From Planosporangium flavigriseum (GTDB lineage: Bacteria; Actinomycetota; Actinomycetes; Mycobacteriales; Micromonosporaceae): a stretch of 64,000 bases of DNA. The notes beneath the pieces were generated by a model. It saw only the letters and a program-made list of their open reading frames with translations, was not told where the DNA came from and did no database searches. The translations under genes were made by a program, and so were the position numbers. This document shows positions 1-64,000 of this stretch, piece after piece. The first letter of the stretch is position 1. Each line of letters starts with the position of its first letter. The stretch covers positions 62,001 through 126,000 of the forward strand of contig NZ_JAATVW010000004.1 in assembly GCF_011947225.1 (NCBI RefSeq), written 5' to 3'.

Positions 1-172
1 CGTTGCGGTTGGGCCCCGGGCGCACCTGCATGTACGCGACGGCGCGGCGCTCGTACCAGATGGTGAAGAGCGTCATCACCACGAGGAACGCGAAGATACC
101 AACGATCTTGATGAGGACCAGCCACCACGGGTCGTGGCCGAACTGGTCCACTGAGCCGGCTGCGAGGGTCAC
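1..172 (-). CDS. nuoH: NADH-quinone oxidoreductase subunit H, N-terminal part
   Basis: Membrane subunit of complex I that helps form the quinone-binding chamber at the junction with the peripheral arm. Only the first 57 codons are inside the window; the rest lies to the left. The visible part has a hydrophobic helix (about residues 18-37) followed by the family signature [17 protein letters not shown], typical of NuoH/ND1. The start is GTG at 172, which overlaps the nuoG stop by four bases (GTGA), so translation is coupled to nuoG. Partial only because of the window edge. Confidence 0.93.
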
Positions 173-2610
173 TCGGCACCTCCTGCGCTGATCTCGACCA
201 CGGCCCCTGCGGTCACGCCGAGCGTGCGGCGGACCGTGGACCCGGCCGAGTTGGTCGGCACCCACACCACGCCGTCGACCATGTCGTCGACGATCATGGC
301 CGGGAGCGTGATCGCGCCCTGCTCGGAGCGGACGGTGAGGGGGTCACCATCTGCCACGGCCAGGCCACTAGCGGTCGCCTTGGAGAGCGTGACGACGGCC
401 GGCCGCGCGGTTCCGGCCAGGTACTCGTCGCCGTCCTGCAGCGAACCGAGGTCGATGAGCTGGTGCCAGGTCGCGAGGATGACCCGCCGGCGACCGGCGA
501 CGACCGGCTCGGCCGGCGGCACGGTCACCCCGGCCGCCCGGAAGCGCGGCGGCGCGGGCAGCGGGGTCCGGGTGTTCGCGAGGGCGGCAAGCTGCCGGCG
601 CACTTCCAGCACGTCGCCGCAGCCGAGCTGGACACCCATCTCGGCGGCGAGCGCGTCCAGCACCCGCGCGTCGCTCATCGCCGTCGTGCGAAGGACGGCG
701 TCGAACGGGCGGATCCGGCCCTCCCAGTCGACGTAGGCGCCGGCCTTCTCGACGGCGGGCGCGACCGGGAAGACCACGTCCGCCCGATTGGCGACGGCGC
801 TGCGCCGCAGCTCGATGCTGACCAGGAAGCCGACCCGGTCGAGGGCCTCCTCCGCGAACCGGGGCTGCGCCAGGTCACCGGGTTCGACCCCGGCCACCAC
901 CAGGCCGCCCAGGGAACCGGCGGCCGCCGCCGCGATGATCGCGTCGGTGTCCCGGCCCGGCGCCGTGGGCATGGGGCTGTCGCCCATCTCCCACACCTGG
1001 GTCAGCTCGCCGAGCGCGCCGGCGTCGCTGACCGGCCGCGAGCCGGGTAGCAGGTTGGGCAGGCAGCCCGCTTCCAGCGCACCGCGGTCGCCGGCGCGCC
1101 GCGGCACCCAGGCGAGCCGGGCGCCGGTCTCGGCGGCGAGGTCCGCGGCGGCCGAGAGGCCACCGGGGACGGTGGCGAGGCGCTCACCGACGAACAGGAT
1201 CGCGCCGGGCTCGCTGAGCGCGGTGCGGATGGCGCTGCTCTCGGCGAGTACCGAGGCCTCGTTGCCGGGGACCGTCGGCAGCACGGTGGCGCCAATCTTG
1301 GCGTACCCGCGGGTGGTGAACGGCGCGACGGCGATGGCCCGCAGCTTGTTCTTGCGCCACGCCTTGCGCAGCCGCAGGAACAGGATCGGGCACTCCTCCT
1401 CCGGCTCCAGGCCGACGATCACCACCGCCGGGGCCGTCTCCACCTCGGCGTAGGTGACCTCGACCCGGCCGACGACGGAGCTCGCGAGGAACTCGGTCTC
1501 CTCGGCGGACAGCGGCCGGGCCCGGAAGTCGATGTCGTTGGTTGCGAGGGCGACCCGGGCGAACTTCGCGTACGCGTACGCGTCCTCGACGGTGAGCCGG
1601 CCGCCGGTGAGCACACCGACGCCGCCGTTGTCCCGCGCCCGGGCCAGCCCCTCGGCCGCGACGCTCAGCGCCTCGGGCCAGCTCGCCTCGCGCAGCTCAC
1701 CGGTCTTGGCGTCGCGTACGAGCGGGGCTGTGATCCGGTCGAAGGCGTTGGCGTACTGGAAGCCCCAACGGCCCTTGTCGCAGTTCCACTCTTCGTTGAC
1801 CGCCGGGTCGTCACCGGCCAGCCGGCGCATGACCTTGCCGCGCCGGTGGTCGGCACGCATCGAGCAGCCGGCTGAGCAGTGCTCGCACACACTGGGCGTG
1901 GAGACCAGGTCGAACGGCCGGGCCCGGAACCGGTACTGGGCGCCGGTCAGCGCGCCGACCGGGCAGATCTGCACCGTGTTGCCGGAGAAGTAGGAGTTGA
2001 ACGGCTCATCGTCGTCCGGCGTCGCGGCGTCGCCGCGGAACACGCCGATCTGCTCGGCCGCGCCGCGCTCCATCAGGTCGATGAACTTGTCACCGGCGAT
2101 CTCGTCGGAGAACCGGGTGCAGCGCTGGCACAGCACGCACCGCTCCCGGTCCAGGAGCACCTGCGAGGAGATGGCCATCGGCTTCTCGTACTCGCGCTTG
2201 GGCTCGTGGAACCGGGACTCCGGGCGACCGGTGGACATCGCCTGGTTCTGCAGCGGGCACTCGCCGCCCTTGTCGCACATCGGGCAGTCGAGAGGGTGGT
2301 TGATCAGGAGAAACTCCATGATCCCCTCTTGTGCCTTCTTCGCGACCTCGGACGACCGCTGGGTCTTGACGACCATGCCGTCGGCGACCGCCTGCGTACA
2401 CGAGGCGACCGGCTTGCGCTGGCCCTCCACCTCGACCAGGCACTGCCGGCAGGCGCCGGCGGGTGCCAGGAGCGGGTGGTCGCAGAAGCGCGGGATCGCG
2501 ATGCCCATCTGCTCCGCGACGCGGATAAGCAGCGCGCCCTTCGGCGCCTCCACCTCGATGCCGTCGATGGTGAGCTTGACGGTGTCTGCGGCCTTTTCCA
2601 CGGACGTCAT
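169..2610 (-). CDS. nuoG: NADH-quinone oxidoreductase subunit G
   Basis: Large Fe-S subunit of the complex I NADH-oxidising arm, 813 residues. The N-terminal ferredoxin-like domain has a [2Fe-2S] set (Cys43, Cys54, Cys57, Cys71), then the His-Cys3 cluster segment ([15 protein letters not shown]) and a CxxCxxC...CP set for further [4Fe-4S] clusters. A CxxCxxxCx27C set follows, which is the site of the extra N7 cluster present in only some bacterial NuoG proteins. The rest is a molybdopterin-oxidoreductase-like fold without cofactor function. The start chosen is the ATG at 2610, giving MTSVEK; the reading frame is open much further upstream, but that part overlaps nuoF and has no homology. It shares one base with the nuoF stop (TAATG). 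Confidence 0.95.
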
Positions 2611-3926
2611 TAGTGCGCACCTACCAGTTCGCCGGCGCCGAACATCGGAGCCTTGCGGCCCTCGATGTAGTCCAGGTAGTCCTGCTTGAAGTACTTGATC
2701 GACGACGTCACCGGGCTGGTCGCGCCGTCGCCGAGGGCGCAGAACGACCGTCCGAGCAGGTTGTCGCAGGTGTCGAGCAGGGTGTCCAGGTCCTCGTGGG
2801 TGCCCGCGCCCGACAGGATCCGGCGCAGCACGTGCGCCATCCAGTAGTTGCCCTCCCGGCAGGGGGTGCACTTGCCGCACGACTCGTGGTGGTAGAACTC
2901 GATCCACCGGTACGTCGCGTAGACCGGGCAGTCGGAGTCGGAGAAGATCTGCACCGCCGTGGTGCCGAGCATCGTGCCCGCGGCCGCCATCGACTCGAAG
3001 TCCATCGGCACGTCGAGGTGCTCGGCGGTCAGCAGCGGAGTCGACGACCCACCCGGAGTCCAGAACCTCAGCTCGTGCCCGTCCTGCATGCCGCCGGCCA
3101 GTTCCAGCAGTTCGCGCAGGGTGATGCCGAGCGAGCACTCGTACTGACCGGGGTTGGCGACGCGGCCGGAGATGGAGTAGATCTTCGGGCCGGGCGACTT
3201 CTCGGTGCCCATCGTCTTCCACCAGGCGGAGCCGCCCAGCACGATGTAGGGCACGCTGCAGATCGTTTCGACGTTGTTGACGACCGTCGGCGAGCTGTAC
3301 AGGCCGTGCGTAGCCGGGAACGGCGGCTTGAGCCGGGGCTGGCCGCGGAAGCCCTCGAGGGAGTCCAGCAGCGCCGTCTCCTCACCGCAGATGTACGCGC
3401 CCGCGCCACTGTGGACGACGAGGTCCAGGTCGAATCCGGAGCCCAGGATGTTGCGGCCCAGGTAGCCCCGCTGGTACGCCTCGTCGACCGCGCTGCGCAG
3501 CCGCCGGGCGGAGTGCATGGCCTCGCCCCGGATGTAGATCGCGGCGAAGTTCGCACGGATCGCGTACGCGGCGATGATGATGCCTTCGACCAGCGAGTGC
3601 GGGTCGGCCATCATCAGCGGCAGGTCCTTGCAGGTGCCCGGCTCGCCCTCGTCGGCGTTGACCACCAGGTAGTGCGGCTTACCGTCGTTCTGCGGGATGA
3701 AGCCCCACTTCATGCCGGTCGGGAAGCCGGCGCCACCGCGGCCGCGCAGGCCCGAGTCCTTCATCAGCTGGATCAACTCGTCCGGGTGCGCCTTGAACGC
3801 CTTGCGCAGCGCGGTGTACCCGTCGAGCCGCTCGTACATGCTGATCTTCCAGGCGTCCGGCGACAGCCAGCGCTTGGTGAGGACGGGGGTGAGCTTGGCG
3901 AGAGCGCCCTGGGATGGGTTGCTCAC
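2610..3926 (-). CDS. nuoF: NADH-quinone oxidoreductase subunit F (NADH/FMN-binding)
   Basis: Complex I subunit that binds NADH and FMN and carries cluster N3; 438 residues, the usual length. Visible signatures are the glycine-rich nucleotide/FMN loop [15 protein letters not shown], the [15 protein letters not shown] segment, and the C-terminal N3 ligands [12 protein letters not shown] plus a later Cys in SFCALGDGA. It lies between nuoE (4-base ATGA overlap) and nuoG (1-base overlap), so it is part of one coupled transcript. Assignment is firm. Confidence 0.97.
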
Positions 3927-4717
3927 TTGGACTCCTTACCAACCGCCGGCGCGTCACCGGCGGGCTTGCCATCTGAGGCCGGCTTCGGTGCCGACGGCGG
4001 CACGCTGTTGCCGGGGCCCGAGCCCTTGTCTTCGCGGCGGCTGATCGGGGTGTTCGGGTCGAAGCCCGCCACCGTGACGCCGAACCGCTCGGCGAGCCGG
4101 TTGCCCGCGAGGGTCGGCTCCCCGGCCGGCCCCTCCCCGACCGCGCCCTGCCGGTCGTCGGACCAGCCGGCGAGCTGCAGCGAAGCCTCCTTGAAGGTGC
4201 ACAGCCGCGGCCCGCGGGTCGGCTGCGGGCGCTCACCGTTCTCCAACTGCTTGACGAGGTCGAGCGCCTGGTCGGCGTCGATCTGGTCGAAGAACTCGTA
4301 GTTGACGGTCATGACCGGCGCGTAGTCGCAGGCCGCGAGGCACTCCGCGTGCTCGAGCGTGATCCTGCCGTCCTCGGTCGTCTCATCGTGCCCCACGCCG
4401 AGGTGCTCGCTGAGCGCCTTGTACGCCTTGTCGCCGCCGAGCACGCCGCACATCGTGTTGGTGCACACGCTGACCAGCCAGTCACCGACGGGCCGCCGCT
4501 TGTACATGGTGTAGAAGGTGGCGACCGCCGCGACCTGAGCCTTGGTGATGCCCAGCATCTCGGCGCAGAACGCCATGCCGTCCGGCGAGACGTACCCCTC
4601 CACCGACTGCACGAGGTGCAGCATCGGCAGCAGGGCCGAGCGCTCCCGCCCGGCCGGGTAGCGGGCCATGATGGCCCGGGCCCGCTCGCGGGTCTCTTCG
4701 GTAAAGGTCTCGCTCAT
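3923..4717 (-). CDS. nuoE: NADH-quinone oxidoreductase subunit E ([2Fe-2S])
   Basis: Thioredoxin-fold subunit holding the [2Fe-2S] cluster N1a; it partners NuoF in the NADH dehydrogenase module. The ligand pairs are visible as CTNTMC and ECLAAC. At 264 residues it is about 100 longer than the E. coli protein; the extra part is a C-terminal low-complexity tail rich in Pro, Gly, Ser and Lys after about residue 165, as in other actinobacterial NuoE proteins. It overlaps nuoD and nuoF by four bases each. Confidence 0.96.
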
Positions 4718-6039
4718 CGGTCACATCCGCCCATCACGGGGTCCAGCGAAGCGCCACCGGCGATCACGTCGGCGATCAGGCCGCCCTCGGCCATCGCCGG
4801 GATCGCCTGGAGGTTCACGAAGCTCGGCTCCCGGTAGTGCACCCGGTACGGCCGGGTCCCGCCGTCGGAGACGGCGTGCACGCCCAGCTCGCCACGGGGC
4901 GACTCGATCTGCAGGTACACCTGGCCCGACGGCACCCGGAAGCCTTCGGTCACCAGCTTGAAGTGGTGGATGAGGGACTCCATCGACTGCCCCATGATCT
5001 TGGCGACGTGTTCGAGGGAGTTGCCCATACCGTCGGCGCCGACGGCCAGCTGCGCCGGCCAGGCGATCTTGCGGTCGGCCACCATGACCGGGCCCGGTTC
5101 GAGCCGCTCCAGGGCCTGCTCGATGATGCGCAGGCTCTGCCGCATCTCGTTCAGCCGAACCTGGTAGCGACCCCACACATCGGCGTCGGTGCTGGTCACC
5201 ACGTCGAAGTCGTACGTCTCGTAGCCGCCGTACGGCATGGTCTTGCGCAGGTCCCAGGGCAGCCCCGCGGAGCGCAGCACCGGGCCGGTGATGCCGAGCG
5301 CCAGGCAGCCGGCGGCGTCGAGGACCGCGACACCCTTGGTGCGCTCCTGCCAGATCACGTTGCCCGACAGCAGGTCCTCGTACATGTTCAGCCGGTCGGG
5401 CATGAACTTCACGAGCTCGCGGATCCGCGCGATCGCCTCGTCCGGGATGTCCTGGGCCAGGCCGCCCGGGCGCACGTACGCGTGGTTCATGCGCAGGCCG
5501 GAGGCGAGCTCGAAGATGTCGAGGATGTACTCCCGCTCCCGGAAGCCGTAGATCATCATCGACAGCGCGCCCAGCTCCATGCCGGTCGTCGCCAGCCACA
5601 CCAGGTGCGACGAGATCCGGTTGAGCTCCATCATCAGGATCCGGATCGTCTTGGCCCGGTCCGGGATCTGGTCGGTGATCCCGAGCAGCTTCTCCACCGC
5701 GAAGGCGTACCCGGTCTCGTTGAACATGGGAGCCAGGTAGTCCATGCGGGTGACGAACGTGCTGCCCTGCGTCCAGTTGCGGAACTCGAGGTTCTTCTCG
5801 ATTCCGGTGTGCAGGTAGCCGATGACCAGGCGGACCTCGGTGACCGTCTCGCCCTCGAGTTCGAGGACCAGCCGGAGCACGCCGTGGGTCGACGGGTGCT
5901 GCGGGCCCATGTTGACGACGATCCGCTCGTCGGCGAGCGGGTCGGCACCGCTGACGACGTCGTCCCAGTCACCACCGGTGACGGTGAAGACCTTGCCCTC
6001 AGTCGTCTCGCGCGCGCTGGCGTAGTCAGTATTCGTCAC
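4714..6039 (-). CDS. nuoD: NADH-quinone oxidoreductase subunit D (49 kDa)
   Basis: Quinone-site subunit of the complex I connecting module, 441 residues. It contains the conserved [14 protein letters not shown] segment of the 49-kDa/NuoD family near residue 43, whose His lines the quinone pocket, and ends with the [11 protein letters not shown] tail typical of the family. The gene sits between nuoC and nuoE with 4-base overlaps on both sides. Separate nuoC and nuoD genes are the normal actinobacterial arrangement, unlike the nuoCD fusion of E. coli. Confidence 0.97.
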
Positions 6040-6752
6040 TGGTAACTCCTGCGCTGGTCGGGCGGTGGGATCTCGGCGCCCTTGTACTCGACGGGTACGC
6101 CACCCAACGGGTAGTCCTTGCGCTGCGGGTACCCCTCCCAGTCGTCCGGCATCAAGATCCGGGTGAGGTTGGGGTGGCCGTCGAAGATGATGCCGAACAT
6201 GTCGTACGCCTCACGCTCCTGCCAGTCGGCAGTCGGGTAGACGGTGGTTACGCTCGGTAGGTGCGGGTCCTCGGCCGACACGGCGGCTTCGAGCCGGATC
6301 CGGCGGCGGTAGGTCATCGAGGTCAGGTGGTACACGGCATGCAGTCGCTTGGCGTCTCCACCGAGGTAGTCGACGCCGGACACGGACGAACACAGCTCGA
6401 ACCGCAGCGCGAGGTCGTCGCGCAGGGCCTGGCACACCTCGGCGATGCGCTCGGCCTTGACGTGCAGGGTGAGCTCACCCCGGTCGACGATGACCTTCTC
6501 GATCGCGTCGCTGAAGCCCGGGTACGCGGCTTCGAGGGAGTCGACGACCTCGTCGAAGTACCCGCCGTACGGGCGCGGGGTGTCGAGGGCGACGCTGCGC
6601 CGGCGGACCAGGCCACCGAAGCCGGACGTGTCACCGGAGCCGCTGACCCCGAACATGCCGATGCCCGCGGGGGTGGACGGCGGATAGTCGGCCGGCGCGC
6701 CGGTGTAGGCGCCCTCGGGCTCGGTCTCGACCGGTACTTTTGGCTCGCTCAC
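6036..6752 (-). CDS. nuoC: NADH-quinone oxidoreductase subunit C (30 kDa)
   Basis: Peripheral-arm subunit that packs against NuoD. The 238-residue protein ends with the 30-kDa family signature: [18 protein letters not shown], followed by [20 protein letters not shown]. About 70 N-terminal residues are a Gly/Pro/Ser-rich extension common in actinobacteria. The start is GTG at 6752, inside a GTGA overlap with the nuoB stop. A longer frame reading back into nuoB is open but would lie wholly within that gene, so it is rejected. Confidence 0.95.
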
Positions 6753-7441
6753 CGAGACCCTCCGTTCTTGCGCGACACGGTGCCTGCGATGCGCGCCCGC
6801 TCCTCCATCCACTTCTGGATTCGCAGCTGCTCCTCGCGGCCCTGGGCGGACGCCTTCAGCCACTCCGCCCTGCGCTGCTTGTTGAAGCGGTAGCTCGACG
6901 GCATCTCGCCGGGCTCGACCACCGGCGCACCCTCGCGCTCGCGGATGGCCTCGAGCTGCTTGCGGCGCTTCTCACCGAGCGGCTCGTGCATGACCTTCTC
7001 GTGCAGCCGCAGGATCGCGTCGATGAGCATCTCGGGGCGCGGCGGGCATCCCGGCAGGTACATGTCGACCGGCACGATGTGGTCGACGCCCTGCACGATG
7101 GCGTAGTTGTTGAACATGCCGCCGCTGCTCGCGCAGACGCCCATGGACAGGACCCACTTGGGCTCGGCCATCTGGTCGTAGATCTGGCGGAGCACGGGGG
7201 CCATTTTCTGGCTGACCCGACCGGCAACAATCATGAGGTCGGCCTGGCGCGGGCTCGGCCGGAAGACCTCCATACCGAAGCGGGCCATGTCGTAGCGGGC
7301 ACCGCCGGAGGCCATCATCTCGATGGCGCAGCACGCGAGGCCGAACGTCGCCGGCCACATCGACGCCTTGCGGGACCAGTTCACCAACTTCTCGACGCTG
7401 GTGAGCAGGACGCCGCTGGGGAGCTTCTCTTCGATACCCAT
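6749..7441 (-). CDS. nuoB: NADH-quinone oxidoreductase subunit B (N2 cluster)
   Basis: Complex I subunit that carries the terminal [4Fe-4S] cluster N2, next to the quinone site. The ligands are visible: the tandem Cys pair in [10 protein letters not shown], then [11 protein letters not shown], and LPGCPPRPE. It is 230 residues with a charged C-terminal tail. The start at ATG 7441 gives [13 protein letters not shown], which matches the family; the upstream open frame is nuoA read out of frame. Two bases separate it from the nuoA stop. Confidence 0.96.
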
Positions 7442-7443
7442 GA

Positions 7444-7809
7444 TCAGTCCCAGTCCAGCCCGCCGCGCCGCCAGACGTAGGCGTACGCGACGAACACGGT
7501 CGTGATGAAGAGCACCATCTCCACGAACCCGAACAGGCCGAGCGCGTTGAAGGACACCGCCCACGGGTACAGGAAGATGATCTCGATGTCGAACACGATG
7601 AAGAGCATCGCGGTCAGGTAGTACTTGACCGGGAAGCGGCCGCCGCCGATGGGCTGCGGGGTCGGCTCGATGCCACACTCGTACGCGTCGAGCTTGGCCT
7701 TGTTGTAGCGGCGGGGGCCGGTGAACGGCGCGATCGCCACCGAGAACAGTGCGAACGCGGCTCCGAGGGCCAAAAGCCCCACGATGGGTATGTACGCCGA
7801 GAGCGACAT
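7444..7809 (-). CDS. nuoA: NADH-quinone oxidoreductase subunit A
   Basis: Small membrane subunit of complex I, 121 residues, with three predicted transmembrane helices (about residues 6-28, 62-83 and 88-110) and the conserved YECGIEP loop that contacts NuoB and NuoD. It is the first gene of the nuo operon in the window. The leader upstream (7810-7941) holds the promoter region; a weak purine-rich tract lies before the ATG. Confidence 0.96.
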
Positions 7810-7941
7810 GGCTGAAGCCTGCTCCGTCCTTTCCCTGTTCCGGTGCCCCTACGTCCGTGTCTCGGTGTGTTACCGATCACCGATCCGGCCCGTAGGGGAC
7901 TTCACACTATTCCTGCTCTTGGACCGCCTGCTGTCGGGGTG
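7810..7941 (-). promoter_or_regulatory. nuo operon leader with inverted repeat
   Basis: The 132-base gap between menJ and nuoA must contain the nuo promoter unless menJ reads through. It holds an 8-bp inverted repeat, CCCCTACG at 7846-7853 and CGTAGGGG at 7891-7898, around a 37-base loop, and no run of T that would suggest a menJ terminator. A TTCACA half-site at 7900-7905 resembles half of a Rex operator, but no partner half was found. Promoter boxes could not be assigned with confidence. Confidence 0.35.
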
Positions 7942-9201
7942 TCATGCCGCCGGCGCCACCTTCGTCAATGCGGTGATGATCCGGTCCATGGCGTCGCCCC
8001 CACGGGGATCGGTGAGGTTGGCCAACAGCTTGAGGACAAACCGCATCAGCGTTGGGTGCGGCATACCGTGCTTGGTGGCGATCCGCATGACCTCGGGGTG
8101 GCCGATCAGCTTCACGAACCAGTTACCCAGCCGGTAGTAGCCGCCGTAGCGCGCCTTCAGTTCGGCGGGGTACGCAGCGAACGCCCGCTCCCGCTCGGGA
8201 CCGGCCGGGCGGGCGAGGGCCTGAACGGCCACCTCGGCCGCCAGTTCACCGGACTCCATGGCGTACGCGATCCCCTCGCCGTTGAAGGGGTTGACCATGC
8301 CGCCGCAGTCGCCGACCAGCAGCACGCCACGGGTGTAGTGCGGCACCCGGTTGAAGCCCATCGGCAGCGCCGCGCCCTGGATACCACCGTCGGCGTGGGC
8401 CTCGTCGTTCAGCTGCCAGTCGTCCGGCGTGGACGACAGCCAGTCGGTGAGCAGCGTGCGGTAGTTGGTCTTGCCGAAGGCGGCCGACGAGTTGAGCACC
8501 CCGAGGCCGGCGTTGACCCGGCCGTCGCCCATCCCGAAGATCCACCCGTACCCGGGCAGCAGCTTCTCGGGGTGCTCCTTGCTGCGCAGTTCCAGCCACG
8601 ACTCCAGGTAGTCGTCGTCATGCTTGGCGGGGCTGCGGTAGTAGCGCCGGACGGCCACCCCCATCGGCCGGTCTTCCCGCTTGGCGAGGCCGAGCGCCAG
8701 CGCGAACCGCCCGGAGACCCCGTCGGCCGCGATGACGAGCGGCGCGCGGTACTCGACCGGCTCTCCGCCGGCGGTCGCCTTGACGCCGACGGCCCGGCCG
8801 GAGGAGTCGAGGATCGGACCGGTCACGTTGGTGCCGGTCTTGAGGACCGCGCCCGCCTCGCTGGCGCGGGTGGCGAGCAGCTGGTCGAAGTCCATCCGGG
8901 TACGGGTCAGCCCGTAGTTGGGGAAACTCGCCAGATCGGGCCAGGCCAGTTCCAGCCGGACACCGCCGCCGATGACGCGCAGCCCCTTGTTGTGCAGCCA
9001 GCCGGCCTTCTCAGAGGTGTCGATCCCCATCTTGACCAACTGCTTGACCGCACGCGGGGTCAAACCGTCGCCGCAGACCTTCTCCCGCGGGAACTCGGTC
9101 TTCTCCAGCAACAGCACCCTGAGTCCGTGCTGGGCGAGATGATAGGCGGCCGAGGAGCCACCCGGTCCAGCGCCGACGACGATGACGTCCGCGTCGCTCA
9201 C
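7942..9201 (-). CDS. menJ: Menaquinone side-chain reductase (geranylgeranyl reductase family)
   Basis: FAD-dependent oxidoreductase of the geranylgeranyl reductase family. Its mycobacterial relative MenJ partly saturates the isoprenoid tail of menaquinone, making MK-9(II-H2). The dinucleotide fold is visible at the N-terminus (IVVGAGPGGSSAAYHLA) together with the GDG and GDCGGMVNPFNGEG segments that bind FAD. The start chosen is GTG at 9201 (419 residues): a GGGAGG ribosome site ends 5 bases before it, whereas the GTG at 9207 overlaps that site. Its closeness to menG supports the quinone role. A Rex-like operator lies 49-66 bp upstream. Confidence 0.85.
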   Translation of the reverse strand: MSDADVIVVGAGPGGSSAAYHLAQHGLRVLLLEKTEFPREKVCGDGLTPRAVKQLVKMGIDTSEKAGWLHNKGLRVIGGGVRLELAWPDLASFPNYGLTRTRMDFDQLLATRASEAGAVLKTGTNVTGPILDSSGRAVGVKATAGGEPVEYRAPLVIAADGVSGRFALALGLAKREDRPMGVAVRRYYRSPAKHDDDYLESWLELRSKEHPEKLLPGYGWIFGMGDGRVNAGLGVLNSSAAFGKTNYRTLLTDWLSSTPDDWQLNDEAHADGGIQGAALPMGFNRVPHYTRGVLLVGDCGGMVNPFNGEGIAYAMESGELAAEVAVQALARPAGPERERAFAAYPAELKARYGGYYRLGNWFVKLIGHPEVMRIATKHGMPHPTLMRFVLKLLANLTDPRGGDAMDRIITALTKVAPAA

Positions 9202-9249
9202 AGCCACCTCCCGGCCTCGTTGGGCCCGTGTTGACCTACCGCCGGCCGC

Positions 9250-9267
9250 TCGTGAAAGTCTTCACAA
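9250..9267. promoter_or_regulatory. Predicted Rex operator upstream of menJ
   Basis: The 18-base sequence TCGTGAAAGTCTTCACAA matches the Rex consensus TTGTGAA-N4-TTCACAA at 13 of 14 fixed positions and is a near-perfect palindrome. It sits 49-66 bases before the menJ start, where a bound repressor would block transcription. Rex is known to release DNA when NADH is high and to control respiratory genes in actinomycetes. Binding here is inferred from the motif only. Confidence 0.6.
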
Positions 9268-9312
9268 AGTGCCCGGCGTGAAGTGTAGAACCGATGTGGT
9301 GCAGATCGCTTG

Positions 9313-9326
9313 TTAGGCAGACCTAA
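9313..9326. promoter_or_regulatory. Palindrome TTAGG-N4-CCTAA
   Basis: Perfect 5-4-5 palindrome TTAGGCAGACCTAA in the AT-richer gap between menG and menJ. It shares the TTAGG/CCTAA ends of DtxR/IdeR iron boxes, but those are 19 bp long, so the spacing is 5 bp too short. It may be a regulator site of another family or chance. Confidence 0.25.
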
Positions 9327-9379
9327 TGTCGATGACTTTTTGTCACCGGTACTGATTCGGGGCCGCAGGGCGCCGGAAG

Positions 9380-10072
9380 TTAGGGCCGGATGGCCCGGTG
9401 CAGGGCGACGATCCCGCCGGTGAGGTTGCGCCACGCCACCTTGCCCCATCCGTTCGCGCCGATACGGGTGGCCAGGCCGGCCTGATCCGGCCAGGCCCGG
9501 ATCGACTCGGCCAGGTAGACGTAGGCGTCCGGGTTGCTCGCCACGCGCCGCGCCACCTCAGGGAGCGCGCGCATCAGGTAGCTCATGTACGCCGTGCGGA
9601 ACGGGGCCACGGTCGGGTGGCTGAACTCGCACACCACCAACCGGCCGCCCGGTCGCGTCACCCGGGCCATCTCCCGCAGCGCGGCGTCAGCGTCCACAAT
9701 GTTGCGCAGAGCGAACGAGATCGTGACCGCGTCAAAAGTTGCATCCGCAAACGGGAGCGCCAGGGCGTCGCCGGCCAGCAACGGCACCTCGGGCCGGTGC
9801 TGGTGACCGGCCTGCAGCATGCCCAGGGACAGGTCCGCACCGACCGCGTACGCCCCCGACCGCGCCAACTCCTCGGTCGATACGCCGGTGCCGGCGCCGA
9901 GGTCCAGCACCCGCTCACCGGGCTTCAGGTCGAGAGCCAGCCGGGTCGCGCGACGCCAGCCGCGGTCACGCCCGAACGACAGGACGGTGTTGGTCAGGTC
10001 GTAGCGCTTGGCGACCCCGTCGAACATGGCCGCCACTTCGTGCGGCTGCTTGTCCAGGTTGGCACGTGTCAC
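9380..10072 (-). CDS. menG: Demethylmenaquinone methyltransferase
   Basis: SAM-dependent C-methyltransferase (UbiE/MenG family) that converts demethylmenaquinone to menaquinone, the last ring step. The 230-residue protein has motif [15 protein letters not shown], the [20 protein letters not shown] segment and the [12 protein letters not shown] motif of the family. The start is GTG at 10072 ([18 protein letters not shown]), which aligns with known MenG proteins; the longer open frame upstream adds only low-complexity residues. It lies between mqnC and menJ on the same strand, though a hairpin at 10131-10162 separates it from mqnC. Confidence 0.93.
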
Positions 10073-10130
10073 GGGGAACACTGTGCCAGCGCCCCCGGCG
10101 GTGAAGACGCGCGGGGGGCCCGTTGGCAGG

Positions 10131-10162
10131 CCGGGAGCCGGCACCCGAACGCCGGCTCCCGG
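10131..10162 (-). terminator. Hairpin between mqnC and menG
   Basis: Perfect 12-bp inverted repeat, CCGGGAGCCGGC at 10131-10142 and its complement at 10151-10162, with an 8-base loop. It lies 110 bases past the mqnC stop in the direction of transcription. No T run follows, so it could be a factor-dependent terminator, an attenuator or an mRNA stabiliser. Confidence 0.5.
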
Positions 10163-10272
10163 TCTTATGTGGCGGTGCACTAGTCGGTGAGCGGCACAGT
10201 GACTGCCCGCCGACGCCGCGCCAAAACCAGGAGTACGCCGCCAACTGCGCTGATTCGAGGACCGCGTGCTGA

Positions 10273-11463
10273 TTAACGCGTCTCCACCAGCGGCAACGAA
10301 CGCCCGGCGCCGCCACCCGGCATGGCGATCGACGAGAAGTGGGAGACCACCCGCTCGTCCGTCGGGTCGTCGGCGGGCGTCCAGTGGACCCTGAGGTGGT
10401 TGTACCGGGTGTCACGCTGGGCAGGGATGCGCCCGGCGGTGCGGATCATCTCGACCAACTCGGTCAGCTTGGAGCGGTGGCGGGCACCGGCCGAGGAGAT
10501 GACGTTCTCCTCCAGCATGATCGAGCCGAGGTCGTCGACGCCCATGTGCAGCGACACCTGACCGACGTCCTTGCCCGTCGTCAGCCACGAGGACTGCAGG
10601 TGGGCGACGTTGTGGAAGAACAGCCGGGCCACCGCGATGAGCCGCAGGTACTCCAGCGACGTCGCCTGCGTCCGGCCCTTGAGGTGGTTGTTCTCCGGCT
10701 GGTACGTCCAGGGGATGAACGACCGGAAGCCACCGGTACGGTCCTGAACGTCCCGGATCATCCGCATGTGTTCGATGCGCTCGGCGTTGGTCTCACCGGT
10801 GCCCATCATCATCGTCGCGGTCGACTCGATGCCCAGGTGGTGAGCGGTCTCCATGACCTCGAGCCAGCGCTCGCCGGACTCCTTCAACGGAGCGATCGCG
10901 GTACGCGGGCGGGCCGGCAGCATCTCTGCCCCGGCACCGGCGATCGAGTCCAGGCCGGCGGCCTTGATCCGGCGCAGCGCCTCCTCGATCGAGGTGCCCG
11001 ACACCTTGGCCATGTGCAGGACCTCGCTCGGCCCGATCGAATGAATGACCAGGTCCGGGAACTCCCGCTTGACCGACGAGAAGAGCTCTTCGTAGTACTC
11101 AACCCCGAAATCGGGGTGGTGGCCGCCCTGCAGCATGACCTGCGTCGCGCCCAGGGCAACCGCCTCGGCGCAGCGCCGCAGGATCTCGTCCAAAGAGTGC
11201 GACCAGCCCTCGGCGTGCTTCGGCGCCCGGTAGAACGCGCAGAACTTGCAGGCCGTCACGCACACGTTCGTGTAGTTGATGTTGCGATCGATGATGTACG
11301 TGACGATGCCGTCCGGGTAACGCCGGCGGCGCACCGCGTCGGCGGCCTCGCCGAGCGGATGCAGTGGCGCATCGGTGTAGAGGAGCAGCGCCTCCTCTGG
11401 ACTGATCCGGCCACCATCGGCCGCGCGCTGGAGGATGTCGTCGAGCTCCCGGTTCCCACTCAC
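10273..11463 (-). CDS. mqnC: Cyclic dehypoxanthinylfutalosine synthase (radical SAM)
   Basis: Radical SAM enzyme of the futalosine pathway; it cyclises dehypoxanthinylfutalosine into the bicyclic naphthoate precursor. The 396-residue protein carries the cluster motif CVTACKFC (Cys68, Cys72, Cys75) inside the MqnC-type context [19 protein letters not shown], followed by [19 protein letters not shown], a stretch typical of MqnC rather than MqnE or CofH. The start is GTG at 11463. The gene is isolated from the paa operon by a strong hairpin at 11529-11583. Confidence 0.93.
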
Positions 11464-11528
11464 GCCTTGAGGGTACGCAATACCTCCGTGCCCGGTGACG
11501 TGACGTGCTCCGCAACTGTCCCCTGTGG

Positions 11529-11583
11529 CTGAGGAGGGCGCCCCGGTAACCGTCCACGAGGGGTACCGGGACGCCCTCCTCAG
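11529..11583 (-). terminator. Terminator of the paa operon
   Basis: Inverted repeat with 20-base arms (11529-11548 and 11564-11583) differing at one position, around a 15-base loop. The right arm touches the paaE stop codon, so the hairpin forms directly at the end of the paaE message. There is no T run, as is common in actinobacteria. Confidence 0.75.
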
Positions 11584-12693
11584 TCAGGCGTCGTAGTCGA
11601 TTCGAACCTCGTCGGTGACCGGGCTGGACTGGCAGGTCAGCACGTAACCGGCGGCCAGGTCCGCCGGTTCGAGGGCAAAGTTGCGCGCCATCGCGACCTC
11701 CCCCGCGACGACCTTCGCCCGGCAGGTCGAGCAGACCCCGCCCTTGCACGCGTACGGCAACTCCCCGCGTACCCGCAGCGCGGCGTCGAGGATCCGCTCG
11801 TCTCGGCGCATGGTGAAGGTGGAGGCACGGCCGTCCAGGAGGATCGTGACCTGTGCGCCGACTTCGTCTGACGCGGCGGGTAACTCGCGGGCGGGGATCG
11901 GCGCGTCCTCGACGTGGAACAGCTCGGTATGCACCTTCTCGTCCGGGACGCCCCTGCGCCCCAGCACCGCCTTGGCGTCGATGACCAGGCCGTACGGGCC
12001 GCACAGGAACCACTCGTCGACGCTGTCGGCCGGCAGCAGCGCGTCCAGCAGCCGATTCAACCGGTCGGCGTCCATCCGCCCGGAGAGCAGTTCGGCGCCC
12101 TGCGGCTCGCGGGAGAGTACGTGCACCACCTGCAGCCGGGTCGGGTACCGGTCCTTCAGGTCGGCCAGCTCCTCGGCGAACATCACGCTCCGGGCGTACC
12201 GGTTGCCGAAGAACAGCGTGAACCGGCTCTCCGGCTCGGTGGCGAGCGCGGTGGCGACGAGCGAGAGCACCGGCGTGATGCCCGAGCCGGCGGCGACCGC
12301 CGCGTAGTGCCGGGTACGGGCCGGGTCGAAGTCGGTGGTGAAGTGGCCGAGCGGGGGCATGACCTCGACGGTCTGACCCTCGCGCAGGGTCAGGGCATAG
12401 GTGGAGAACGCGCCCCCGGCGACCTGCTTGACACCGATCCGCAGCCGGCCGTGCTCCACGAGATCCGGTGGCGTGGAGCTGATCGAGTACGACCGGCGCA
12501 CGTCGGTGTCGTCGACGACCCGGCGAACGGTCAGGTGCTGGCCGGCCTTGAACGCGAACAGCTCCCGTAGCTTCGGCGGGACCCCGAACGTGACCGCCAC
12601 CGCGTCGTCGGTGAGCCGCTGGACCTCGATGACCCGCAGCTCGTGGAAGACCGGCCGGCGCCGCTGCGGACGCCTGATGGTCACGGTGGTCAT
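11584..12693 (-). CDS. paaE: Phenylacetyl-CoA epoxidase reductase subunit
   Basis: NADPH-dependent reductase of the ring-1,2-phenylacetyl-CoA epoxidase. The 369-residue protein has an FAD/NAD(P)-binding ferredoxin reductase part first (RRSYSISS for FAD, GSGITPVLSL for NAD(P)) and a C-terminal plant-type [2Fe-2S] domain with ligands in CKGGVCSTC and a later Cys in LTCQSSP. It passes electrons to the di-iron oxygenase PaaA. Last gene of the paaABCDE operon; its ATG shares one base with the paaD stop. Confidence 0.94.
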   Translation of the reverse strand: MTTVTIRRPQRRRPVFHELRVIEVQRLTDDAVAVTFGVPPKLRELFAFKAGQHLTVRRVVDDTDVRRSYSISSTPPDLVEHGRLRIGVKQVAGGAFSTYALTLREGQTVEVMPPLGHFTTDFDPARTRHYAAVAAGSGITPVLSLVATALATEPESRFTLFFGNRYARSVMFAEELADLKDRYPTRLQVVHVLSREPQGAELLSGRMDADRLNRLLDALLPADSVDEWFLCGPYGLVIDAKAVLGRRGVPDEKVHTELFHVEDAPIPARELPAASDEVGAQVTILLDGRASTFTMRRDERILDAALRVRGELPYACKGGVCSTCRAKVVAGEVAMARNFALEPADLAAGYVLTCQSSPVTDEVRIDYDA

Positions 12694-13154
12694 CAGTAGG
12701 CCTTCACATGATCAAACGGTTCGGCGCAGGCGCGGCAGCGCCACAGCGCCTTGCAAGCGGTCGAACCGAAGCGGGACAGCTCCTCGGTGTTCGGCGAGCC
12801 GCACCGCGGGCAGCGTACGCCGAGCGTCAGGGCGATCGGCCCGCGGGACGGGCCGGGCGGCGCGATCCCCGCCGCGGCCAGCTTCGACCGGCCGTCGTCG
12901 GTGATCCAGTCGGTGCTCCACGCCGGGCGCAGCGTCGTGACGATCTCGGGGTCGGCGTAGCCGGCCGACCGCAGTGCCTGCCGGATGTCGGCCCGGATGA
13001 CGTCCATCGCCGGGCAGCCGGAGTACGTGGGCGTGATGGTCACGGTGACGCGCTCCCCGTCGACCGTCACGTCCCGCAGGATCCCCAGGTCGGCGATTGT
13101 CACCACGCGGAGCTCCGGATCCACGACGGCGGCGACGACGTCGTAGACGTTCAC
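12693..13154 (-). CDS. paaD: Phenylacetate degradation protein PaaD (SufT-like)
   Basis: PaaD belongs to the DUF59/MIP18 family that helps assemble Fe-S or metal centres, here probably that of the PaaABCE epoxidase. The 153-residue protein shows the DPELRVVTIADLGILR signature near the N-terminus, TPTYSGCPAMDVI, and a C-terminal zinc-ribbon-like domain with CPRCGS and CRAC pairs. The start is GTG at 13154, in a GTGA overlap with the paaC stop. Confidence 0.93.
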   Translation of the reverse strand: MNVYDVVAAVVDPELRVVTIADLGILRDVTVDGERVTVTITPTYSGCPAMDVIRADIRQALRSAGYADPEIVTTLRPAWSTDWITDDGRSKLAAAGIAPPGPSRGPIALTLGVRCPRCGSPNTEELSRFGSTACKALWRCRACAEPFDHVKAY

Positions 13155-13858
13155 CAGCGCGCCCCCGGGTGCGCCCGGTGTAGCACCTGCAACTCGGCGA
13201 GCAGGTACGACAGGTGCTCGGTATGCAGCCCCTGCCGGCCGCCGCCGGGCGCCCAGCCGCCGTCGGCCGGCCGCGTCAGCGTCGCCTCGTCCAGCACGGC
13301 CGTCACCAGGGACAGCCACTGCGGGCGCAGCGCGGCGTGGTCGCCTTCGAAAAGCTCATGGGTGTACGGCCAGAGCCGGTCGACGGCGTCCTGCATGCGC
13401 CGGTGCGATTCCGGCGTGCCGTCACCGAGCCGGACCGTCCACAGTGATGCGTGGTCGAGGTGGTACGCCGACTCCTTACGGGCCTTGTCGGCGACGGCCG
13501 ACAGCCGCTCGTCCCCCGCGGCGGCGAGCCACTCGTAGCGCAGCTTCTGGTACGCCGACAGGAACAGCAGCTTGGCCATCGTCACCGCGAAGTCGGGCTC
13601 CGGCAGCTCGACGAGCAGGCAGTTGCGGTACTCGCGGTCGCCCCTCAGGTACGCCAGCGCATCCTCGTCACGGCCGGCCCCCTCCAGCTCCCCCGCGTAC
13701 GTGAGCAGCAGCCGCGCCGCACCGAGTTGGTCGAGGGCGATGTTGGCCAGGGCCACGTCCTCTTCCAGCTCAGGTGCCCGCGCGCACCACTGCGCCAGCC
13801 GCTGCGCCGCGACGAGCGCGTCGTCGCCGAGCCCGAGCACGTAGTCCACAGAGGTCAT
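13151..13858 (-). CDS. paaC: Phenylacetyl-CoA epoxidase structural subunit C
   Basis: Ferritin-like subunit that scaffolds PaaA in the epoxidase complex but lacks the catalytic di-iron role. It is 235 residues, all-helical by composition, with the family context LGLGDDALVAAQRLAQWC at the start and LANIALDQLGAARLLL. It is translationally coupled to paaB and paaD by 4-base overlaps. Confidence 0.93.
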   Translation of the reverse strand: MTSVDYVLGLGDDALVAAQRLAQWCARAPELEEDVALANIALDQLGAARLLLTYAGELEGAGRDEDALAYLRGDREYRNCLLVELPEPDFAVTMAKLLFLSAYQKLRYEWLAAAGDERLSAVADKARKESAYHLDHASLWTVRLGDGTPESHRRMQDAVDRLWPYTHELFEGDHAALRPQWLSLVTAVLDEATLTRPADGGWAPGGGRQGLHTEHLSYLLAELQVLHRAHPGARW

Positions 13859-14136
13859 ATGTGCCCCGCGCCTTCCGGTACCTCGTAGAAGGTCGGGTGG
13901 CGGTACACCTTGTCCGCGGCCGGGTCGAAGAAGGCGTCCTTCTCGTCCGGGCTACTGGCGACGATCGAAGCGGCCGGCACCACCCAGATCGAGACGCCCT
14001 CCTGCCGGCGGGTGTACAGGTCGCGGGCGTTACGCAGGGCCAACTCCGCGTCCGGGGCGTGCAGGCTACCGACGTGCGTGTGCGCCAGGCCGCGTCGGGG
14101 CCGCACGAAGACCTCCCAGAGCGGAGAATCAGACAC
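13855..14136 (-). CDS. paaB: Phenylacetyl-CoA epoxidase subunit B
   Basis: Small 93-residue subunit of the epoxidase complex, thought to bridge PaaA-PaaC units. It has the PaaB pattern [23 protein letters not shown], then [21 protein letters not shown]. The start is GTG at 14136, preceded at 8 bases by a GAGGGAG ribosome site; a longer upstream frame reads into paaA out of frame and is rejected. It overlaps the paaA end by 8 bases. Confidence 0.93.
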
Positions 14137-15214
14137 CGGCCGGCTCCCTCGCTGCCCGCTTCGCCGCGTACGCCGCGGCTGCCTCACGTACCCATGCGCC
14201 TTCTTCATGTGCCCGGCGGCGATGCTCCAGGCGCTGCCGGTTGCACGGCCCGTCGCCGGAGATCACGCGCATCAGCTCGTGGAAGTCGGGCTGGGTGAAG
14301 TCGTAGTGGTCGCGCTCGGCATTCCAGCGCAGGTCCGGGTCGGGCAGCGACAGCCCCAGCACAGTCGCCTGCTGTACGCACATGTCGACGAAGCGCTGGC
14401 GTAGCTCATCGTTGGAGAAGCGCTTGATCTTCCACGTCATCGACTGCTCCGAGTGGGTGGAGGCGGTGTCGGGCGGGCCGAACATCGCGAGCGACGGGTA
14501 CCACCAGCGGTTGACCGCGTCCTGGGCCATCGCCCGCTGGGCCGGCGTGCCGTGGGCGAGCGTGTGCAGAATCTCGAACCCCTGCCGCTGGTGGAACGAC
14601 TCCTCCTTGCAGATGCGGATCATCGCCCGCGCGTACGGCCCGTACGAACAGCGGCACAGCGGAACCTGGTTGACGATCGCCGCACCGTCGACCAGCCAGC
14701 CGATGGTGCCCACGTCGGCCCAGGTCAACGTCGGGTAGTTGAAGATCGAGGAGTACTTCTGCCGCCCGGTGAGCAGCTGATCCACCAGGTCGGAGCGGGA
14801 GACGCCGAGCGTCTCGGCCGCCGCGTACAGGTAGAGCCCGTGGCCCGCCTCATCCTGCACCTTGGCCAGCAGGATCGCCTTGCGCTTCAACGACGGCGCG
14901 CGGGAGATCCAGTTGCCTTCCGGCTGCATGCCGATGATCTCGGAGTGCGCGTGCTGGGCAATTTGCCGAATGAGGCCCAGCCGGTACGGATCGGGCATCC
15001 AGTCGCGTGGCTCGATTTTCTGGTCGGCATTTATGACCGCATCGAAGTAATCCTGAAGCCGGTCGTCGCCGACCACCGACCGTTCGGAGGCCGACCGCAA
15101 CTCACGCTCGGCATCCTCGACCTGCTCGAGCAGGGTCCGTCCAGCGCTGGTCGCGGCGACATCAGACGCGGGGACGCCAGCGTCGCCGGTCGCCGCGAAA
15201 TCGTTGCCGTACAC
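14129..15214 (-). CDS. paaA: Phenylacetyl-CoA epoxidase catalytic subunit A
   Basis: Catalytic di-iron monooxygenase subunit that epoxidises the ring of phenylacetyl-CoA. Visible ligand-bearing segments are [14 protein letters not shown] and [13 protein letters not shown] (the two ExxH pairs), plus [17 protein letters not shown]. With the GTG start at 15214 the protein has 361 residues, about 50 more than E. coli PaaA; the extra N-terminus (to about residue 55) is low in similarity and a shorter start cannot be excluded. First gene of paaABCDE, with an inverted-repeat operator candidate directly upstream. Confidence 0.93.
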
Positions 15215-15222
15215 CCCATCAG

Positions 15223-15261
15223 TGTTACAGCGGCCAGCGCTGTTAGCAACGTGCTGTAACA
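15223..15261. promoter_or_regulatory. Operator candidate upstream of paaA
   Basis: Perfect 9-base inverted repeat, TGTTACAGC at 15223-15231 and GCTGTAACA at 15253-15261, with a third imperfect half-site GCTGTTAGC at 15239-15247 between them. It lies 9-47 bases before the paaA start. TetR-family PaaR and GntR-family regulators control paa genes in other bacteria; which protein would bind here is unknown and no regulator gene is in the window next to it. Confidence 0.5.
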
Positions 15262-15471
15262 AGCAACCTTTCCATCGGTCCACCCCGTTCAGGTGAATGC
15301 TTCGGCGCTCCCGCACGGGAGGTAGACCACGAACAATTAGGACATAACATTGCGAACCAGTGCCTATGGTCGCCCGAACCTGGGCGATGTCGGTTACTCT
15401 GCCCACGGACACCGGCCTCGATGGACCGGTGCCCGTGGCACCACCCCCGCTCAACGCCCAGGGAGTTTTCT

Positions 15472-16404
15472 GTGCGCCTCCGCGTGACCATGCCCGCCGT
15501 GATGGTCACCCTTGTCCTCGGCGCGGTCGGCGTCGTCTCCGCAGTACCGAGCCTGCGCACCCGCGTGGTCGACGCTCTGCAGCTGAACGACAATCCGGCC
15601 GGCGCCGCGCCGATCCTGGCGGACGGGCGGCTGCTGGGCCACGGGAACCTGCGGATCGCCGCCCAGCCGGCCCCGCCCGCACGGCCCATGCTCACGACAC
15701 ACCCGGTCAGCCTGGATGTGAAGGGCTTTGCCTCCTGGGCCCTGCTCGACCGAAAGACCGGGAAGATCACGGGGTCGCCCAACTACATCTCGGGCATCAA
15801 CAGCACCGAGTCGATGATCAAGGTCTGGCTGACCGCTGACTATCTGCGCCTACTCGGAACCAAGCAGCCCACCAGCCAGCGGCTGGCCGAGTTGAGCCGC
15901 ATGATCCGCGACAGCGACGACGACGCCGCCGAGGACATCTACCAGGTCAACGGGCGCAGCACGACGATCAAACGGATGATCAGCACCTGCGGCCTCACCG
16001 AGACGACGGTGGTCAACGGGTGGTGGAGCAAGACGCAGATCAGCGCGCGCGACGCCGTCCGGCTCGGAGAGTGCGTGGCCAATGGCAAGGCCGCCGGAGC
16101 CAAGTGGACGAACTGGGTACTGAACGAGATGCGCGAGGTGCGCGGCACCGTCGACGAGGAGCCCGACGGCGGCCGGTGGGGCATCATCGACGCCCTGCCC
16201 GCTGAGATGGCCAACGACACCGCGATCAAAAACGGTTGGACTCTGCTGTACGACGACGGAAACTGGCACGTCAACTGCCTGGCAGTCCAGTCGGACTGGG
16301 TGCTGTCCGTCCTGACCCGGTACCCGGCGAAGCTCGGCAAGCAGTACGGCGCCGATACCTGCAAGCAGGTCACCCAACAGCTGATGGCCCCGGCCAGCCA
16401 CTGA
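15472..16404 (+). CDS. Secreted or anchored serine hydrolase of the beta-lactamase fold
   Basis: Start GTG at 15472 is supported by an AGGGAG ribosome site; 310 residues. A hydrophobic stretch at residues 5-22 looks like a signal peptide or signal anchor. An SxxK pair (Ser114, Lys117 in ESMIKVW) matches the active-site serine motif of penicillin-binding proteins and class A beta-lactamases; an SDD segment near residue 145 and KNG near residue 256 could stand for the SxN and KTG motifs. The substrate is unknown: a cell-wall role or an inactive relative are both possible. It stands alone between paaA (divergent) and mqnA (convergent). Its 3' end carries a 14-bp tandem duplication. Confidence 0.7.
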
Positions 16405-16434
16405 CGGCCAGCCACTGACGGTCAGCGGCTGGCC
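16392..16434. terminator. 14-bp tandem duplication and hairpin at gene end
   Basis: GGCCAGCCACTGAC is present twice head to tail (16392-16405, 16406-16419); the first copy contains the TGA stop of the serine hydrolase. The segment 16421-16434 is the complement of either copy with one mismatch, so two alternative hairpins are possible. It lies between two convergent genes and probably acts as a terminator. Confidence 0.55.
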
Positions 16435-16450
16435 GGTCAGCCCTCGAAAC

Positions 16451-17335
<885 letters not shown>

Positions 17336-17932
17336 TCACTGAGGGTGATCTCCCGACGCGAGGCGATCGATCGGAAACGCCCGATAGTTGACGACGACGG
17401 ACCGGGCGCCCTCCGGCGGATTGAGCCGGCGCATGAACGAGTACGGCTTCAGCAGCTCGTCGACGGCCTCGTTGAGCTTCTCCAGCTCCTCGGCCGTGAC
17501 CAGCAGATGAATCTTGGTGATCCGGGCAGCCTGATGCCACTCGGGATCGTCGCTGTCGGCCGACTCCATCCACTGCCGGGCCTGCGCCTCGTCGCGGGCG
17601 AGCACCGCGTCGACCAGGAGCCGACCCGCCTCCCACACCTCCGGCGGTTCGTTCGGACCCGCCTCGAAGCGGAGCCCGCTACGGGCACGCTGCCACACCC
17701 GCTCCCGGCCGTCGCCCCGGCTCGGCGCCTCCTCCACCAGGCCGTACTTGGCCAGAGCGCGCAGGTGGTAGCTGGTCGCGCTCGGCGACAACCCGACGAC
17801 CTGTGCGAACTGCGTCGCCGTGCCGGTCTGGCCGGTCGCGAGCGCGTCGATGATCGCCATCCGGGCCGGATGGGCCAGCGCCCGCATAACCCGTGGATCT
17901 CTGATCTGGAGTGGAGGCTGTTCCTCGGTCAC
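17336..17932 (-). CDS. ArsR-type winged helix regulator
   Basis: 198-residue DNA-binding protein with an N-terminal winged helix-turn-helix of the ArsR type (LAHPARMAIIDALA, then ATQFAQVVGLSPSATSYHLRALAKYGLVEEA, residues 19-69). No metal-binding Cys motif is seen in the domain, so it is not a classical arsenic or zinc sensor. The C-terminal half, about residues 85-180, is helical and resembles the ligand or dimer part of HTH_20-type regulators. GTG start at 17932. It is divergent from the HelR-like gene and lies upstream of mqnA, so either could be its target. Confidence 0.8.
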   Translation of the reverse strand: MTEEQPPLQIRDPRVMRALAHPARMAIIDALATGQTGTATQFAQVVGLSPSATSYHLRALAKYGLVEEAPSRGDGRERVWQRARSGLRFEAGPNEPPEVWEAGRLLVDAVLARDEAQARQWMESADSDDPEWHQAARITKIHLLVTAEELEKLNEAVDELLKPYSFMRRLNPPEGARSVVVNYRAFPIDRLASGDHPQ

Positions 17933-18108
17933 CTAAATAGCCTGCCTGGTCGACTGCGTCCGCGTACACTTTCCCCTCCGCGCGCCCTCATGCGCGCCTG
18001 AAGCACCGCTCGACGGCCGAGGTGTAAGCACCGAAACGGACGTCCCCGCGCCCGCACCGAGTGGGACACGCAGGCGGCACCCATCGACCTCGACGAAGGT
18101 GGCCTCCC

Positions 18109-20100
18109 TTGACCCTGCACACCCTAGAAGCCGAACTGGCCGACGAACGCGCCCACCTCGCCGCCTCCCGTGCGGCGCTGCGGCGCATGCGCGAACGCGC
18201 CGAGGCGCTCTTCGTCACCGGCGAGGACGTCGCCGGTGACGCCTACAGCGCCGAGACGCTGGGGCGTACCCTCTCGCGGCGGGTCGCCGAACTGGCCGAC
18301 AACCCGAACACCCCGCTCTTCTTCGGCCGTCTGAACTTCGAGAACGACGAGCGTTACCACGTCGGGCGCCGGCATGTGACCGACGACGCGGGCGAACCGA
18401 TGGTGCTCGACTGGCGAGCGCCGATCTCCCGCTCGTTCTACCGGGCGAGCGCGAGCGACCCGCAGGGCGTGGCTGTACGGCGCCGCTTCGGGTTCTCCGG
18501 CGGCGAGCTGACCAGCTTCGAAGACGAGTACCTCGGCCGGGGCGAGGAGTTGGGCACGGCCAGCCGGATCCTCACCGCCGAGATCGAACGGCCCCGTGTC
18601 GGGCCGATGCGCGACATCGTCGCCACCATCCAGCCCGAGCAGGACGAGTTGGTACGCGCCGAGCTGGACGAGTCCATCTGCATCCAGGGCGCGCCGGGCA
18701 CCGGGAAGACGGCGGTCGGGCTGCACCGGGCGGCGTACCTGCTGTACCTGCACCGCGAGCGACTCAAGCGGGCGGGCGTGCTCATCGTCGGTCCGAACCG
18801 GGCGTTCCTGCACTACATCGCGGCGGTCCTGCCGGCCCTCGGCGAGCTGGACGTGCAGCAGGCGACCGTCGACGACCTCGTCGCCCGGGTACCGGTCCGC
18901 GCCACGGACGAACCGGCGGCCGCGGCCGTCAAGCAGGACGCCCGGATGGCTGCCGTGCTCGCGAACGCCCTGCGCGCCCGCGTCCGTACCCCCACCGAGC
19001 CGCTCATGGTGCCGGACGGGTCGTACCGCTGGCGGATCTCGACCGAGGCGCTGCGCCGCATCGTCGACGAGGTGCGCCGCGAAGCTCCCCCGTACGCCAT
19101 CGGCCGGGAGCGGGTCCGCGCCCGGGTGGTCGCGATGCTGGTCCGGCAGGCCGAGTACACCAGCGGCGAGTCGCCGAGCGAGGCCTGGCAGCGCCGCATG
19201 GGCAAGGCGAAGCCGGTCGTCGAGTTCCTCGACGCGGTCTGGCCCGCCGTCACAGCCGAGCAGCTTGTCTTCGACGTCCTCTGTGACCCGCCGGACGACC
19301 TCCTCACCCACGCCGAGCGGGATGCGATCCGCTGGGCCAAGCCCCCTCGCACCGTCAAGTCCGCGAAGTGGACCGCCGCGGACGCGGCCCTCGTCGACGA
19401 GGCGGCCGGCCTGATCGACCGGGTGCCGAGCTTCGGGCACGTCGTCATCGACGAGGCCCAGGACCTCTCACCGATGCAGTGCCGGGTGATCGCCCGCCGC
19501 AGCGAGCACGGATCGGTCACGCTCCTCGGCGACCTGGCGCAGGGCACCGCGCCGTGGGCCGCACGCGACTGGCGGGACACCCTCGCCCACCTCGGCAAGC
19601 CGGACGCCCGGGTGGTGCCGCTGCGTACCGGCTTCCGGGTACCGGAAGTGGTGCTCGACCTGGCCAACCGGCTGCTGCCGGCGCTCGGGGTGGACGTACC
19701 GGAAGCGGTCTCGCTGCGGCGCGACGGGGCGCTGCGGGTACGCCAGGTGACCGACCTGGAGAGCGCAACGGTGACGGCGGTCCGTGAGGCGTCCGAGTTC
19801 GATGGCTCCGTCGGGGTGATCGCGGCGGACGTGGCGGTGCCGGTACTCGCGAAAGCGTTGGCGGCGGCCGGCGTGACCGCGGGCGGGCCCGACGACGACG
19901 AGCGGGTCACGGTGATGCCGGCAAGCCTGGCCAAGGGCCTCGAGTACGACCATGTGATCGTCGTCGAGCCGGCCGACATCGTGGCCGCCGAGCCTCGCGG
20001 CCTGCACCGGCTGTACGTGGTCCTGACCCGCGCGGTGTCCAGACTGGACGTTCTGCACCACGCGCCCCTACCGGAGCCGATTGCAACTCAACGCCAATAA
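18109..20100 (+). CDS. helR: HelD/HelR-like RNA polymerase recycling ATPase
   Basis: UvrD-like superfamily 1 ATPase related to actinobacterial HelD/HelR, which pull stalled RNA polymerase off DNA and, in HelR, displace rifamycins. Evidence: an N-terminal helical segment (LHTLEAELADERAHLAASR), Walker A GAPGTGKTA at about residues 194-202, Walker B IDEAQD at about 447-452, and the C-terminal motif LYVVLTRAVSRL. The start chosen is TTG at 18109 with a GAAGG site 10 bases before it (663 residues); an in-frame GTG at 18061 is weaker. Known helR genes have a rifamycin-associated element in the promoter; none was found between 17933 and 18108. Confidence 0.82.
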   Translation: MTLHTLEAELADERAHLAASRAALRRMRERAEALFVTGEDVAGDAYSAETLGRTLSRRVAELADNPNTPLFFGRLNFENDERYHVGRRHVTDDAGEPMVLDWRAPISRSFYRASASDPQGVAVRRRFGFSGGELTSFEDEYLGRGEELGTASRILTAEIERPRVGPMRDIVATIQPEQDELVRAELDESICIQGAPGTGKTAVGLHRAAYLLYLHRERLKRAGVLIVGPNRAFLHYIAAVLPALGELDVQQATVDDLVARVPVRATDEPAAAAVKQDARMAAVLANALRARVRTPTEPLMVPDGSYRWRISTEALRRIVDEVRREAPPYAIGRERVRARVVAMLVRQAEYTSGESPSEAWQRRMGKAKPVVEFLDAVWPAVTAEQLVFDVLCDPPDDLLTHAERDAIRWAKPPRTVKSAKWTAADAALVDEAAGLIDRVPSFGHVVIDEAQDLSPMQCRVIARRSEHGSVTLLGDLAQGTAPWAARDWRDTLAHLGKPDARVVPLRTGFRVPEVVLDLANRLLPALGVDVPEAVSLRRDGALRVRQVTDLESATVTAVREASEFDGSVGVIAADVAVPVLAKALAAAGVTAGGPDDDERVTVMPASLAKGLEYDHVIVVEPADIVAAEPRGLHRLYVVLTRAVSRLDVLHHAPLPEPIATQRQ

Positions 20101-20159
20101 GGAAAATTTCATGCATCCCTGTCGACGCCTGCCGGGCAGATGTCGGAGGATTGTCAGCC

Positions 20160-20936
20160 ATGCGGGTTAGGGGCTATCCGGCAGGCTCACCATGCTGGGC
20201 CGATGTTTCCACGCCGGATCCGGTGGCGAGCCGTACGTTCTACGGCGGCCTGTTCGGCTGGACCTGGCGGGACGCGTCCGTCGACGGGTACGTCAACTTC
20301 TATCTGGGCGACCAGGCGGTGGCCGGCCTCCGGGCGGTACCCGAGTCGGCCCCGACGGGCTGGATGCCGTACGTGGCGACCGACGACGCGGACGCGACGA
20401 TCGCGCTGGTACGCGACAACGGCGGCTCAGTGCTCTCCGGGCCGGCCGAGTTGAGCGACGCCGCGCGGATCGCGGTCGTGGCCGACGCGGCCGGGGCGGC
20501 GTTCGGGGTGTGGCAGCGCCTGCGCTTCCCCGGCGCGCAGGTGGCCAACGAGTTCGGCTCCGTATGCTGGTCCGAGCTGGCCACGGGCGACCCGGACGGT
20601 GCGAAAACGTTCTACGGCAACGTTTTCGGGTGGTCCGACCGGCCGGCGGAGACCGCGGACGGGACGCCCTACACCGAGTGGTACCGCGAGGACCGGACCC
20701 TGGCCGGCATGATCGAGACCGGCCCGCTGTTCCCGGCCGGGGTCCCTGCACATTGGACTGTCATGGTGCTGGTAGAGGACTGCGCGGAGAGCGCGGGGCG
20801 CGCCCTTGAGCTGGGCGGGAAGGTGCAGCTCACGCCGACCGACATCGGCGTCGGCATGTACGCGCAGCTAATTGATCCCCAGGGAGCGGCCTTCCGGGTG
20901 CTGGAACTGGTCCCTGAACTGGTGGCATCGCTCTGA
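20160..20936 (+). CDS. Two-domain VOC family protein
   Basis: 258-residue protein made of two vicinal-oxygen-chelate units (about residues 5-120 and 128-256), each with the beta-alpha-beta-beta-beta pattern and the TFYGGLFGW / TFYGNVFGW segments. This is the glyoxalase/bleomycin-resistance/dioxygenase superfamily; the substrate is unknown and a metal-binding His/Glu set is not obvious. The ATG at 20160 is chosen because a GGAGGA site ends 9 bases before it, while the in-frame TTG at 20151 abuts the site. Convergent with the LPXTG gene across a hairpin. Confidence 0.85.
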   Translation: MRVRGYPAGSPCWADVSTPDPVASRTFYGGLFGWTWRDASVDGYVNFYLGDQAVAGLRAVPESAPTGWMPYVATDDADATIALVRDNGGSVLSGPAELSDAARIAVVADAAGAAFGVWQRLRFPGAQVANEFGSVCWSELATGDPDGAKTFYGNVFGWSDRPAETADGTPYTEWYREDRTLAGMIETGPLFPAGVPAHWTVMVLVEDCAESAGRALELGGKVQLTPTDIGVGMYAQLIDPQGAAFRVLELVPELVASL

Positions 20937-20947
20937 GCGACAACGCA

Positions 20948-20992
20948 ACGGCCGCCCGGGCGCCGGCTGGTGTGCCGGGTCCGAGCGGCCGT
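20948..20992. terminator. Bidirectional hairpin terminator
   Basis: Inverted repeat ACGGCCGC (20948-20955) and GCGGCCGT (20985-20992) with further partial pairing inside (CCGG/CCGG). It lies between the convergent VOC and LPXTG genes. Confidence 0.6.
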
Positions 20993-21005
20993 ATGGCGTG
21001 CGCGG

Positions 21006-22250
21006 TTAGACGAAACGCCGCCGCCGGGTGAGGCGGACGAGCACGACACCGAACGCCAGGACCAGCAGCGCGATCCCGATCAGCTTCGGCAGTGCCGCGC
21101 CGGTGACCGGCAGACCGCCCGCGCTGGCGGTGACGCCTAGGGTCAGGTAGCGGTACGCGCCGTCCGGGCCCACGCCGCCGGCCACCAGGGTGTGCGAACC
21201 GGACAGCCCGGCCGGCAACGTGACGCTGGTCGAGAAGGCGCCCGTACCGTCCGTTGTGACGGTCTTGAGCACCTGCGGCGTGGAGTACACCACGACCTGG
21301 ACCGGTACGTGGGCCGCGTACCCCGTACCCGACAGCGTTACCGACTGGTTGGCCGTCACCGAGGTACTCGGCGCGGTCAGCTTGCCGGCCGACGCGGGTA
21401 CCGACGCCGGCGGAGTCGGCGCGCTGGTGACCGGAGCCAGCACCTTGGCCAGGTCGCTCCCGGCAAGGTCAGAGGAAAAGTCGGCGTTCTTGTTGCTGAT
21501 CGCGCTGACGTAGACCCTGTACGAGTTGCCGGCGACCAAATCCTTGATGGTGCAGGTCAGCTCCGTCGTCGTATCACAACCGCCACTTGTGGACTGGGCG
21601 TTCTCCATGACGGCCTCGGCGTGATAGCCCGCGATGCCGCTGCCCGGGTCGGCCGGGGGCTGCCAGGACACCACCAGTTCGTTCGGTCCCGGCAGGACCT
21701 TGACCTGCTGCGGCTTGCCCGGCACGGCGACCTGCGCCACGTCGATCGTGGCCGGCGCCGACTCCGGACTGCCAAGGGCTGTGACCGTGACGGAATAGGT
21801 GCCATCGGCGCTACCGGTGAACGAGCACGTGTTGTTGGCCGAACTGGCCGCCGTGGGGGCGATGTCCGCTTCGGCGATAGGGTCAGCACACGTGGTGGCG
21901 GTCAGAGTGGCGCCGGCCGGTGGGGTGATGCTGACCTCCCACGCCCGCGGTCCGAACCCCCAGCTCACCCCTGCCTGGGTCCACGTGATGTTCACCTGCC
22001 GCTGCGTTGCCGTGGGCTGTGACACCTGCAACGTGGTGGTCTTACCCACCGTGGGGAGGAACGGGAAAACCGGGGGGAACACTGGCGCGACCGGAACTGG
22101 AGGTGGATTCACGGCAGGCGACACCTGAGGGCTGGCGACCGCGGCCGGCGCCGCGAGTCCGACGGCTGCGACGGCGGCAACCGCCGTCGAGAGTCCAGCC
22201 CAGGCGTAGCGACGTCTCGAGCCACGCCGGCTGGGCGCGATATTGGTCAT
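21006..22250 (-). CDS. LPXTG-type cell wall-anchored Fn3-like protein
   Basis: Secreted surface protein of 414 residues. Order: arginine-rich N-terminus and signal peptide (hydrophobic about 20-40, ending AVASP), a Pro/Val linker, Ig-like region, a fibronectin type III-like domain (about residues 175-265, GKPQQVKVLPGPNELVVSW), a second beta domain, then the sorting signal LPVTG, a hydrophobic helix and the basic tail LTRRRRFV. LPXTG plus helix plus charged tail is the sortase recognition layout. No sortase gene lies in the window. The ATG at 22250 is preferred over an upstream TTG (22277) because a GGGAGA site lies before it. Ligand unknown; adhesion or wall structure are reasonable guesses. 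Confidence 0.8.
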   Translation of the reverse strand: MTNIAPSRRGSRRRYAWAGLSTAVAAVAAVGLAAPAAVASPQVSPAVNPPPVPVAPVFPPVFPFLPTVGKTTTLQVSQPTATQRQVNITWTQAGVSWGFGPRAWEVSITPPAGATLTATTCADPIAEADIAPTAASSANNTCSFTGSADGTYSVTVTALGSPESAPATIDVAQVAVPGKPQQVKVLPGPNELVVSWQPPADPGSGIAGYHAEAVMENAQSTSGGCDTTTELTCTIKDLVAGNSYRVYVSAISNKNADFSSDLAGSDLAKVLAPVTSAPTPPASVPASAGKLTAPSTSVTANQSVTLSGTGYAAHVPVQVVVYSTPQVLKTVTTDGTGAFSTSVTLPAGLSGSHTLVAGGVGPDGAYRYLTLGVTASAGGLPVTGAALPKLIGIALLVLAFGVVLVRLTRRRRFV

Positions 22251-22410
22251 TTGATCCGACTCTCCCGTTATTGCCAACGCAGCCGCCAGCAGTGATCTTC
22301 GATGCGTAACGCTATAGCAATTTGGGTGATCAAATCCGGAAAAATCTCATCCGTTCGTGCACAAACGGAAAGAGTTCTCCCGCTGCAGGACTGCTGAACG
22401 GTTGGTCGCG

Positions 22411-22605
22411 CTACCGCCGAACCGGGACCACCAAAGGGCCGTACTCACCAGGCAGCACCCGCGCCACGTACACGTTGATCTTGAGCTGCTTGAGTTGGTC
22501 GACGATCTTGTTCAGGTCGTTGGAGACGACGAGGTCCGAGTTGCGGCCGGCGATCGCCTCGGCGTTCGGCTTGAACCCGGACAGGTCCGTCTTCGGTACC
22601 CCGGC
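22411..22605 (-). pseudogene. Relic of an ABC transporter substrate-binding protein
   Basis: About 64 codons on the minus strand read HPAGVPKTDLSGFKPNAEAI and continue to NSDLVVSNDLNKIVDQLKQL, then stop at 22411. This matches the middle of iron/cobalamin-type (BtuF/FecB) binding proteins, where a PNxExIxxxxPDLV block precedes a xLKxxxIPVY strand. Intact family members have roughly 300 residues, a signal peptide and two lobes; here both ends are missing. The open frame extends further upstream but without similarity. It is therefore a decayed fragment, left by deletion, in the otherwise empty gap 22278-22686. Confidence 0.65.
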
Positions 22606-22686
22606 CGGGTGCCCGGTTGTCCGCGCATCACCGCGTGGTGGCGTGGCTCGCGTGTCACACCCGGCAGGTGGGGTTAATGTGCGGCC

Positions 22687-23001
22687 ATGGACCTGGACGC
22701 CCTCGCTGCGAATGCGCAACGTCAGGTGGAACGGATAGCCAGCATGCAGGCCGATCTCGCCGAGGCGACCGCGTGCGGCGCGTCGCGATCGGGACGGGTA
22801 CGCGCCCGTACCGGACCCGGCGGTGGAGTGCTCGGCCTCCACATCGAACCGGCCGCCATGGGACTGTCACCTGAGGAGCTTGCCGCCGAGGTCACCGAGG
22901 CGATCAGCGCCGCTCAGCACGCCTACGGCGTGCTGGCCGACAAAATCATGGCTCCCGTGCTGGGCTTCCGGTCCACGATCGGCGGTCCGGCGGTGGGCTG
23001 A
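22687..23001 (+). CDS. YbaB/EbfC family nucleoid-associated protein
   Basis: 104-residue small protein with the YbaB/EbfC pattern: N-terminal helix MDLDALAANAQRQVERIASMQADL, a central beta part (GVLGLHIEPAAMGLSPEEL) and a C-terminal helix. Such proteins form dimers that bind DNA non-specifically and are thought to shape the nucleoid. In actinomycetes several paralogues exist, often next to secretion or unknown genes. Here it stands alone between a pseudogene and a convergent DUF4229 gene. No strong ribosome site is visible before the ATG. Confidence 0.75.
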   Translation: MDLDALAANAQRQVERIASMQADLAEATACGASRSGRVRARTGPGGGVLGLHIEPAAMGLSPEELAAEVTEAISAAQHAYGVLADKIMAPVLGFRSTIGGPAVG

Positions 23002-23006
23002 CCCCG

Positions 23007-23321
23007 TTACGGGGTGTCCGTGCCCTTGCGCTCTTCGCCGTCCTTGCGGTCCTCGACTGTCTCCGCGCGGTCCCCATCGCCGGCGAGGGCCGAGCGCAGT
23101 CGCGCTTTCTCGTCCGCGCGCCGCTGGGCCGTGCCGGCCATCTGCTGCGCCACCTGGTCGCGCATCCCGCGCAGCAGGAACAGCGCGAGCAGCGCCGAGA
23201 CGATCACCGCGATCATCAGCTTGAGCAGCGGGTTGAGCTGGATCGGAACCGCGATCAGAATCGCAGCGACCACGACGAACAACCCGACGCGGGCGAGCGA
23301 GTACTTCAGCATCGGATTCAC
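23007..23321 (-). CDS. DUF4229-like small membrane protein
   Basis: 104 residues: two adjacent transmembrane helices (about residues 10-28 and 32-50) followed by a charged cytoplasmic tail rich in Arg, Asp, Glu and Lys. This matches the actinobacterial DUF4229 family, of unknown function. The start is GTG at 23321, coupled by a GTGA overlap to the upstream membrane gene; an ATG three codons later is possible. Shares a likely transcript with 23318-23743. Confidence 0.72.
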   Translation of the reverse strand: MNPMLKYSLARVGLFVVVAAILIAVPIQLNPLLKLMIAVIVSALLALFLLRGMRDQVAQQMAGTAQRRADEKARLRSALAGDGDRAETVEDRKDGEERKGTDTP

Positions 23322-23743
23322 CGCGGGACACCCCTGTCTGATAGCCACCTGATCCCCATGTACCAGAGCACTCCGTACAGAAGCGCACTGATGGCGGCGC
23401 CAATGGCGCCCGAGCCCAGCGGTGGCAGCCAGTCCCCTACCGTCACGGCCACCGCAAAACCCAAAGTTCCGGCGAGCAAGGCGGAGACGAGCGCCATTCC
23501 GGCCCGGGCGGGCACCCCGCGCCAGGCCCGGAACTCCTCGGTGAACAGCCACACCGGCAGGATGCCGGCGAGCCAGCCCGAGAGCTGGCCGAAGCGACCG
23601 AGGCCGAGCAGGCTCGAAAGCCCGTCGATCAGGAGCAGCAGCACGAAACCGAGAACGAGGCCGACCGCCACCCATGCGAGCAGCTCGGCCAGGCGTAGCA
23701 CGCGGCCCTCGGCGTCGCGGCGCGGAAATGTCGTCTCACTCAT
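23318..23743 (-). CDS. Four-helix membrane protein of unknown function
   Basis: 141 residues with four predicted transmembrane segments (about 18-43, 53-67, 80-104 and 112-133 of the chain) and a short charged N-terminus. No recognised family. It is coupled to the DUF4229 gene and lies 51 bases downstream of mqnE on the same strand, so it may be co-transcribed with mqnE. The ATG at 23743 is preferred to a TTG two codons upstream. Confidence 0.6.
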   Translation of the reverse strand: MSETTFPRRDAEGRVLRLAELLAWVAVGLVLGFVLLLLIDGLSSLLGLGRFGQLSGWLAGILPVWLFTEEFRAWRGVPARAGMALVSALLAGTLGFAVAVTVGDWLPPLGSGAIGAAISALLYGVLWYMGIRWLSDRGVPR

Positions 23744-23793
23744 GCCCAACTGAGGGTACGCGACCTCCGCCAGCGTCTTTCGTAGCGCCCCGG

Positions 23794-24963
23794 CTAAGCC
23801 CAGACCTGCTGGGGAACTGAGCGGCGCTCGGCCAGCGACTTCGGTGCGTCGTACTCGCGCACCACCTCGTAGCGGGTGTTGCGCTCGACCGGACGGAACC
23901 CGGCGTCCTGGATGAGCTGGAGCAGGTCCTCGCGGTGCATCGTGTTCGGCGTGCCGTAGCTGTCAGCGTCGTGGGTGATCTTGTACTCAACGACCGAGCC
24001 GTCCAGGTCGTCGACGCCGAAGTTGAGCGACAGCTGGGCCACCGACAGCCCGTGCATGACCCAGAAGCACTTGACGTGCGGCACGTTGTCGAACAGCAGC
24101 CGAGATACCGCGAAGGTCTTCAGGGACTCCGCGGGCGAGGCCATGGTGGTCTGCGCCTGGATCCGGTTACGGATCTTCCCGTCCGCCGAGTCGACGAAGT
24201 CATGCTGGTAACGCAGCGGGATGAAGACCTGGAACCCGCCCGTCTCGTCCTGCAGCTCACGCAGCCGCAGGACGTGGTCGACCCGGTGGCGGGGCTCCTC
24301 GATGTGGCCGTACAGCATCGTGCTCGGCGTCTTCAGCCCCTTGGAGTGGGCCAGGCGGTGGATACGAGACCAGTCTTCCCAGTGGGTGTTGTGGTCGACG
24401 ATGTGCTGGCGGATCTCCCAGTCGAAGATCTCGGCGCCGCCGCCGGTCAGCGACTCCAGGCCGGCGTCGATCAGCTCGTCGAGGATCTGGTCGGCGGGCA
24501 GGCCGGAGATCCGCTCAAACCAGTGGATCTCGGTCGCGGTGAAGGCCTTCAGGTTGACGTTCGGTAGTACGGCCTTGAGCTCGCGCAGCACGCGCGGGTA
24601 GTACTTCCACGGCAGCGTCGGGTGCAGGCCGTTGACGATGTGCAGTTCGGTGAGCTGCTCGCCCTCCATCTGCTTGGCCAGGCGCACGGCCTCCTCGATA
24701 CGCATCGTGTACGCGTCCTTCTCGCCCGGCTTGCGCTGGAACGAGCAGTACGCACACGACGCCGAGCACACGTTGGTGAGGTTGAGGTGCCGGTTGACGT
24801 TGAACATCACCCGGTCGCCGTTCTTCTCCGTACGGACGTGGTGCGCGAGACGTCCGAGCCATACCAGGTCGTCGGATTCGTACAGGGCGATGCCGTCCTC
24901 GCGGGTCAGCCGCTCGCCCGCGTACACCTTGGCCTCGAGTTCGCGCTTGAGCCCAGCGTCCAC
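23794..24963 (-). CDS. mqnE: Aminofutalosine synthase (radical SAM)
   Basis: Radical SAM enzyme that joins 3-enolpyruvylbenzoate, the product of MqnA, to SAM-derived adenosine, giving 6-amino-6-deoxyfutalosine. The cluster motif CSASCAYC is at Cys66, Cys70, Cys73, in the context RHLNLTNVCSASCAYCSFQR specific for MqnE. The GTG at 24963 is chosen (389 residues) because GGGAGG ends 5 bases before it; an ATG at 24978 and GTG at 24984 upstream lack such a site. Divergent from the NlpC/P60 gene. Confidence 0.93.
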   Translation of the reverse strand: MDAGLKRELEAKVYAGERLTREDGIALYESDDLVWLGRLAHHVRTEKNGDRVMFNVNRHLNLTNVCSASCAYCSFQRKPGEKDAYTMRIEEAVRLAKQMEGEQLTELHIVNGLHPTLPWKYYPRVLRELKAVLPNVNLKAFTATEIHWFERISGLPADQILDELIDAGLESLTGGGAEIFDWEIRQHIVDHNTHWEDWSRIHRLAHSKGLKTPSTMLYGHIEEPRHRVDHVLRLRELQDETGGFQVFIPLRYQHDFVDSADGKIRNRIQAQTTMASPAESLKTFAVSRLLFDNVPHVKCFWVMHGLSVAQLSLNFGVDDLDGSVVEYKITHDADSYGTPNTMHREDLLQLIQDAGFRPVERNTRYEVVREYDAPKSLAERRSVPQQVWA

Positions 24964-25174
24964 ATCTACCTCCCGCATCCGCACGGACCCCGCTGCCCTG
25001 CGCGATGGTCCGAAAAACCAGCGTACGTCGCCCGATCAGCCAGGCCGCAGCGGAGGTGCGGGTAGCCACTTCCCACACTAAATGTCGAATTCAGCGTTAA
25101 CTTTCGATCCTTAGCCGTTCCCGGGTTCACAAGCGCCACCGGTTCATGTAGACACCTGTGGAAGGGGAGGCTAG

Positions 25175-26659
25175 ATGGCACACCGATGGACTCTGCGGAC
25201 CGGCATACGCCCTTTTGTCGCTTCGGCGGCTGTCTGCACTGCGCTGTGCCTTTTCGTCGCGCGCCCGGCGTACGCCGATCCGGCGCCCCCGGGAGTGCCG
25301 GACGCCGGATCACGTCCGGCGGTCGCCGGGTCCGTCCAGCTTCCGGGCACCTCCACCGCTGGCGGCAGCGCGGCTGACGCGCGACCCGCCGCGACCGAGC
25401 CGGGACCGCTCGGTCGGCAGATCATGACTGAGAGTATCGCCCTGGAGACGGCCGGCCAGCAGCTTCGCAAGCTCGACGCGGACCTCACCGAGACTCGACG
25501 TACGGGCGACGCCACGCATGCCGCGTGGACGAAGGCGAGCAAAGAACTGTCCGAGCTGCGGGACCGGGTCAGCCACGAAGCCGGCGAGGCGTACAAGGCA
25601 GCGACCGCGCTCGGCCCGCTCGACACGTACGCCTCCGACCTCCATGAGCTGTCGGTGCTCGCACCCGGGATCGGGCAGCAACCGGGAAGTCAGGCGACCG
25701 CCCGCGACCTGGAACACGCAGAGCAGACCGAACACGCCGCCCTGGCCGCCCACCAGGCCGCGACCAACGCGGCAACCGAGCTGAGCCGCACGCGGGACAG
25801 CACGAAGGCGGAGTTCGACAAGCGCACCGCCACGCTGACGGACCTGCGTACCCAGAACGCGGTGGAGTACCAGCGGGAGCTGGCCGCCATCGACACGCAG
25901 CAGGCCGCCCTCGGGGCAGGCATGAACATCGGCGCCGCGGTCAAGGGCATGGACGCCAACCCGAAGGCGAAGCGGGCACTCCAGTACGCCATCAGCAAGC
26001 GGGGCTCGACCTACATCTTCGGCCACGAGGGCCCGAACACGTTCGACTGCTCTGGGCTGGTGCTGTGGTCGTACACCCAGCCGGACGTGGGCGCCAGCCT
26101 GCCGCGGGTGGCCAACGACCAGTACTGGGCCACGAGGAACAAGCCGGTGCAGGTCGACAGCCTGCTGCCGGGCGACCTGCTCTTCTTCGCCACCGACAAT
26201 TCCGACTGGCACACGGTCCACCACGTCGGGATGTACGTGGGGAACGGGTACATGGTCCACGCCCCCACGACCGGTGATGTCGTGAAGATCTCGCCGGTCT
26301 GGTGGTCGGAGTTCTACCGGGCAACCCGGGTGTTCGACGCCGTGCCCGCCACCAGCCCGGTTCCGTCGCCACCGCGGGCTCCGGCGGCGGCGACGACGCA
26401 GCCGCCGGCCAGCAGCGCCCCACCGGCCTCCTCGCAGCCGCCGGCCAGCAGCGCGCCACCGGCAACGACCGAACCGCCCGCCAGTACGCCGCCCCCGTCG
26501 CCGAGCACGACGAAGACGAACCCGGCGCCGCAGACCCCGTCGGAGTCGACAACTTCTTCCCCGTCAGCCAGCGCGTCACCGTCCGCCTCACCCTCCAAAT
26601 CCGCACCTACTCCCTCCGGCTCCGCAAAAGCGGGCAATCCAAGCCCGTCAAGCTCGTAG
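25175..26659 (+). CDS. Secreted NlpC/P60 peptidoglycan hydrolase with coiled coil
   Basis: 494-residue exported hydrolase. Signal peptide 1-34 (cleavage after PAYA), then a long coiled-coil region (about 85-255, rich in Glu, Ala, Thr, Arg), an NlpC/P60 domain (about 262-390) with catalytic Cys292 in FDCSGLV and His350 in HHVGMYVG, and a Pro/Ser/Thr-rich tail with PPASS repeats. This is the layout of RipA/PcsB-type D,L-endopeptidases, which cut peptide cross-bridges at division and are held inactive by the coiled coil. GGGGAGG lies 4 bases before the ATG. Its substrate and partners are inferred from the family. Confidence 0.87.
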   Translation: MAHRWTLRTGIRPFVASAAVCTALCLFVARPAYADPAPPGVPDAGSRPAVAGSVQLPGTSTAGGSAADARPAATEPGPLGRQIMTESIALETAGQQLRKLDADLTETRRTGDATHAAWTKASKELSELRDRVSHEAGEAYKAATALGPLDTYASDLHELSVLAPGIGQQPGSQATARDLEHAEQTEHAALAAHQAATNAATELSRTRDSTKAEFDKRTATLTDLRTQNAVEYQRELAAIDTQQAALGAGMNIGAAVKGMDANPKAKRALQYAISKRGSTYIFGHEGPNTFDCSGLVLWSYTQPDVGASLPRVANDQYWATRNKPVQVDSLLPGDLLFFATDNSDWHTVHHVGMYVGNGYMVHAPTTGDVVKISPVWWSEFYRATRVFDAVPATSPVPSPPRAPAAATTQPPASSAPPASSQPPASSAPPATTEPPASTPPPSPSTTKTNPAPQTPSESTTSSPSASASPSASPSKSAPTPSGSAKAGNPSPSSS

Positions 26660-26747
26660 CGAGGCAAGGCCGCCGCAGGTGGCGACAGTGACGTCCGGAA
26701 GATCATTCCGCCTACCCCTCCTGCATCACGTTCGCAAATGTGGGACG

Positions 26748-26772
26748 GTAAATGCGGAGAATCTCCATTTAC
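26748..26772. promoter_or_regulatory. AT-rich inverted repeat before proline-rich gene
   Basis: Inverted repeat with arms GTAAAT...GGAG and CTCC...ATTTAC (two-base bulge, three-base loop) 40 bases before the ATG at 26812. Its low GC stands out. It could be an operator, or a short terminator for the NlpC/P60 gene. Confidence 0.35.
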
Positions 26773-26811
26773 TTCGGACGTAGCGTTCGGGCGGAGTCGT
26801 GGGAGGTACGC

Positions 26812-27906
26812 ATGGACGACCGTGAGGCCGCCACGGCACGTGAGGATGGCACGGCAGTGGATCACGCTGAGGAGGCCGACCCCCGAATCAACCGGGTGGG
26901 CGTCGGGCGGGCGAGCGCCCCGACCGTTGCGCCACCCGCGGCGGTACCCGACGGGATGCGGTCCGCCCCCACCGTCTATCGCGCCGGCGAGGTGCCGACG
27001 ACCACCCCGGATCGGGACCGCCCAGGCACGGACCTGCCGGCACGTATCCCCGGGCAGAGCCACGCCGAGGCGGACTCGTCGTGGAAGGCGTTCGAACCAC
27101 CCCGACCGCGGCCGGCCGCCGAGACACCGCAGCCGGAGACCGCGGAGGAGGGTTCGACCGTGGCGCGGGCGCGCGCGACCGTACCGGGTGCCACCCCGGT
27201 GACCTCGGACGACGTCGTCGACGCGGCCAAGCAGAGCATCCCGGAGCCTCGGACGTACCGCGCCGGCGGCACCGACGCCGAGGACGCCGCACCGGGTACG
27301 ACGCCGGCTGAGCCACCGGAGCCGGTGTCACCGCCCGAGCCGGTGTCACCGCCCGAGCCGGTCTCGCCACCCGAGCCGGTCTCGCCACCCGAGCCGGCCG
27401 AGCCGCCGCCCGGCCCGTCGCCGTTCCCGTCGCCCACTCCGGTACCCACGCCGCCCCGTCCGGTACCGCCGGAGCCGCCCACACCGCAGCCGGAGCCGGG
27501 CCCGCCGATCCCGCCGCAACCGCCGGTGCCGCCGTCACCGGTGCCGCCGGGCCCGGCCCCGGTCCCGCCGTTCCCTCCCCCGCCGCCGGCGATCGCCGAG
27601 ACGCCGCTGTCCGTGCGGGCGGCGGGGCCGGTGTCCGGCGAGAACGACGGCTGGGCACCCCGGCAGCCTCTACACGGGACGGTGTACAGCGGCAGTCTGG
27701 TGACGAGCCAGCCCATTTCGCTGGAGTACTCCGGCTCGCTGACCGGCCACATCCTCAGCCAGGGTACCGACGCACCGCCGCCGGAGTCGCGAACCACCCG
27801 AGTCGTCGTGATCATGACGGTCGTCATGACGGTACTGGTGGTACTGGGCATTGTGACGGCCGTCTTCGCCCGTAATGCCCTGATTGGCATGATGACGGGG
27901 CGCTGA
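26812..27906 (+). CDS. Proline-rich single-pass membrane protein
   Basis: 364 residues, start at ATG 26812 behind a GGGAGG site 5 bases away. The N-terminal two thirds are charged, disordered and very rich in Pro, Glu and Thr, including a PPEPVS tandem repeat (residues about 168-196) and a run of PPxP units to about 265. A short folded-looking block follows (TVYSGSLVTSQPISLEYSGSL), then one C-terminal transmembrane helix (about 336-358). With no signal peptide, the proline-rich part is probably cytoplasmic and the protein tail-anchored. No family recognised; such regions often act as spacers or SH3/WW-like docking sites. Confidence 0.65.
   Translation: MDDREAATAREDGTAVDHAEEADPRINRVGVGRASAPTVAPPAAVPDGMRSAPTVYRAGEVPTTTPDRDRPGTDLPARIPGQSHAEADSSWKAFEPPRPRPAAETPQPETAEEGSTVARARATVPGATPVTSDDVVDAAKQSIPEPRTYRAGGTDAEDAAPGTTPAEPPEPVSPPEPVSPPEPVSPPEPVSPPEPAEPPPGPSPFPSPTPVPTPPRPVPPEPPTPQPEPGPPIPPQPPVPPSPVPPGPAPVPPFPPPPPAIAETPLSVRAAGPVSGENDGWAPRQPLHGTVYSGSLVTSQPISLEYSGSLTGHILSQGTDAPPPESRTTRVVVIMTVVMTVLVVLGIVTAVFARNALIGMMTGR
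27313..27399 (+). repeat. 18-bp tandem repeat coding PPEPVS
   Basis: Four full and one partial copy of an 18-base unit (27313-27330, 27331-27348, 27349-27366, 27367-27384, then partial). Copies differ at one to three bases. It encodes PPEPVS units and is likely to vary in copy number. Confidence 0.85.
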
Positions 27907-28081
27907 CGCTCAAGGCCGCCGGCGAGCAGCCGCACGTGAGCCGCACCACCTCGTTAGGGGTTGCGCGGTCCGATGCAGCTAGTCTTGATCGTTCACTGAG
28001 CGCACGCGATAGCGGCGTGCCTGGGCGCTGACCGGCCAGGGCCGGAGGGGAGCGCCCCGCTCTTACTCCGGAAGGTTTCTC

Positions 28082-29476
28082 TTGTCCGCTGACTTCAGCG
28101 CGTACCCATCCATCTTCGACACCCCCGCCGGCCTCGAGGCCGACAGCGCCACCTTCGCCGCTCTCGGCCTGCCCGACGCCCTCGTCCGGGAGCTCGCCGT
28201 GGGCGGGATCATGACGCCGTTCCCGATCCAGCAGGCCGCGATCCCGGACGCGCTCGCCGGGCGCGACCTGCTCGGCCGGGGTCAGACCGGCTCCGGCAAG
28301 ACGCTCGCGTTCGGGCTGCCCACGCTGGCGCGCCTCGCGCAGACCGGCAAGCCCGCGCCCCACCGGCCGAAGGCGCTGATCCTGGTGCCGACGCGCGAGC
28401 TGGCCATGCAGGTCAGCGACTCGCTCGCGCCGCTCGGTCGGGCCGTCGGGCTGCGGTTCGTCACCGCCTTCGGCGGGACGCCCTACGACCGCCAGATCTT
28501 CGCCCTCGAGCGCGGCGTCGACGTCCTGGTCGCCACCCCCGGCCGGCTCGGCGACCTGATCCGCCGCGGCGCCTGCTCGCTCGGCGCCATCGAGATCACG
28601 GTGATCGACGAGGCCGACCAGATGGCTGACATGGGCTTCCTGCCCGAGGTCACCGAGCTTCTCGAGCAGACCCCGGCCGACGGCCAGCGGCTGCTGTTCT
28701 CCGCCACCCTCGACAACGACGTGGACAAGCTCGTCGAGCAGTTCCTGACCGACCCGGTCACGCACGCCGTGTCGCCCGCGGTCGCGGCCGTCGACACGAT
28801 GGACCACCACCTGCTCCACATCCCGGCGCAGGAGAAGTTCGCGGTGACCGCGGCCATCGCGGCGCGGACCGGCCGCACCATCCTGTTCGTCCGGACCCAG
28901 CTCGCCGTCGACCGGCTCGTCGGCCAGCTCATGGAGGTCGGGGTCCGTGCCGGCGGCCTGCACGGCGGCAAGACCCAGCGGGTACGGACACGGACGCTCG
29001 CCGAGTTCCGCGAGGGCAAAATCGACGTGCTCGTCGCGACCGACGTGGCCGCGCGGGGAATCCACGTCGACGGGGTCGACCTCGTGGTGCACGTGGACCC
29101 GCCGAAGGAGCCCAAGGACTACCTGCACCGCGCTGGCCGTACCGCCCGAGCCGGGGAGGCCGGCACCGTGGTGACGCTGGTCCTGCCGCGGCAGCGCAAG
29201 AGCACCGCAATCATGATCAAGAAGGCCGGCATCGAGCCGGGCCAGCTCCGGGTACGGTCCGACGACCCCGCGCTGGCCGAGCTGACCGGGGCGCGCGAAC
29301 CCAGCGGCGTACCCGTTGTGCTGGAGCCCGTGCGGCCAGCCCGGTCGTCGCGGCGTCCGTACCGCCATTCCGCGCCGCGTGACCGCGACAAGCCGGCACC
29401 TCGCGACCGCGACCGGGATCGGGACCGGGACCGCGCGCGTACCGCTCGCCATGCGGGCGGCCCACCCCGTCGCTAG
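28082..29476 (+). CDS. DEAD-box RNA helicase
   Basis: ATP-dependent RNA helicase, 464 residues. Motifs in order: Q motif (GIMTPFPIQQ), motif I GQTGSGKT at 67-74, PTREL, motif II DEAD at 176-179, motif III SAT, and HRAGRTARAG near 345. The C-terminal tail after residue 410 is basic and ends in an Arg-Asp repeat block, which likely binds RNA. The start is TTG at 28082 with GGAAGG 6 bases before it. Probably used in ribosome assembly or cold adaptation, as for relatives such as RhlE/DeaD. The 175-base leader (27907-28081) is GC-rich and could form hairpins. Confidence 0.9.
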   Translation: MSADFSAYPSIFDTPAGLEADSATFAALGLPDALVRELAVGGIMTPFPIQQAAIPDALAGRDLLGRGQTGSGKTLAFGLPTLARLAQTGKPAPHRPKALILVPTRELAMQVSDSLAPLGRAVGLRFVTAFGGTPYDRQIFALERGVDVLVATPGRLGDLIRRGACSLGAIEITVIDEADQMADMGFLPEVTELLEQTPADGQRLLFSATLDNDVDKLVEQFLTDPVTHAVSPAVAAVDTMDHHLLHIPAQEKFAVTAAIAARTGRTILFVRTQLAVDRLVGQLMEVGVRAGGLHGGKTQRVRTRTLAEFREGKIDVLVATDVAARGIHVDGVDLVVHVDPPKEPKDYLHRAGRTARAGEAGTVVTLVLPRQRKSTAIMIKKAGIEPGQLRVRSDDPALAELTGAREPSGVPVVLEPVRPARSSRRPYRHSAPRDRDKPAPRDRDRDRDRDRARTARHAGGPPRR

Positions 29477-29485
29477 TCTGGCGGC

Positions 29486-30079
29486 ATGACGCTGCTGCCG
29501 CGGACGCTGCTGTGGCAGCGCACCGACGTTCGCGGCGCGGAGCACGTCATCTTCGACGATCGCCGCGGGCTGACCGCCCGCGGCGTTGCCGTCGCTGCCG
29601 GCACGGTTGAGTACGAATGCCGGTACGAGCTCGACACGGATGACGGCTGGTTCTGCACCCGGTTCGACGCGGTCGCCGAGGGCGGGGGCTGGCTGCGCAA
29701 GCTGCACATGGAGCGGACCGGCGACGGCTGGCGGGTGACCACCGCCGAGCAGGGCGACCTCGCCGCGGCCGGCCATCCGAACGCGATGCCGCCGGGCGCG
29801 GAGGATCCCGGGCGGCTCGCGGACGCGTACGACATCGACCTGTTCGACTCGCCGCTGACCAACGCGCTGCCGCTGCGCCGGCTGGGGCTGACCAGCGGCT
29901 CGGCCGACGTCCTCGCGGCGCTCGTGCTGCTGCCGAGCCTGGCGGTGATCGCCAACCCGCAGACCTACACCGTGCTCGGGCCGGGGCGGGTGCGGTACGC
30001 CTCGGGTTCGTTCACCACCGACCTGGAACTGGACGAGAACGGGTATGTCGTGCGCTACCCCGGGCTCGCAACCCGCTGA
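29486..30079 (+). CDS. Putative glycolipid-binding domain protein
   Basis: 197-residue protein that resembles the PF06475 (Glycolipid_bind, formerly DUF1089) family: starts LPRTLLWQRTDVRGAEHVIF and contains YDIDLFDSPLTNALPLRRL and a C-terminal beta strand set. The family name comes from structural resemblance to lipoprotein carriers; function is unproven. It follows the DEAD-box gene by 9 bases and may be co-transcribed, and is convergent with the Lrp gene 9 bases further on. Confidence 0.78.
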   Translation: MTLLPRTLLWQRTDVRGAEHVIFDDRRGLTARGVAVAAGTVEYECRYELDTDDGWFCTRFDAVAEGGGWLRKLHMERTGDGWRVTTAEQGDLAAAGHPNAMPPGAEDPGRLADAYDIDLFDSPLTNALPLRRLGLTSGSADVLAALVLLPSLAVIANPQTYTVLGPGRVRYASGSFTTDLELDENGYVVRYPGLATR

Positions 30080-30088
30080 AGTCGCCCG

Positions 30089-30544
30089 CTAGGACAGGTC
30101 GCGCGGGGTCTGGGGGCGGTCCTCCCACTTCGTCGACAGCGCGATCGCGGTACGGGTACGCGAGACGCCCGGTGTCCGGTTGAGCCGCACGATGAGCTGC
30201 TCCAGCTCGGCGATCGTGCCGACCCTGGCCTTGAGTAGGAACGACTCCTCGCCAGCCATGAAGTAGCAGGACTCGATCTCGGGCATATCGCTCAGGGTGC
30301 CGATGAGCTCGTCGATATCGGCACTGCTGTCCTGTACGACGCCGATCAGCGCGGTCACCCCGAGCCCGACCGCGTCCGGGTCCACATCGGCGTGGTACCC
30401 GCGTAGCACCCCGGTCGCTTCCAGCTTGCCGACGCGCTCGTGTACGGCCGGAGCGGACAGTCCGACCTGGCGCGCGAGCTCGGCAAAGGACAGACGGGCG
30501 TTTGCTCGTAGCAGTTCGACGAGCTGCCGGTCGATAGCGTCCAC
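30089..30544 (-). CDS. Lrp/AsnC family transcriptional regulator
   Basis: 151 residues: N-terminal helix-turn-helix (residues about 4-50, FAELARQVGLSAPAVHERVGKLEATGVLRGY) and a C-terminal RAM/AsnC ligand domain. GTG start at 30544. From memory of Streptomyces gene order, an AsnC-type gene also lies among the late futalosine genes; the present gene lies between mqnE (24 kb) and ubiX (31 kb), so a menaquinone link is possible but not shown. Effector unknown. Confidence 0.88.
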   Translation of the reverse strand: MDAIDRQLVELLRANARLSFAELARQVGLSAPAVHERVGKLEATGVLRGYHADVDPDAVGLGVTALIGVVQDSSADIDELIGTLSDMPEIESCYFMAGEESFLLKARVGTIAELEQLIVRLNRTPGVSRTRTAIALSTKWEDRPQTPRDLS

Positions 30545-30715
30545 GGCCCGTACCTTAGTCGGTTGCTCGGTGGGTGCAGCTAATTGCTCAACAGGTGCGA
30601 TTTCTCTGATTCTCGGACACCGAGCGCTCGCAGTGCTCTAATTGGACGTACGTCCCAACGAGGGCTTGAGCAGGGGTTTCGGGGGAGAAGCCTTCGCAGG
30701 CGTAAGGAGAAGGTA

Positions 30716-30904
30716 GTGGAAACAGGAGATCGTCTGTTAACTCCGGGCGAGGTCGCCGCACTGTTCCGCGTTGACCCGAAGACCGTCACGCGCTGGGCCG
30801 CTGCTGGCCGGATCAGCAGCATCCGCACGCCGGGTGGGCACCGGCGTTTCCGCGAGTCCGAGGTGCGGGCACTGCTGGAGGGCGAAGGCGCGCTGGGCGC
30901 GTAA
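30716..30904 (+). CDS. bldC: Developmental regulator BldC (MerR-like)
   Basis: 62-residue DNA-binding protein consisting of a single MerR-like winged helix, LLTPGEVAALFRVDPKTVTR onward to GGHRRFRESEVRALL. In Streptomyces BldC binds head-to-tail on direct repeats and sets the timing of development. GTG start at 30716, with AAGGAGA five bases before it. It is too short to carry an effector domain, as expected. It sits alone between the Lrp gene and ubiX, ending in a shared hairpin terminator. Confidence 0.92.
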   Translation: METGDRLLTPGEVAALFRVDPKTVTRWAAAGRISSIRTPGGHRRFRESEVRALLEGEGALGA

Positions 30905-30915
30905 CACGTACGACC

Positions 30916-30954
30916 AGTTGGGCGGGGCATGCCGTTAGCGGCCCCCGCCCAACT
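30916..30954. terminator. Bidirectional terminator of bldC and ubiX
   Basis: Perfect 12-bp stem, AGTTGGGCGGGG (30916-30927) and its complement (30943-30954), with a 15-base loop. The right arm is the last coding part of ubiX and the ubiX stop codon lies in the loop. Confidence 0.75.
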
Positions 30955-31579
30955 GTCCGTTCCAGCGTGTGAACAGCGTGTGGGGCACGCCGATGGCGTC
31001 GAGCACCTTCCCAGCGACGAAGTCGACCAGTTGCGCGGCCGACGCCTTCGCGCCCGCCGTGTAGAACCCAGGACTCGCCGGTAGAACGACCGCACCCGCG
31101 TCGTGCAGCGCGATCAGGTGCTCCAGGTGGCTGCGGGTGACCGGGGTTTCGCGGGGCACCACGACGACGGGCCGGTGCTCCTTCAGGTTGACCTCGCACG
31201 AGCGCTGTAGCAGGTCCTTGGACAGGCCGATGGCGATGCCGGCGCACGCCGCCGTGCTCGCCGGGACGACGACCATCCCCCGCGCCGGATACGAACCACT
31301 GCTCGGCCCTGCGGCGAGGTCACCGGCCGGCCAGTACGTCACGTCGTCGCCCGATATGTCGCGGGGGGCGCCGTCGCGCCCGCCCAGCCAGGCCGCGAGG
31401 TCGTCCTTCCAGTGCGCGTCCCGGAACGGCCGCCCGGTCTCGTCGAGCAGGGTCAACCGGGCAGCCCGGGACACGACAAGGTCGACCGGCTCTCCGGCGT
31501 CGAGCAGGGCACACAGCACCGAGGCGGCGTACGGGGTCCCCGAAGCCCCGGACACCCCCACGATCCACGGTCGACGCAT
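30935..31579 (-). CDS. ubiX: Flavin prenyltransferase, UbiX family (menaquinone type)
   Basis: Makes the prenylated FMN cofactor needed by UbiD-type decarboxylases. The 214-residue protein begins with the family pattern IVGVSGASGTPYAASVL (FMN-binding Rossmann loop) and has VVPASTAACAGIAIGLSKDLLQR and VVVPRETP, typical of UbiX/Pad1. In futalosine-pathway actinomycetes a UbiX homologue sits with the UbiA and UbiD homologues, as here: ubiD-mqnP-ubiX in that order of transcription, so it should serve the UbiD-like enzyme 1 kb upstream. Confidence 0.92.
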   Translation of the reverse strand: MRRPWIVGVSGASGTPYAASVLCALLDAGEPVDLVVSRAARLTLLDETGRPFRDAHWKDDLAAWLGGRDGAPRDISGDDVTYWPAGDLAAGPSSGSYPARGMVVVPASTAACAGIAIGLSKDLLQRSCEVNLKEHRPVVVVPRETPVTRSHLEHLIALHDAGAVVLPASPGFYTAGAKASAAQLVDFVAGKVLDAIGVPHTLFTRWNGQLGGGR

Positions 31580-31600
31580 GCCTCAACGGTACGCCGTGAT

Positions 31601-32506
31601 CTAGAGGCGGAGGCCACCCCGCACCACCAGGTCGGCCAGCGCGAACACGAACAGCACGATGCCCACGAATCCGTTGGCCGTGAAGAATGCCCGGTTCACC
31701 CGACTCAGGTCGGTCGGCGACACGATGGCGTGCTCGTACGCGAACGCGATCGCGGTGACGATGAGGCCGATCCACCACAGCCAGCCCAGCCCGACGAGCG
31801 CACCGAACCAGACGAACAGCGCAAAAGTCACCACATGCGCGATGGTCGACGCGTTCAGCGCGAAGCGGACCCCGTACCGGGCGGGCACGCTGTGCACCCC
31901 GATCCGCCGGTCGACATCGACGTCCTGGCAGGCATAGATCAGGTCGAAGCCGCCGATCCACAGGCCCACGGCCGCGCCGAGCACCCACGCCGGGAACGAG
32001 CCCGCGAAGGTACCGGTCACCGCGAGCCACGCGCCGACCGGCGCGACCATCTGGGCGAGGGCGAGGATCGCGTGCGGCCAGTTGGTGAAGCGCTTGCCGT
32101 ACGGATAGACGATGAGCGGCACCACGGCGAGCGGCGACAGCACCAGGCACAGCGGATTGAGCAGCGCCGCCGCGGCCACGAGGACCACCAGCGCGACGAC
32201 CGACCCGGTCCAGGCCGTCCGCACGCTCACCGCCCCGGTGACCAGCTCGCGCGTCGCGGTACGCGGATTGCGCGCGTCGATGTGCCGGTCGAGGATCCGG
32301 TTGGCCGCCATGGCGAACGTCCGCGCGCCGACCATCGCGATCGTCACGAGCAGCAGGTCCAGCCAGCGCACCCGCCGGCCCTGGATCGTCATGGCCGTCA
32401 GCGTGGCCAGGTACGCGAACGGCAGCGCGAACACCGAGTGCTCGACCTTCACCAGGCGCAGGAACGATCCCACCCGACCCGGGCGCGATTCGACCGTGAC
32501 CGTCAC
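31601..32506 (-). CDS. mqnP: UbiA-family prenyltransferase of the futalosine pathway
   Basis: Integral membrane enzyme, 301 residues with about eight hydrophobic helices, that attaches the polyprenyl chain to the naphthoate ring. Both Asp-rich motifs are present: NRILDRHIDARNPRTATREL (first) and DLIYACQDVDVDRRIGVHSV (second). The latter shape (YACQDVDVDRR) is characteristic of the UbiA-like MqnP group. GTG start at 32506 with AGGTGG before it. Co-transcribed with ubiD (34 bases upstream) and ubiX (21 bases downstream). Confidence 0.9.
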   Translation of the reverse strand: MTVTVESRPGRVGSFLRLVKVEHSVFALPFAYLATLTAMTIQGRRVRWLDLLLVTIAMVGARTFAMAANRILDRHIDARNPRTATRELVTGAVSVRTAWTGSVVALVVLVAAAALLNPLCLVLSPLAVVPLIVYPYGKRFTNWPHAILALAQMVAPVGAWLAVTGTFAGSFPAWVLGAAVGLWIGGFDLIYACQDVDVDRRIGVHSVPARYGVRFALNASTIAHVVTFALFVWFGALVGLGWLWWIGLIVTAIAFAYEHAIVSPTDLSRVNRAFFTANGFVGIVLFVFALADLVVRGGLRL

Positions 32507-32540
32507 TGTGCCACCTGCTCATTTCGCTCGCTGCGCTCGC

Positions 32541-33998
32541 TCACAGTCCGTACTCCTTCCAACGCTTGTCCACCCGCGCGACGACCTCCGGCGACATCGT
32601 CATCTCCTCCGGCCACCCTCGGTGGTACCCCTCCTCGGGCAGCTTGCGGGTGGCGTCGATGCCGGCCTTACCGCCCCAGAACTGCTGGTACGAGGAGTGG
32701 TCGAGATGGTCCACCGGGCCTTGGGTCAGCAGCACGTCGTGTGAGTAGTCGACGTTGCCGAACGCCCGGAACGCCACCTCGTGGTAGTCGTGCACGTCGC
32801 AGTCCTCGTCCACCACCACGATCAGCTTGGACAGCGACATGAGGTGCGCCCCCCAGATCGCGTTCATCACCTTCTGGGCGTGCTTCGGGTACCGCTTCCG
32901 GATCGAGACGATGACGCAGTTGTGGAACACCCCGGCGGCCGGCATGTCGTAGTCGACGATGTCCGGGATCATCATGCGCAGCAGCGGCAGGAAGATGCGC
33001 TCGGTCGCCTTGCCCAGACCGTGGTCCTCCTGCGGCGGCTTCGAGGTGATGATCGAGTGATACACCGGGTTGCGCTGCATGGTCATGCACTCGATGTGCA
33101 GCACCGGGAACGGCTCGACCGGCGTATAGAAGCCGGTGTGGTCGCCGAACGGGCCCTCCGGCAGGCGCTCGCCCGGCTCCAGGTACCCCTCGAGAACGAT
33201 CTGCGCGTGCGCCGGCACCTGTAGCGGCACGGTCAGGCAGTCGACCATCTCGACCCGCTCACCGCGCAGGAAGCCGGCGAACATGTACTCGTCGATGTCG
33301 CCGGGCAGGGGCGCGGTCGCCGCGTAGGAAACGACGGGGTCGCAGCCGATCGCGATCGCCACCGGAAGCCGCTGGCCCAGCCGCTCGGCCACCGCGTGGT
33401 GTGCGGTCGAGTCCTTGTGGATCTGCCAATGCATGCCGAGGGTGTTGCGGGAGTGCTGCTGGAGCCGGTACAGCCCGAGGTTGCGCTTGCCGGTCTCCGG
33501 ATGCTTGGTGTGGGTCAACCCGAAGTTGTGGAAGATGCCCCCGTCACCCGGCCAGACCTGCAGGCCGGGCAGCCGGTCGAGGTCGACGTCGTCGCCGCGG
33601 TAGACGACCTCCTGGCACGGAGCGTCCTTGACCCGCTTCGGCGGCGCGGACTTGAGCTGCATGAGCTTGCCCAGGCCCTCGCGGATGCCGGACCAGCCGA
33701 CCGGCAGCTCCGGCTTTACCAGCTCGCCGATGCGCTGGCCGATCTCGTCGAGCGACTCGACACCGAGGGCCATCGCCATCCGCCGCTCCGTGCCGAAGAG
33801 GTTGATGGCGACCGGCATCTCCCCGCGCACGGGGTTGTCGAACAACAGCGCCGGGCCGCCCGCCCGCACGGTCCGGGTGACGATCTCGCTTATCTCCAGG
33901 GTCGGATCGACGGGCGCGCTGACCCGGTGCAGCTCACCGGCCCGGTCGAGCGCCTTCAGGAAGTCTTTGAGATCCGGGTACGGGAAGCCACGCGCCAT
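32541..33998 (-). CDS. ubiD: Menaquinone biosynthesis decarboxylase, UbiD family
   Basis: UbiD-type prenylated-FMN decarboxylase that removes the carboxyl group from the (prenylated) 1,4-dihydroxy-6-naphthoate. 485 residues from ATG 33998 (MARGFPYPDLKDFLKALDRA); an upstream in-frame GTG at 34040 only adds unrelated residues. Family segments visible: PGDGGIFHNFGLTHTKHPETG, EGPFGDHTGFYTP, with the E-D-H region that binds metal and cofactor. First gene of ubiD-mqnP-ubiX. Confidence 0.92.
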   Translation of the reverse strand: MARGFPYPDLKDFLKALDRAGELHRVSAPVDPTLEISEIVTRTVRAGGPALLFDNPVRGEMPVAINLFGTERRMAMALGVESLDEIGQRIGELVKPELPVGWSGIREGLGKLMQLKSAPPKRVKDAPCQEVVYRGDDVDLDRLPGLQVWPGDGGIFHNFGLTHTKHPETGKRNLGLYRLQQHSRNTLGMHWQIHKDSTAHHAVAERLGQRLPVAIAIGCDPVVSYAATAPLPGDIDEYMFAGFLRGERVEMVDCLTVPLQVPAHAQIVLEGYLEPGERLPEGPFGDHTGFYTPVEPFPVLHIECMTMQRNPVYHSIITSKPPQEDHGLGKATERIFLPLLRMMIPDIVDYDMPAAGVFHNCVIVSIRKRYPKHAQKVMNAIWGAHLMSLSKLIVVVDEDCDVHDYHEVAFRAFGNVDYSHDVLLTQGPVDHLDHSSYQQFWGGKAGIDATRKLPEEGYHRGWPEEMTMSPEVVARVDKRWKEYGL

Positions 33999-34163
33999 GG
34001 CGTCAAGTCTCGCAACCGCTCCCGACGGATTCCCCGCCACCCCGGCGATAACAGCGAGTGGTCAATTGGTAACCACAACGGCCTATTGATAAGTCAGCAG
34101 AGCGTCAAGCTGCATTGGTCTCCATCCCTCTCCTTCGACCCAAGGGAATGCTGGCGCCGAACA

Positions 34164-34202
34164 CGGAGCGGCCCCGGGATCTGGAATCCCGGGGCCGCTC
34201 CG
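34164..34202 (-). terminator. Terminator of the hemL-ccsB operon
   Basis: Perfect 17-bp stem (34164-34180 with 34186-34202) and a 5-base loop, just beyond the ccsB stop in the direction of transcription. No T run follows. It isolates the operon from the ubiD promoter region (33999-34163). Confidence 0.8.
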
Positions 34203-34228
34203 CACTTGCTGTAGTTACTTGACGCCAG

Positions 34229-35206
34229 TTACTTGACGCCCGCGTACGAGTGCATGCCCGTCACCACGAGATTGATGGCGAACAGGTTGATCATCATGGT
34301 GGCCCAGCCGAGGATGGCGATCCAGGTAGCCACGGTCTTCTTGACGCTCGGCGTCGCCCGCGCGTGCAGGTAACCGGCGTAGATCACCCAGGAGATGAAC
34401 GACCAGGTCTCCTTGGGGTCCCAGCTCCAGTACTGGGTCCACGCCTCCCGCGCCCAGATCGCACCGCAGATGATCGCGAAGGTCCAGATCGGGAACGCGA
34501 ACGCGTGCACCCGGAACGTCAGCCGCTCCAGCGTCTGCGCGTCCGGCAGCCGCTGACCCAGGGTGAACGGGAAGCTCCGCTTGCCCTTGTCGTGCCCGAG
34601 GCGGAGCAGCGTCAGGACAGCGGCGACGAAGCCGACGAGCAGGACCCCGGACGCGATCGCGGCGGCGCTCACGTGGATCTTCAACCAGTACGAGTTCAGC
34701 GCCGGCATTAGCGGGCCGGCCTCGGTGTGCAGCCGCATCCCGGCGATCAGGAGCATCACGATCTCGGCCAGCGTGACGAACAGGCCGAGCGGGCGCACCG
34801 CTGGGCGGCGGCTCAAGAGGACCAGCCACGCGGTGGCGCCGGCGAAGCAGACGACCAGTACGAACTCGTACATGTTGCCCCACGGCACCCGGTTGGCGGC
34901 GAGGCCGCGGGTGACGATGGTCGCCAGGTGCGCCAGGTAGCCGACGGCGGTCAACGCGACGGCGAGCCGCCCGACCAGCGCCGCCCGACCGCGCGGCGTC
35001 TCCTGCACCGGAGCGGCGGGCGGGGCGGGCGACACCGGAGCGTCGGCAGGGCCGCCGACCGTCACCAGTTCCCGTTCCCGCGCCCGGGTTGCCGCCCGGG
35101 CCACCACTCCCCGCGTACCGAAGGAGAACTCGGCGGCGTAACCGATCATCGCTGCCAGGTACGCCAGGACCGTGACGATCAGCAACTGATCCGATAGGGC
35201 GCTCAT
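34229..35206 (-). CDS. ccsB: Cytochrome c maturation protein CcsB/CcsA (ResC)
   Basis: Heme-handling membrane protein of the system II (Ccs) cytochrome c synthase, 325 residues with about eight helices. The tryptophan-rich heme motif is visible as TQYWSWDPKETWSFISW; flanking His residues (VSAAAIASG region with IHVS, and YAGYLHARA) are the usual heme ligands. Works with ResB as heme channel and ligase. Overlaps resB by four bases. The last 14 coding bases including the stop are duplicated in tandem (34213-34240). Confidence 0.93.
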   Translation of the reverse strand: MSALSDQLLIVTVLAYLAAMIGYAAEFSFGTRGVVARAATRARERELVTVGGPADAPVSPAPPAAPVQETPRGRAALVGRLAVALTAVGYLAHLATIVTRGLAANRVPWGNMYEFVLVVCFAGATAWLVLLSRRPAVRPLGLFVTLAEIVMLLIAGMRLHTEAGPLMPALNSYWLKIHVSAAAIASGVLLVGFVAAVLTLLRLGHDKGKRSFPFTLGQRLPDAQTLERLTFRVHAFAFPIWTFAIICGAIWAREAWTQYWSWDPKETWSFISWVIYAGYLHARATPSVKKTVATWIAILGWATMMINLFAINLVVTGMHSYAGVK

Positions 35207-36786
35207 CTAAATGTCCCCTCTTTCCGTGCGGCCTGCACGATCTCATCGAACTCGGCCTGGAAGCCGGAGTAGTCGGTACGGGGCAGGCCACCCGCTTCGA
35301 CGCGGTCACCGTCGACCCGCAGCCAGATCCGGCGGCGCTTGCCCCACAGCGACATCAGCAGGCCGACCAGCAGGCAGACGGCGGCCCCGAGCGCGTACAT
35401 CTCACCCGGATCGTGCCGTACGGTCATCGTGGCGAAGGCCCGGGTACCGAGGAACTCCACCTTCGAACCGTCCGGAAGCGGCCACGCCTCGCCGGGTTTG
35501 AGCGCCTTGGTCGTGTCGAACTTCTGCAGCTTGCCGGAGTTGATCCGGGACTGGTCCAGCGTGAACACGCTCTGCGCCAGCCCGGCGTCCATGCCGAGGT
35601 TTCCGCGGTAGGCGACGAGCAGCAGCCGCGGGTTGCGCTCGTCGGGGTGCAGCGACTGCGCCATGGTCAGGTCGTGTGACGACATCGTCGGCAGGTACAG
35701 ACCCTGGAACCCGATCTGGTCGTTCGGGTCCTGCTTGCGGGTCGCCGGGTCGACGTTGGCGTCCGGGAACGTCGCAACGCCCGAACTGGTCATCCTGTCG
35801 TCGTTGGGGATGAACGGCTGGATGGAGGTCTGCGACTTCCCGAACCGGTCGGTGTAGCGGATGATCGGCGCGTACCCGCGGCCGAGCAGGTAGACGCCGG
35901 CGCCACCGACCCGCAGCGGGTGGTTGACCTCGATCTCGGTCGTCTTGTCCGCCGCGCCCCGGCCGTCGGAGTAGCGCACGTAGGCGCGGAACATCGTCGG
36001 CTGGCCGTTCGCGGTGTACGTCGTCTCGAAGCGGTCGAGCTGCATGCAGAACGGCGGCAGGTCACCCGCGCCGACCCGGGCGCCCAGCCCGTAGTCGTCG
36101 TACTGCTGGAGCGTGTTGCAGAACCGCCCGTCCGGCCCCGCGACGATGTTTCGGCTGCCGTGCCAGCCGTACCAGTGGCTCACCGCGACGCTGACCAGCA
36201 GCGCGAGCAGGGAGAAGTGGAACAGCAGGTTGCCGGTCTCCTTCAGGTACCCCTTCTCGGCGCTGACCGTCGTGCCGCGTACCGCCACCCGGAAGCGGCG
36301 CTTGCGCAGCAGCGCGGCCAGCTTCGGCAGATCCTCCTCGCGGGCCTGGCCTTCGGCGTACGCCGGCATCCGGTTCAGGCGGGCGGGCGCGTCCGGCGGC
36401 TGGCGCAGCAGCGCCGTGACGTGCGTCCGCAGCCGGGGCACGAGGCAGCCGACCAGCGAGACGAACAGCAGCAGGTAGATCGCGGAGAACCAGGGCGAGG
36501 AGAAGACGTCGAAGAGGTAGAACCGGTCCAGCGTGCGGCCCAGGTCGGGGTTCTTCCGCAGGTAGGCGTTGACGTCTTCGATCTTGATGCTGCGCTGGGG
36601 CAGCAGCGAGCCGGGGATCGCGGCGACGGCGAGCAGGAACAGCAGGACCAGCGCGGTACGCATGCTGGTGAGCTGCCGCCAGGCCCGGCGCAGCAGCGCG
36701 ACGAACCAGGGGCCGAAGCCGTTGCCGCGCGGTAGCGGGGACCCGGAATCGACCCGGTCGGCCGCCGGGGCTTCCACCTCGACCAT
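35203..36786 (-). CDS. resB: Cytochrome c biogenesis protein ResB
   Basis: Partner of CcsB in the system II heme ligase, 527 residues. It has three N-terminal hydrophobic helices (about 41-60, 97-116 and 187-205), a large extracellular domain, and a last helix near 470. The early segment RTALVLLFLLAVAAIPGSLLPQ is typical of ResB/Ccs1. Start ATG 36786 follows the ccdA stop with no gap (TAGATG), so it is coupled. Confidence 0.93.
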   Translation of the reverse strand: MVEVEAPAADRVDSGSPLPRGNGFGPWFVALLRRAWRQLTSMRTALVLLFLLAVAAIPGSLLPQRSIKIEDVNAYLRKNPDLGRTLDRFYLFDVFSSPWFSAIYLLLFVSLVGCLVPRLRTHVTALLRQPPDAPARLNRMPAYAEGQAREEDLPKLAALLRKRRFRVAVRGTTVSAEKGYLKETGNLLFHFSLLALLVSVAVSHWYGWHGSRNIVAGPDGRFCNTLQQYDDYGLGARVGAGDLPPFCMQLDRFETTYTANGQPTMFRAYVRYSDGRGAADKTTEIEVNHPLRVGGAGVYLLGRGYAPIIRYTDRFGKSQTSIQPFIPNDDRMTSSGVATFPDANVDPATRKQDPNDQIGFQGLYLPTMSSHDLTMAQSLHPDERNPRLLLVAYRGNLGMDAGLAQSVFTLDQSRINSGKLQKFDTTKALKPGEAWPLPDGSKVEFLGTRAFATMTVRHDPGEMYALGAAVCLLVGLLMSLWGKRRRIWLRVDGDRVEAGGLPRTDYSGFQAEFDEIVQAARKEGTFR

Positions 36787-37548
36787 CTAGACGCTCACCT
36801 CCCCCACGCCCACCGTGGCCCGCAGCCAGTTGACGAAGTCGACCCAGCCACCCGTGACGAGGGCCAGACCGACGATGATCAGAAGCACACCGCCAACGCG
36901 GGTGATCCACATGCTCTGCCGCCGGATCGCCCGGAACACACCCAGCAGTCGCCGGAACCCGAGCCCGAACGCCACGAACGGCAGGCCCAGGCCCAGGCAG
37001 TACGCGAGGGCCAGGATCACCGCGCGGCCGGTGGAGCCGCCGACGGTGGACAGTCCGAGCACCACGCCGAGCGTGGGGCCCAGGCAGGGGCTCCACGATA
37101 GCGCGAAGACGGCCCCGAAGACCGGCGCTCCGAGCAGGCCGGCGGCCGGCAGCCGGTGGATGCGCCACTCCCGCTGCAGGCCGGGGATCAGGCCGGCGAA
37201 CGCGGCGCCCAACGCGATGATCAGAACCCCGACGACGACCTCAACGAGCCGCTGCTGGCGCAGCAGCGCCCGGCCGGCACTGGCGAGCAGCACGTTGGCC
37301 AGCACGAACACGCTGGCGAACCCGGCGACGAAGAGCAGCGTGCCGGCGAGGACCCGCCCGCGGCGGGCCCCGCTCACCGACGCGCTGTCCAGGTCCGCGC
37401 CGGCGAGGCCGGTTACGTACGACAGGTAACCGGGTACGAGCGGCAGCACGCACGGCGACAGGAAGCTCACCAGGCCTGCGATCGCCGCGACCCCGATGGC
37501 CAGCAGCAGCGGGCCGGACTGAGCGATTCCCGCAAAGGTGTTGCCCAT
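36787..37548 (-). CDS. ccdA: Thiol-disulfide transporter CcdA
   Basis: Membrane protein that moves reducing power across the membrane to the thioredoxin-like lipoprotein, so that apocytochrome c cysteines stay reduced. 253 residues, six helices; the redox cysteines are in FLSPCVLPLVPGYLSYVTG and WSPCLGPTLG, the two conserved CcdA/DsbD motifs. The start is ATG 37548 (MGNTFAGIAQ); the longer upstream frame overlaps tlpA and is rejected. Four bases after tlpA. Confidence 0.94.
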   Translation of the reverse strand: MGNTFAGIAQSGPLLLAIGVAAIAGLVSFLSPCVLPLVPGYLSYVTGLAGADLDSASVSGARRGRVLAGTLLFVAGFASVFVLANVLLASAGRALLRQQRLVEVVVGVLIIALGAAFAGLIPGLQREWRIHRLPAAGLLGAPVFGAVFALSWSPCLGPTLGVVLGLSTVGGSTGRAVILALAYCLGLGLPFVAFGLGFRRLLGVFRAIRRQSMWITRVGGVLLIIVGLALVTGGWVDFVNWLRATVGVGEVSV

Positions 37549-37552
37549 CAGC

Positions 37553-38098
37553 TCACTCCGCCGCCACCTTGCGGACCGCCGACTCCAGGTCCTCACGCAC
37601 CAGCGCCCTGGTGTACAGGGCGGCGATACGGCCCTGCCGGTCGACGATGAGCGTGCTGGGAATAGCCGTCGGAGGCACCTTCGCGAAGTCCAGCGCAGTG
37701 CTCCCAGCCGGGTCGAACAGGCTCGGGTACGTGAGGCCGTACCGCTCGACGAACGCCTTCGCCTTGTCCCGGTCGTCACGGATGTCGATGCCGACGAACG
37801 AGACCCGCTGGTCCTTCGTCGCCTCGGCTACGGCCGCCAGTTCCGGCGCCTCCGCCCGGCAGGGGCCGCACCAGGAGGCCCAGAAGTTGACGACGACCAC
37901 CTCGCCACGGTGCTGGCTGAGGTCGTAGCTGCCACCCTCGAGCAGCTCGCCGGCGAGCTTGGGCGCGGGATGGCGCTGGGCCACGGCGAAGATCGCGGTC
38001 TGCCCGCTCTTCGCCGTCGCCGACCCGCTCGACGAGGCGCCCGAGGAGCAGCCGCCAAGCAGCGCGAGCAGGGCTACGAGAAGGACAAGGCGGCGCAT
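37553..38098 (-). CDS. tlpA: Thioredoxin-like lipoprotein TlpA/ResA
   Basis: Extracytoplasmic thiol-disulfide oxidoreductase that reduces the CxxCH motif of apocytochromes. 181 residues: lipoprotein signal with lipobox LGGC (Cys17), a short linker, then a thioredoxin fold with active site WCGPC (Cys77, Cys80) and the cis-Pro in AIPSTL. Member of the ResA/TlpA group. Start ATG 38098 shares one base with the stop of the phosphatase gene. Confidence 0.93.
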   Translation of the reverse strand: MRRLVLLVALLALLGGCSSGASSSGSATAKSGQTAIFAVAQRHPAPKLAGELLEGGSYDLSQHRGEVVVVNFWASWCGPCRAEAPELAAVAEATKDQRVSFVGIDIRDDRDKAKAFVERYGLTYPSLFDPAGSTALDFAKVPPTAIPSTLIVDRQGRIAALYTRALVREDLESAVRKVAAE

Positions 38099-38754
38099 CA
38101 CGCCCCCTTGGCCGTCCGCGCGCCCGGGGACATCGCGATGAGGTGGGCCGCCGGCTCGGAGTACCCGATACCGACGATGCGAGCGTCCTCGAAGTGGAAG
38201 CTGGTCAGGCTGGCCAGCGCGCACTGGCGCCGGCGCGGGTCGTGCCAGAGCCGCTTGCGCTCCACGAACCGGCGCAGCGTCCAGATCGGCAGTTGGTGCG
38301 ACACGCACACCGCCTCGTGCCCTTCGGCCGCCTCGCGGGCGGCGAGCACGGCCGCGTACATCCGCTGCGCGATCTGCACGTACGGCTCGCCCCAGGACGG
38401 GGTGAACGGGTCGCGCATCAGGTACCAGTAGCGCGGCTGGCGCAGCGCCCCGTCCCCGACCGCCACCCGCTTGCCCTCGAACAGGTTGGCGCTCTCGATC
38501 AGCCGCTCGTCGACCTCGATCGGCAGCGTGAACTGCGCGGCGAACGGCTCGGCGGTCTGCTGGGCGCGTTCGAGCGGGCTGGCCACGACGTGGGCGATGT
38601 CGCGGCCGACCAGCGACTCGGCTGCCGCCTTCGCCATCTGCACGCCCAGCTCGGAGAGGCGGAAGCCGGGCAGCCGACCGTACAAGATCTTGTCGGGGTT
38701 GTAGACCTCACCATGGCGGAGCACGTGCACCACGGTCTTCGTGGCGCCGCTCAC
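38098..38754 (-). CDS. Histidine phosphatase family protein
   Basis: 218-residue member of the histidine phosphatase (phosphoglycerate mutase-like) superfamily, with the catalytic LRHGEV motif (His14), the [16 protein letters not shown] segment and [10 protein letters not shown] (second His). The substrate is unknown. The same gene occurs between hemL and resA-like genes in other actinobacteria, so a role near heme metabolism is likely but unproven. Coupled to hemL (4-base ATGA overlap) and tlpA (1 base). Confidence 0.88.
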
Positions 38755-40061
38755 CTCATTGCCTCCGCGGCGGCGCGGGCGGCGTGCGGCAGCGCCGCCT
38801 GGACGACCTCCAGCGCGGCGTCGTCAATCGCCGTTGACACGAACCACGCCTCGTAGGCGCTCGGCGGCAGGTACACCCCGCGCGACAGCATCTCGTGGAA
38901 GAAGGCGCGGAACGCGTCGACGTTCTGCGTCTGCGCACCCGCGTAGTCCACGACCTCACGATCCGTGAAGAAGACCGAGAACATGCTGCCCGCGTACGAG
39001 AGCGAGTGCGGGACGCCGGCGGCGGACAGCGCCTCGGAGGCGAGCTTGCTGATGACACCCGCCGTGTCGTTCAGCCGGTCGTAGACCTCGTCGGTGCAGT
39101 TACGCAGCGTGGCGAGACCGGCCGCACAGGCGAGCGGATTACCCGAGAGCGTGCCGGCCTGGTAGACCGGCCCCGCCGGGGCCAGCTTGCCCATGACCTC
39201 GGCGCGGCCACCGAACGCGGCAGCGGGCAGGCCGCCGCCCATGACCTTGCCGAAGGTGTACAGGTCGGCGTCGACCGGGTCCAGTCCCGTCCAGCCCGCC
39301 CGCGAGACCCGGAAACCGGTCATCACCTCGTCGATAATGAGCAGGGCCCCGTGCCGGTGGGCGATCTCGGCCAGTTGAGCGTTGAACCCGTTGCGCGGTG
39401 CGACGACGCCCATGTTGCCGGCGGCTGCCTCCGTGATGATCGCGGCGATGCTGTCACCGGCCTCGGCGAACGCCTGCTCAACCGCGGCGATGTCGTTGTA
39501 GGGCAGCACGATCGTGTCAGCGGCCGCCGCACCGGTCACGCCCGGCGTGTCCGGTAGGCCCAGCGTCGCGACGCCGGACCCGGCCGACGCGAGCAGCGCG
39601 TCCACGTGGCCGTGGTAGCAGCCGGCGAACTTCACGATCTTCGTACGCCCCGTGTATCCACGGGCCAGCCGGATGGCGCTCATCGTCGCCTCCGTGCCGG
39701 AGTTGACCAGCCGTACGCTCTCGACCGGGGTACGAGCCACGATCTCCTCGGCGAGGTCGACCTCGCCCGGAGTCGGCGTACCGAAGCTGGTGCCCTTCGC
39801 GGCGGCCTCGGTGACCGCCGCGACCACGTCGGGGTGGGCGTGGCCGAGGATCAACGGACCCCAGGAGCAGACCAGGTCGACGTAGCGGCGCCCGTCGGCG
39901 TCATGGAGCCAGCAGCCTTCGCCGCGGACCATGAACCGCGGCGTGCCACCAACGGCGCGGAACGCGCGCACAGGAGAATTGACCCCGCCCGGCACGATGG
40001 CGTGGGCACGGTCGAAAAGGGCCTGGGAAATCGGCGCGTCGGCCGGGTATGTCTCTGTCAC
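38751..40061 (-). CDS. hemL: Glutamate-1-semialdehyde 2,1-aminomutase
   Basis: PLP enzyme that turns glutamate-1-semialdehyde into 5-aminolevulinate for tetrapyrrole synthesis by the C5 route. 436 residues with family segments [44 protein letters not shown] and the PLP lysine in [14 protein letters not shown] start at 40061. It heads the operon hemL-phosphatase-tlpA-ccdA-resB-ccsB, linking heme supply to cytochrome c assembly. Confidence 0.95.
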
Positions 40062-40213
40062 GGCTCAACCATTGTGGCAGCCGAAACGCCCTCTGCCACC
40101 GGGGCCCCCTCCGCCCCTCACGTGGGACTACGGGCAGTGATAGCCGCTCGTCACAGGGCTAGGGCCGGCGACGACTTGATGCCAGCGCAGGACGACCAGG
40201 TTAGGCTGGCGGG

Positions 40214-40543
40214 GTGGAACGTCCAGATCTATCCATCTCGGTAGAGAAGAGCCCCCGCGAGGCGCTCGTCACACTGGCCGGGGAGATCGACATGTCCACC
40301 GTCGCGCGGTTATCGGCCACCGTCAGCGAACTGCTCAATCCAGCGCCGCCCCGGGTCGTCCTCGATCTCCACCGCGTCACCTTCTGCGATTCGCAGGGCC
40401 TCGGCACGCTGGTCGTGCTCAGCCGCAAGGCGTCGCTCGCCCAGAGCGTTCTGGTGCTGGTCAACGTGGGCGACTTCCTGCTACGGGTGCTCGACATCAC
40501 CGGCCTCCGCGGCGCCCTGATGATTCAGGAGACCACCGCCTGA
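40214..40543 (+). CDS. STAS domain anti-anti-sigma factor
   Basis: 109-residue STAS protein of the SpoIIAA/RsbV/BldG type: binds and releases an RsbW-like anti-sigma kinase depending on phosphorylation. The phosphorylatable serine is Ser60 in VTFCDSQGLGTLV. GTG start at 40214. It is convergent with the response regulator gene (13 bases apart), and the phosphatase/RsbW-like protein at 45.7-47.8 kb is an obvious candidate partner. Confidence 0.88.
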   Translation: MERPDLSISVEKSPREALVTLAGEIDMSTVARLSATVSELLNPAPPRVVLDLHRVTFCDSQGLGTLVVLSRKASLAQSVLVLVNVGDFLLRVLDITGLRGALMIQETTA

Positions 40544-40556
40544 GCCGGTCGGAGAT

Positions 40557-41144
40557 CTAAAACAGCCGGCGACGCGCCCGCGCCAGCAGGCTCGCCGCCT
40601 TCTCCACCTGCTCCTGAGCGATCTGCCCGTCGGTCGCGGCGGCCGACTTGAGCAGCGTCGACGCCTCGTCGATCGCCACCCCGGCGGCGCGCAGGGCCGC
40701 CTCACGGCTCCGGGTCACCTCCGCCTGCGCGTGTAGCTGCTGGGTCTTGGTCCACAGCTCCACGAAGACGGAGACCTTCGCGCGCAGTACCCATGGGTCG
40801 AACGGCTTGGACAGGTAGTCGACCGCGCCCACCGCGTACCCCCGCAGCGCCAGCTGGGAATCCCGATCCGCGGCGGTGAGGAAGATGATCGGGATGTGCC
40901 GGGTGCGCTCCCGCCGCTTGATGTGACGGGCGGTTTCGAAACCGTCCATCTCCGGCATCTGGGCGTCCAGCAGGATCAGCGCGAAGTCCTCGACGAGGAG
41001 GTGCTTGAGCGCCTCCTCACCGCTCTGGGCACTGACGGCCTGCACCGGCAACCCCTGCAGGATCGCTTCCAAGGCCATCAGGTTGTCGCGCCGGTCGTCG
41101 ACCAGCAATACCTTCGCCGGCTGGCGCTCGGTGGAGACGGTCAC
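40557..41144 (-). CDS. osaB: OsaB-like response regulator
   Basis: 195 residues: N-terminal receiver domain (about 10-130) with phosphoacceptor Asp60 (LLDAQMPEMDG), acidic DD pair near the start (VDD), and Lys in LSKPFD; the rest is a coiled-coil helix with no DNA-binding domain. This is the layout of Streptomyces OsaB, the partner of the hybrid kinase OsaA in osmotic adaptation. GTG start at 41144 with GGGAG before it. It lies 60 bases downstream of the poly-HAMP kinase, with a small hairpin (41171-41188) in between. How it gives output without DNA binding is unknown; protein-protein contact is assumed. Confidence 0.8.
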   Translation of the reverse strand: MTVSTERQPAKVLLVDDRRDNLMALEAILQGLPVQAVSAQSGEEALKHLLVEDFALILLDAQMPEMDGFETARHIKRRERTRHIPIIFLTAADRDSQLALRGYAVGAVDYLSKPFDPWVLRAKVSVFVELWTKTQQLHAQAEVTRSREAALRAAGVAIDEASTLLKSAAATDGQIAQEQVEKAASLLARARRRLF

Positions 41145-41204
41145 TCGAACTCCCTTTCATGGTCGGTACAGCCTCCGCCCCCGGAGGCGGTACCGATTCG
41201 CACG

Positions 41205-45578
<4,374 letters not shown>

Positions 45579-45622
45579 AGCGATCCTCCTGGAGGGCCAA
45601 ATGATCTGAGTCGCACCCTAAT

Positions 45623-45641
45623 GCTCGTACTGATGACGAGC
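45623..45641. promoter_or_regulatory. Inverted repeat in the osaA-osaC divergent promoter
   Basis: GCTCGT (45623-45628) and ACGAGC (45636-45641), seven bases apart, lie midway in the 118-base gap between the two divergent genes. Position suits an operator that serves both; the binding protein is unknown. Confidence 0.35.
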
Positions 45642-45696
45642 GGAAGCGAGTGCCCCGGGTTGGATTGTTGCCGGCGCTGCGTGGAGACTGCGATAT

Positions 45697-47847
45697 GTGA
45701 CTGCTCAGGTGGTACGGCGTATTCGACTTCCCGCCGACCATAGCTCCCCCGGCGCGGCGCGCGCCGCTGTTCGATCCGCCATGGCGGATGTCGGCCTCAC
45801 CGACGTGCTCGATGAGGCATTGCTGCTCACCACCGAGCTGGCGACCAACGCCGTGGTGCACGCGCGTACCGCGCTCGATGTGGACATCACCGCGGACGCG
45901 GACAGCATCACCGTCACGGTGATGGATTTCCGCATCGGGCCGATCACCCATAACCGCGCCCAGGGCACACCGAACGGCTCCACCCGACCGATCGAGCAGA
46001 TCGAGGAGCGGGGTCGCGGCCTGCTGCTGGTCGACCAACTAGCCACATACTGGGGCACTCTTCACTTTCCGCATGGGAAGGGCGTGTGGTTCCGGCTGGA
46101 CCGGGTGGCGGCGCTCAACGCGGCCGCCGGCGCCACGGGCACCGCACCGGCGTCGACCGGCGAGGTGACGTCGACCGGCGAGGTGACGGAGCGCGACGCC
46201 GACGCCGAGCCGGCCGCCCTCCGGGACGGGCTGGCGGCCGATCTCGTCGCCGCGGCTACGGCTCCCGTACTCGCCCCCCGGGTGCCGGCGCTGGGAGCCG
46301 GCGGGGCGGACGCCGTGAGCGCCGAGGCGCTGCAGGCGTTCCTGGTCAGTGGCCGGTCGCTACACGGCGGCACCATCGTCGATCTGGGTGAACAACTACT
46401 GAGCCAACTCTGCGTGACCGTTGGGGCCGACGGCGCGGCCGTCCTCGTCGACCAGGGCGACGGCCAGGGCCTGCGGGTCCTCGCCGAGCATGGTTCGCCG
46501 GTGCCCGCCAAGGGCGGGGTACGGGTACCGCTGCGGTTGGTCCGCCCCTGGCAGGGCGAGCTGGCGCTCACGCAGCCGAGTGCCGGCTACGCCGGCGCGC
46601 TGGTCGACCTCGCCGCCGACCGGATCTCGCTGACGTTGGAGAACGAACGGTTACGCCGTACGGACGCCCAGCGGCGGACGTGGCTGACCTACCTGGCCGA
46701 GGTGAGCGAACTGCTCGCCCAGTCCCTCGACGCGGAGTTGACGTTCGCCCTGATTCCCAGGCTCGTCGTGCCCCGGTTGGGGCGGTGGTGCGCGGTGCAC
46801 GTCGTCGACAACTCGGGCGAGCTGCGGCTGGCCGCCGCGACGCACACCGACGAAGAGGCGATGTCCCAGCTGCACGGGGTGCTCACCGAGGCCGTGCCGC
46901 AGCTGCGCGAGGCGCAGCAGGTCGGCGCGGCCATCCCGCTGCCCGCGCCGATCGACGGGTACGCGGTGTCGATGGCCGCGCGCGGCCAGCAGCTCGGGGT
47001 TCTCTCGGTCGGCCACGGCGCCGCACACCGGCTGGACCCCGAGGAGCTGGCGGTGGTCGAGGACGTGGCCCGCCGGGCGGCGCTCGCCATCGACAACGCC
47101 CGCATCCACGCCGAACGCCGCAGGGTCGCGGAGGCGCTCCAGCGCTCGCTGCTTCCGCCGACGCTGCCCCAGATCGACGGCATCGACTTCGGGGCGGAGT
47201 ACGTGCCGACCGGCGAAGGTGTCGACGTGGGCGGCGACTTCTACGACGTCGTCGGGCTCGACGACGGCCAGTGGCTCGTCGTCGTGGGCGACGTCTCCGG
47301 CAAGGGCGTCCACGCGGCGACCGTCACCGGCCTGGTCCGCGAGGTCACCCGGACCCTCGTACGCGACGGCCGGCCACTGCCGGAGGCGATCGGGCGGCTC
47401 AACGAGGCGCTGGTCGAGCGGGGCGGCGGCCGTTTCTGCACGCTCGCCCTTGCCGCCGTGACACCGCGCACCGAAGGCCAGCTCGACGTGTCGCTGTACC
47501 TGGCCGGGCACGACCGGCCCGTCCTGCTGCACGCGGACGGCCGGACCTCGCTCGTCGGCGAGTGCGGCACCGCGCTCGGGCTACTCAAGAAGGTGTCCTG
47601 CCCGCCGGCGCAGGTGTCGCTGGGCCCCGGGGAGACGCTCGTCTTCTACACGGACGGGGTCACCGAGCGGCGCCGCGGCCCGGAGTTGTACGGCGTGGAA
47701 CGGCTTCGCCTGGAGGCGTCCTCGCTCGCGGGCTTCCCGGCCGACGTGGTCGCGGCCAGGCTGCGGGCCGCCACGCTCAACTTCTCGCTGGAGACACCGC
47801 GCGACGACATCGCGATCTTCGCATTGCGCAACGACCGCACCGGCTAG
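45697..47847 (+). CDS. osaC: OsaC-like RsbW-kinase/GAF/SpoIIE-phosphatase regulator
   Basis: 716 residues combining an N-terminal RsbW-type HATPase (about 10-130, N box ELATNAVVHA), an Ala-rich linker, two GAF-like regions (about 205-310 and 325-470) and a C-terminal SpoIIE/PP2C phosphatase (about 480-715) with the metal aspartates in VGGDFYDVV (Asp514) and VVVGDVSGKG. It can both bind sigma factor or STAS protein and dephosphorylate a STAS protein. Streptomyces OsaC has the same kinase-sensor-phosphatase layout and acts on SigB after osmotic stress. GTG start 45697. Overlaps the end of the convergent PH-domain gene by 4 bases. Confidence 0.83.
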   Translation: MTAQVVRRIRLPADHSSPGAARAAVRSAMADVGLTDVLDEALLLTTELATNAVVHARTALDVDITADADSITVTVMDFRIGPITHNRAQGTPNGSTRPIEQIEERGRGLLLVDQLATYWGTLHFPHGKGVWFRLDRVAALNAAAGATGTAPASTGEVTSTGEVTERDADAEPAALRDGLAADLVAAATAPVLAPRVPALGAGGADAVSAEALQAFLVSGRSLHGGTIVDLGEQLLSQLCVTVGADGAAVLVDQGDGQGLRVLAEHGSPVPAKGGVRVPLRLVRPWQGELALTQPSAGYAGALVDLAADRISLTLENERLRRTDAQRRTWLTYLAEVSELLAQSLDAELTFALIPRLVVPRLGRWCAVHVVDNSGELRLAAATHTDEEAMSQLHGVLTEAVPQLREAQQVGAAIPLPAPIDGYAVSMAARGQQLGVLSVGHGAAHRLDPEELAVVEDVARRAALAIDNARIHAERRRVAEALQRSLLPPTLPQIDGIDFGAEYVPTGEGVDVGGDFYDVVGLDDGQWLVVVGDVSGKGVHAATVTGLVREVTRTLVRDGRPLPEAIGRLNEALVERGGGRFCTLALAAVTPRTEGQLDVSLYLAGHDRPVLLHADGRTSLVGECGTALGLLKKVSCPPAQVSLGPGETLVFYTDGVTERRRGPELYGVERLRLEASSLAGFPADVVAARLRAATLNFSLETPRDDIAIFALRNDRTG

Positions 47848-48320
47848 GCCGTACGGGTCGCCTGCGACCGCAGCGCCTGGAGCAGCGTGGCGACCTCCTC
47901 GCAGGAGGCGCTCAGCTCGTACGCGCTGAACAGGTGTAGCGAGTCGCCGGTGTCGATCTCCAGAAGCTGGCTGCGCACGCCGAGGCGGCGCCGCTCGTCC
48001 ACGCGGATGCGGTCGATGGCGGCCCAGGGCAGGTGACGCCGTCCGGCGAACCCGCTCGCCACCGTCACCCCGGTCGGGTCGACGGCCAGCCGCACCGGCA
48101 CCAGCAGGTCGCGAAGGCCGAACGCAGCGAGCGCGGCCGCTGCGACCAGTGCGATCCCGGCGCCCGCGGGATCCGACCCGAACATCGCCGCGACGACCGC
48201 GAACAGCACCGCGACGGCGAACTTCAGCACGGTGAACCGTGGGTTGACCCGCCACCGCAGCTCACGCTGACGCTCGGGCTCGGCGCCCTCCTCGGGCATC
48301 CACGGCGTACGCAGTTCCAC
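47844..48320 (-). CDS. PH domain-containing membrane protein
   Basis: 158 residues: charged N-terminus, two transmembrane helices (about 30-48 and 53-70), then a bacterial PH-like domain (about 75-145) with the pattern VAVDPTGVTV...LPWAAIDRIRVDERRRLGVRSQLLEID. This bPH6-type layout is common and uncharacterised in actinobacteria; Mycobacterium relatives are annotated only as PH-domain proteins. GTG start 48320, no clear ribosome site. The stop codon overlaps that of osaC. Confidence 0.78.
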   Translation of the reverse strand: MELRTPWMPEEGAEPERQRELRWRVNPRFTVLKFAVAVLFAVVAAMFGSDPAGAGIALVAAAALAAFGLRDLLVPVRLAVDPTGVTVASGFAGRRHLPWAAIDRIRVDERRRLGVRSQLLEIDTGDSLHLFSAYELSASCEEVATLLQALRSQATRTA

Positions 48321-48398
48321 CGATCAAGGATGGCACGGGTGTGGACTCGGTGGCCGCCCCTGGGGCTATCATCGAAGAACCCTACTGAGGAGTAACAA

Positions 48399-49556
48399 AT
48401 GCGGGACGCGGTGATCGTCGGGGCCGTTCGGACCCCGGTAGGCCGGCGTAAGGGCGGCCTCTCGCACATCCACCCGGTCGACCTGTCCGGCCACGTCCTG
48501 TCCGCCCTCGCGGAGCGCACCGGCTTCGATCCGGCGGACGTCGACGACGTGGTCTGGGGCTGCGTGTCGCAGGTCGGCGAGCAGTCGTGGAACGTCGGAC
48601 GCAGCGCCGTCCTCGCGGCCGGCTGGCCGGAGTCGGTGCCGGGCACCACGGTCGACCGCCAGTGCGGGTCGAGCCAGCAGGCGGTCCACTTCGCCGCCGG
48701 CGCGGTGATCTCCGGGCAGGCCGACCTCGTGATCGCCGGTGGCGTCGAGTCGATGACCCGGGTGCCCATGGGCTCGTCGGTCGCCGATGGGATGCCCTTC
48801 GGCGAGCGGGTCCGCGCCCGCTACGCCGGGCAGGAGGGGTACGCCGACGGCGAGATCGCCCCGTTCAACCAGGGCGTCGGCGCCGAGATGATCGCCGCCC
48901 GGTGGGGCTTGGGCCGCCAGCAGCTTGACGAGTTCGCCCTGGAAAGCCACGCCCGCGCGGGGAAGGCCTCGGACGCCGGCGACTTCGCCGCCGAGATCGC
49001 CCCGATCGACGGCGTGACCGCCGACGAGGGCATCCGCCGCGACACCTCCCTGGAAGCGCTCGGCACGCTGAAGACTCCGTTCAAGTCCGACGGTGTCGTC
49101 ACGGCGGGCTCGGCGTCGCAGATCTCCGACGGTTCCGCCGCGCTGGCCATCACCACCAGCGAGTGGGCGGCCGCGCACGGGCTCACGCCGCTCGCGCGCA
49201 TCCACACCGCCACCGTCGCCGGCGACGACCCGGTCATCATGCTCACCGGCCCGATCCCGGCCACCGCCAAGGCGCTCAAGCGCGCCGGGCTGACGATCAA
49301 CGACATCGGCGTGTACGAGGTGAATGAGGCGTTCGCCCCGGTGCCCATGGCCTGGCTCGCCGAGACTGGGGCCGATCCGGCCCGGCTGAACCCGCGCGGT
49401 GGCGCGATCGCCCTGGGCCACCCGCTCGGCGGCTCCGGCGCCCGGCTGATGACCACGCTCGTGCACCACATGCGCGACAACGGCATCCGGTACGGGCTGC
49501 AGACCATGTGCGAGGGCGGCGGGATGGCCAACGCGACCATCCTCGAACTGCTCTGA
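48399..49556 (+). CDS. Thiolase family protein (acetyl-CoA C-acyltransferase)
   Basis: 385-residue thiolase. Catalytic residues are seen: Cys89 in DRQCGSSQQA, the NEAFA segment, His in GHPLGGSGAR and Cys in CEGGGMANA. These define a degradative or biosynthetic thiolase that cleaves or forms 3-ketoacyl-CoA; direction cannot be told from sequence. GAGGAG lies 8 bases before the ATG. It stands alone, flanked by a divergent PH-domain gene and a convergent GT-C gene, so no pathway is implied by context, though phenylacetate breakdown also needs a thiolase. Confidence 0.9.
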   Translation: MRDAVIVGAVRTPVGRRKGGLSHIHPVDLSGHVLSALAERTGFDPADVDDVVWGCVSQVGEQSWNVGRSAVLAAGWPESVPGTTVDRQCGSSQQAVHFAAGAVISGQADLVIAGGVESMTRVPMGSSVADGMPFGERVRARYAGQEGYADGEIAPFNQGVGAEMIAARWGLGRQQLDEFALESHARAGKASDAGDFAAEIAPIDGVTADEGIRRDTSLEALGTLKTPFKSDGVVTAGSASQISDGSAALAITTSEWAAAHGLTPLARIHTATVAGDDPVIMLTGPIPATAKALKRAGLTINDIGVYEVNEAFAPVPMAWLAETGADPARLNPRGGAIALGHPLGGSGARLMTTLVHHMRDNGIRYGLQTMCEGGGMANATILELL

Positions 49557-49566
49557 CCCACCTTCG

Positions 49567-49620
49567 CGTGATCACCGAGAGTTTCGGGCGTCAGGGCACC
49601 GCAAACTCTCGGTGATCACG
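49567..49620. terminator. 18-bp perfect inverted repeat between convergent genes
   Basis: CGTGATCACCGAGAGTTT at 49567-49584 and its exact complement at 49603-49620, with an 18-base loop. The stop codon of the minus-strand gene (49616-49618) lies in the right arm. Serves as a bidirectional terminator; I suspect it is a dispersed intergenic repeat, not tested. Confidence 0.75.
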
Positions 49621-51229
49621 GAGATATCCGGGTGGCCGGTTGGTACACCCGGTACCGGCCGACCGCCCGGACCGGGCTGTCCGGCATGCCGCGATGGCTC
49701 AGGACTTCGCGCAACCGGATGTCCGGCGGCGAATTCGCGACGAACACGTAGGCCGGCCGGGGATCGGCGGCCACGGCGGCCCGGTAGGGCAGGTACCGGT
49801 CGAGTCCCGGGTGAAGCTCGTCGTCGAGGACCGCGCAGGTGATCGTCTCCCCGCTGCCGAAACTGATCCTGTTGCAGGTCCAGTAGCTGGCGTACAGGTG
49901 CCGCACGCCGGCCTCCCGCAGCGTCTCGACGAGTTCCCGCTGATCACGGGCTTCGGCCCGGGCACCGGGCACCGCGGCGACCACCACGGCGATCGTCATC
50001 GCCGACATCGCGACCAGTACCGCGACGAGCCCGGACATCGCGAGCCGCGCCTGCGCCGTGCGGGCGTGGCGCCCGACGCCCAACCGCCACAGCGGCCACA
50101 AGATCGCCGGCACCGAAACGGGCAGGCAGCACAGGTACCGGCCGCTCTCCATGGGTGTGAGCCCGGCCGCTGGGCTGCGGGCGTACACCACGATGCTGAG
50201 CAGCGCGCCGAGCACCAGCGCGAGCCGGACGAGCTGACGCGCCCGGTCGCCAGGAGTCCGCCGCAGGGCGCGTACCGCCAGGACGGCGCTGGCGACGAGC
50301 AGCGCCAGGCACACCGGCGCCCAGGCCTGCTGCCAGGGCCGGCACGCGCCGGGACCGCACATGCCGGTGCTGAGCGGCACACCCGTCAGGGCTCCGCCGG
50401 CCACGCGCTGGCTCAACGACACCGGCGACCCGTCGTTCTGGCGCAGGAAGATCGAAAGGGAGTCCTGTGCCGGCCTGGCGCGAAGGTTGTACGCGATCAG
50501 CGGGGCGGCGCCGACGACGAGCCCGGCGCACAGGTACCCGCCCATCCGGCCCACCAGTTCCCGACCCCGGCAGGCCACCAGGACTCCGGCGGCGGCCATG
50601 ACGTACGGCACGATCACCAGGTGTTCCCACAGGCAGAGGCCAGTTACCAACCCCCAGAGAAAGAACCCTGAGGCCCGGTGCCAGCGGCGCGCATGCGCCA
50701 ACGCGTACGCCAGCAGGAGCAGCACCGCGGCAGCGGGCTTCACCTCCGCCGTACCGCCGTGGGCGATCAACTGGTCCTTGAGCACCCGGTCGGAGCCCAG
50801 TGACAGCACGCCGACGGCCAGCACGGCGAACCAGGCGCTGTAGACCGCCGCGACCAGCCGGTACATCGCGACCAGGAAACCGGCGTACAGAAGAATCAGC
50901 GGCAGCCGGAGCAGCAGCGTCGACGGGCCGCCGAGGACCAACAGCGGTGCGGCCAGGTACGACTGGATCGTGCCCATGTAGTGCTGGCCGTAGAAGAAGA
51001 TCGGAAAGTGCTGGCCGGACGCCACGTGCAGCGCGCCGAGCCCGACCGTGGCCTCGTCGCTGTCCGTACCTGGATAGTCGGCGGCGACCAGAGCCAGTCG
51101 AAACAGCGTCCCGAGGACACCGAGCCCCGCTGCCACGAAGGCCGGCCGCCGGATCCACGGGCGAAGTCTCGGCCGCGACGGTGGAACGTCGACGCTTTGG
51201 AGCGCGACAGCTGCCGGAGCGGTCTGCAA
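49616..51229 (-). CDS. GT-C superfamily membrane glycosyltransferase-like protein
   Basis: 537 residues with about eleven hydrophobic helices. The early luminal loop has DSDEATVGL (Asp56, Asp58, Glu59), the position of the catalytic acidic motif of GT-C/ArnT/PMT-type enzymes that use polyprenyl-phosphate sugars. The C-terminal ~90 residues form a soluble domain. TTG start at 51229 with GGAAGGAG 10 bases upstream. Donor and acceptor are unknown; a cell-wall or protein glycosylation role is likely. Monocistronic by context. Confidence 0.72.
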   Translation of the reverse strand: MQTAPAAVALQSVDVPPSRPRLRPWIRRPAFVAAGLGVLGTLFRLALVAADYPGTDSDEATVGLGALHVASGQHFPIFFYGQHYMGTIQSYLAAPLLVLGGPSTLLLRLPLILLYAGFLVAMYRLVAAVYSAWFAVLAVGVLSLGSDRVLKDQLIAHGGTAEVKPAAAVLLLLAYALAHARRWHRASGFFLWGLVTGLCLWEHLVIVPYVMAAAGVLVACRGRELVGRMGGYLCAGLVVGAAPLIAYNLRARPAQDSLSIFLRQNDGSPVSLSQRVAGGALTGVPLSTGMCGPGACRPWQQAWAPVCLALLVASAVLAVRALRRTPGDRARQLVRLALVLGALLSIVVYARSPAAGLTPMESGRYLCCLPVSVPAILWPLWRLGVGRHARTAQARLAMSGLVAVLVAMSAMTIAVVVAAVPGARAEARDQRELVETLREAGVRHLYASYWTCNRISFGSGETITCAVLDDELHPGLDRYLPYRAAVAADPRPAYVFVANSPPDIRLREVLSHRGMPDSPVRAVGRYRVYQPATRISP

Positions 51230-51303
51230 CGACCCGACGCTCCTTCCTCAGGCGGCGGAGGTCGTGCGGCTGCTTCCCGCGCAGGACGAAAAATCACCAG
51301 ACG

Positions 51304-52131
51304 CTACGGGCGTAGTTCGGCGATACAGCACTTCACGCTGCCGCCGCCCTTCTTCAGCTCCGACAACTCCACCGGCACCGGCACGTACCCGGCCGCCCTC
51401 AGCTTCGCCGCCAGCGCGCTCGCCTCGCTGTTCAGCACGACGTTGCGCCCGTCACTCACCACGTTGAGCCCGAAGGCGAGCGCATCGGCCTCGTCAGCGA
51501 GAACGGCCGACGGGAACAGTTGCCGGAGGATGCGCTGCGAGGCGTCGGAGAACGCGCCCGGGTAGTAGACGATGTTGCCGTCGTCGAGAGCGGCCAGGGC
51601 CACGTCGAGGTGGTAGAAGCGCGGATCCACGAGGAAAAGCGAAATCGTCGGGCGCCCGAGCGCCTCCTGCACCTCGGAGTGCGCCGCGGGCGCGGTGCGG
51701 AAGCCGTACCCGGCGAGGATCAGGCCGCCGTACGCCCCCGGGAGGTACGCGAAGTCGCCCTCTCCCTCGTTGACCTCGGTCGGCTCGACGAACCGCCAGT
51801 TGCCGGCGCAGTAGAAGGCCCGGTGCGCCGCCGCCTCCGCGAACCGCTGGGGGTACCGAAACCGGGCGCCGTAGACCACGCCGTCGACGCTGAACGCGCC
51901 GTTGGCCGCGTACACCATGTCGGGCAGGCCGGCCTGCGCCGGCAGTGTGTGAACGGTGTGGCCGAGGCGCACGAGCGTCTCGCGCAGCAACTGCCACTGC
52001 TTGAGGGCAAGCTCCGCGTCGACGGGGGCGGAGGTGTCCATCCACGGGTTGATCGCGTACTCCACCGCGAAGTGCTCCGGCGGGCACATCAGGTAGGTCC
52101 GGCCGCGCGCCGTCCGCTCCTCAGGGTTCAC
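51304..52131 (-). CDS. Dimethylarginine dimethylaminohydrolase-like (amidinotransferase superfamily)
   Basis: 275-residue protein of the guanidino-group modifying superfamily, closest by motif to DDAH/arginine deiminase-like hydrolases. Visible: MVYAANG, NEGEGDF (acidic residues), a His in FYHLDVALAALDDG and a C-terminal GGGSVKCC with Cys268/Cys269. DDAH converts methylated arginine to citrulline and methylamine; in related actinobacteria this gene often travels with ornithine aminotransferase, absent here. GTG start at 52131. Divergent from an Lrp regulator with a palindrome between. Confidence 0.85.
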   Translation of the reverse strand: MNPEERTARGRTYLMCPPEHFAVEYAINPWMDTSAPVDAELALKQWQLLRETLVRLGHTVHTLPAQAGLPDMVYAANGAFSVDGVVYGARFRYPQRFAEAAAHRAFYCAGNWRFVEPTEVNEGEGDFAYLPGAYGGLILAGYGFRTAPAAHSEVQEALGRPTISLFLVDPRFYHLDVALAALDDGNIVYYPGAFSDASQRILRQLFPSAVLADEADALAFGLNVVSDGRNVVLNSEASALAAKLRAAGYVPVPVELSELKKGGGSVKCCIAELRP

Positions 52132-52136
52132 GTCGT

Positions 52137-52154
52137 TAAGGGTAGGTACCCTAA
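52137..52154. promoter_or_regulatory. Palindrome between ddaH-like gene and Lrp regulator
   Basis: TAAGGGTAGGTACCCTAA: arms AGGGTA and TACCCT around GG, 16 of 18 positions symmetric. It lies 6-23 bases from the hydrolase start and 45-62 from the Lrp gene start, in the short gap (52132-52198). Fits a site of the divergent Lrp protein controlling both genes. Confidence 0.5.
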
Positions 52155-52198
52155 AGTGGCGCTAGCAGCCGAACTTATTGCGCCGCAGGAGCTGTTCG

Positions 52199-52660
52199 TT
52201 GCAGATAGACGCCACCGACCAACGGATCATTGCGTCGCTCACGGCCGACGCCCGCGCGTCGTACGCCGAGATCGGCGCGAAGGTCTCGCTGTCCGCGCCG
52301 GCCGTCAAGCGACGCGTCGACCGGCTGCGGGCCGCCGGCGTCATCAGAGGGTTCACGACCGTGATCGACCCTGCGGCGGTGGGCTGGACGACAGAGGCGT
52401 TCGTCGAGCTGTTCTGCACCGGCCGGACCAGTCCCGCGCAGCTGGCGGCGATGGCGCGCAAGGACCCGGCGGTCGTGGGTGCGTACACGGTCTCCGGCGA
52501 AGCCGACGCGCTGGTCCACCTGCGCGCGGCCGACATCGCCCACCTCGAGCAGGCCCTTGAACGGCTCCGCGCGGAGCCGTTCGTGACCTCGACGAGAAGC
52601 ATGATCGTGCTGTCCCGTCTGATCGACTCGGTCTCCGCGTCACCGCCGCCGGTCGGCTGA
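52199..52660 (+). CDS. Lrp/AsnC family regulator
   Basis: 153 residues: N-terminal helix-turn-helix (YAEIGAKVSLSAPAVKRRVDRLRAAGVIRGF, about residues 20-50) and C-terminal AsnC ligand domain. TTG start at 52199 is supported by GCAGGAG seven bases before it; the longer in-frame ATG at 52178 lacks one. Divergent from the DDAH-like gene, so likely an arginine- or methylarginine-responsive regulator; the effector is inferred only from context. Confidence 0.88.
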   Translation: MQIDATDQRIIASLTADARASYAEIGAKVSLSAPAVKRRVDRLRAAGVIRGFTTVIDPAAVGWTTEAFVELFCTGRTSPAQLAAMARKDPAVVGAYTVSGEADALVHLRAADIAHLEQALERLRAEPFVTSTRSMIVLSRLIDSVSASPPPVG

Positions 52661-52665
52661 GCTCG

Positions 52666-53757
52666 TCAGAGGTACATGCCCGTACGCTCGCCGTCGATGC
52701 CCTTGATCACGGCCTTGTCACCCTCGCCGAAGAAGCGCTTGCCGCCGAATTCGCCGTGCAGCCGGTCGTCCAGCTCGTCGGCGAGCCCGGTCATCACCTG
52801 GACGGCGAGCATCAGGTGCGTGGGCTGGAAGTCCCGGCCGAACACGGGCACGGACGCCCACACGGTGTCGTTGGCGCAGTACAGCCGGCCGATCGGCATC
52901 CGGTTGGTCAGCTCGGACAGCTTCGTGTAGAGCTGCTGGCTCGGTTCGATCTCGGTGAGGACCGGGGAGAACACGTCGACCAGCGGCGGGTTGTCGCGTA
53001 CCCGCACGAAGACCATCGCGGAGCCCGCCCGGATGCCGATGTCGCCGTCGGGGTCCACCGTCAGCGCGTCCGGGGTGGTCTTGAGCAGCGTCGCGACCAC
53101 GGCGGCGACCTGATCGGCGAGCGGAAGCTCGACCGTCTTGTCGCCGAACCGGGCCAGTGCCCGCTCGGTGGCGGCCTCGTCACCCTCCTCGTCGGCGTCG
53201 CCGGCGGCCAGCAGCCGCGCGGCACCGAGCGGCGGGACGTGCACCGCCGCACCGTCATGGTCCGTCGCCGTGTAGGTGAGGAAGGCCGGATGCGGCGCCC
53301 CGTACACGTCGCGCAGCGTCCGGGAGACGATGACCGCGAGCCGGTTGGCGTCGGAGGCGGGCAACCGCAGGCCGAAGTAGTCCCCGGAGCCCTCGACCAC
53401 ACCCGGCGGCGACCAGCCCAGCGCCACCAGGGCACCGATCGCGGTTCGGTCGAGCCGGTACCCGTCGGGCAGCGCGGCGTTGCTGACCGCCACGGCGGTC
53501 AGCTCGCCGGACTCACCGGCCGTGAGCCGAACCTCGTACACCGCGTCACCCGTGCCCGAGGCGGTCGGGTCGAGGGTCACGTCGAGGACGGTTCCGGGTG
53601 CCAGTTGCGGAAGAACCGCGGCGAACGCCCGCGCGAGGTCCTGCCAGGCCTCCCGGACCTTGCCTTTCAGGTCGGCGCCGGCGCTGGTGTCCTCCTCGTC
53701 GAGCAGGAGCGCCTCCGCGGGCAGCGGGCCGGCCGTGTCCATGGGCTCAGCAGTCAT
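52666..53757 (-). CDS. YbjN/TY-Chap-like domain protein
   Basis: 363 residues, no signal or transmembrane helices, acidic. The C-terminal half (about 210-355) resembles the YbjN/T3SS-chaperone-like fold found in many actinobacterial hypothetical proteins (TPDALTVDPDGDIGIRAGSAMVFVRV). The N-terminal part (about 25-190) looks like a second, related domain with the pattern PPGVVEGSGDYFGLRLP. ATG 53757 follows a GGAGGAG site. No function known. Convergent with the Lrp gene 5 bases away. Confidence 0.6.
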   Translation of the reverse strand: MTAEPMDTAGPLPAEALLLDEEDTSAGADLKGKVREAWQDLARAFAAVLPQLAPGTVLDVTLDPTASGTGDAVYEVRLTAGESGELTAVAVSNAALPDGYRLDRTAIGALVALGWSPPGVVEGSGDYFGLRLPASDANRLAVIVSRTLRDVYGAPHPAFLTYTATDHDGAAVHVPPLGAARLLAAGDADEEGDEAATERALARFGDKTVELPLADQVAAVVATLLKTTPDALTVDPDGDIGIRAGSAMVFVRVRDNPPLVDVFSPVLTEIEPSQQLYTKLSELTNRMPIGRLYCANDTVWASVPVFGRDFQPTHLMLAVQVMTGLADELDDRLHGEFGGKRFFGEGDKAVIKGIDGERTGMYL

Positions 53758-53847
53758 GATCTCCTCCGTCCCCCACGGCCCCACCCTACCGAGCGGCGCG
53801 CGATGCCCCGGTCCCTCACTTCCGGCCCGCCCGTGCTCACCCGTCCG

Positions 53848-54102
53848 TCACTCGTCGGCACCCGGGTGCTGGGCTGCCCAGCGGGCGGCGAGCTCGCTGA
53901 TCGCGGAAGCGGACGTGACCGGATCGGCCCCGCGCCCGACGGCGAGGCCGAGCAGGTACGCGGAGACGGGCGCCGCCGGCCGGAGCACGCCGTGGGCGAC
54001 ATCGCGGGCGATGTCGAGGACGAGCTTGTGCTCGTCGGGGTGGGCCGGCGTCAGTTCCAGCGCGCCGCGTACCTCGGCCATCCATTCATCGAGCTGACTC
54101 AT
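53848..54102 (-). CDS. DUF6457-like small protein
   Basis: 84-residue helical protein ([17 protein letters not shown]... to AISELAARWAAQHP). It matches the small DUF6457 proteins that follow MobA-type genes in actinobacteria. Its ATG overlaps the end of the mobA-like gene by 17 bases in another frame, so translation is coupled. A role in molybdenum cofactor metabolism is inferred only from this pairing. Confidence 0.65.
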   Translation of the reverse strand: MSQLDEWMAEVRGALELTPAHPDEHKLVLDIARDVAHGVLRPAAPVSAYLLGLAVGRGADPVTSASAISELAARWAAQHPGADE

Positions 54103-54718
54103 GCCCGCCCCACTCCATTGCTCGTCGGTAGTCGTCTTCGGTGTCGCAGTCGTACCACGGCGGTGGCCCGGTGACCTCGCGCCGGTCCATTTCACACGGG
54201 CGCAGCCCGGCCACGACGATACGCATCGACTGCCCGGCCAGCGGCCCCAGACCGGCGAGCCGGGCGCGGAGCGCATCGGCTCGCCAGACTCCACAGAGCC
54301 ACTGCTGCCGGCCGCCGGAGTCGACGAGGACCGCGCCATCGTGGTCACCCGCTGCCGCGGCCCGCCGGAGAACGTCGACGTCCGCGGCCGTGAGGAACGG
54401 CAGGTCAGCGGCGAGCACCGCAACGAGCGCGGGGTCACCGCCGCCACCCTGTCCGGGGCCCGCGTCCAGGGCCGCCAGCCCCGCGGCGAGAGCCGCGACC
54501 GGCCCACCGCCGGGCGGTTGCTCCCGCACCTGGCGAACATCCGGAGGTAGGTCAGGCCGCGATGGCCCGACCACGACCCGCGGCGACGCACCGGCCAGTG
54601 CGTCGAGGACGCGGTGCAGCATCGACCGGCCACCGACCGGCAGCGCTGGCTTGTCGCGCCCGCCCAGCCGACGACCGCCGCCTCCGGCGAGCACTATCGC
54701 CGCGTACCCCGCTGTCAT
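54086..54718 (-). CDS. mobA: Molybdenum cofactor guanylyltransferase-like NTP transferase
   Basis: 210-residue MobA-like nucleotidyltransferase that should add GMP or CMP to molybdopterin. N-terminal motif [23 protein letters not shown] binds the nucleotide (Lys23), and [12 protein letters not shown] holds the metal-binding Asp. The ATG at 54718 is chosen; the longer open frame upstream lies opposite fdhD and is an artefact. Divergent from fdhD, which needs the same cofactor system. It could also be a related MocA-type enzyme. Confidence 0.83.
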
Positions 54719-54778
54719 CGGTCCCAGTCTGCCGGGTCGATCATGATGTCCGCGTCCCGGTGTGCGCAGAATAGACGA

Positions 54779-55630
54779 ATGGCACGCCGAAACGTCAGGC
54801 ACACGGTGACCCGCATCGACACTGCTGGCGCCACTCCGACCATCCGCCGGGCCCCGGACCACGTGGCGACCGAGGAGCCGCTTGAGATCCGGGTGGGCCC
54901 GGCCGGACCGGCCAAGCGCAGCCCGCTCGCCGTCACCATGCGTACCCCCGGCGACGACATCGACCTGGCGATCGGGTTCCTGCTCACCGAGGGGATCATC
55001 GGTAGCGCCGAGGACGTGTACACGGCCCAGCTGTGCGCCGGTGACGACGCGCCGAACACGTACAACGTCGTCGACGTCGTGCTGTCGCCCGGCGTCCCGG
55101 CGCCGGAGACCGACCCGACGCGCAACTTCTACACCACCTCCTCGTGCGGTATCTGCGGCAAGGCCAGCATCGACGCCGTACGCACCCGCTCCCGTTTCGA
55201 CGTCGCCGCCGACCCGACAGTCGTCCCGGCCGCCCTGCTCGCCGACCTGCCGGACCGGCTGCGAGCCGGCCAGGTCGGCTTCGAGCGCACCGGCGGCCTG
55301 CACGCGGCCGGCCTGTTCACCACCGAGGGCGAGCTGGTCTGCCTCCGGGAGGACGTCGGCCGGCACAACGCGGTCGACAAGGTGGTCGGGTGGGCCGTCC
55401 GCCAGCGCCGGCTGCCGCTCGCCGGGCACGTGCTGATGGTCAGTGGCCGGGCCAGTTTCGAACTGACCCAGAAGGCCACGATGGCCGGCATACCAGTGCT
55501 CGCCGCCGTGTCGGCGCCGAGCTCGCTCGCTATCGAACTGGCCGCGGAGGCCGGTCTCGGGCTGGTCGGCTTTCTGCGTGGGTCGAGCATGAACGTGTAC
55601 GCCGGCGAGAAGCGGATCGCCACCGACTGA
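54779..55630 (+). CDS. fdhD: Formate dehydrogenase accessory sulfurtransferase FdhD
   Basis: FdhD moves sulfur from cysteine desulfurase onto the molybdenum/tungsten cofactor of formate dehydrogenase, needed for activity. 283 residues; the conserved CGICGK motif holds Cys123 and Cys126, and the [19 protein letters not shown]... and GGLHAAGLF segments belong to the family. No formate dehydrogenase gene lies in the window. Its start is 60 bases from the divergent mobA start. Confidence 0.93.
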
Positions 55631-55633
55631 CCG

Positions 55634-56773
55634 TCAGCCGGTGCGCGTGGGCCGGCCTCGACGACGCCGCCGGCGGCGCTGGTCCGCGGGTTGCTCGTCG
55701 AGCAGCGACGGCGGCAGCGCCCGGTCGAGCGCCTCGCCGAGCAGCAGCGCCAACGAGTACGCCGGGTTGGAATCCAGAGCTCGCTGCACCGCGATCCAGG
55801 CGAGCGCCCCATCGCCCGAGCGCCACGCGGTATACCCGAACAGCGTTGCCGGAGCCGCCACCAGATCGGCCCGCGCGCGGCGGGTCACGTCGCGCCACAG
55901 GCGCAGGTGCGCTTCAAGCTGATCGCCGGCGACGGTGATCCGCGCCCAGCACAGGTCGCGCACGTCGATGCGCACGAGCAGCAGGGCCAGCCGGGCCACC
56001 TCGTCGTCGGTCAGCCGGCCGCCGTCGGCGTAGCGGCGCACCGCCAGCGTGAGCGCCCGCGCGCCGGCGCGGCGCCGGTCTCTCACCGGGCCGTCCCTGT
56101 CGCCCGGGTCGTCTTCGCCGCCGTCGCCCGGGTCGTCTTCACCGCCACCGGCCGGGTCACCCGGGGCGCCGCGGCCGGCCTGCTCAGCTTCCTCGCCGAG
56201 TTCGGAGGTGAGGGCGCGCGCGGCCCGCTCGGTGGCCCGCTCCATCGCCTCCCGTTCGGCACCCTCGGTCGGGGTCAGGCTGCGCTCCAGCGCCGCCCGG
56301 TCGGGCAGTGCGACCCGGCCGGCGTACGTGGCCGCGGCGGCCACCTCGGTGCCGGCCACGTCGTACGGGGTGCCCTCGGCAGGGCAGCACCGCACCGACT
56401 GGCAAAGGTAGGACCAGTAACGTGCGCCGTCGGCGCGGAGCATCTCGCCCACTGCCACGCCGTAGCCCCGCAGGGCGTCGCGCAGCGCGAACACGGTGCG
56501 GGTGACGGTCGCCGCCTCGCCGTAACCGATGATCAGGGCTATGTCGACGCGCTGACCGGCGAGCACCTCGCCCAGCTGGTCCGCGAGAGCGAGGGCCTCG
56601 TCCGGCGGCGCCTGGGAGGTAGGCAGGTCGGCGCGTGCGGTGAAGACGACCCGGGTGCCGGCCAGGCCGACGACCACCACGCTGTCCGCTGGATGGAAAC
56701 CGAGCAGATACGGGACGGCGGCCAGGAGATCGGTCGGTGTGTGCAGAGTGACGCGTGACGTCGGAAAGCTCAT
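55634..56773 (-). CDS. DUF4192 domain protein
   Basis: 379 residues. The N-terminal pattern LHTPTDLLAAVPYLLGFHPADSVVVVGL is the hallmark of DUF4192, a common actinobacterial family of unknown function. An acidic Gly/Asp/Glu linker at about residues 210-235 contains the unit GEDDPGD twice. The C-terminus is very basic (RRRRRRRGRPTRTG). ATG 56773 is preferred over an upstream GTG/ATG region that adds unrelated residues. Three bases from the fdhD stop (convergent). Confidence 0.78.
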   Translation of the reverse strand: MSFPTSRVTLHTPTDLLAAVPYLLGFHPADSVVVVGLAGTRVVFTARADLPTSQAPPDEALALADQLGEVLAGQRVDIALIIGYGEAATVTRTVFALRDALRGYGVAVGEMLRADGARYWSYLCQSVRCCPAEGTPYDVAGTEVAAAATYAGRVALPDRAALERSLTPTEGAEREAMERATERAARALTSELGEEAEQAGRGAPGDPAGGGEDDPGDGGEDDPGDRDGPVRDRRRAGARALTLAVRRYADGGRLTDDEVARLALLLVRIDVRDLCWARITVAGDQLEAHLRLWRDVTRRARADLVAAPATLFGYTAWRSGDGALAWIAVQRALDSNPAYSLALLLGEALDRALPPSLLDEQPADQRRRRRRRGRPTRTG

Positions 56774-56901
56774 AGCCGTTGAGCCTGGCCCGGTCGCGGC
56801 CATGACCGACACAGCGAGTTTGTTCTGTGGACAGCTCGTCCACAGATCCGTAGTCGACGATTGTGGTCGGGTACTTCATCCGGTATTGGACGCACCCCGA
56901 G

Positions 56902-57495
56902 TCAGTACCGGAAGGGGACTCCGTGCAGGTCGAGGCCGTCGCGCCAGTGGCCGTCACGTCCGGTCAGATCGAGGGCGAGCGTCACCGTCGCGGCCGCGTG
57001 GAACCCGGCCCGGTAGAGACACCTGATCGCTTCGAGGTTGCGCAGCGCGGGCGAGATCGTCAGATCCCGTATGCCCCGGCGGCGAGCCTGGTCGGCGACG
57101 TGCCCGATCAGGGCCCGGCCGATGCCCTCGCCGCGGTGCTCGGCGGTAACCACCACCGGGTCGACCGCACCGGCACGGCCCTGCAGGATCAGCCCGACGA
57201 ACCCCATCACTCCCTCGTCGGCGTGCTGGGCCACCCACATGCCGGACAGATCCAGCCGCGTCAGGTACTCCTCGAAGCCGGCACCGCTCGCCGCGTCGGC
57301 GTCGGTCGCCGCGAGCCCGAGCTCACCCACCGCCGGAGAGGTCGCGGCGGGCACCTGCTGGCTGGCCGGGTAGAGCCGGCGGTGCTCGGACGTCAACTCG
57401 GCCCACAGACGCCGGCATGCACTGTGGTCGGCCGGCCGGTAGCCCCGGATCGCCACCGCGGCCGTCCCTCGCCTGGACGGAAGAGTTTGCGTCAT
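56902..57495 (-). CDS. GNAT family N-acetyltransferase
   Basis: 197 residues with one GNAT domain: conserved acetyl-CoA loop VVTAEHRGEGIGRALIGHV and the following RNLEAIRCLYRAGF. Substrate unknown. ATG 57495 (MTQTLPSRRG) is preferred to one 12 codons upstream. Same strand as the hypothetical gene 57535-58206 (39 bases apart), so they may share a transcript. Confidence 0.85.
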   Translation of the reverse strand: MTQTLPSRRGTAAVAIRGYRPADHSACRRLWAELTSEHRRLYPASQQVPAATSPAVGELGLAATDADAASGAGFEEYLTRLDLSGMWVAQHADEGVMGFVGLILQGRAGAVDPVVVTAEHRGEGIGRALIGHVADQARRRGIRDLTISPALRNLEAIRCLYRAGFHAAATVTLALDLTGRDGHWRDGLDLHGVPFRY

Positions 57496-57534
57496 GCGCT
57501 CATCGTCGCCCCGCTGCCGCGCCAGCGACACCCT

Positions 57535-58206
57535 CTATGACGCCAGCATGTCTACCAGTCCGCCTACGGCGCTGGTCAGGCCCGTGCCGGCTCCGGCCAC
57601 CGGCAGCGAACTGATGGGCGCGTTCGACAGGATGCCGGGCAGGCTCGGCAACGGGATAGGAGGCACAACCGGGAGCGGGCCGCCCGACGACGGACTTCCC
57701 GACGACGAACTTCCCGGCAGCGGAGCACCCGGCAGCGGAGCACCCGGGGCCGGATTGCTCGGCGGACCCGCCGGGGAGCCACCGGTGCGCGTCGGCCGTG
57801 GCACCGGAGGCGTCCTGCGCGGGGCCACTCCGGGGCGCGCATCGGAGCCGCCACGGCCATACTCCCATCGCGAGGCCGGCTCGGTCGCGGCTGCCGGGTC
57901 GGCCGACGAGATCGCCGCCGTTGCCGATGACCCCGTGGTCGGTACAGCCCCGGCAGTCGGTACAGCCCCGGCAGCACCCCCGTCGGGCACGACGACCGGG
58001 GCCTGCGACGCCTCACCCAGGACCGGGGAGCGGGGGCCGGACGTGGTCCGGAGCGACTCCGATCCGGCTAGAGCCGCGGCGAGCACCGGGACAGACGCGA
58101 GCGTGACAAGTACCGCGACGACGACGGGGTACGGGCGGGCGATCTCCATGAAGCGGCGCCGGGGCGCACGGTGCCGCACAATCTGGCGTGGCTCAGGGGC
58201 GAACAC
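57535..58206 (-). CDS. Signal-anchored low-complexity protein
   Basis: 223 residues: basic N-terminus, one hydrophobic helix (about 27-48), then a Pro/Gly/Ser/Ala-rich extracellular tail with short duplications (GAPLPGAPLPG; GAVPTAGAVPTTG) and a slightly hydrophobic C-terminus. GTG start at 58206 is backed by an AAGGAG site 7 bases away; ATG 58149 is weaker. No known family. Possibly a surface spacer or secreted protein. Confidence 0.55.
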   Translation of the reverse strand: MFAPEPRQIVRHRAPRRRFMEIARPYPVVVAVLVTLASVPVLAAALAGSESLRTTSGPRSPVLGEASQAPVVVPDGGAAGAVPTAGAVPTTGSSATAAISSADPAAATEPASRWEYGRGGSDARPGVAPRRTPPVPRPTRTGGSPAGPPSNPAPGAPLPGAPLPGSSSSGSPSSGGPLPVVPPIPLPSLPGILSNAPISSLPVAGAGTGLTSAVGGLVDMLAS

Positions 58207-58655
58207 GCGTGGACTCCTTCAGTGCGGGGCGCGCGCCTCCATGCCGAAGGCAGCGAAACGCCGAACCGGCCGAGACCCGGGAGCTGTCTAAAGAACAGTC
58301 CCTTATGTTCAACATGCGCTATGTGGCCACGGCTCGGCGTGAGAGTGGCGAGTTTCCGACCGTACGAAACGAGAACGTTTGTCCGACTTAAGGATTAATA
58401 AGGCCCAGAGAACGCCGGTCCACACTGTGGCGATGGTCACCGATTCTGCCATGCTGAGGGCGACGGCACCGGCGGTGGCTTGCATACCCTGCGATCAACG
58501 CTCCGGGGTCGTCGCTCCCGGAGGTGACGGGTTCCGCGAAGTCCCGCCACTTCCGAAGCTGCGCGCCGCCCCGACCGGGCCGACCGCGCCAGCTTGCAAT
58601 CCGCTGGTCGGCAGGGCCACCCCGTGCCGACGCGAGAGACGACAGGGAGATACGG
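58207..58655. promoter_or_regulatory. 449-base intergenic region upstream of the E1alpha gene
   Basis: Divergent promoter region between the signal-anchored protein and the E1alpha gene. An AT-rich stretch at 58377-58400 (CTTAAGGATTAATAAGG) stands out and may hold a promoter. No convincing open frame, RNA gene or terminator was seen. AGGGAGA (58644-58650) is the ribosome site of the E1alpha gene. Confidence 0.35.
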
Positions 58656-59795
58656 ATGGCTAAGGGCGACGTAGCCCGGGCCCGAACGACGCGCGGGGCC
58701 AAATCCGCGCCGGCGCCGGAGTTCGTGCAACTTCTCACCCCCGAAGGGGAACGGGTCGACCACCCGACGTACGCGGTCGACTTCACCGACGAGGAGTACC
58801 GCGGCCTGTACCGCGACCTCGTCGTCGTCCGGCGGCTCGACGCCGAGGCGACGGCCCTGCAACGCCAGGGCGAGCTTGGGCTCTGGGCCAGCCTGCTGGG
58901 CCAGGAGGCGGCCCAGGTCGGCTCCGGTCGGGCACTGCGCGTACACGACATGGTCTTTCCGACCTACCGTGAGCACGGCGTGCTCTACTGCCGGGGCATC
59001 GACCCGATCATGCCGCTCGGCCTGTTCCGCGGCGTCGACCAGGGCGGCTGGGATCCGAATCAGTTCAAGTTCAGCATGTACACGATCGTCATCGGCGCCC
59101 AGACGCTGCACGCGACCGGGTACGCCATGGGCGTCGCCAAGGACGGCAAGGTCGGCAGTCCGGACGGCGAAGCGGTCATCGCCTACTTCGGGGACGGCGC
59201 GACCAGCCAGGGCGACGTCAACGAGGCGTTCGTCTGGTCGAGCGTGTTCAACGCGCCCATCGTCTTCTTCTGTCAGAACAACCAGTACGCGATCTCCGAA
59301 CCCCTGGAGCGCCAGACCCGGGTACCGCTGTTCCAGCGGGCCGCCGGCTTCGGCTTCCCCGGGGTCCGCGTCGACGGCAACGACGTACTGGCCGTGTACG
59401 CGGTGACCCGCGACGCGCTTGACAATGCGCGGCAGGGCCAGGGCCCGACGCTGATCGAGGCGTACACGTACCGCATGGGCGCACACACCACCTCCGACGA
59501 CCCGACCCGCTACCGCATCGCCAGCGAGGTCGAGGCCTGGCAGGCCAAGGACCCGATCAAGCGGGTACGGGCGTTCCTGGAGAAGCAGAAGTTGGCGGAC
59601 TCGGCGTTCTTCGACGCTGTCGACGAGGAAGCCCGGGCGCAGGCCGTACACCTGCGCGAACGGGTCCTCGCGATGCCCGACCCGCAGCCGCTGAGCCTGT
59701 TCGACCACGTGTACGCCGAGGGCTCGCCCCTACTGGACGAGCAGCGCGAGCAGTTCGGGGCTTACCTCGCGTCGTTCGAGGGGAGTGGACACTGA
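58656..59795 (+). CDS. 2-oxoacid dehydrogenase E1 alpha subunit
   Basis: Thiamine-diphosphate-binding alpha subunit of pyruvate or branched-chain 2-oxoacid dehydrogenase E1, 379 residues. The TPP motif is visible as GDGATSQGDVNEAF through to QNNQYAIS. ATG 58656 (MAKGDVARAR) follows AGGGAGA. Arranged E1alpha-E1beta-E2 with coupled ends; the alpha/beta (not fused) E1 is the branched-chain or Gram-positive pyruvate type. Substrate cannot be told from sequence; branched-chain is slightly favoured because actinobacteria often use homodimeric E1 (AceE) for pyruvate. Confidence 0.9.
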   Translation: MAKGDVARARTTRGAKSAPAPEFVQLLTPEGERVDHPTYAVDFTDEEYRGLYRDLVVVRRLDAEATALQRQGELGLWASLLGQEAAQVGSGRALRVHDMVFPTYREHGVLYCRGIDPIMPLGLFRGVDQGGWDPNQFKFSMYTIVIGAQTLHATGYAMGVAKDGKVGSPDGEAVIAYFGDGATSQGDVNEAFVWSSVFNAPIVFFCQNNQYAISEPLERQTRVPLFQRAAGFGFPGVRVDGNDVLAVYAVTRDALDNARQGQGPTLIEAYTYRMGAHTTSDDPTRYRIASEVEAWQAKDPIKRVRAFLEKQKLADSAFFDAVDEEARAQAVHLRERVLAMPDPQPLSLFDHVYAEGSPLLDEQREQFGAYLASFEGSGH

Positions 59796-60769
59796 TGACC
59801 GAGACCCTCACCCTCGGCAAGGCCCTCAACCTCGGCCTGCGCCGCGCCCTCGAGCGCGACGACAAGGTGCTCATCATGGGCGAGGACGTCGGCAAGCTCG
59901 GCGGCGTCTTCCGCATCACCGACGGCCTGCAGAAGGACTTCGGCGAGGAGCGCGTGATCGACACGCCGCTGGCCGAGTCGGGCATCATCGGCACCGCCGT
60001 GGGCCTGGCAATCCGCGGATACCGGCCGGTCTGTGAGATCCAGTTCGACGGCTTCGTGTACCCGGCGTACAACCAGATCGTGTCCCAGGTCGCGAAGATG
60101 CACTACCGGTCGCAGGGCAAGGTCCGGATGCCGATCGTCATCCGGATCCCGTTCGGCGGCGGCATCGGCGCGGTCGAGCACCACTCCGAGTCCCCCGAGG
60201 CGTACTTCGCCCACACCGCCGGGCTCAAAGTGGTCACGTGCGCCAACGCGGGCGACGCGTACTGGATGATCCAGCAGGCCATCGCGTCGGACGACCCGAT
60301 CATCTTCCTCGAGCCCAAGCGGCGGTACTGGGAGAAGGGCGAGGTCGACACCTCCGCCGAGTCGTACCCGCTGCACGCCACCCGCGTCGTGCGCGCCGGC
60401 ACCGACTGCACCGTCGTCGCGTACGGGCCGATGGTCCGCACTGCGCTGGACGCGGCGTCGGCCGTCGAGGACGAGCGCTCACTCGAAGTGATCGACCTGC
60501 GCTCGCTGTCACCGCTGGACCTCGGGCCGGTGTACGAGTCGGTACGCAGGACCGGCCGGCTGGTCGTCGTCCACGAGGCGCCGTCCAACCTGGGTATCGG
60601 CGCCGAGGTGGCCGCCCGTGTGACCGAGCACTGCTTCTACTCGCTGGAAGCGCCGGTGCTGCGGGTGACCGGGTTCGACACGCCGTACCCGGCCGCCCGG
60701 GTCGAAGAGGATTTCCTGCCCGACCTGGACCGGGTGCTCGACGGCGTAGACCGGACGTTCGGGTGGTGA
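59795..60769 (+). CDS. 2-oxoacid dehydrogenase E1 beta subunit
   Basis: 324-residue E1 beta (transketolase-like C-terminal half). Visible: LIMGEDVGKLGGVFRITDGL and FGEERVIDTPLAESGIIGTA, both conserved in PdhB/BkdB. It forms the heterotetramer with the alpha subunit. The ATG overlaps the alpha stop by one base (TGATG). Confidence 0.92.
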   Translation: MTETLTLGKALNLGLRRALERDDKVLIMGEDVGKLGGVFRITDGLQKDFGEERVIDTPLAESGIIGTAVGLAIRGYRPVCEIQFDGFVYPAYNQIVSQVAKMHYRSQGKVRMPIVIRIPFGGGIGAVEHHSESPEAYFAHTAGLKVVTCANAGDAYWMIQQAIASDDPIIFLEPKRRYWEKGEVDTSAESYPLHATRVVRAGTDCTVVAYGPMVRTALDAASAVEDERSLEVIDLRSLSPLDLGPVYESVRRTGRLVVVHEAPSNLGIGAEVAARVTEHCFYSLEAPVLRVTGFDTPYPAARVEEDFLPDLDRVLDGVDRTFGW

Positions 60770-60771
60770 CG

Positions 60772-62100
60772 ATGACGCGAATCAAGGAGTTCCCGCTACC
60801 CGACCTCGGCGAGGGTCTAGCCGAGGGCGAGATCCTCAAGTGGCTGGTGGGCGTCGGCGACACCATCGAGCTCAACCAGCCGATCGTCGAGGTCGAGACG
60901 GCGAAGGCGGCGGTCGAGATCCCTGCGAAGTGGGCCGGCCAGGTCAGCGCCATCTTCCATGCGGAGGGCGAGACGGTCGAGGTCGGGACGCCGATCATCG
61001 CGATCGACACCGACCCGGGTGCGGGGCCGGCTGACCAGCTTGCTCCGTCGGCCGAGTCGCTCGCCGCGGTGACGGTCGCCCCGGCCGAGGGCATGGTCGA
61101 GCCCGGCATGACCGGCGGGGGGCGCACCCCGGTGCTCGTCGGGTACGGGCCGAGGAACGGGGCCGCCAAGCGGCGCGCACGGGTCACCGAGCCCGCCGCG
61201 CCAGCTCCGCCGCAACAGGAGAAGCCGGCCGCGACCGTGGACCGGCCCCTCGCCAAGCCGCCGGTGCGCAAGCTGGCCAAGGATCTCGGCGTCGACCTGT
61301 TCACGCTGACCGGGACCGGGCCGAACGGCTCGATCACGCGCGACGACGTACAGCAGGCGGTCCAGCGCCCGGCGGTGCCGGCCGCGCCGAGCTTCGGCCC
61401 GGGCCGGGAGCAGCGCATCCCGGTCAAGGGTGTCCGCAAGCTCACCGCGGCGAACATGGTCGCCAGCGCGTTCACCGCGCCGCACGTCACCGAGTTCCTC
61501 ACGGTCGACGTGACCCGTTCCATGCGCGCTCTCGACCGGCTGCGGGAACTGCCCGACTGGCGGGGCGTACGCGTCTCCCCGCTACTGCTGGTCGCGAAGG
61601 CGGTGCTGGTAGCCATCAAGCGGTACCCGATGGTCAACTCGTCGTGGGCAGGTGACGACATAGTCGTCAAGGAGTACGTCAACCTCGGGATCGCGGCGGC
61701 GACCGAACGCGGCCTGATCGTGCCGAACATCAAGGACGTCGGCCGGCTCACCCTTCGTGAACTGGCCGATGCCATGAGCGCACTGGTCACCACCGCCAAG
61801 GAAGGGCGCACGTCGCCGGCCGACATGACCGGAGGCACGTTCACGATCACGAACGTCGGCGTGTTCGGGGTCGACACCGGCACGCCGATCCTGCCGCCGG
61901 GCGAGGCGGCGATTTTGGCGTTCGGTGCCGTTCGGGAAATGCCGTGGGTACACAAGGGCAAGATCAAGCCACGGCCGGTGACCACCCTTGGGCTGTCGTT
62001 CGACCACCGCATCATCGACGGGGAGTTGGGCTCGAAGTTCCTTCGGGACATCGGCGTCTTCCTGTCCGACCCGGAGGCGGCGCTACTCGCCTGGGGCTGA
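60772..62100 (+). CDS. 2-oxoacid dehydrogenase E2 (dihydrolipoyl acyltransferase)
   Basis: 442 residues: one N-terminal lipoyl domain with the lipoyl-lysine in VETAKAAVEIP (about residue 44), a linker rich in Pro/Ala, an E1/E3-binding domain (about 165-205: VRKLAKDLGVDLFTLTGTG), and the acyltransferase core with the active-site DHRIIDG. It completes the complex core; no E3 (lipoamide dehydrogenase) gene follows, so E3 must be elsewhere. Begins 2 bases after the beta stop. Confidence 0.92.
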   Translation: MTRIKEFPLPDLGEGLAEGEILKWLVGVGDTIELNQPIVEVETAKAAVEIPAKWAGQVSAIFHAEGETVEVGTPIIAIDTDPGAGPADQLAPSAESLAAVTVAPAEGMVEPGMTGGGRTPVLVGYGPRNGAAKRRARVTEPAAPAPPQQEKPAATVDRPLAKPPVRKLAKDLGVDLFTLTGTGPNGSITRDDVQQAVQRPAVPAAPSFGPGREQRIPVKGVRKLTAANMVASAFTAPHVTEFLTVDVTRSMRALDRLRELPDWRGVRVSPLLLVAKAVLVAIKRYPMVNSSWAGDDIVVKEYVNLGIAAATERGLIVPNIKDVGRLTLRELADAMSALVTTAKEGRTSPADMTGGTFTITNVGVFGVDTGTPILPPGEAAILAFGAVREMPWVHKGKIKPRPVTTLGLSFDHRIIDGELGSKFLRDIGVFLSDPEAALLAWG

Positions 62101-62114
62101 CACCCGTGCACCTC

Positions 62115-62161
62115 AACGGCCTCCGGGGCTCGGCACACAGCCGACCCCCGGGGGCCGTTTT
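62115..62161 (+). terminator. Intrinsic-like terminator after the E2 gene
   Basis: 19-base arms (62115-62133 and 62141-62159) with two non-Watson-Crick positions, a 7-base loop, then TTTT (arm end plus two). Lies 15 bases after the E2 stop. Confidence 0.75.
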
Positions 62162-62315
62162 CGCACCAGCCACCCCTTTAGCAACCCAGGCGCTACGACA
62201 CATAAACCTTCGAATCTTCGCTCGGTGCGGCAGATCACCTAACAATCGATAGAGCAGCAACTGTTAATCAGCTTTAATGGATTCACCGCACACCGCACTA
62301 CCTGGAGCAAACGCC

Positions 62316-62447
62316 ATGAGCACCTTGCTTGACCGGTACCGCGCCCGGCGCGCCGCGATCCGCCGCCGGGAAGCGATCGAGCGCGCCCTTTCCCAGATCC
62401 CGTCGCGCGCCGTCCGCGCCGAACTGATGGACCTCGCCAGCCGCTGA
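62316..62447 (+). CDS. 43-residue basic protein
   Basis: Small gene encoding MSTLLDRYRARRAAIRRREA followed by a second helical half ending in LMDLASR. It is amphipathic, arginine-rich (11 Arg) and has no Cys or hydrophobic helix. A GGAG site lies 8 bases before the ATG, an AT-rich promoter-like stretch (62195-62280) precedes it and a strong hairpin with a T run follows 16 bases after the stop, so it looks like a monocistronic gene. Similar small Arg-rich proteins of unknown function exist in Micromonosporaceae, from memory. A nucleic acid or membrane contact is possible. Confidence 0.6.
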   Translation: MSTLLDRYRARRAAIRRREAIERALSQIPSRAVRAELMDLASR

Positions 62448-62463
62448 CCGTTCTCCTTCGACC

Positions 62464-62506
62464 GCCGTCGACCCGGCCGGGAATGCCCGCCGAGTCGACG
62501 GCTTTT
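62464..62506 (+). terminator. Intrinsic terminator of the 43-residue gene
   Basis: Stem from 62464-62481 and 62486-62502 with two mismatches, AATG loop, then TTTT at 62503-62506. A classical factor-independent terminator, rare in this GC-rich window. Confidence 0.8.
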
Positions 62507-62635
62507 GGTTGCGATCGCCACGCCCTCGCTCCGGCCATGGCGTGTGCCAGGTAGGTTGAGCACTGCCATCCTGCTGGCGACCCCGTCGCCGCGCGGCGAT
62601 CCAGGGTGGTCAGGTACGCGAAGGAGGAGGCACGC

Positions 62636-64000
62636 ATGTCGCACGACGCCAACCCGAGCGGCCACGAGCCGTCGGAGGGCCACGCGGGTGCGGGCTCACC
62701 CTGGGCATCCGCGCCCGATCCGGACGAGCCCAACGCTGCCGAGAACAGCAGCCCGGCTCGTGCCCGCGCCTCGGTACCGCCGGTCAGGGGAAGCGCGTCG
62801 GTGCAGCCCCCCGCGCCACAGCCGGCGATCGGCGAGCGCGAGGACTGGCAGAACCCACCGGCCGAGCAGAGCAGCCGGCCCGGGCCGTTCCCGCCCGCCG
62901 GCCCGTCGCCGCAGGGGTACATGACGCCCCCGCCATCGGGCAGCGCTTCGGTGCCACCGCGGCCCGCCGGCTCGGCGCAGGTTCCCGGCATGCCGCAGCC
63001 CGGACCGGCCCAGGTCTCGCCCGCCAGCGGCTACGCCCAGGTTTCGCCGGCGGCTGGACACGCCCCGGTCTCGCCGGCGGCTGGACACGCTCCGGTCTCA
63101 CCGCCACCCGGCTTCCCCCCGGGCGCGCCGCCGCAGACCTACGGGTCGCCCGCGCAGGATTACCGCCAGCCGACCCAGCCGATCAGTCGCAACCGCGAGT
63201 ACGGCCAGCCCACGCAGGCGTTCAACCCGGACCAGGAGTACAGCCAGCCACCGCAGGCGTACCACCCCGACCAGGAGTACAGCCAGCCACCGCAGGCGTA
63301 CCACCCCGACCAGCAGTACAGCCAGCCCACGCAGGCGTACCACCCCGACCAGGAGTACAGCCAGCCACCGCAGGCGTACCACCCCGACCAGCAGTACGGC
63401 CAGCCCACGCAGGCCTTCAACCCGGACCAGGAGTACAGCCAGCCACCGCAGGCGTACCACCCCGGCCAGCAGTACGGTCAGCAGTACGGCCAGCCCACGC
63501 AGGCCTTCAACCCGAACCAGCAGTACGGCCAGCCGAGCGAGGACTACCAGCCGCAGAGCCCGGCCGGCTACCCGGCTCCCCCGTTCCAGCCGCAGCGCGA
63601 GATGCCGACCAACGTGTACGGCACGCCGAGCGGTCCGCCCGCGCCCGGCTACGACCTCCAGGGCCAGGCGCCGCAGGGGTACAGCGATCCGGCATCCGGT
63701 GGCGACGACGAGTTCGCCCCGGAGGGCGAGGGCAAGAAGAAGCGCCTCCTGCTGATCCTCGCGCTGGTGGCGGCGGTCGTCGTGCTCGCCGCCGTCGGCA
63801 CGGTGGTCACGTTGGTCATGCGTGGGTCGAACGCGAACTTCGCGATCAACGACTGCGTGAAGCAGAGCGACAGCAAGGCGGTCAAGGCCACCTGCTCCGA
63901 CAGCGGCGCGTACAAGGTCGTCAAAAAGGTCAAGAAGCAGGAGGACTGCTCCGACCCCAACCAGCCGTTCGTCATCATCTCGAACAAGGGCGGCAGCGAC
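62636..64000 (+). CDS. Repeat-rich membrane protein, LppU-like C-terminus (partial)
   Basis: At least 455 codons; the gene runs off the window at 64000 with the frame open. AAGGAGGAGG lies 5 bases before ATG 62636. The N-terminal 360 residues are disordered and rich in Pro, Gln, Tyr, Gly: 8-residue QVSPAAGH units (about 125-157), then 13-residue EYSQPPQAYHPDQ units (188-299). One transmembrane helix follows (about 369-395, after KKKR), then an extracellular domain with the pattern INDCVKQSD...VKATC...YKVVKKV of LppU/SCO3897-type proteins. Topology: disordered part inside, domain outside. Function unknown. Confidence 0.7.
   Translation, partial: MSHDANPSGHEPSEGHAGAGSPWASAPDPDEPNAAENSSPARARASVPPVRGSASVQPPAPQPAIGEREDWQNPPAEQSSRPGPFPPAGPSPQGYMTPPPSGSASVPPRPAGSAQVPGMPQPGPAQVSPASGYAQVSPAAGHAPVSPAAGHAPVSPPPGFPPGAPPQTYGSPAQDYRQPTQPISRNREYGQPTQAFNPDQEYSQPPQAYHPDQEYSQPPQAYHPDQQYSQPTQAYHPDQEYSQPPQAYHPDQQYGQPTQAFNPDQEYSQPPQAYHPGQQYGQQYGQPTQAFNPNQQYGQPSEDYQPQSPAGYPAPPFQPQREMPTNVYGTPSGPPAPGYDLQGQAPQGYSDPASGGDDEFAPEGEGKKKRLLLILALVAAVVVLAAVGTVVTLVMRGSNANFAINDCVKQSDSKAVKATCSDSGAYKVVKKVKKQEDCSDPNQPFVIISNKGGSD
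63197..63520 (+). repeat. 39-bp tandem repeat coding 13-residue Pro/Gln/Tyr units
   Basis: Eight 39-base units start at 63197, 63236, 63275, 63314, 63353, 63392, 63431 and 63482; a 12-base insertion (63470-63481) precedes the last, and a degenerate ninth follows. Two unit types alternate (YSQPPQAYHPDQ and YGQPTQAFNPDQ). Adjacent copies 2, 3 and 5 are identical at DNA level. Confidence 0.9.

Follow-up and report, generated by a model that had tools for sequence, protein, structure and literature searches.

A conserved promoter before menJ and the complex I operon of Micromonosporaceae joins a Rex operator with an IdeR half-site: possible control by NADH and iron

Introduction

Complex I is the main point at which NADH enters respiration, and it carries many iron-sulphur clusters. 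In Streptomyces avermitilis, Rex binds and represses nuoA1, and the experimental Rex targets which that report describes include rex itself (autoregulated), a WhiB gene and nuo (PMC5355995). On the side of iron, a 14-bp half-site consensus of the regulator IdeR, TTAGGNNNNCCTAA, has been defined, and metal-dependent binding of a single IdeR dimer was observed on the half-site of the Saccharopolyspora erythraea nuo operon with an apparent KD of 102 nM; the same report refers to other bacteria in which iron induces nuo and leaves the role of the nuo half-site for future study (PMC8464063), a question that is repeated as open in PMC10317159. According to the latter report, the IdeR box covers the -10 or the transcription start in IdeR-repressed genes, and IdeR-activated genes tend to carry several boxes. 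The literature searched yielded no report that places both Rex and IdeR at a single nuo promoter, nor any in which menJ or a geranylgeranyl reductase is connected with Rex, although the 2012 comparative genomics of Rex and RegPrecise, which lay outside the search, may list menJ. Herein, we propose that the gap between menG and menJ contains a composite promoter, formed by a Rex operator, a -10 box and an IdeR half-site, which probably drives menJ together with the complex I operon nuo.

Results

Gene order and the menJ-like enzyme

The window, that is, the whole 64-kb stretch of DNA that was analysed, comes from a 5.72-Mb draft genome of Micromonosporaceae in 85 contigs, and all of the genes described here lie on its minus strand. 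The genome was assigned to the family through its relatives, the nearest named match being a Dactylosporangium MAG with 89% protein identity. The upstream neighbour, menG, encodes a demethylmenaquinone methyltransferase (9380-10180, an upper bound based on the first start; NF001241, 396 bits, cut-off 327). The first gene of the unit is a menJ-like gene of the geranylgeranyl reductase family (7942-9201, 419 aa), whose start is read by us as the GTG at 9201, preceded by GGGAGG. The nuo operon adjoins it on the same strand, as the initial annotation had noted: nuoA (7444-7809; NF005922, 213.6 bits, cut-off 155) begins 132 bp 3' of the menJ stop and is followed by the co-directional nuoB to nuoG (169-7678, the span of the listed open reading frames, whose first-start ends are upper bounds, especially for nuoB and nuoG). 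A scan of positions 7300-10400 gave no match to an intrinsic terminator or to a sigma-70 consensus promoter. In the menJ-nuoA gap (7810-7941, minus strand), the inverted repeat CCCCTACG...CGTAGGGG forms a stem in the predicted fold (MFE -42.9); by eye, its exact arms are absent from three genus-mates.

The menJ-like product scored 261.6 bits against the geranylgeranyl reductase family TIGR02032, above the subfamily cut-off of 158.8, and 240.7 bits against the MenJ model NF045655, below the equivalog cut-off of 700. On the same MenJ model, a Streptomyces relative scored 243.0 and three MenJ-like proteins from other genomes of the class scored 569-586, also below 700. No second full-length homologue was found in the source genome at E<=1e-10, where only a partial match of 35% was observed. 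The protein probably takes part in menaquinone saturation, since it is the sole full-length member found and its gene lies beside menG and mqnC. Thus, membership in the geranylgeranyl reductase family is supported, the score against the MenJ model stays below the cut-off, and the menaquinone reductase named in the initial annotation is likely from the gene context.

The Rex operator and the promoter around it

The Rex operator TTGTGAAGACTTTCACGA occupies 9250-9267 on the minus strand (TCGTGAAAGTCTTCACAA in forward-strand letters) and differs from the consensus TTGTGAANNNNTTCACAA by one mismatch, with 13 of the 14 fixed bases in agreement, as initially annotated. It is separated from the menJ start codon by 48 bp and therefore spans the bases 49-66 upstream of menJ, a position that holds with the GTG start at 9201. 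In the 64-kb window alone, such a match is not significant (0.29 matches expected at <=3 mismatches; at least one match in 27 of 100 shuffles), and the significance of the operator comes instead from its rarity in the whole genome, its position and its conservation. Across the 5.72 Mb, four places lie within one mismatch of the Rex consensus, including the rex promoter, when the genome is scanned for the same site as the initial annotation had suggested; at <=3 mismatches, 26 Rex-like places were found versus 13 for the reversed-pattern control. Moreover, among 1,980 dinucleotide-shuffled versions of the upstream regions of the 66 family genomes, none carried a site at <=1 mismatch and a single one carried a site at <=2 mismatches. 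A chance match, which the window alone could not exclude, was rejected on the basis of genome-wide rarity and conservation.

The other three sites within one mismatch were found before rex itself (operator 1501-1518, ORF start 1407, in locus L004), 132 bp 5' of a WhiB-family gene, and 144 bp 5' of the ORF start of pckA, encoding PEP carboxykinase (L003, G000:C12:43187-43204). The site upstream of pckA raises a possible tie between NADH and gluconeogenesis. Further Rex-like sites of the genome have two mismatches (C1, C23).

Whether the alignments are anchored on the Rex operator or on the iron half-site, they place a -10 box, TACACT, at 9282-9287 on the minus strand. This box reads TAGACT in most relatives and starts 18-22 nt before the operator in the family alignments, in which no conserved -35 was found; in other families, a looser pattern detected a -10-like hexamer 13-23 nt before the operator in 70 of the 74 sites. 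The operator lies between the -10 box and menJ, and since the transcription start is assumed to be 7 nt past the -10 box, at 9275 on the minus strand, the operator would be located at about +9 to +26.

The GTGAA and CAC positions are invariant in all 142 aligned operator sites, an extent greater than that of the Crp-type core described below. The 18-bp palindrome might also be regarded as the site of a Crp/GlxR-type regulator and not of Rex. Crp-type sites have the core TGTGA-N6-TCACA, which is contained in the palindrome; however, A7 (142/142) and T12 (141/142) are conserved despite lying outside this core, the same class of site is found upstream of rex, and a genome without rex (G205, a single lineage) has lost the site. 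We consider a Crp/GlxR-type site very improbable.

Conservation of the operator and presence of rex

The family was sampled with 66 Micromonosporaceae genomes out of the 197 that carry the gene (200 searched), comprising the 30 best-scoring genomes and others picked to span 43 of the 44 genera. In every one of these genomes, menJ adjoins nuoA and is preceded by the operator with at most two mismatches (none in 6, one in 58 and two in 2). Beyond the family, 148 genomes were drawn across the class and all 108 of their listed loci outside Micromonosporaceae were examined; nuoA was called adjacent when within 450 bp of menJ. Where the two genes adjoin, the operator was present in 74 of 76 loci (no mismatch in 14, one in 28 and two in 32), and these 74 loci are spread across 20 of the 21 families; where nuoA does not follow menJ, it was found before menJ in 0 of 26 loci. 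Three of the remaining loci were too short downstream (two of them with the operator) and three were too short upstream. The reversed operator pattern gave no match better than three mismatches across the family and class loci. In a named collection, the operator was observed in 34 of 36 adjacent loci, nine of the 36 repeating sequences already counted, and before menJ in none of the 25 non-adjacent loci, the 18 loci with nuoA further off or the single locus with an unclear neighbour. In one family (f15), four loci have a second, weaker Rex site (2-3 mismatches) directly before nuoA in addition to the site before menJ.

The initial annotation had staked its reading on conservation of the site upstream of menJ in relatives and, beforehand, on a Rex gene in the genome; the first is observed in the counts above, and the second is present. 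The source genome encodes a Rex protein of 251 aa, with a single PF06971 match above the cut-off and a CoA_binding domain, whose best PDB matches are Rex structures (top 3ikv, E 9.7e-48). PF06971 matches were obtained in 122 of the 148 genomes of the class draw. Seventy-four of the 76 adjacent class loci come from rex-bearing genomes, and 73 of these carry the operator, the exception being G268. The two genomes of the adjacent set without a rex match are G205, which lacks the operator, and G258, which carries it; the latter is a draft of 380 contigs, 94% complete, and two of its genus-mates carry rex. The loss in G205 represents a single lineage, the only member of its order in the set, and L198, whose genome likewise has no rex match, repeats G205 with the same sequence as L067. 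At locus L214, rex is present and the operator is absent. Taken across the class loci, these counts are suggestive, but not decisive, of a dependence of the operator on rex; an operator without a detected rex (G258) and rex without an operator (G268 and L214) are counted against the composite promoter.

The operator follows nuo

In 18 loci of Streptomycetaceae with a readable nuoA (Streptomyces and Wenjunlia), the menJ-nuoA gap extends over 1,666-2,354 bp, and a two-mismatch operator lies 63-142 bp before nuoA in 18 of 18; most of these operators agree with the nuoA1 sequence footprinted in S. avermitilis. The absence of the operator before non-adjacent menJ genes, together with its presence before nuoA in Streptomycetaceae, argues that the operator is part of the nuo transcription unit, of which menJ would usually be the first gene. 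A switch dedicated to menJ was rejected, since the operator is missing wherever menJ is not beside nuoA. Thus, the initial reading of the operator as a control of menJ stands insofar as the site precedes menJ, but the site follows nuo. The pattern points to Rex control of nuo as already known, in which menJ rides along as the first gene; menJ is predicted to be included under the operator in most sampled families and excluded from it in Streptomycetaceae.

These results also bear on a simpler explanation, in which Rex alone matters: the site would be an ordinary nuo operator, menJ a passenger, and the iron half-site described below either repressing or idle. Rex control of nuo has been published for Streptomyces (PMC5355995; PMC8981147), and the loci themselves agree with this explanation, given that the operator precedes menJ in none of the 26 non-adjacent class loci and none of 43 loci of the named collection (25 non-adjacent and 18 far), and that the far loci carry it before nuoA (18/18).

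A different division of labour is suggested by a possible internal -10 box, TAGTGT, at 7904-7909 on the minus strand, which stands before nuoA without a Rex operator. Of the 66 family loci, 37 have this hexamer in the menJ-nuoA gap, compared with none of the 76 others, and in the window it lies about 95 nt before nuoA; the reversed-pattern control for this count is uninformative, as the reversal equals the query. The conserved TAGTGT(GAA) of the gap overlaps a Rex-like half-site. The box could drive nuo independently of Rex or IdeR, which is counted against the composite promoter, and the upstream promoter might then serve mainly menJ, with most complex I mRNA made from the internal nuoA promoter and with Rex and IdeR specifically tuning the quinone tail. 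The occurrence of the box in the family is consistent with such an arrangement; its absence from 29 of the 66 family loci and from all 76 others, as well as the absence of an operator before menJ genes that do not adjoin nuoA, speak against it, and we consider it improbable.

The IdeR half-site

A second element of the same promoter, which the initial annotation had missed, is an IdeR/DtxR half-site, TTAGGTCTGCCTAA, at 9313-9326 on the minus strand. It is 14 bp long, is an exact match to TTAGGNNNNCCTAA (TTAGGN4CCTAA), and is predicted to lie at -51 to -38, with its centre at -44.5. The 66 family genomes carry the half-site exactly in 51 cases, with one mismatch in 9, with two in 2 and with four or more in 4, and the reversed pattern gave no family case below three mismatches; in the 1,980 shuffles, the exact half-site was never obtained and a site at <=1 mismatch was obtained once. 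In the family alignment, conservation is 89-100% at the ten box positions and 30-60% in most flanking columns. The full 19-bp IdeR box for two dimers, TTAGGTTAGSCTAACCTAA, was not found, as the family columns outside the 14-bp half reach at most 66%. The -10 box, the Rex operator and the IdeR half-site are all conserved across Micromonosporaceae. Measured from its start, the half-site lies 39 nt (48 genomes) or 40 nt (13 genomes) upstream of the -10 box in every one of the 61 measurable cases, unlike the distance from the operator to the menJ start, which varies. The source genome encodes IdeR (NCBIfam DtxR, 317.6 bits, cut-off 290), with all 15 of the DNA-contact residues named in PMC8464063 conserved.

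The fixed spacing at about -44.5 and the lack of a conserved -35 suggest activation, and the position of the half-site fits that of an Fe(II)-dependent activator. The explanation by Rex alone leaves three observations aside, namely the spacing of 39-40 nt in 61 of 61 cases, the binding of IdeR at the nuo operon of S. erythraea (PMC8464063), and the difference between -51 to -38 and the positions of IdeR-repressed boxes published in PMC10317159. We regard control by Rex alone as rather unlikely.

Several observations on the half-site are counted against the composite promoter. First, four of the 66 family genomes lack the half-site, one of them (L021) in the genus of the source genome. Second, at the same place in the 76 sites of other families, none was found at <=1 mismatch and two were found at two mismatches. 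Third, a single half-site is present here, compared with the several boxes that activated IdeR genes tend to carry in the account of PMC10317159. Outside the family, a half-site precedes TAGACT by 38 nt, at the corresponding place in the promoter, in G268, which has rex and no Rex operator. In three Saccharopolyspora loci, the half-site lies in the menJ-nuoA gap, ahead of nuoA and 40 nt before TAGAGT (3/3), with the Rex operator before menJ, and in L214 a half-site lies in the same gap, 39 nt before TAGGGT.

Discussion

In the present study, the composite promoter is proposed to act as follows. Rex bound at +9 to +26 would block the promoter just past the transcription start, and a rise in NADH would cause Rex to depart. 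Under iron sufficiency, a single Fe(II)-IdeR dimer at -51 to -38 would aid the binding of RNA polymerase at a promoter without a conserved -35. The highest output would then be expected when NADH and iron are both plentiful, which would suit the iron-sulphur-rich complex I, and menJ would be produced alongside complex I. In other words, respiratory capacity probably depends jointly on how much NADH is present and how much iron is supplied, and we infer that the NADH/NAD+ ratio might in this way set the saturation of the menaquinone tail. More specifically, and more tentatively, at somewhat less than even confidence, we suggest that one Fe(II)-IdeR dimer centred at about -44.5 activates the complex I promoter in a class-II-like manner, which would settle how IdeR acts at half-sites; with the Rex block at +9 to +26, the promoter would become an iron-AND-NADH gate. 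This gate would govern complex I and, in the majority of Actinomycetes that share the gene order, also the reductase for tail saturation. The slight and brief rise of nuoA1 in S. avermitilis under oxygen limitation, as described in PMC5355995, is counted against the composite promoter.

If this proposal is true, one promoter senses both of the needs of complex I, electron supply and iron. The fixed spacing of 39-40 nt makes two questions that PMC10317159 presents as open, the action of IdeR at half-sites and activation by IdeR, amenable to testing. The operator appears to stay with nuo even as its immediate downstream gene varies, and the apparent escape of menJ from it in the Streptomycetaceae lineage offers a natural experiment on the need for redox control of quinone saturation.

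Compared with known systems, the locus shares the operator consensus and the downstream operon with S. avermitilis nuoA1-N1 (PMC5355995), and the autoregulated rex and the WhiB-family target of S. avermitilis have counterparts among the four best sites of the source genome. However, the S. avermitilis operator stands before nuoA and over the -35 and -10, whereas the operator described here stands before menJ, downstream of the -10, and includes menJ; an iron half-site is present here, and none is reported for S. avermitilis nuo in the available sections of PMC5355995. The order of methyltransferase, geranylgeranyl reductase and nuo is also that of ubiE-ggr-nuo in Actinomyces oris (PMC5478893), a report whose available sections do not discuss control by Rex or IdeR and do not study ggr itself. 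With S. erythraea nuo (PMC8464063), the locus shares the 14-bp consensus TTAGGNNNNCCTAA and the operon, and the three Saccharopolyspora loci have the same spacing of the half-site to a -10-like box, at 40 nt. In Saccharopolyspora, the half-site and the Rex operator belong to two separate promoters, whereas in Micromonosporaceae both are united in one, before menJ.
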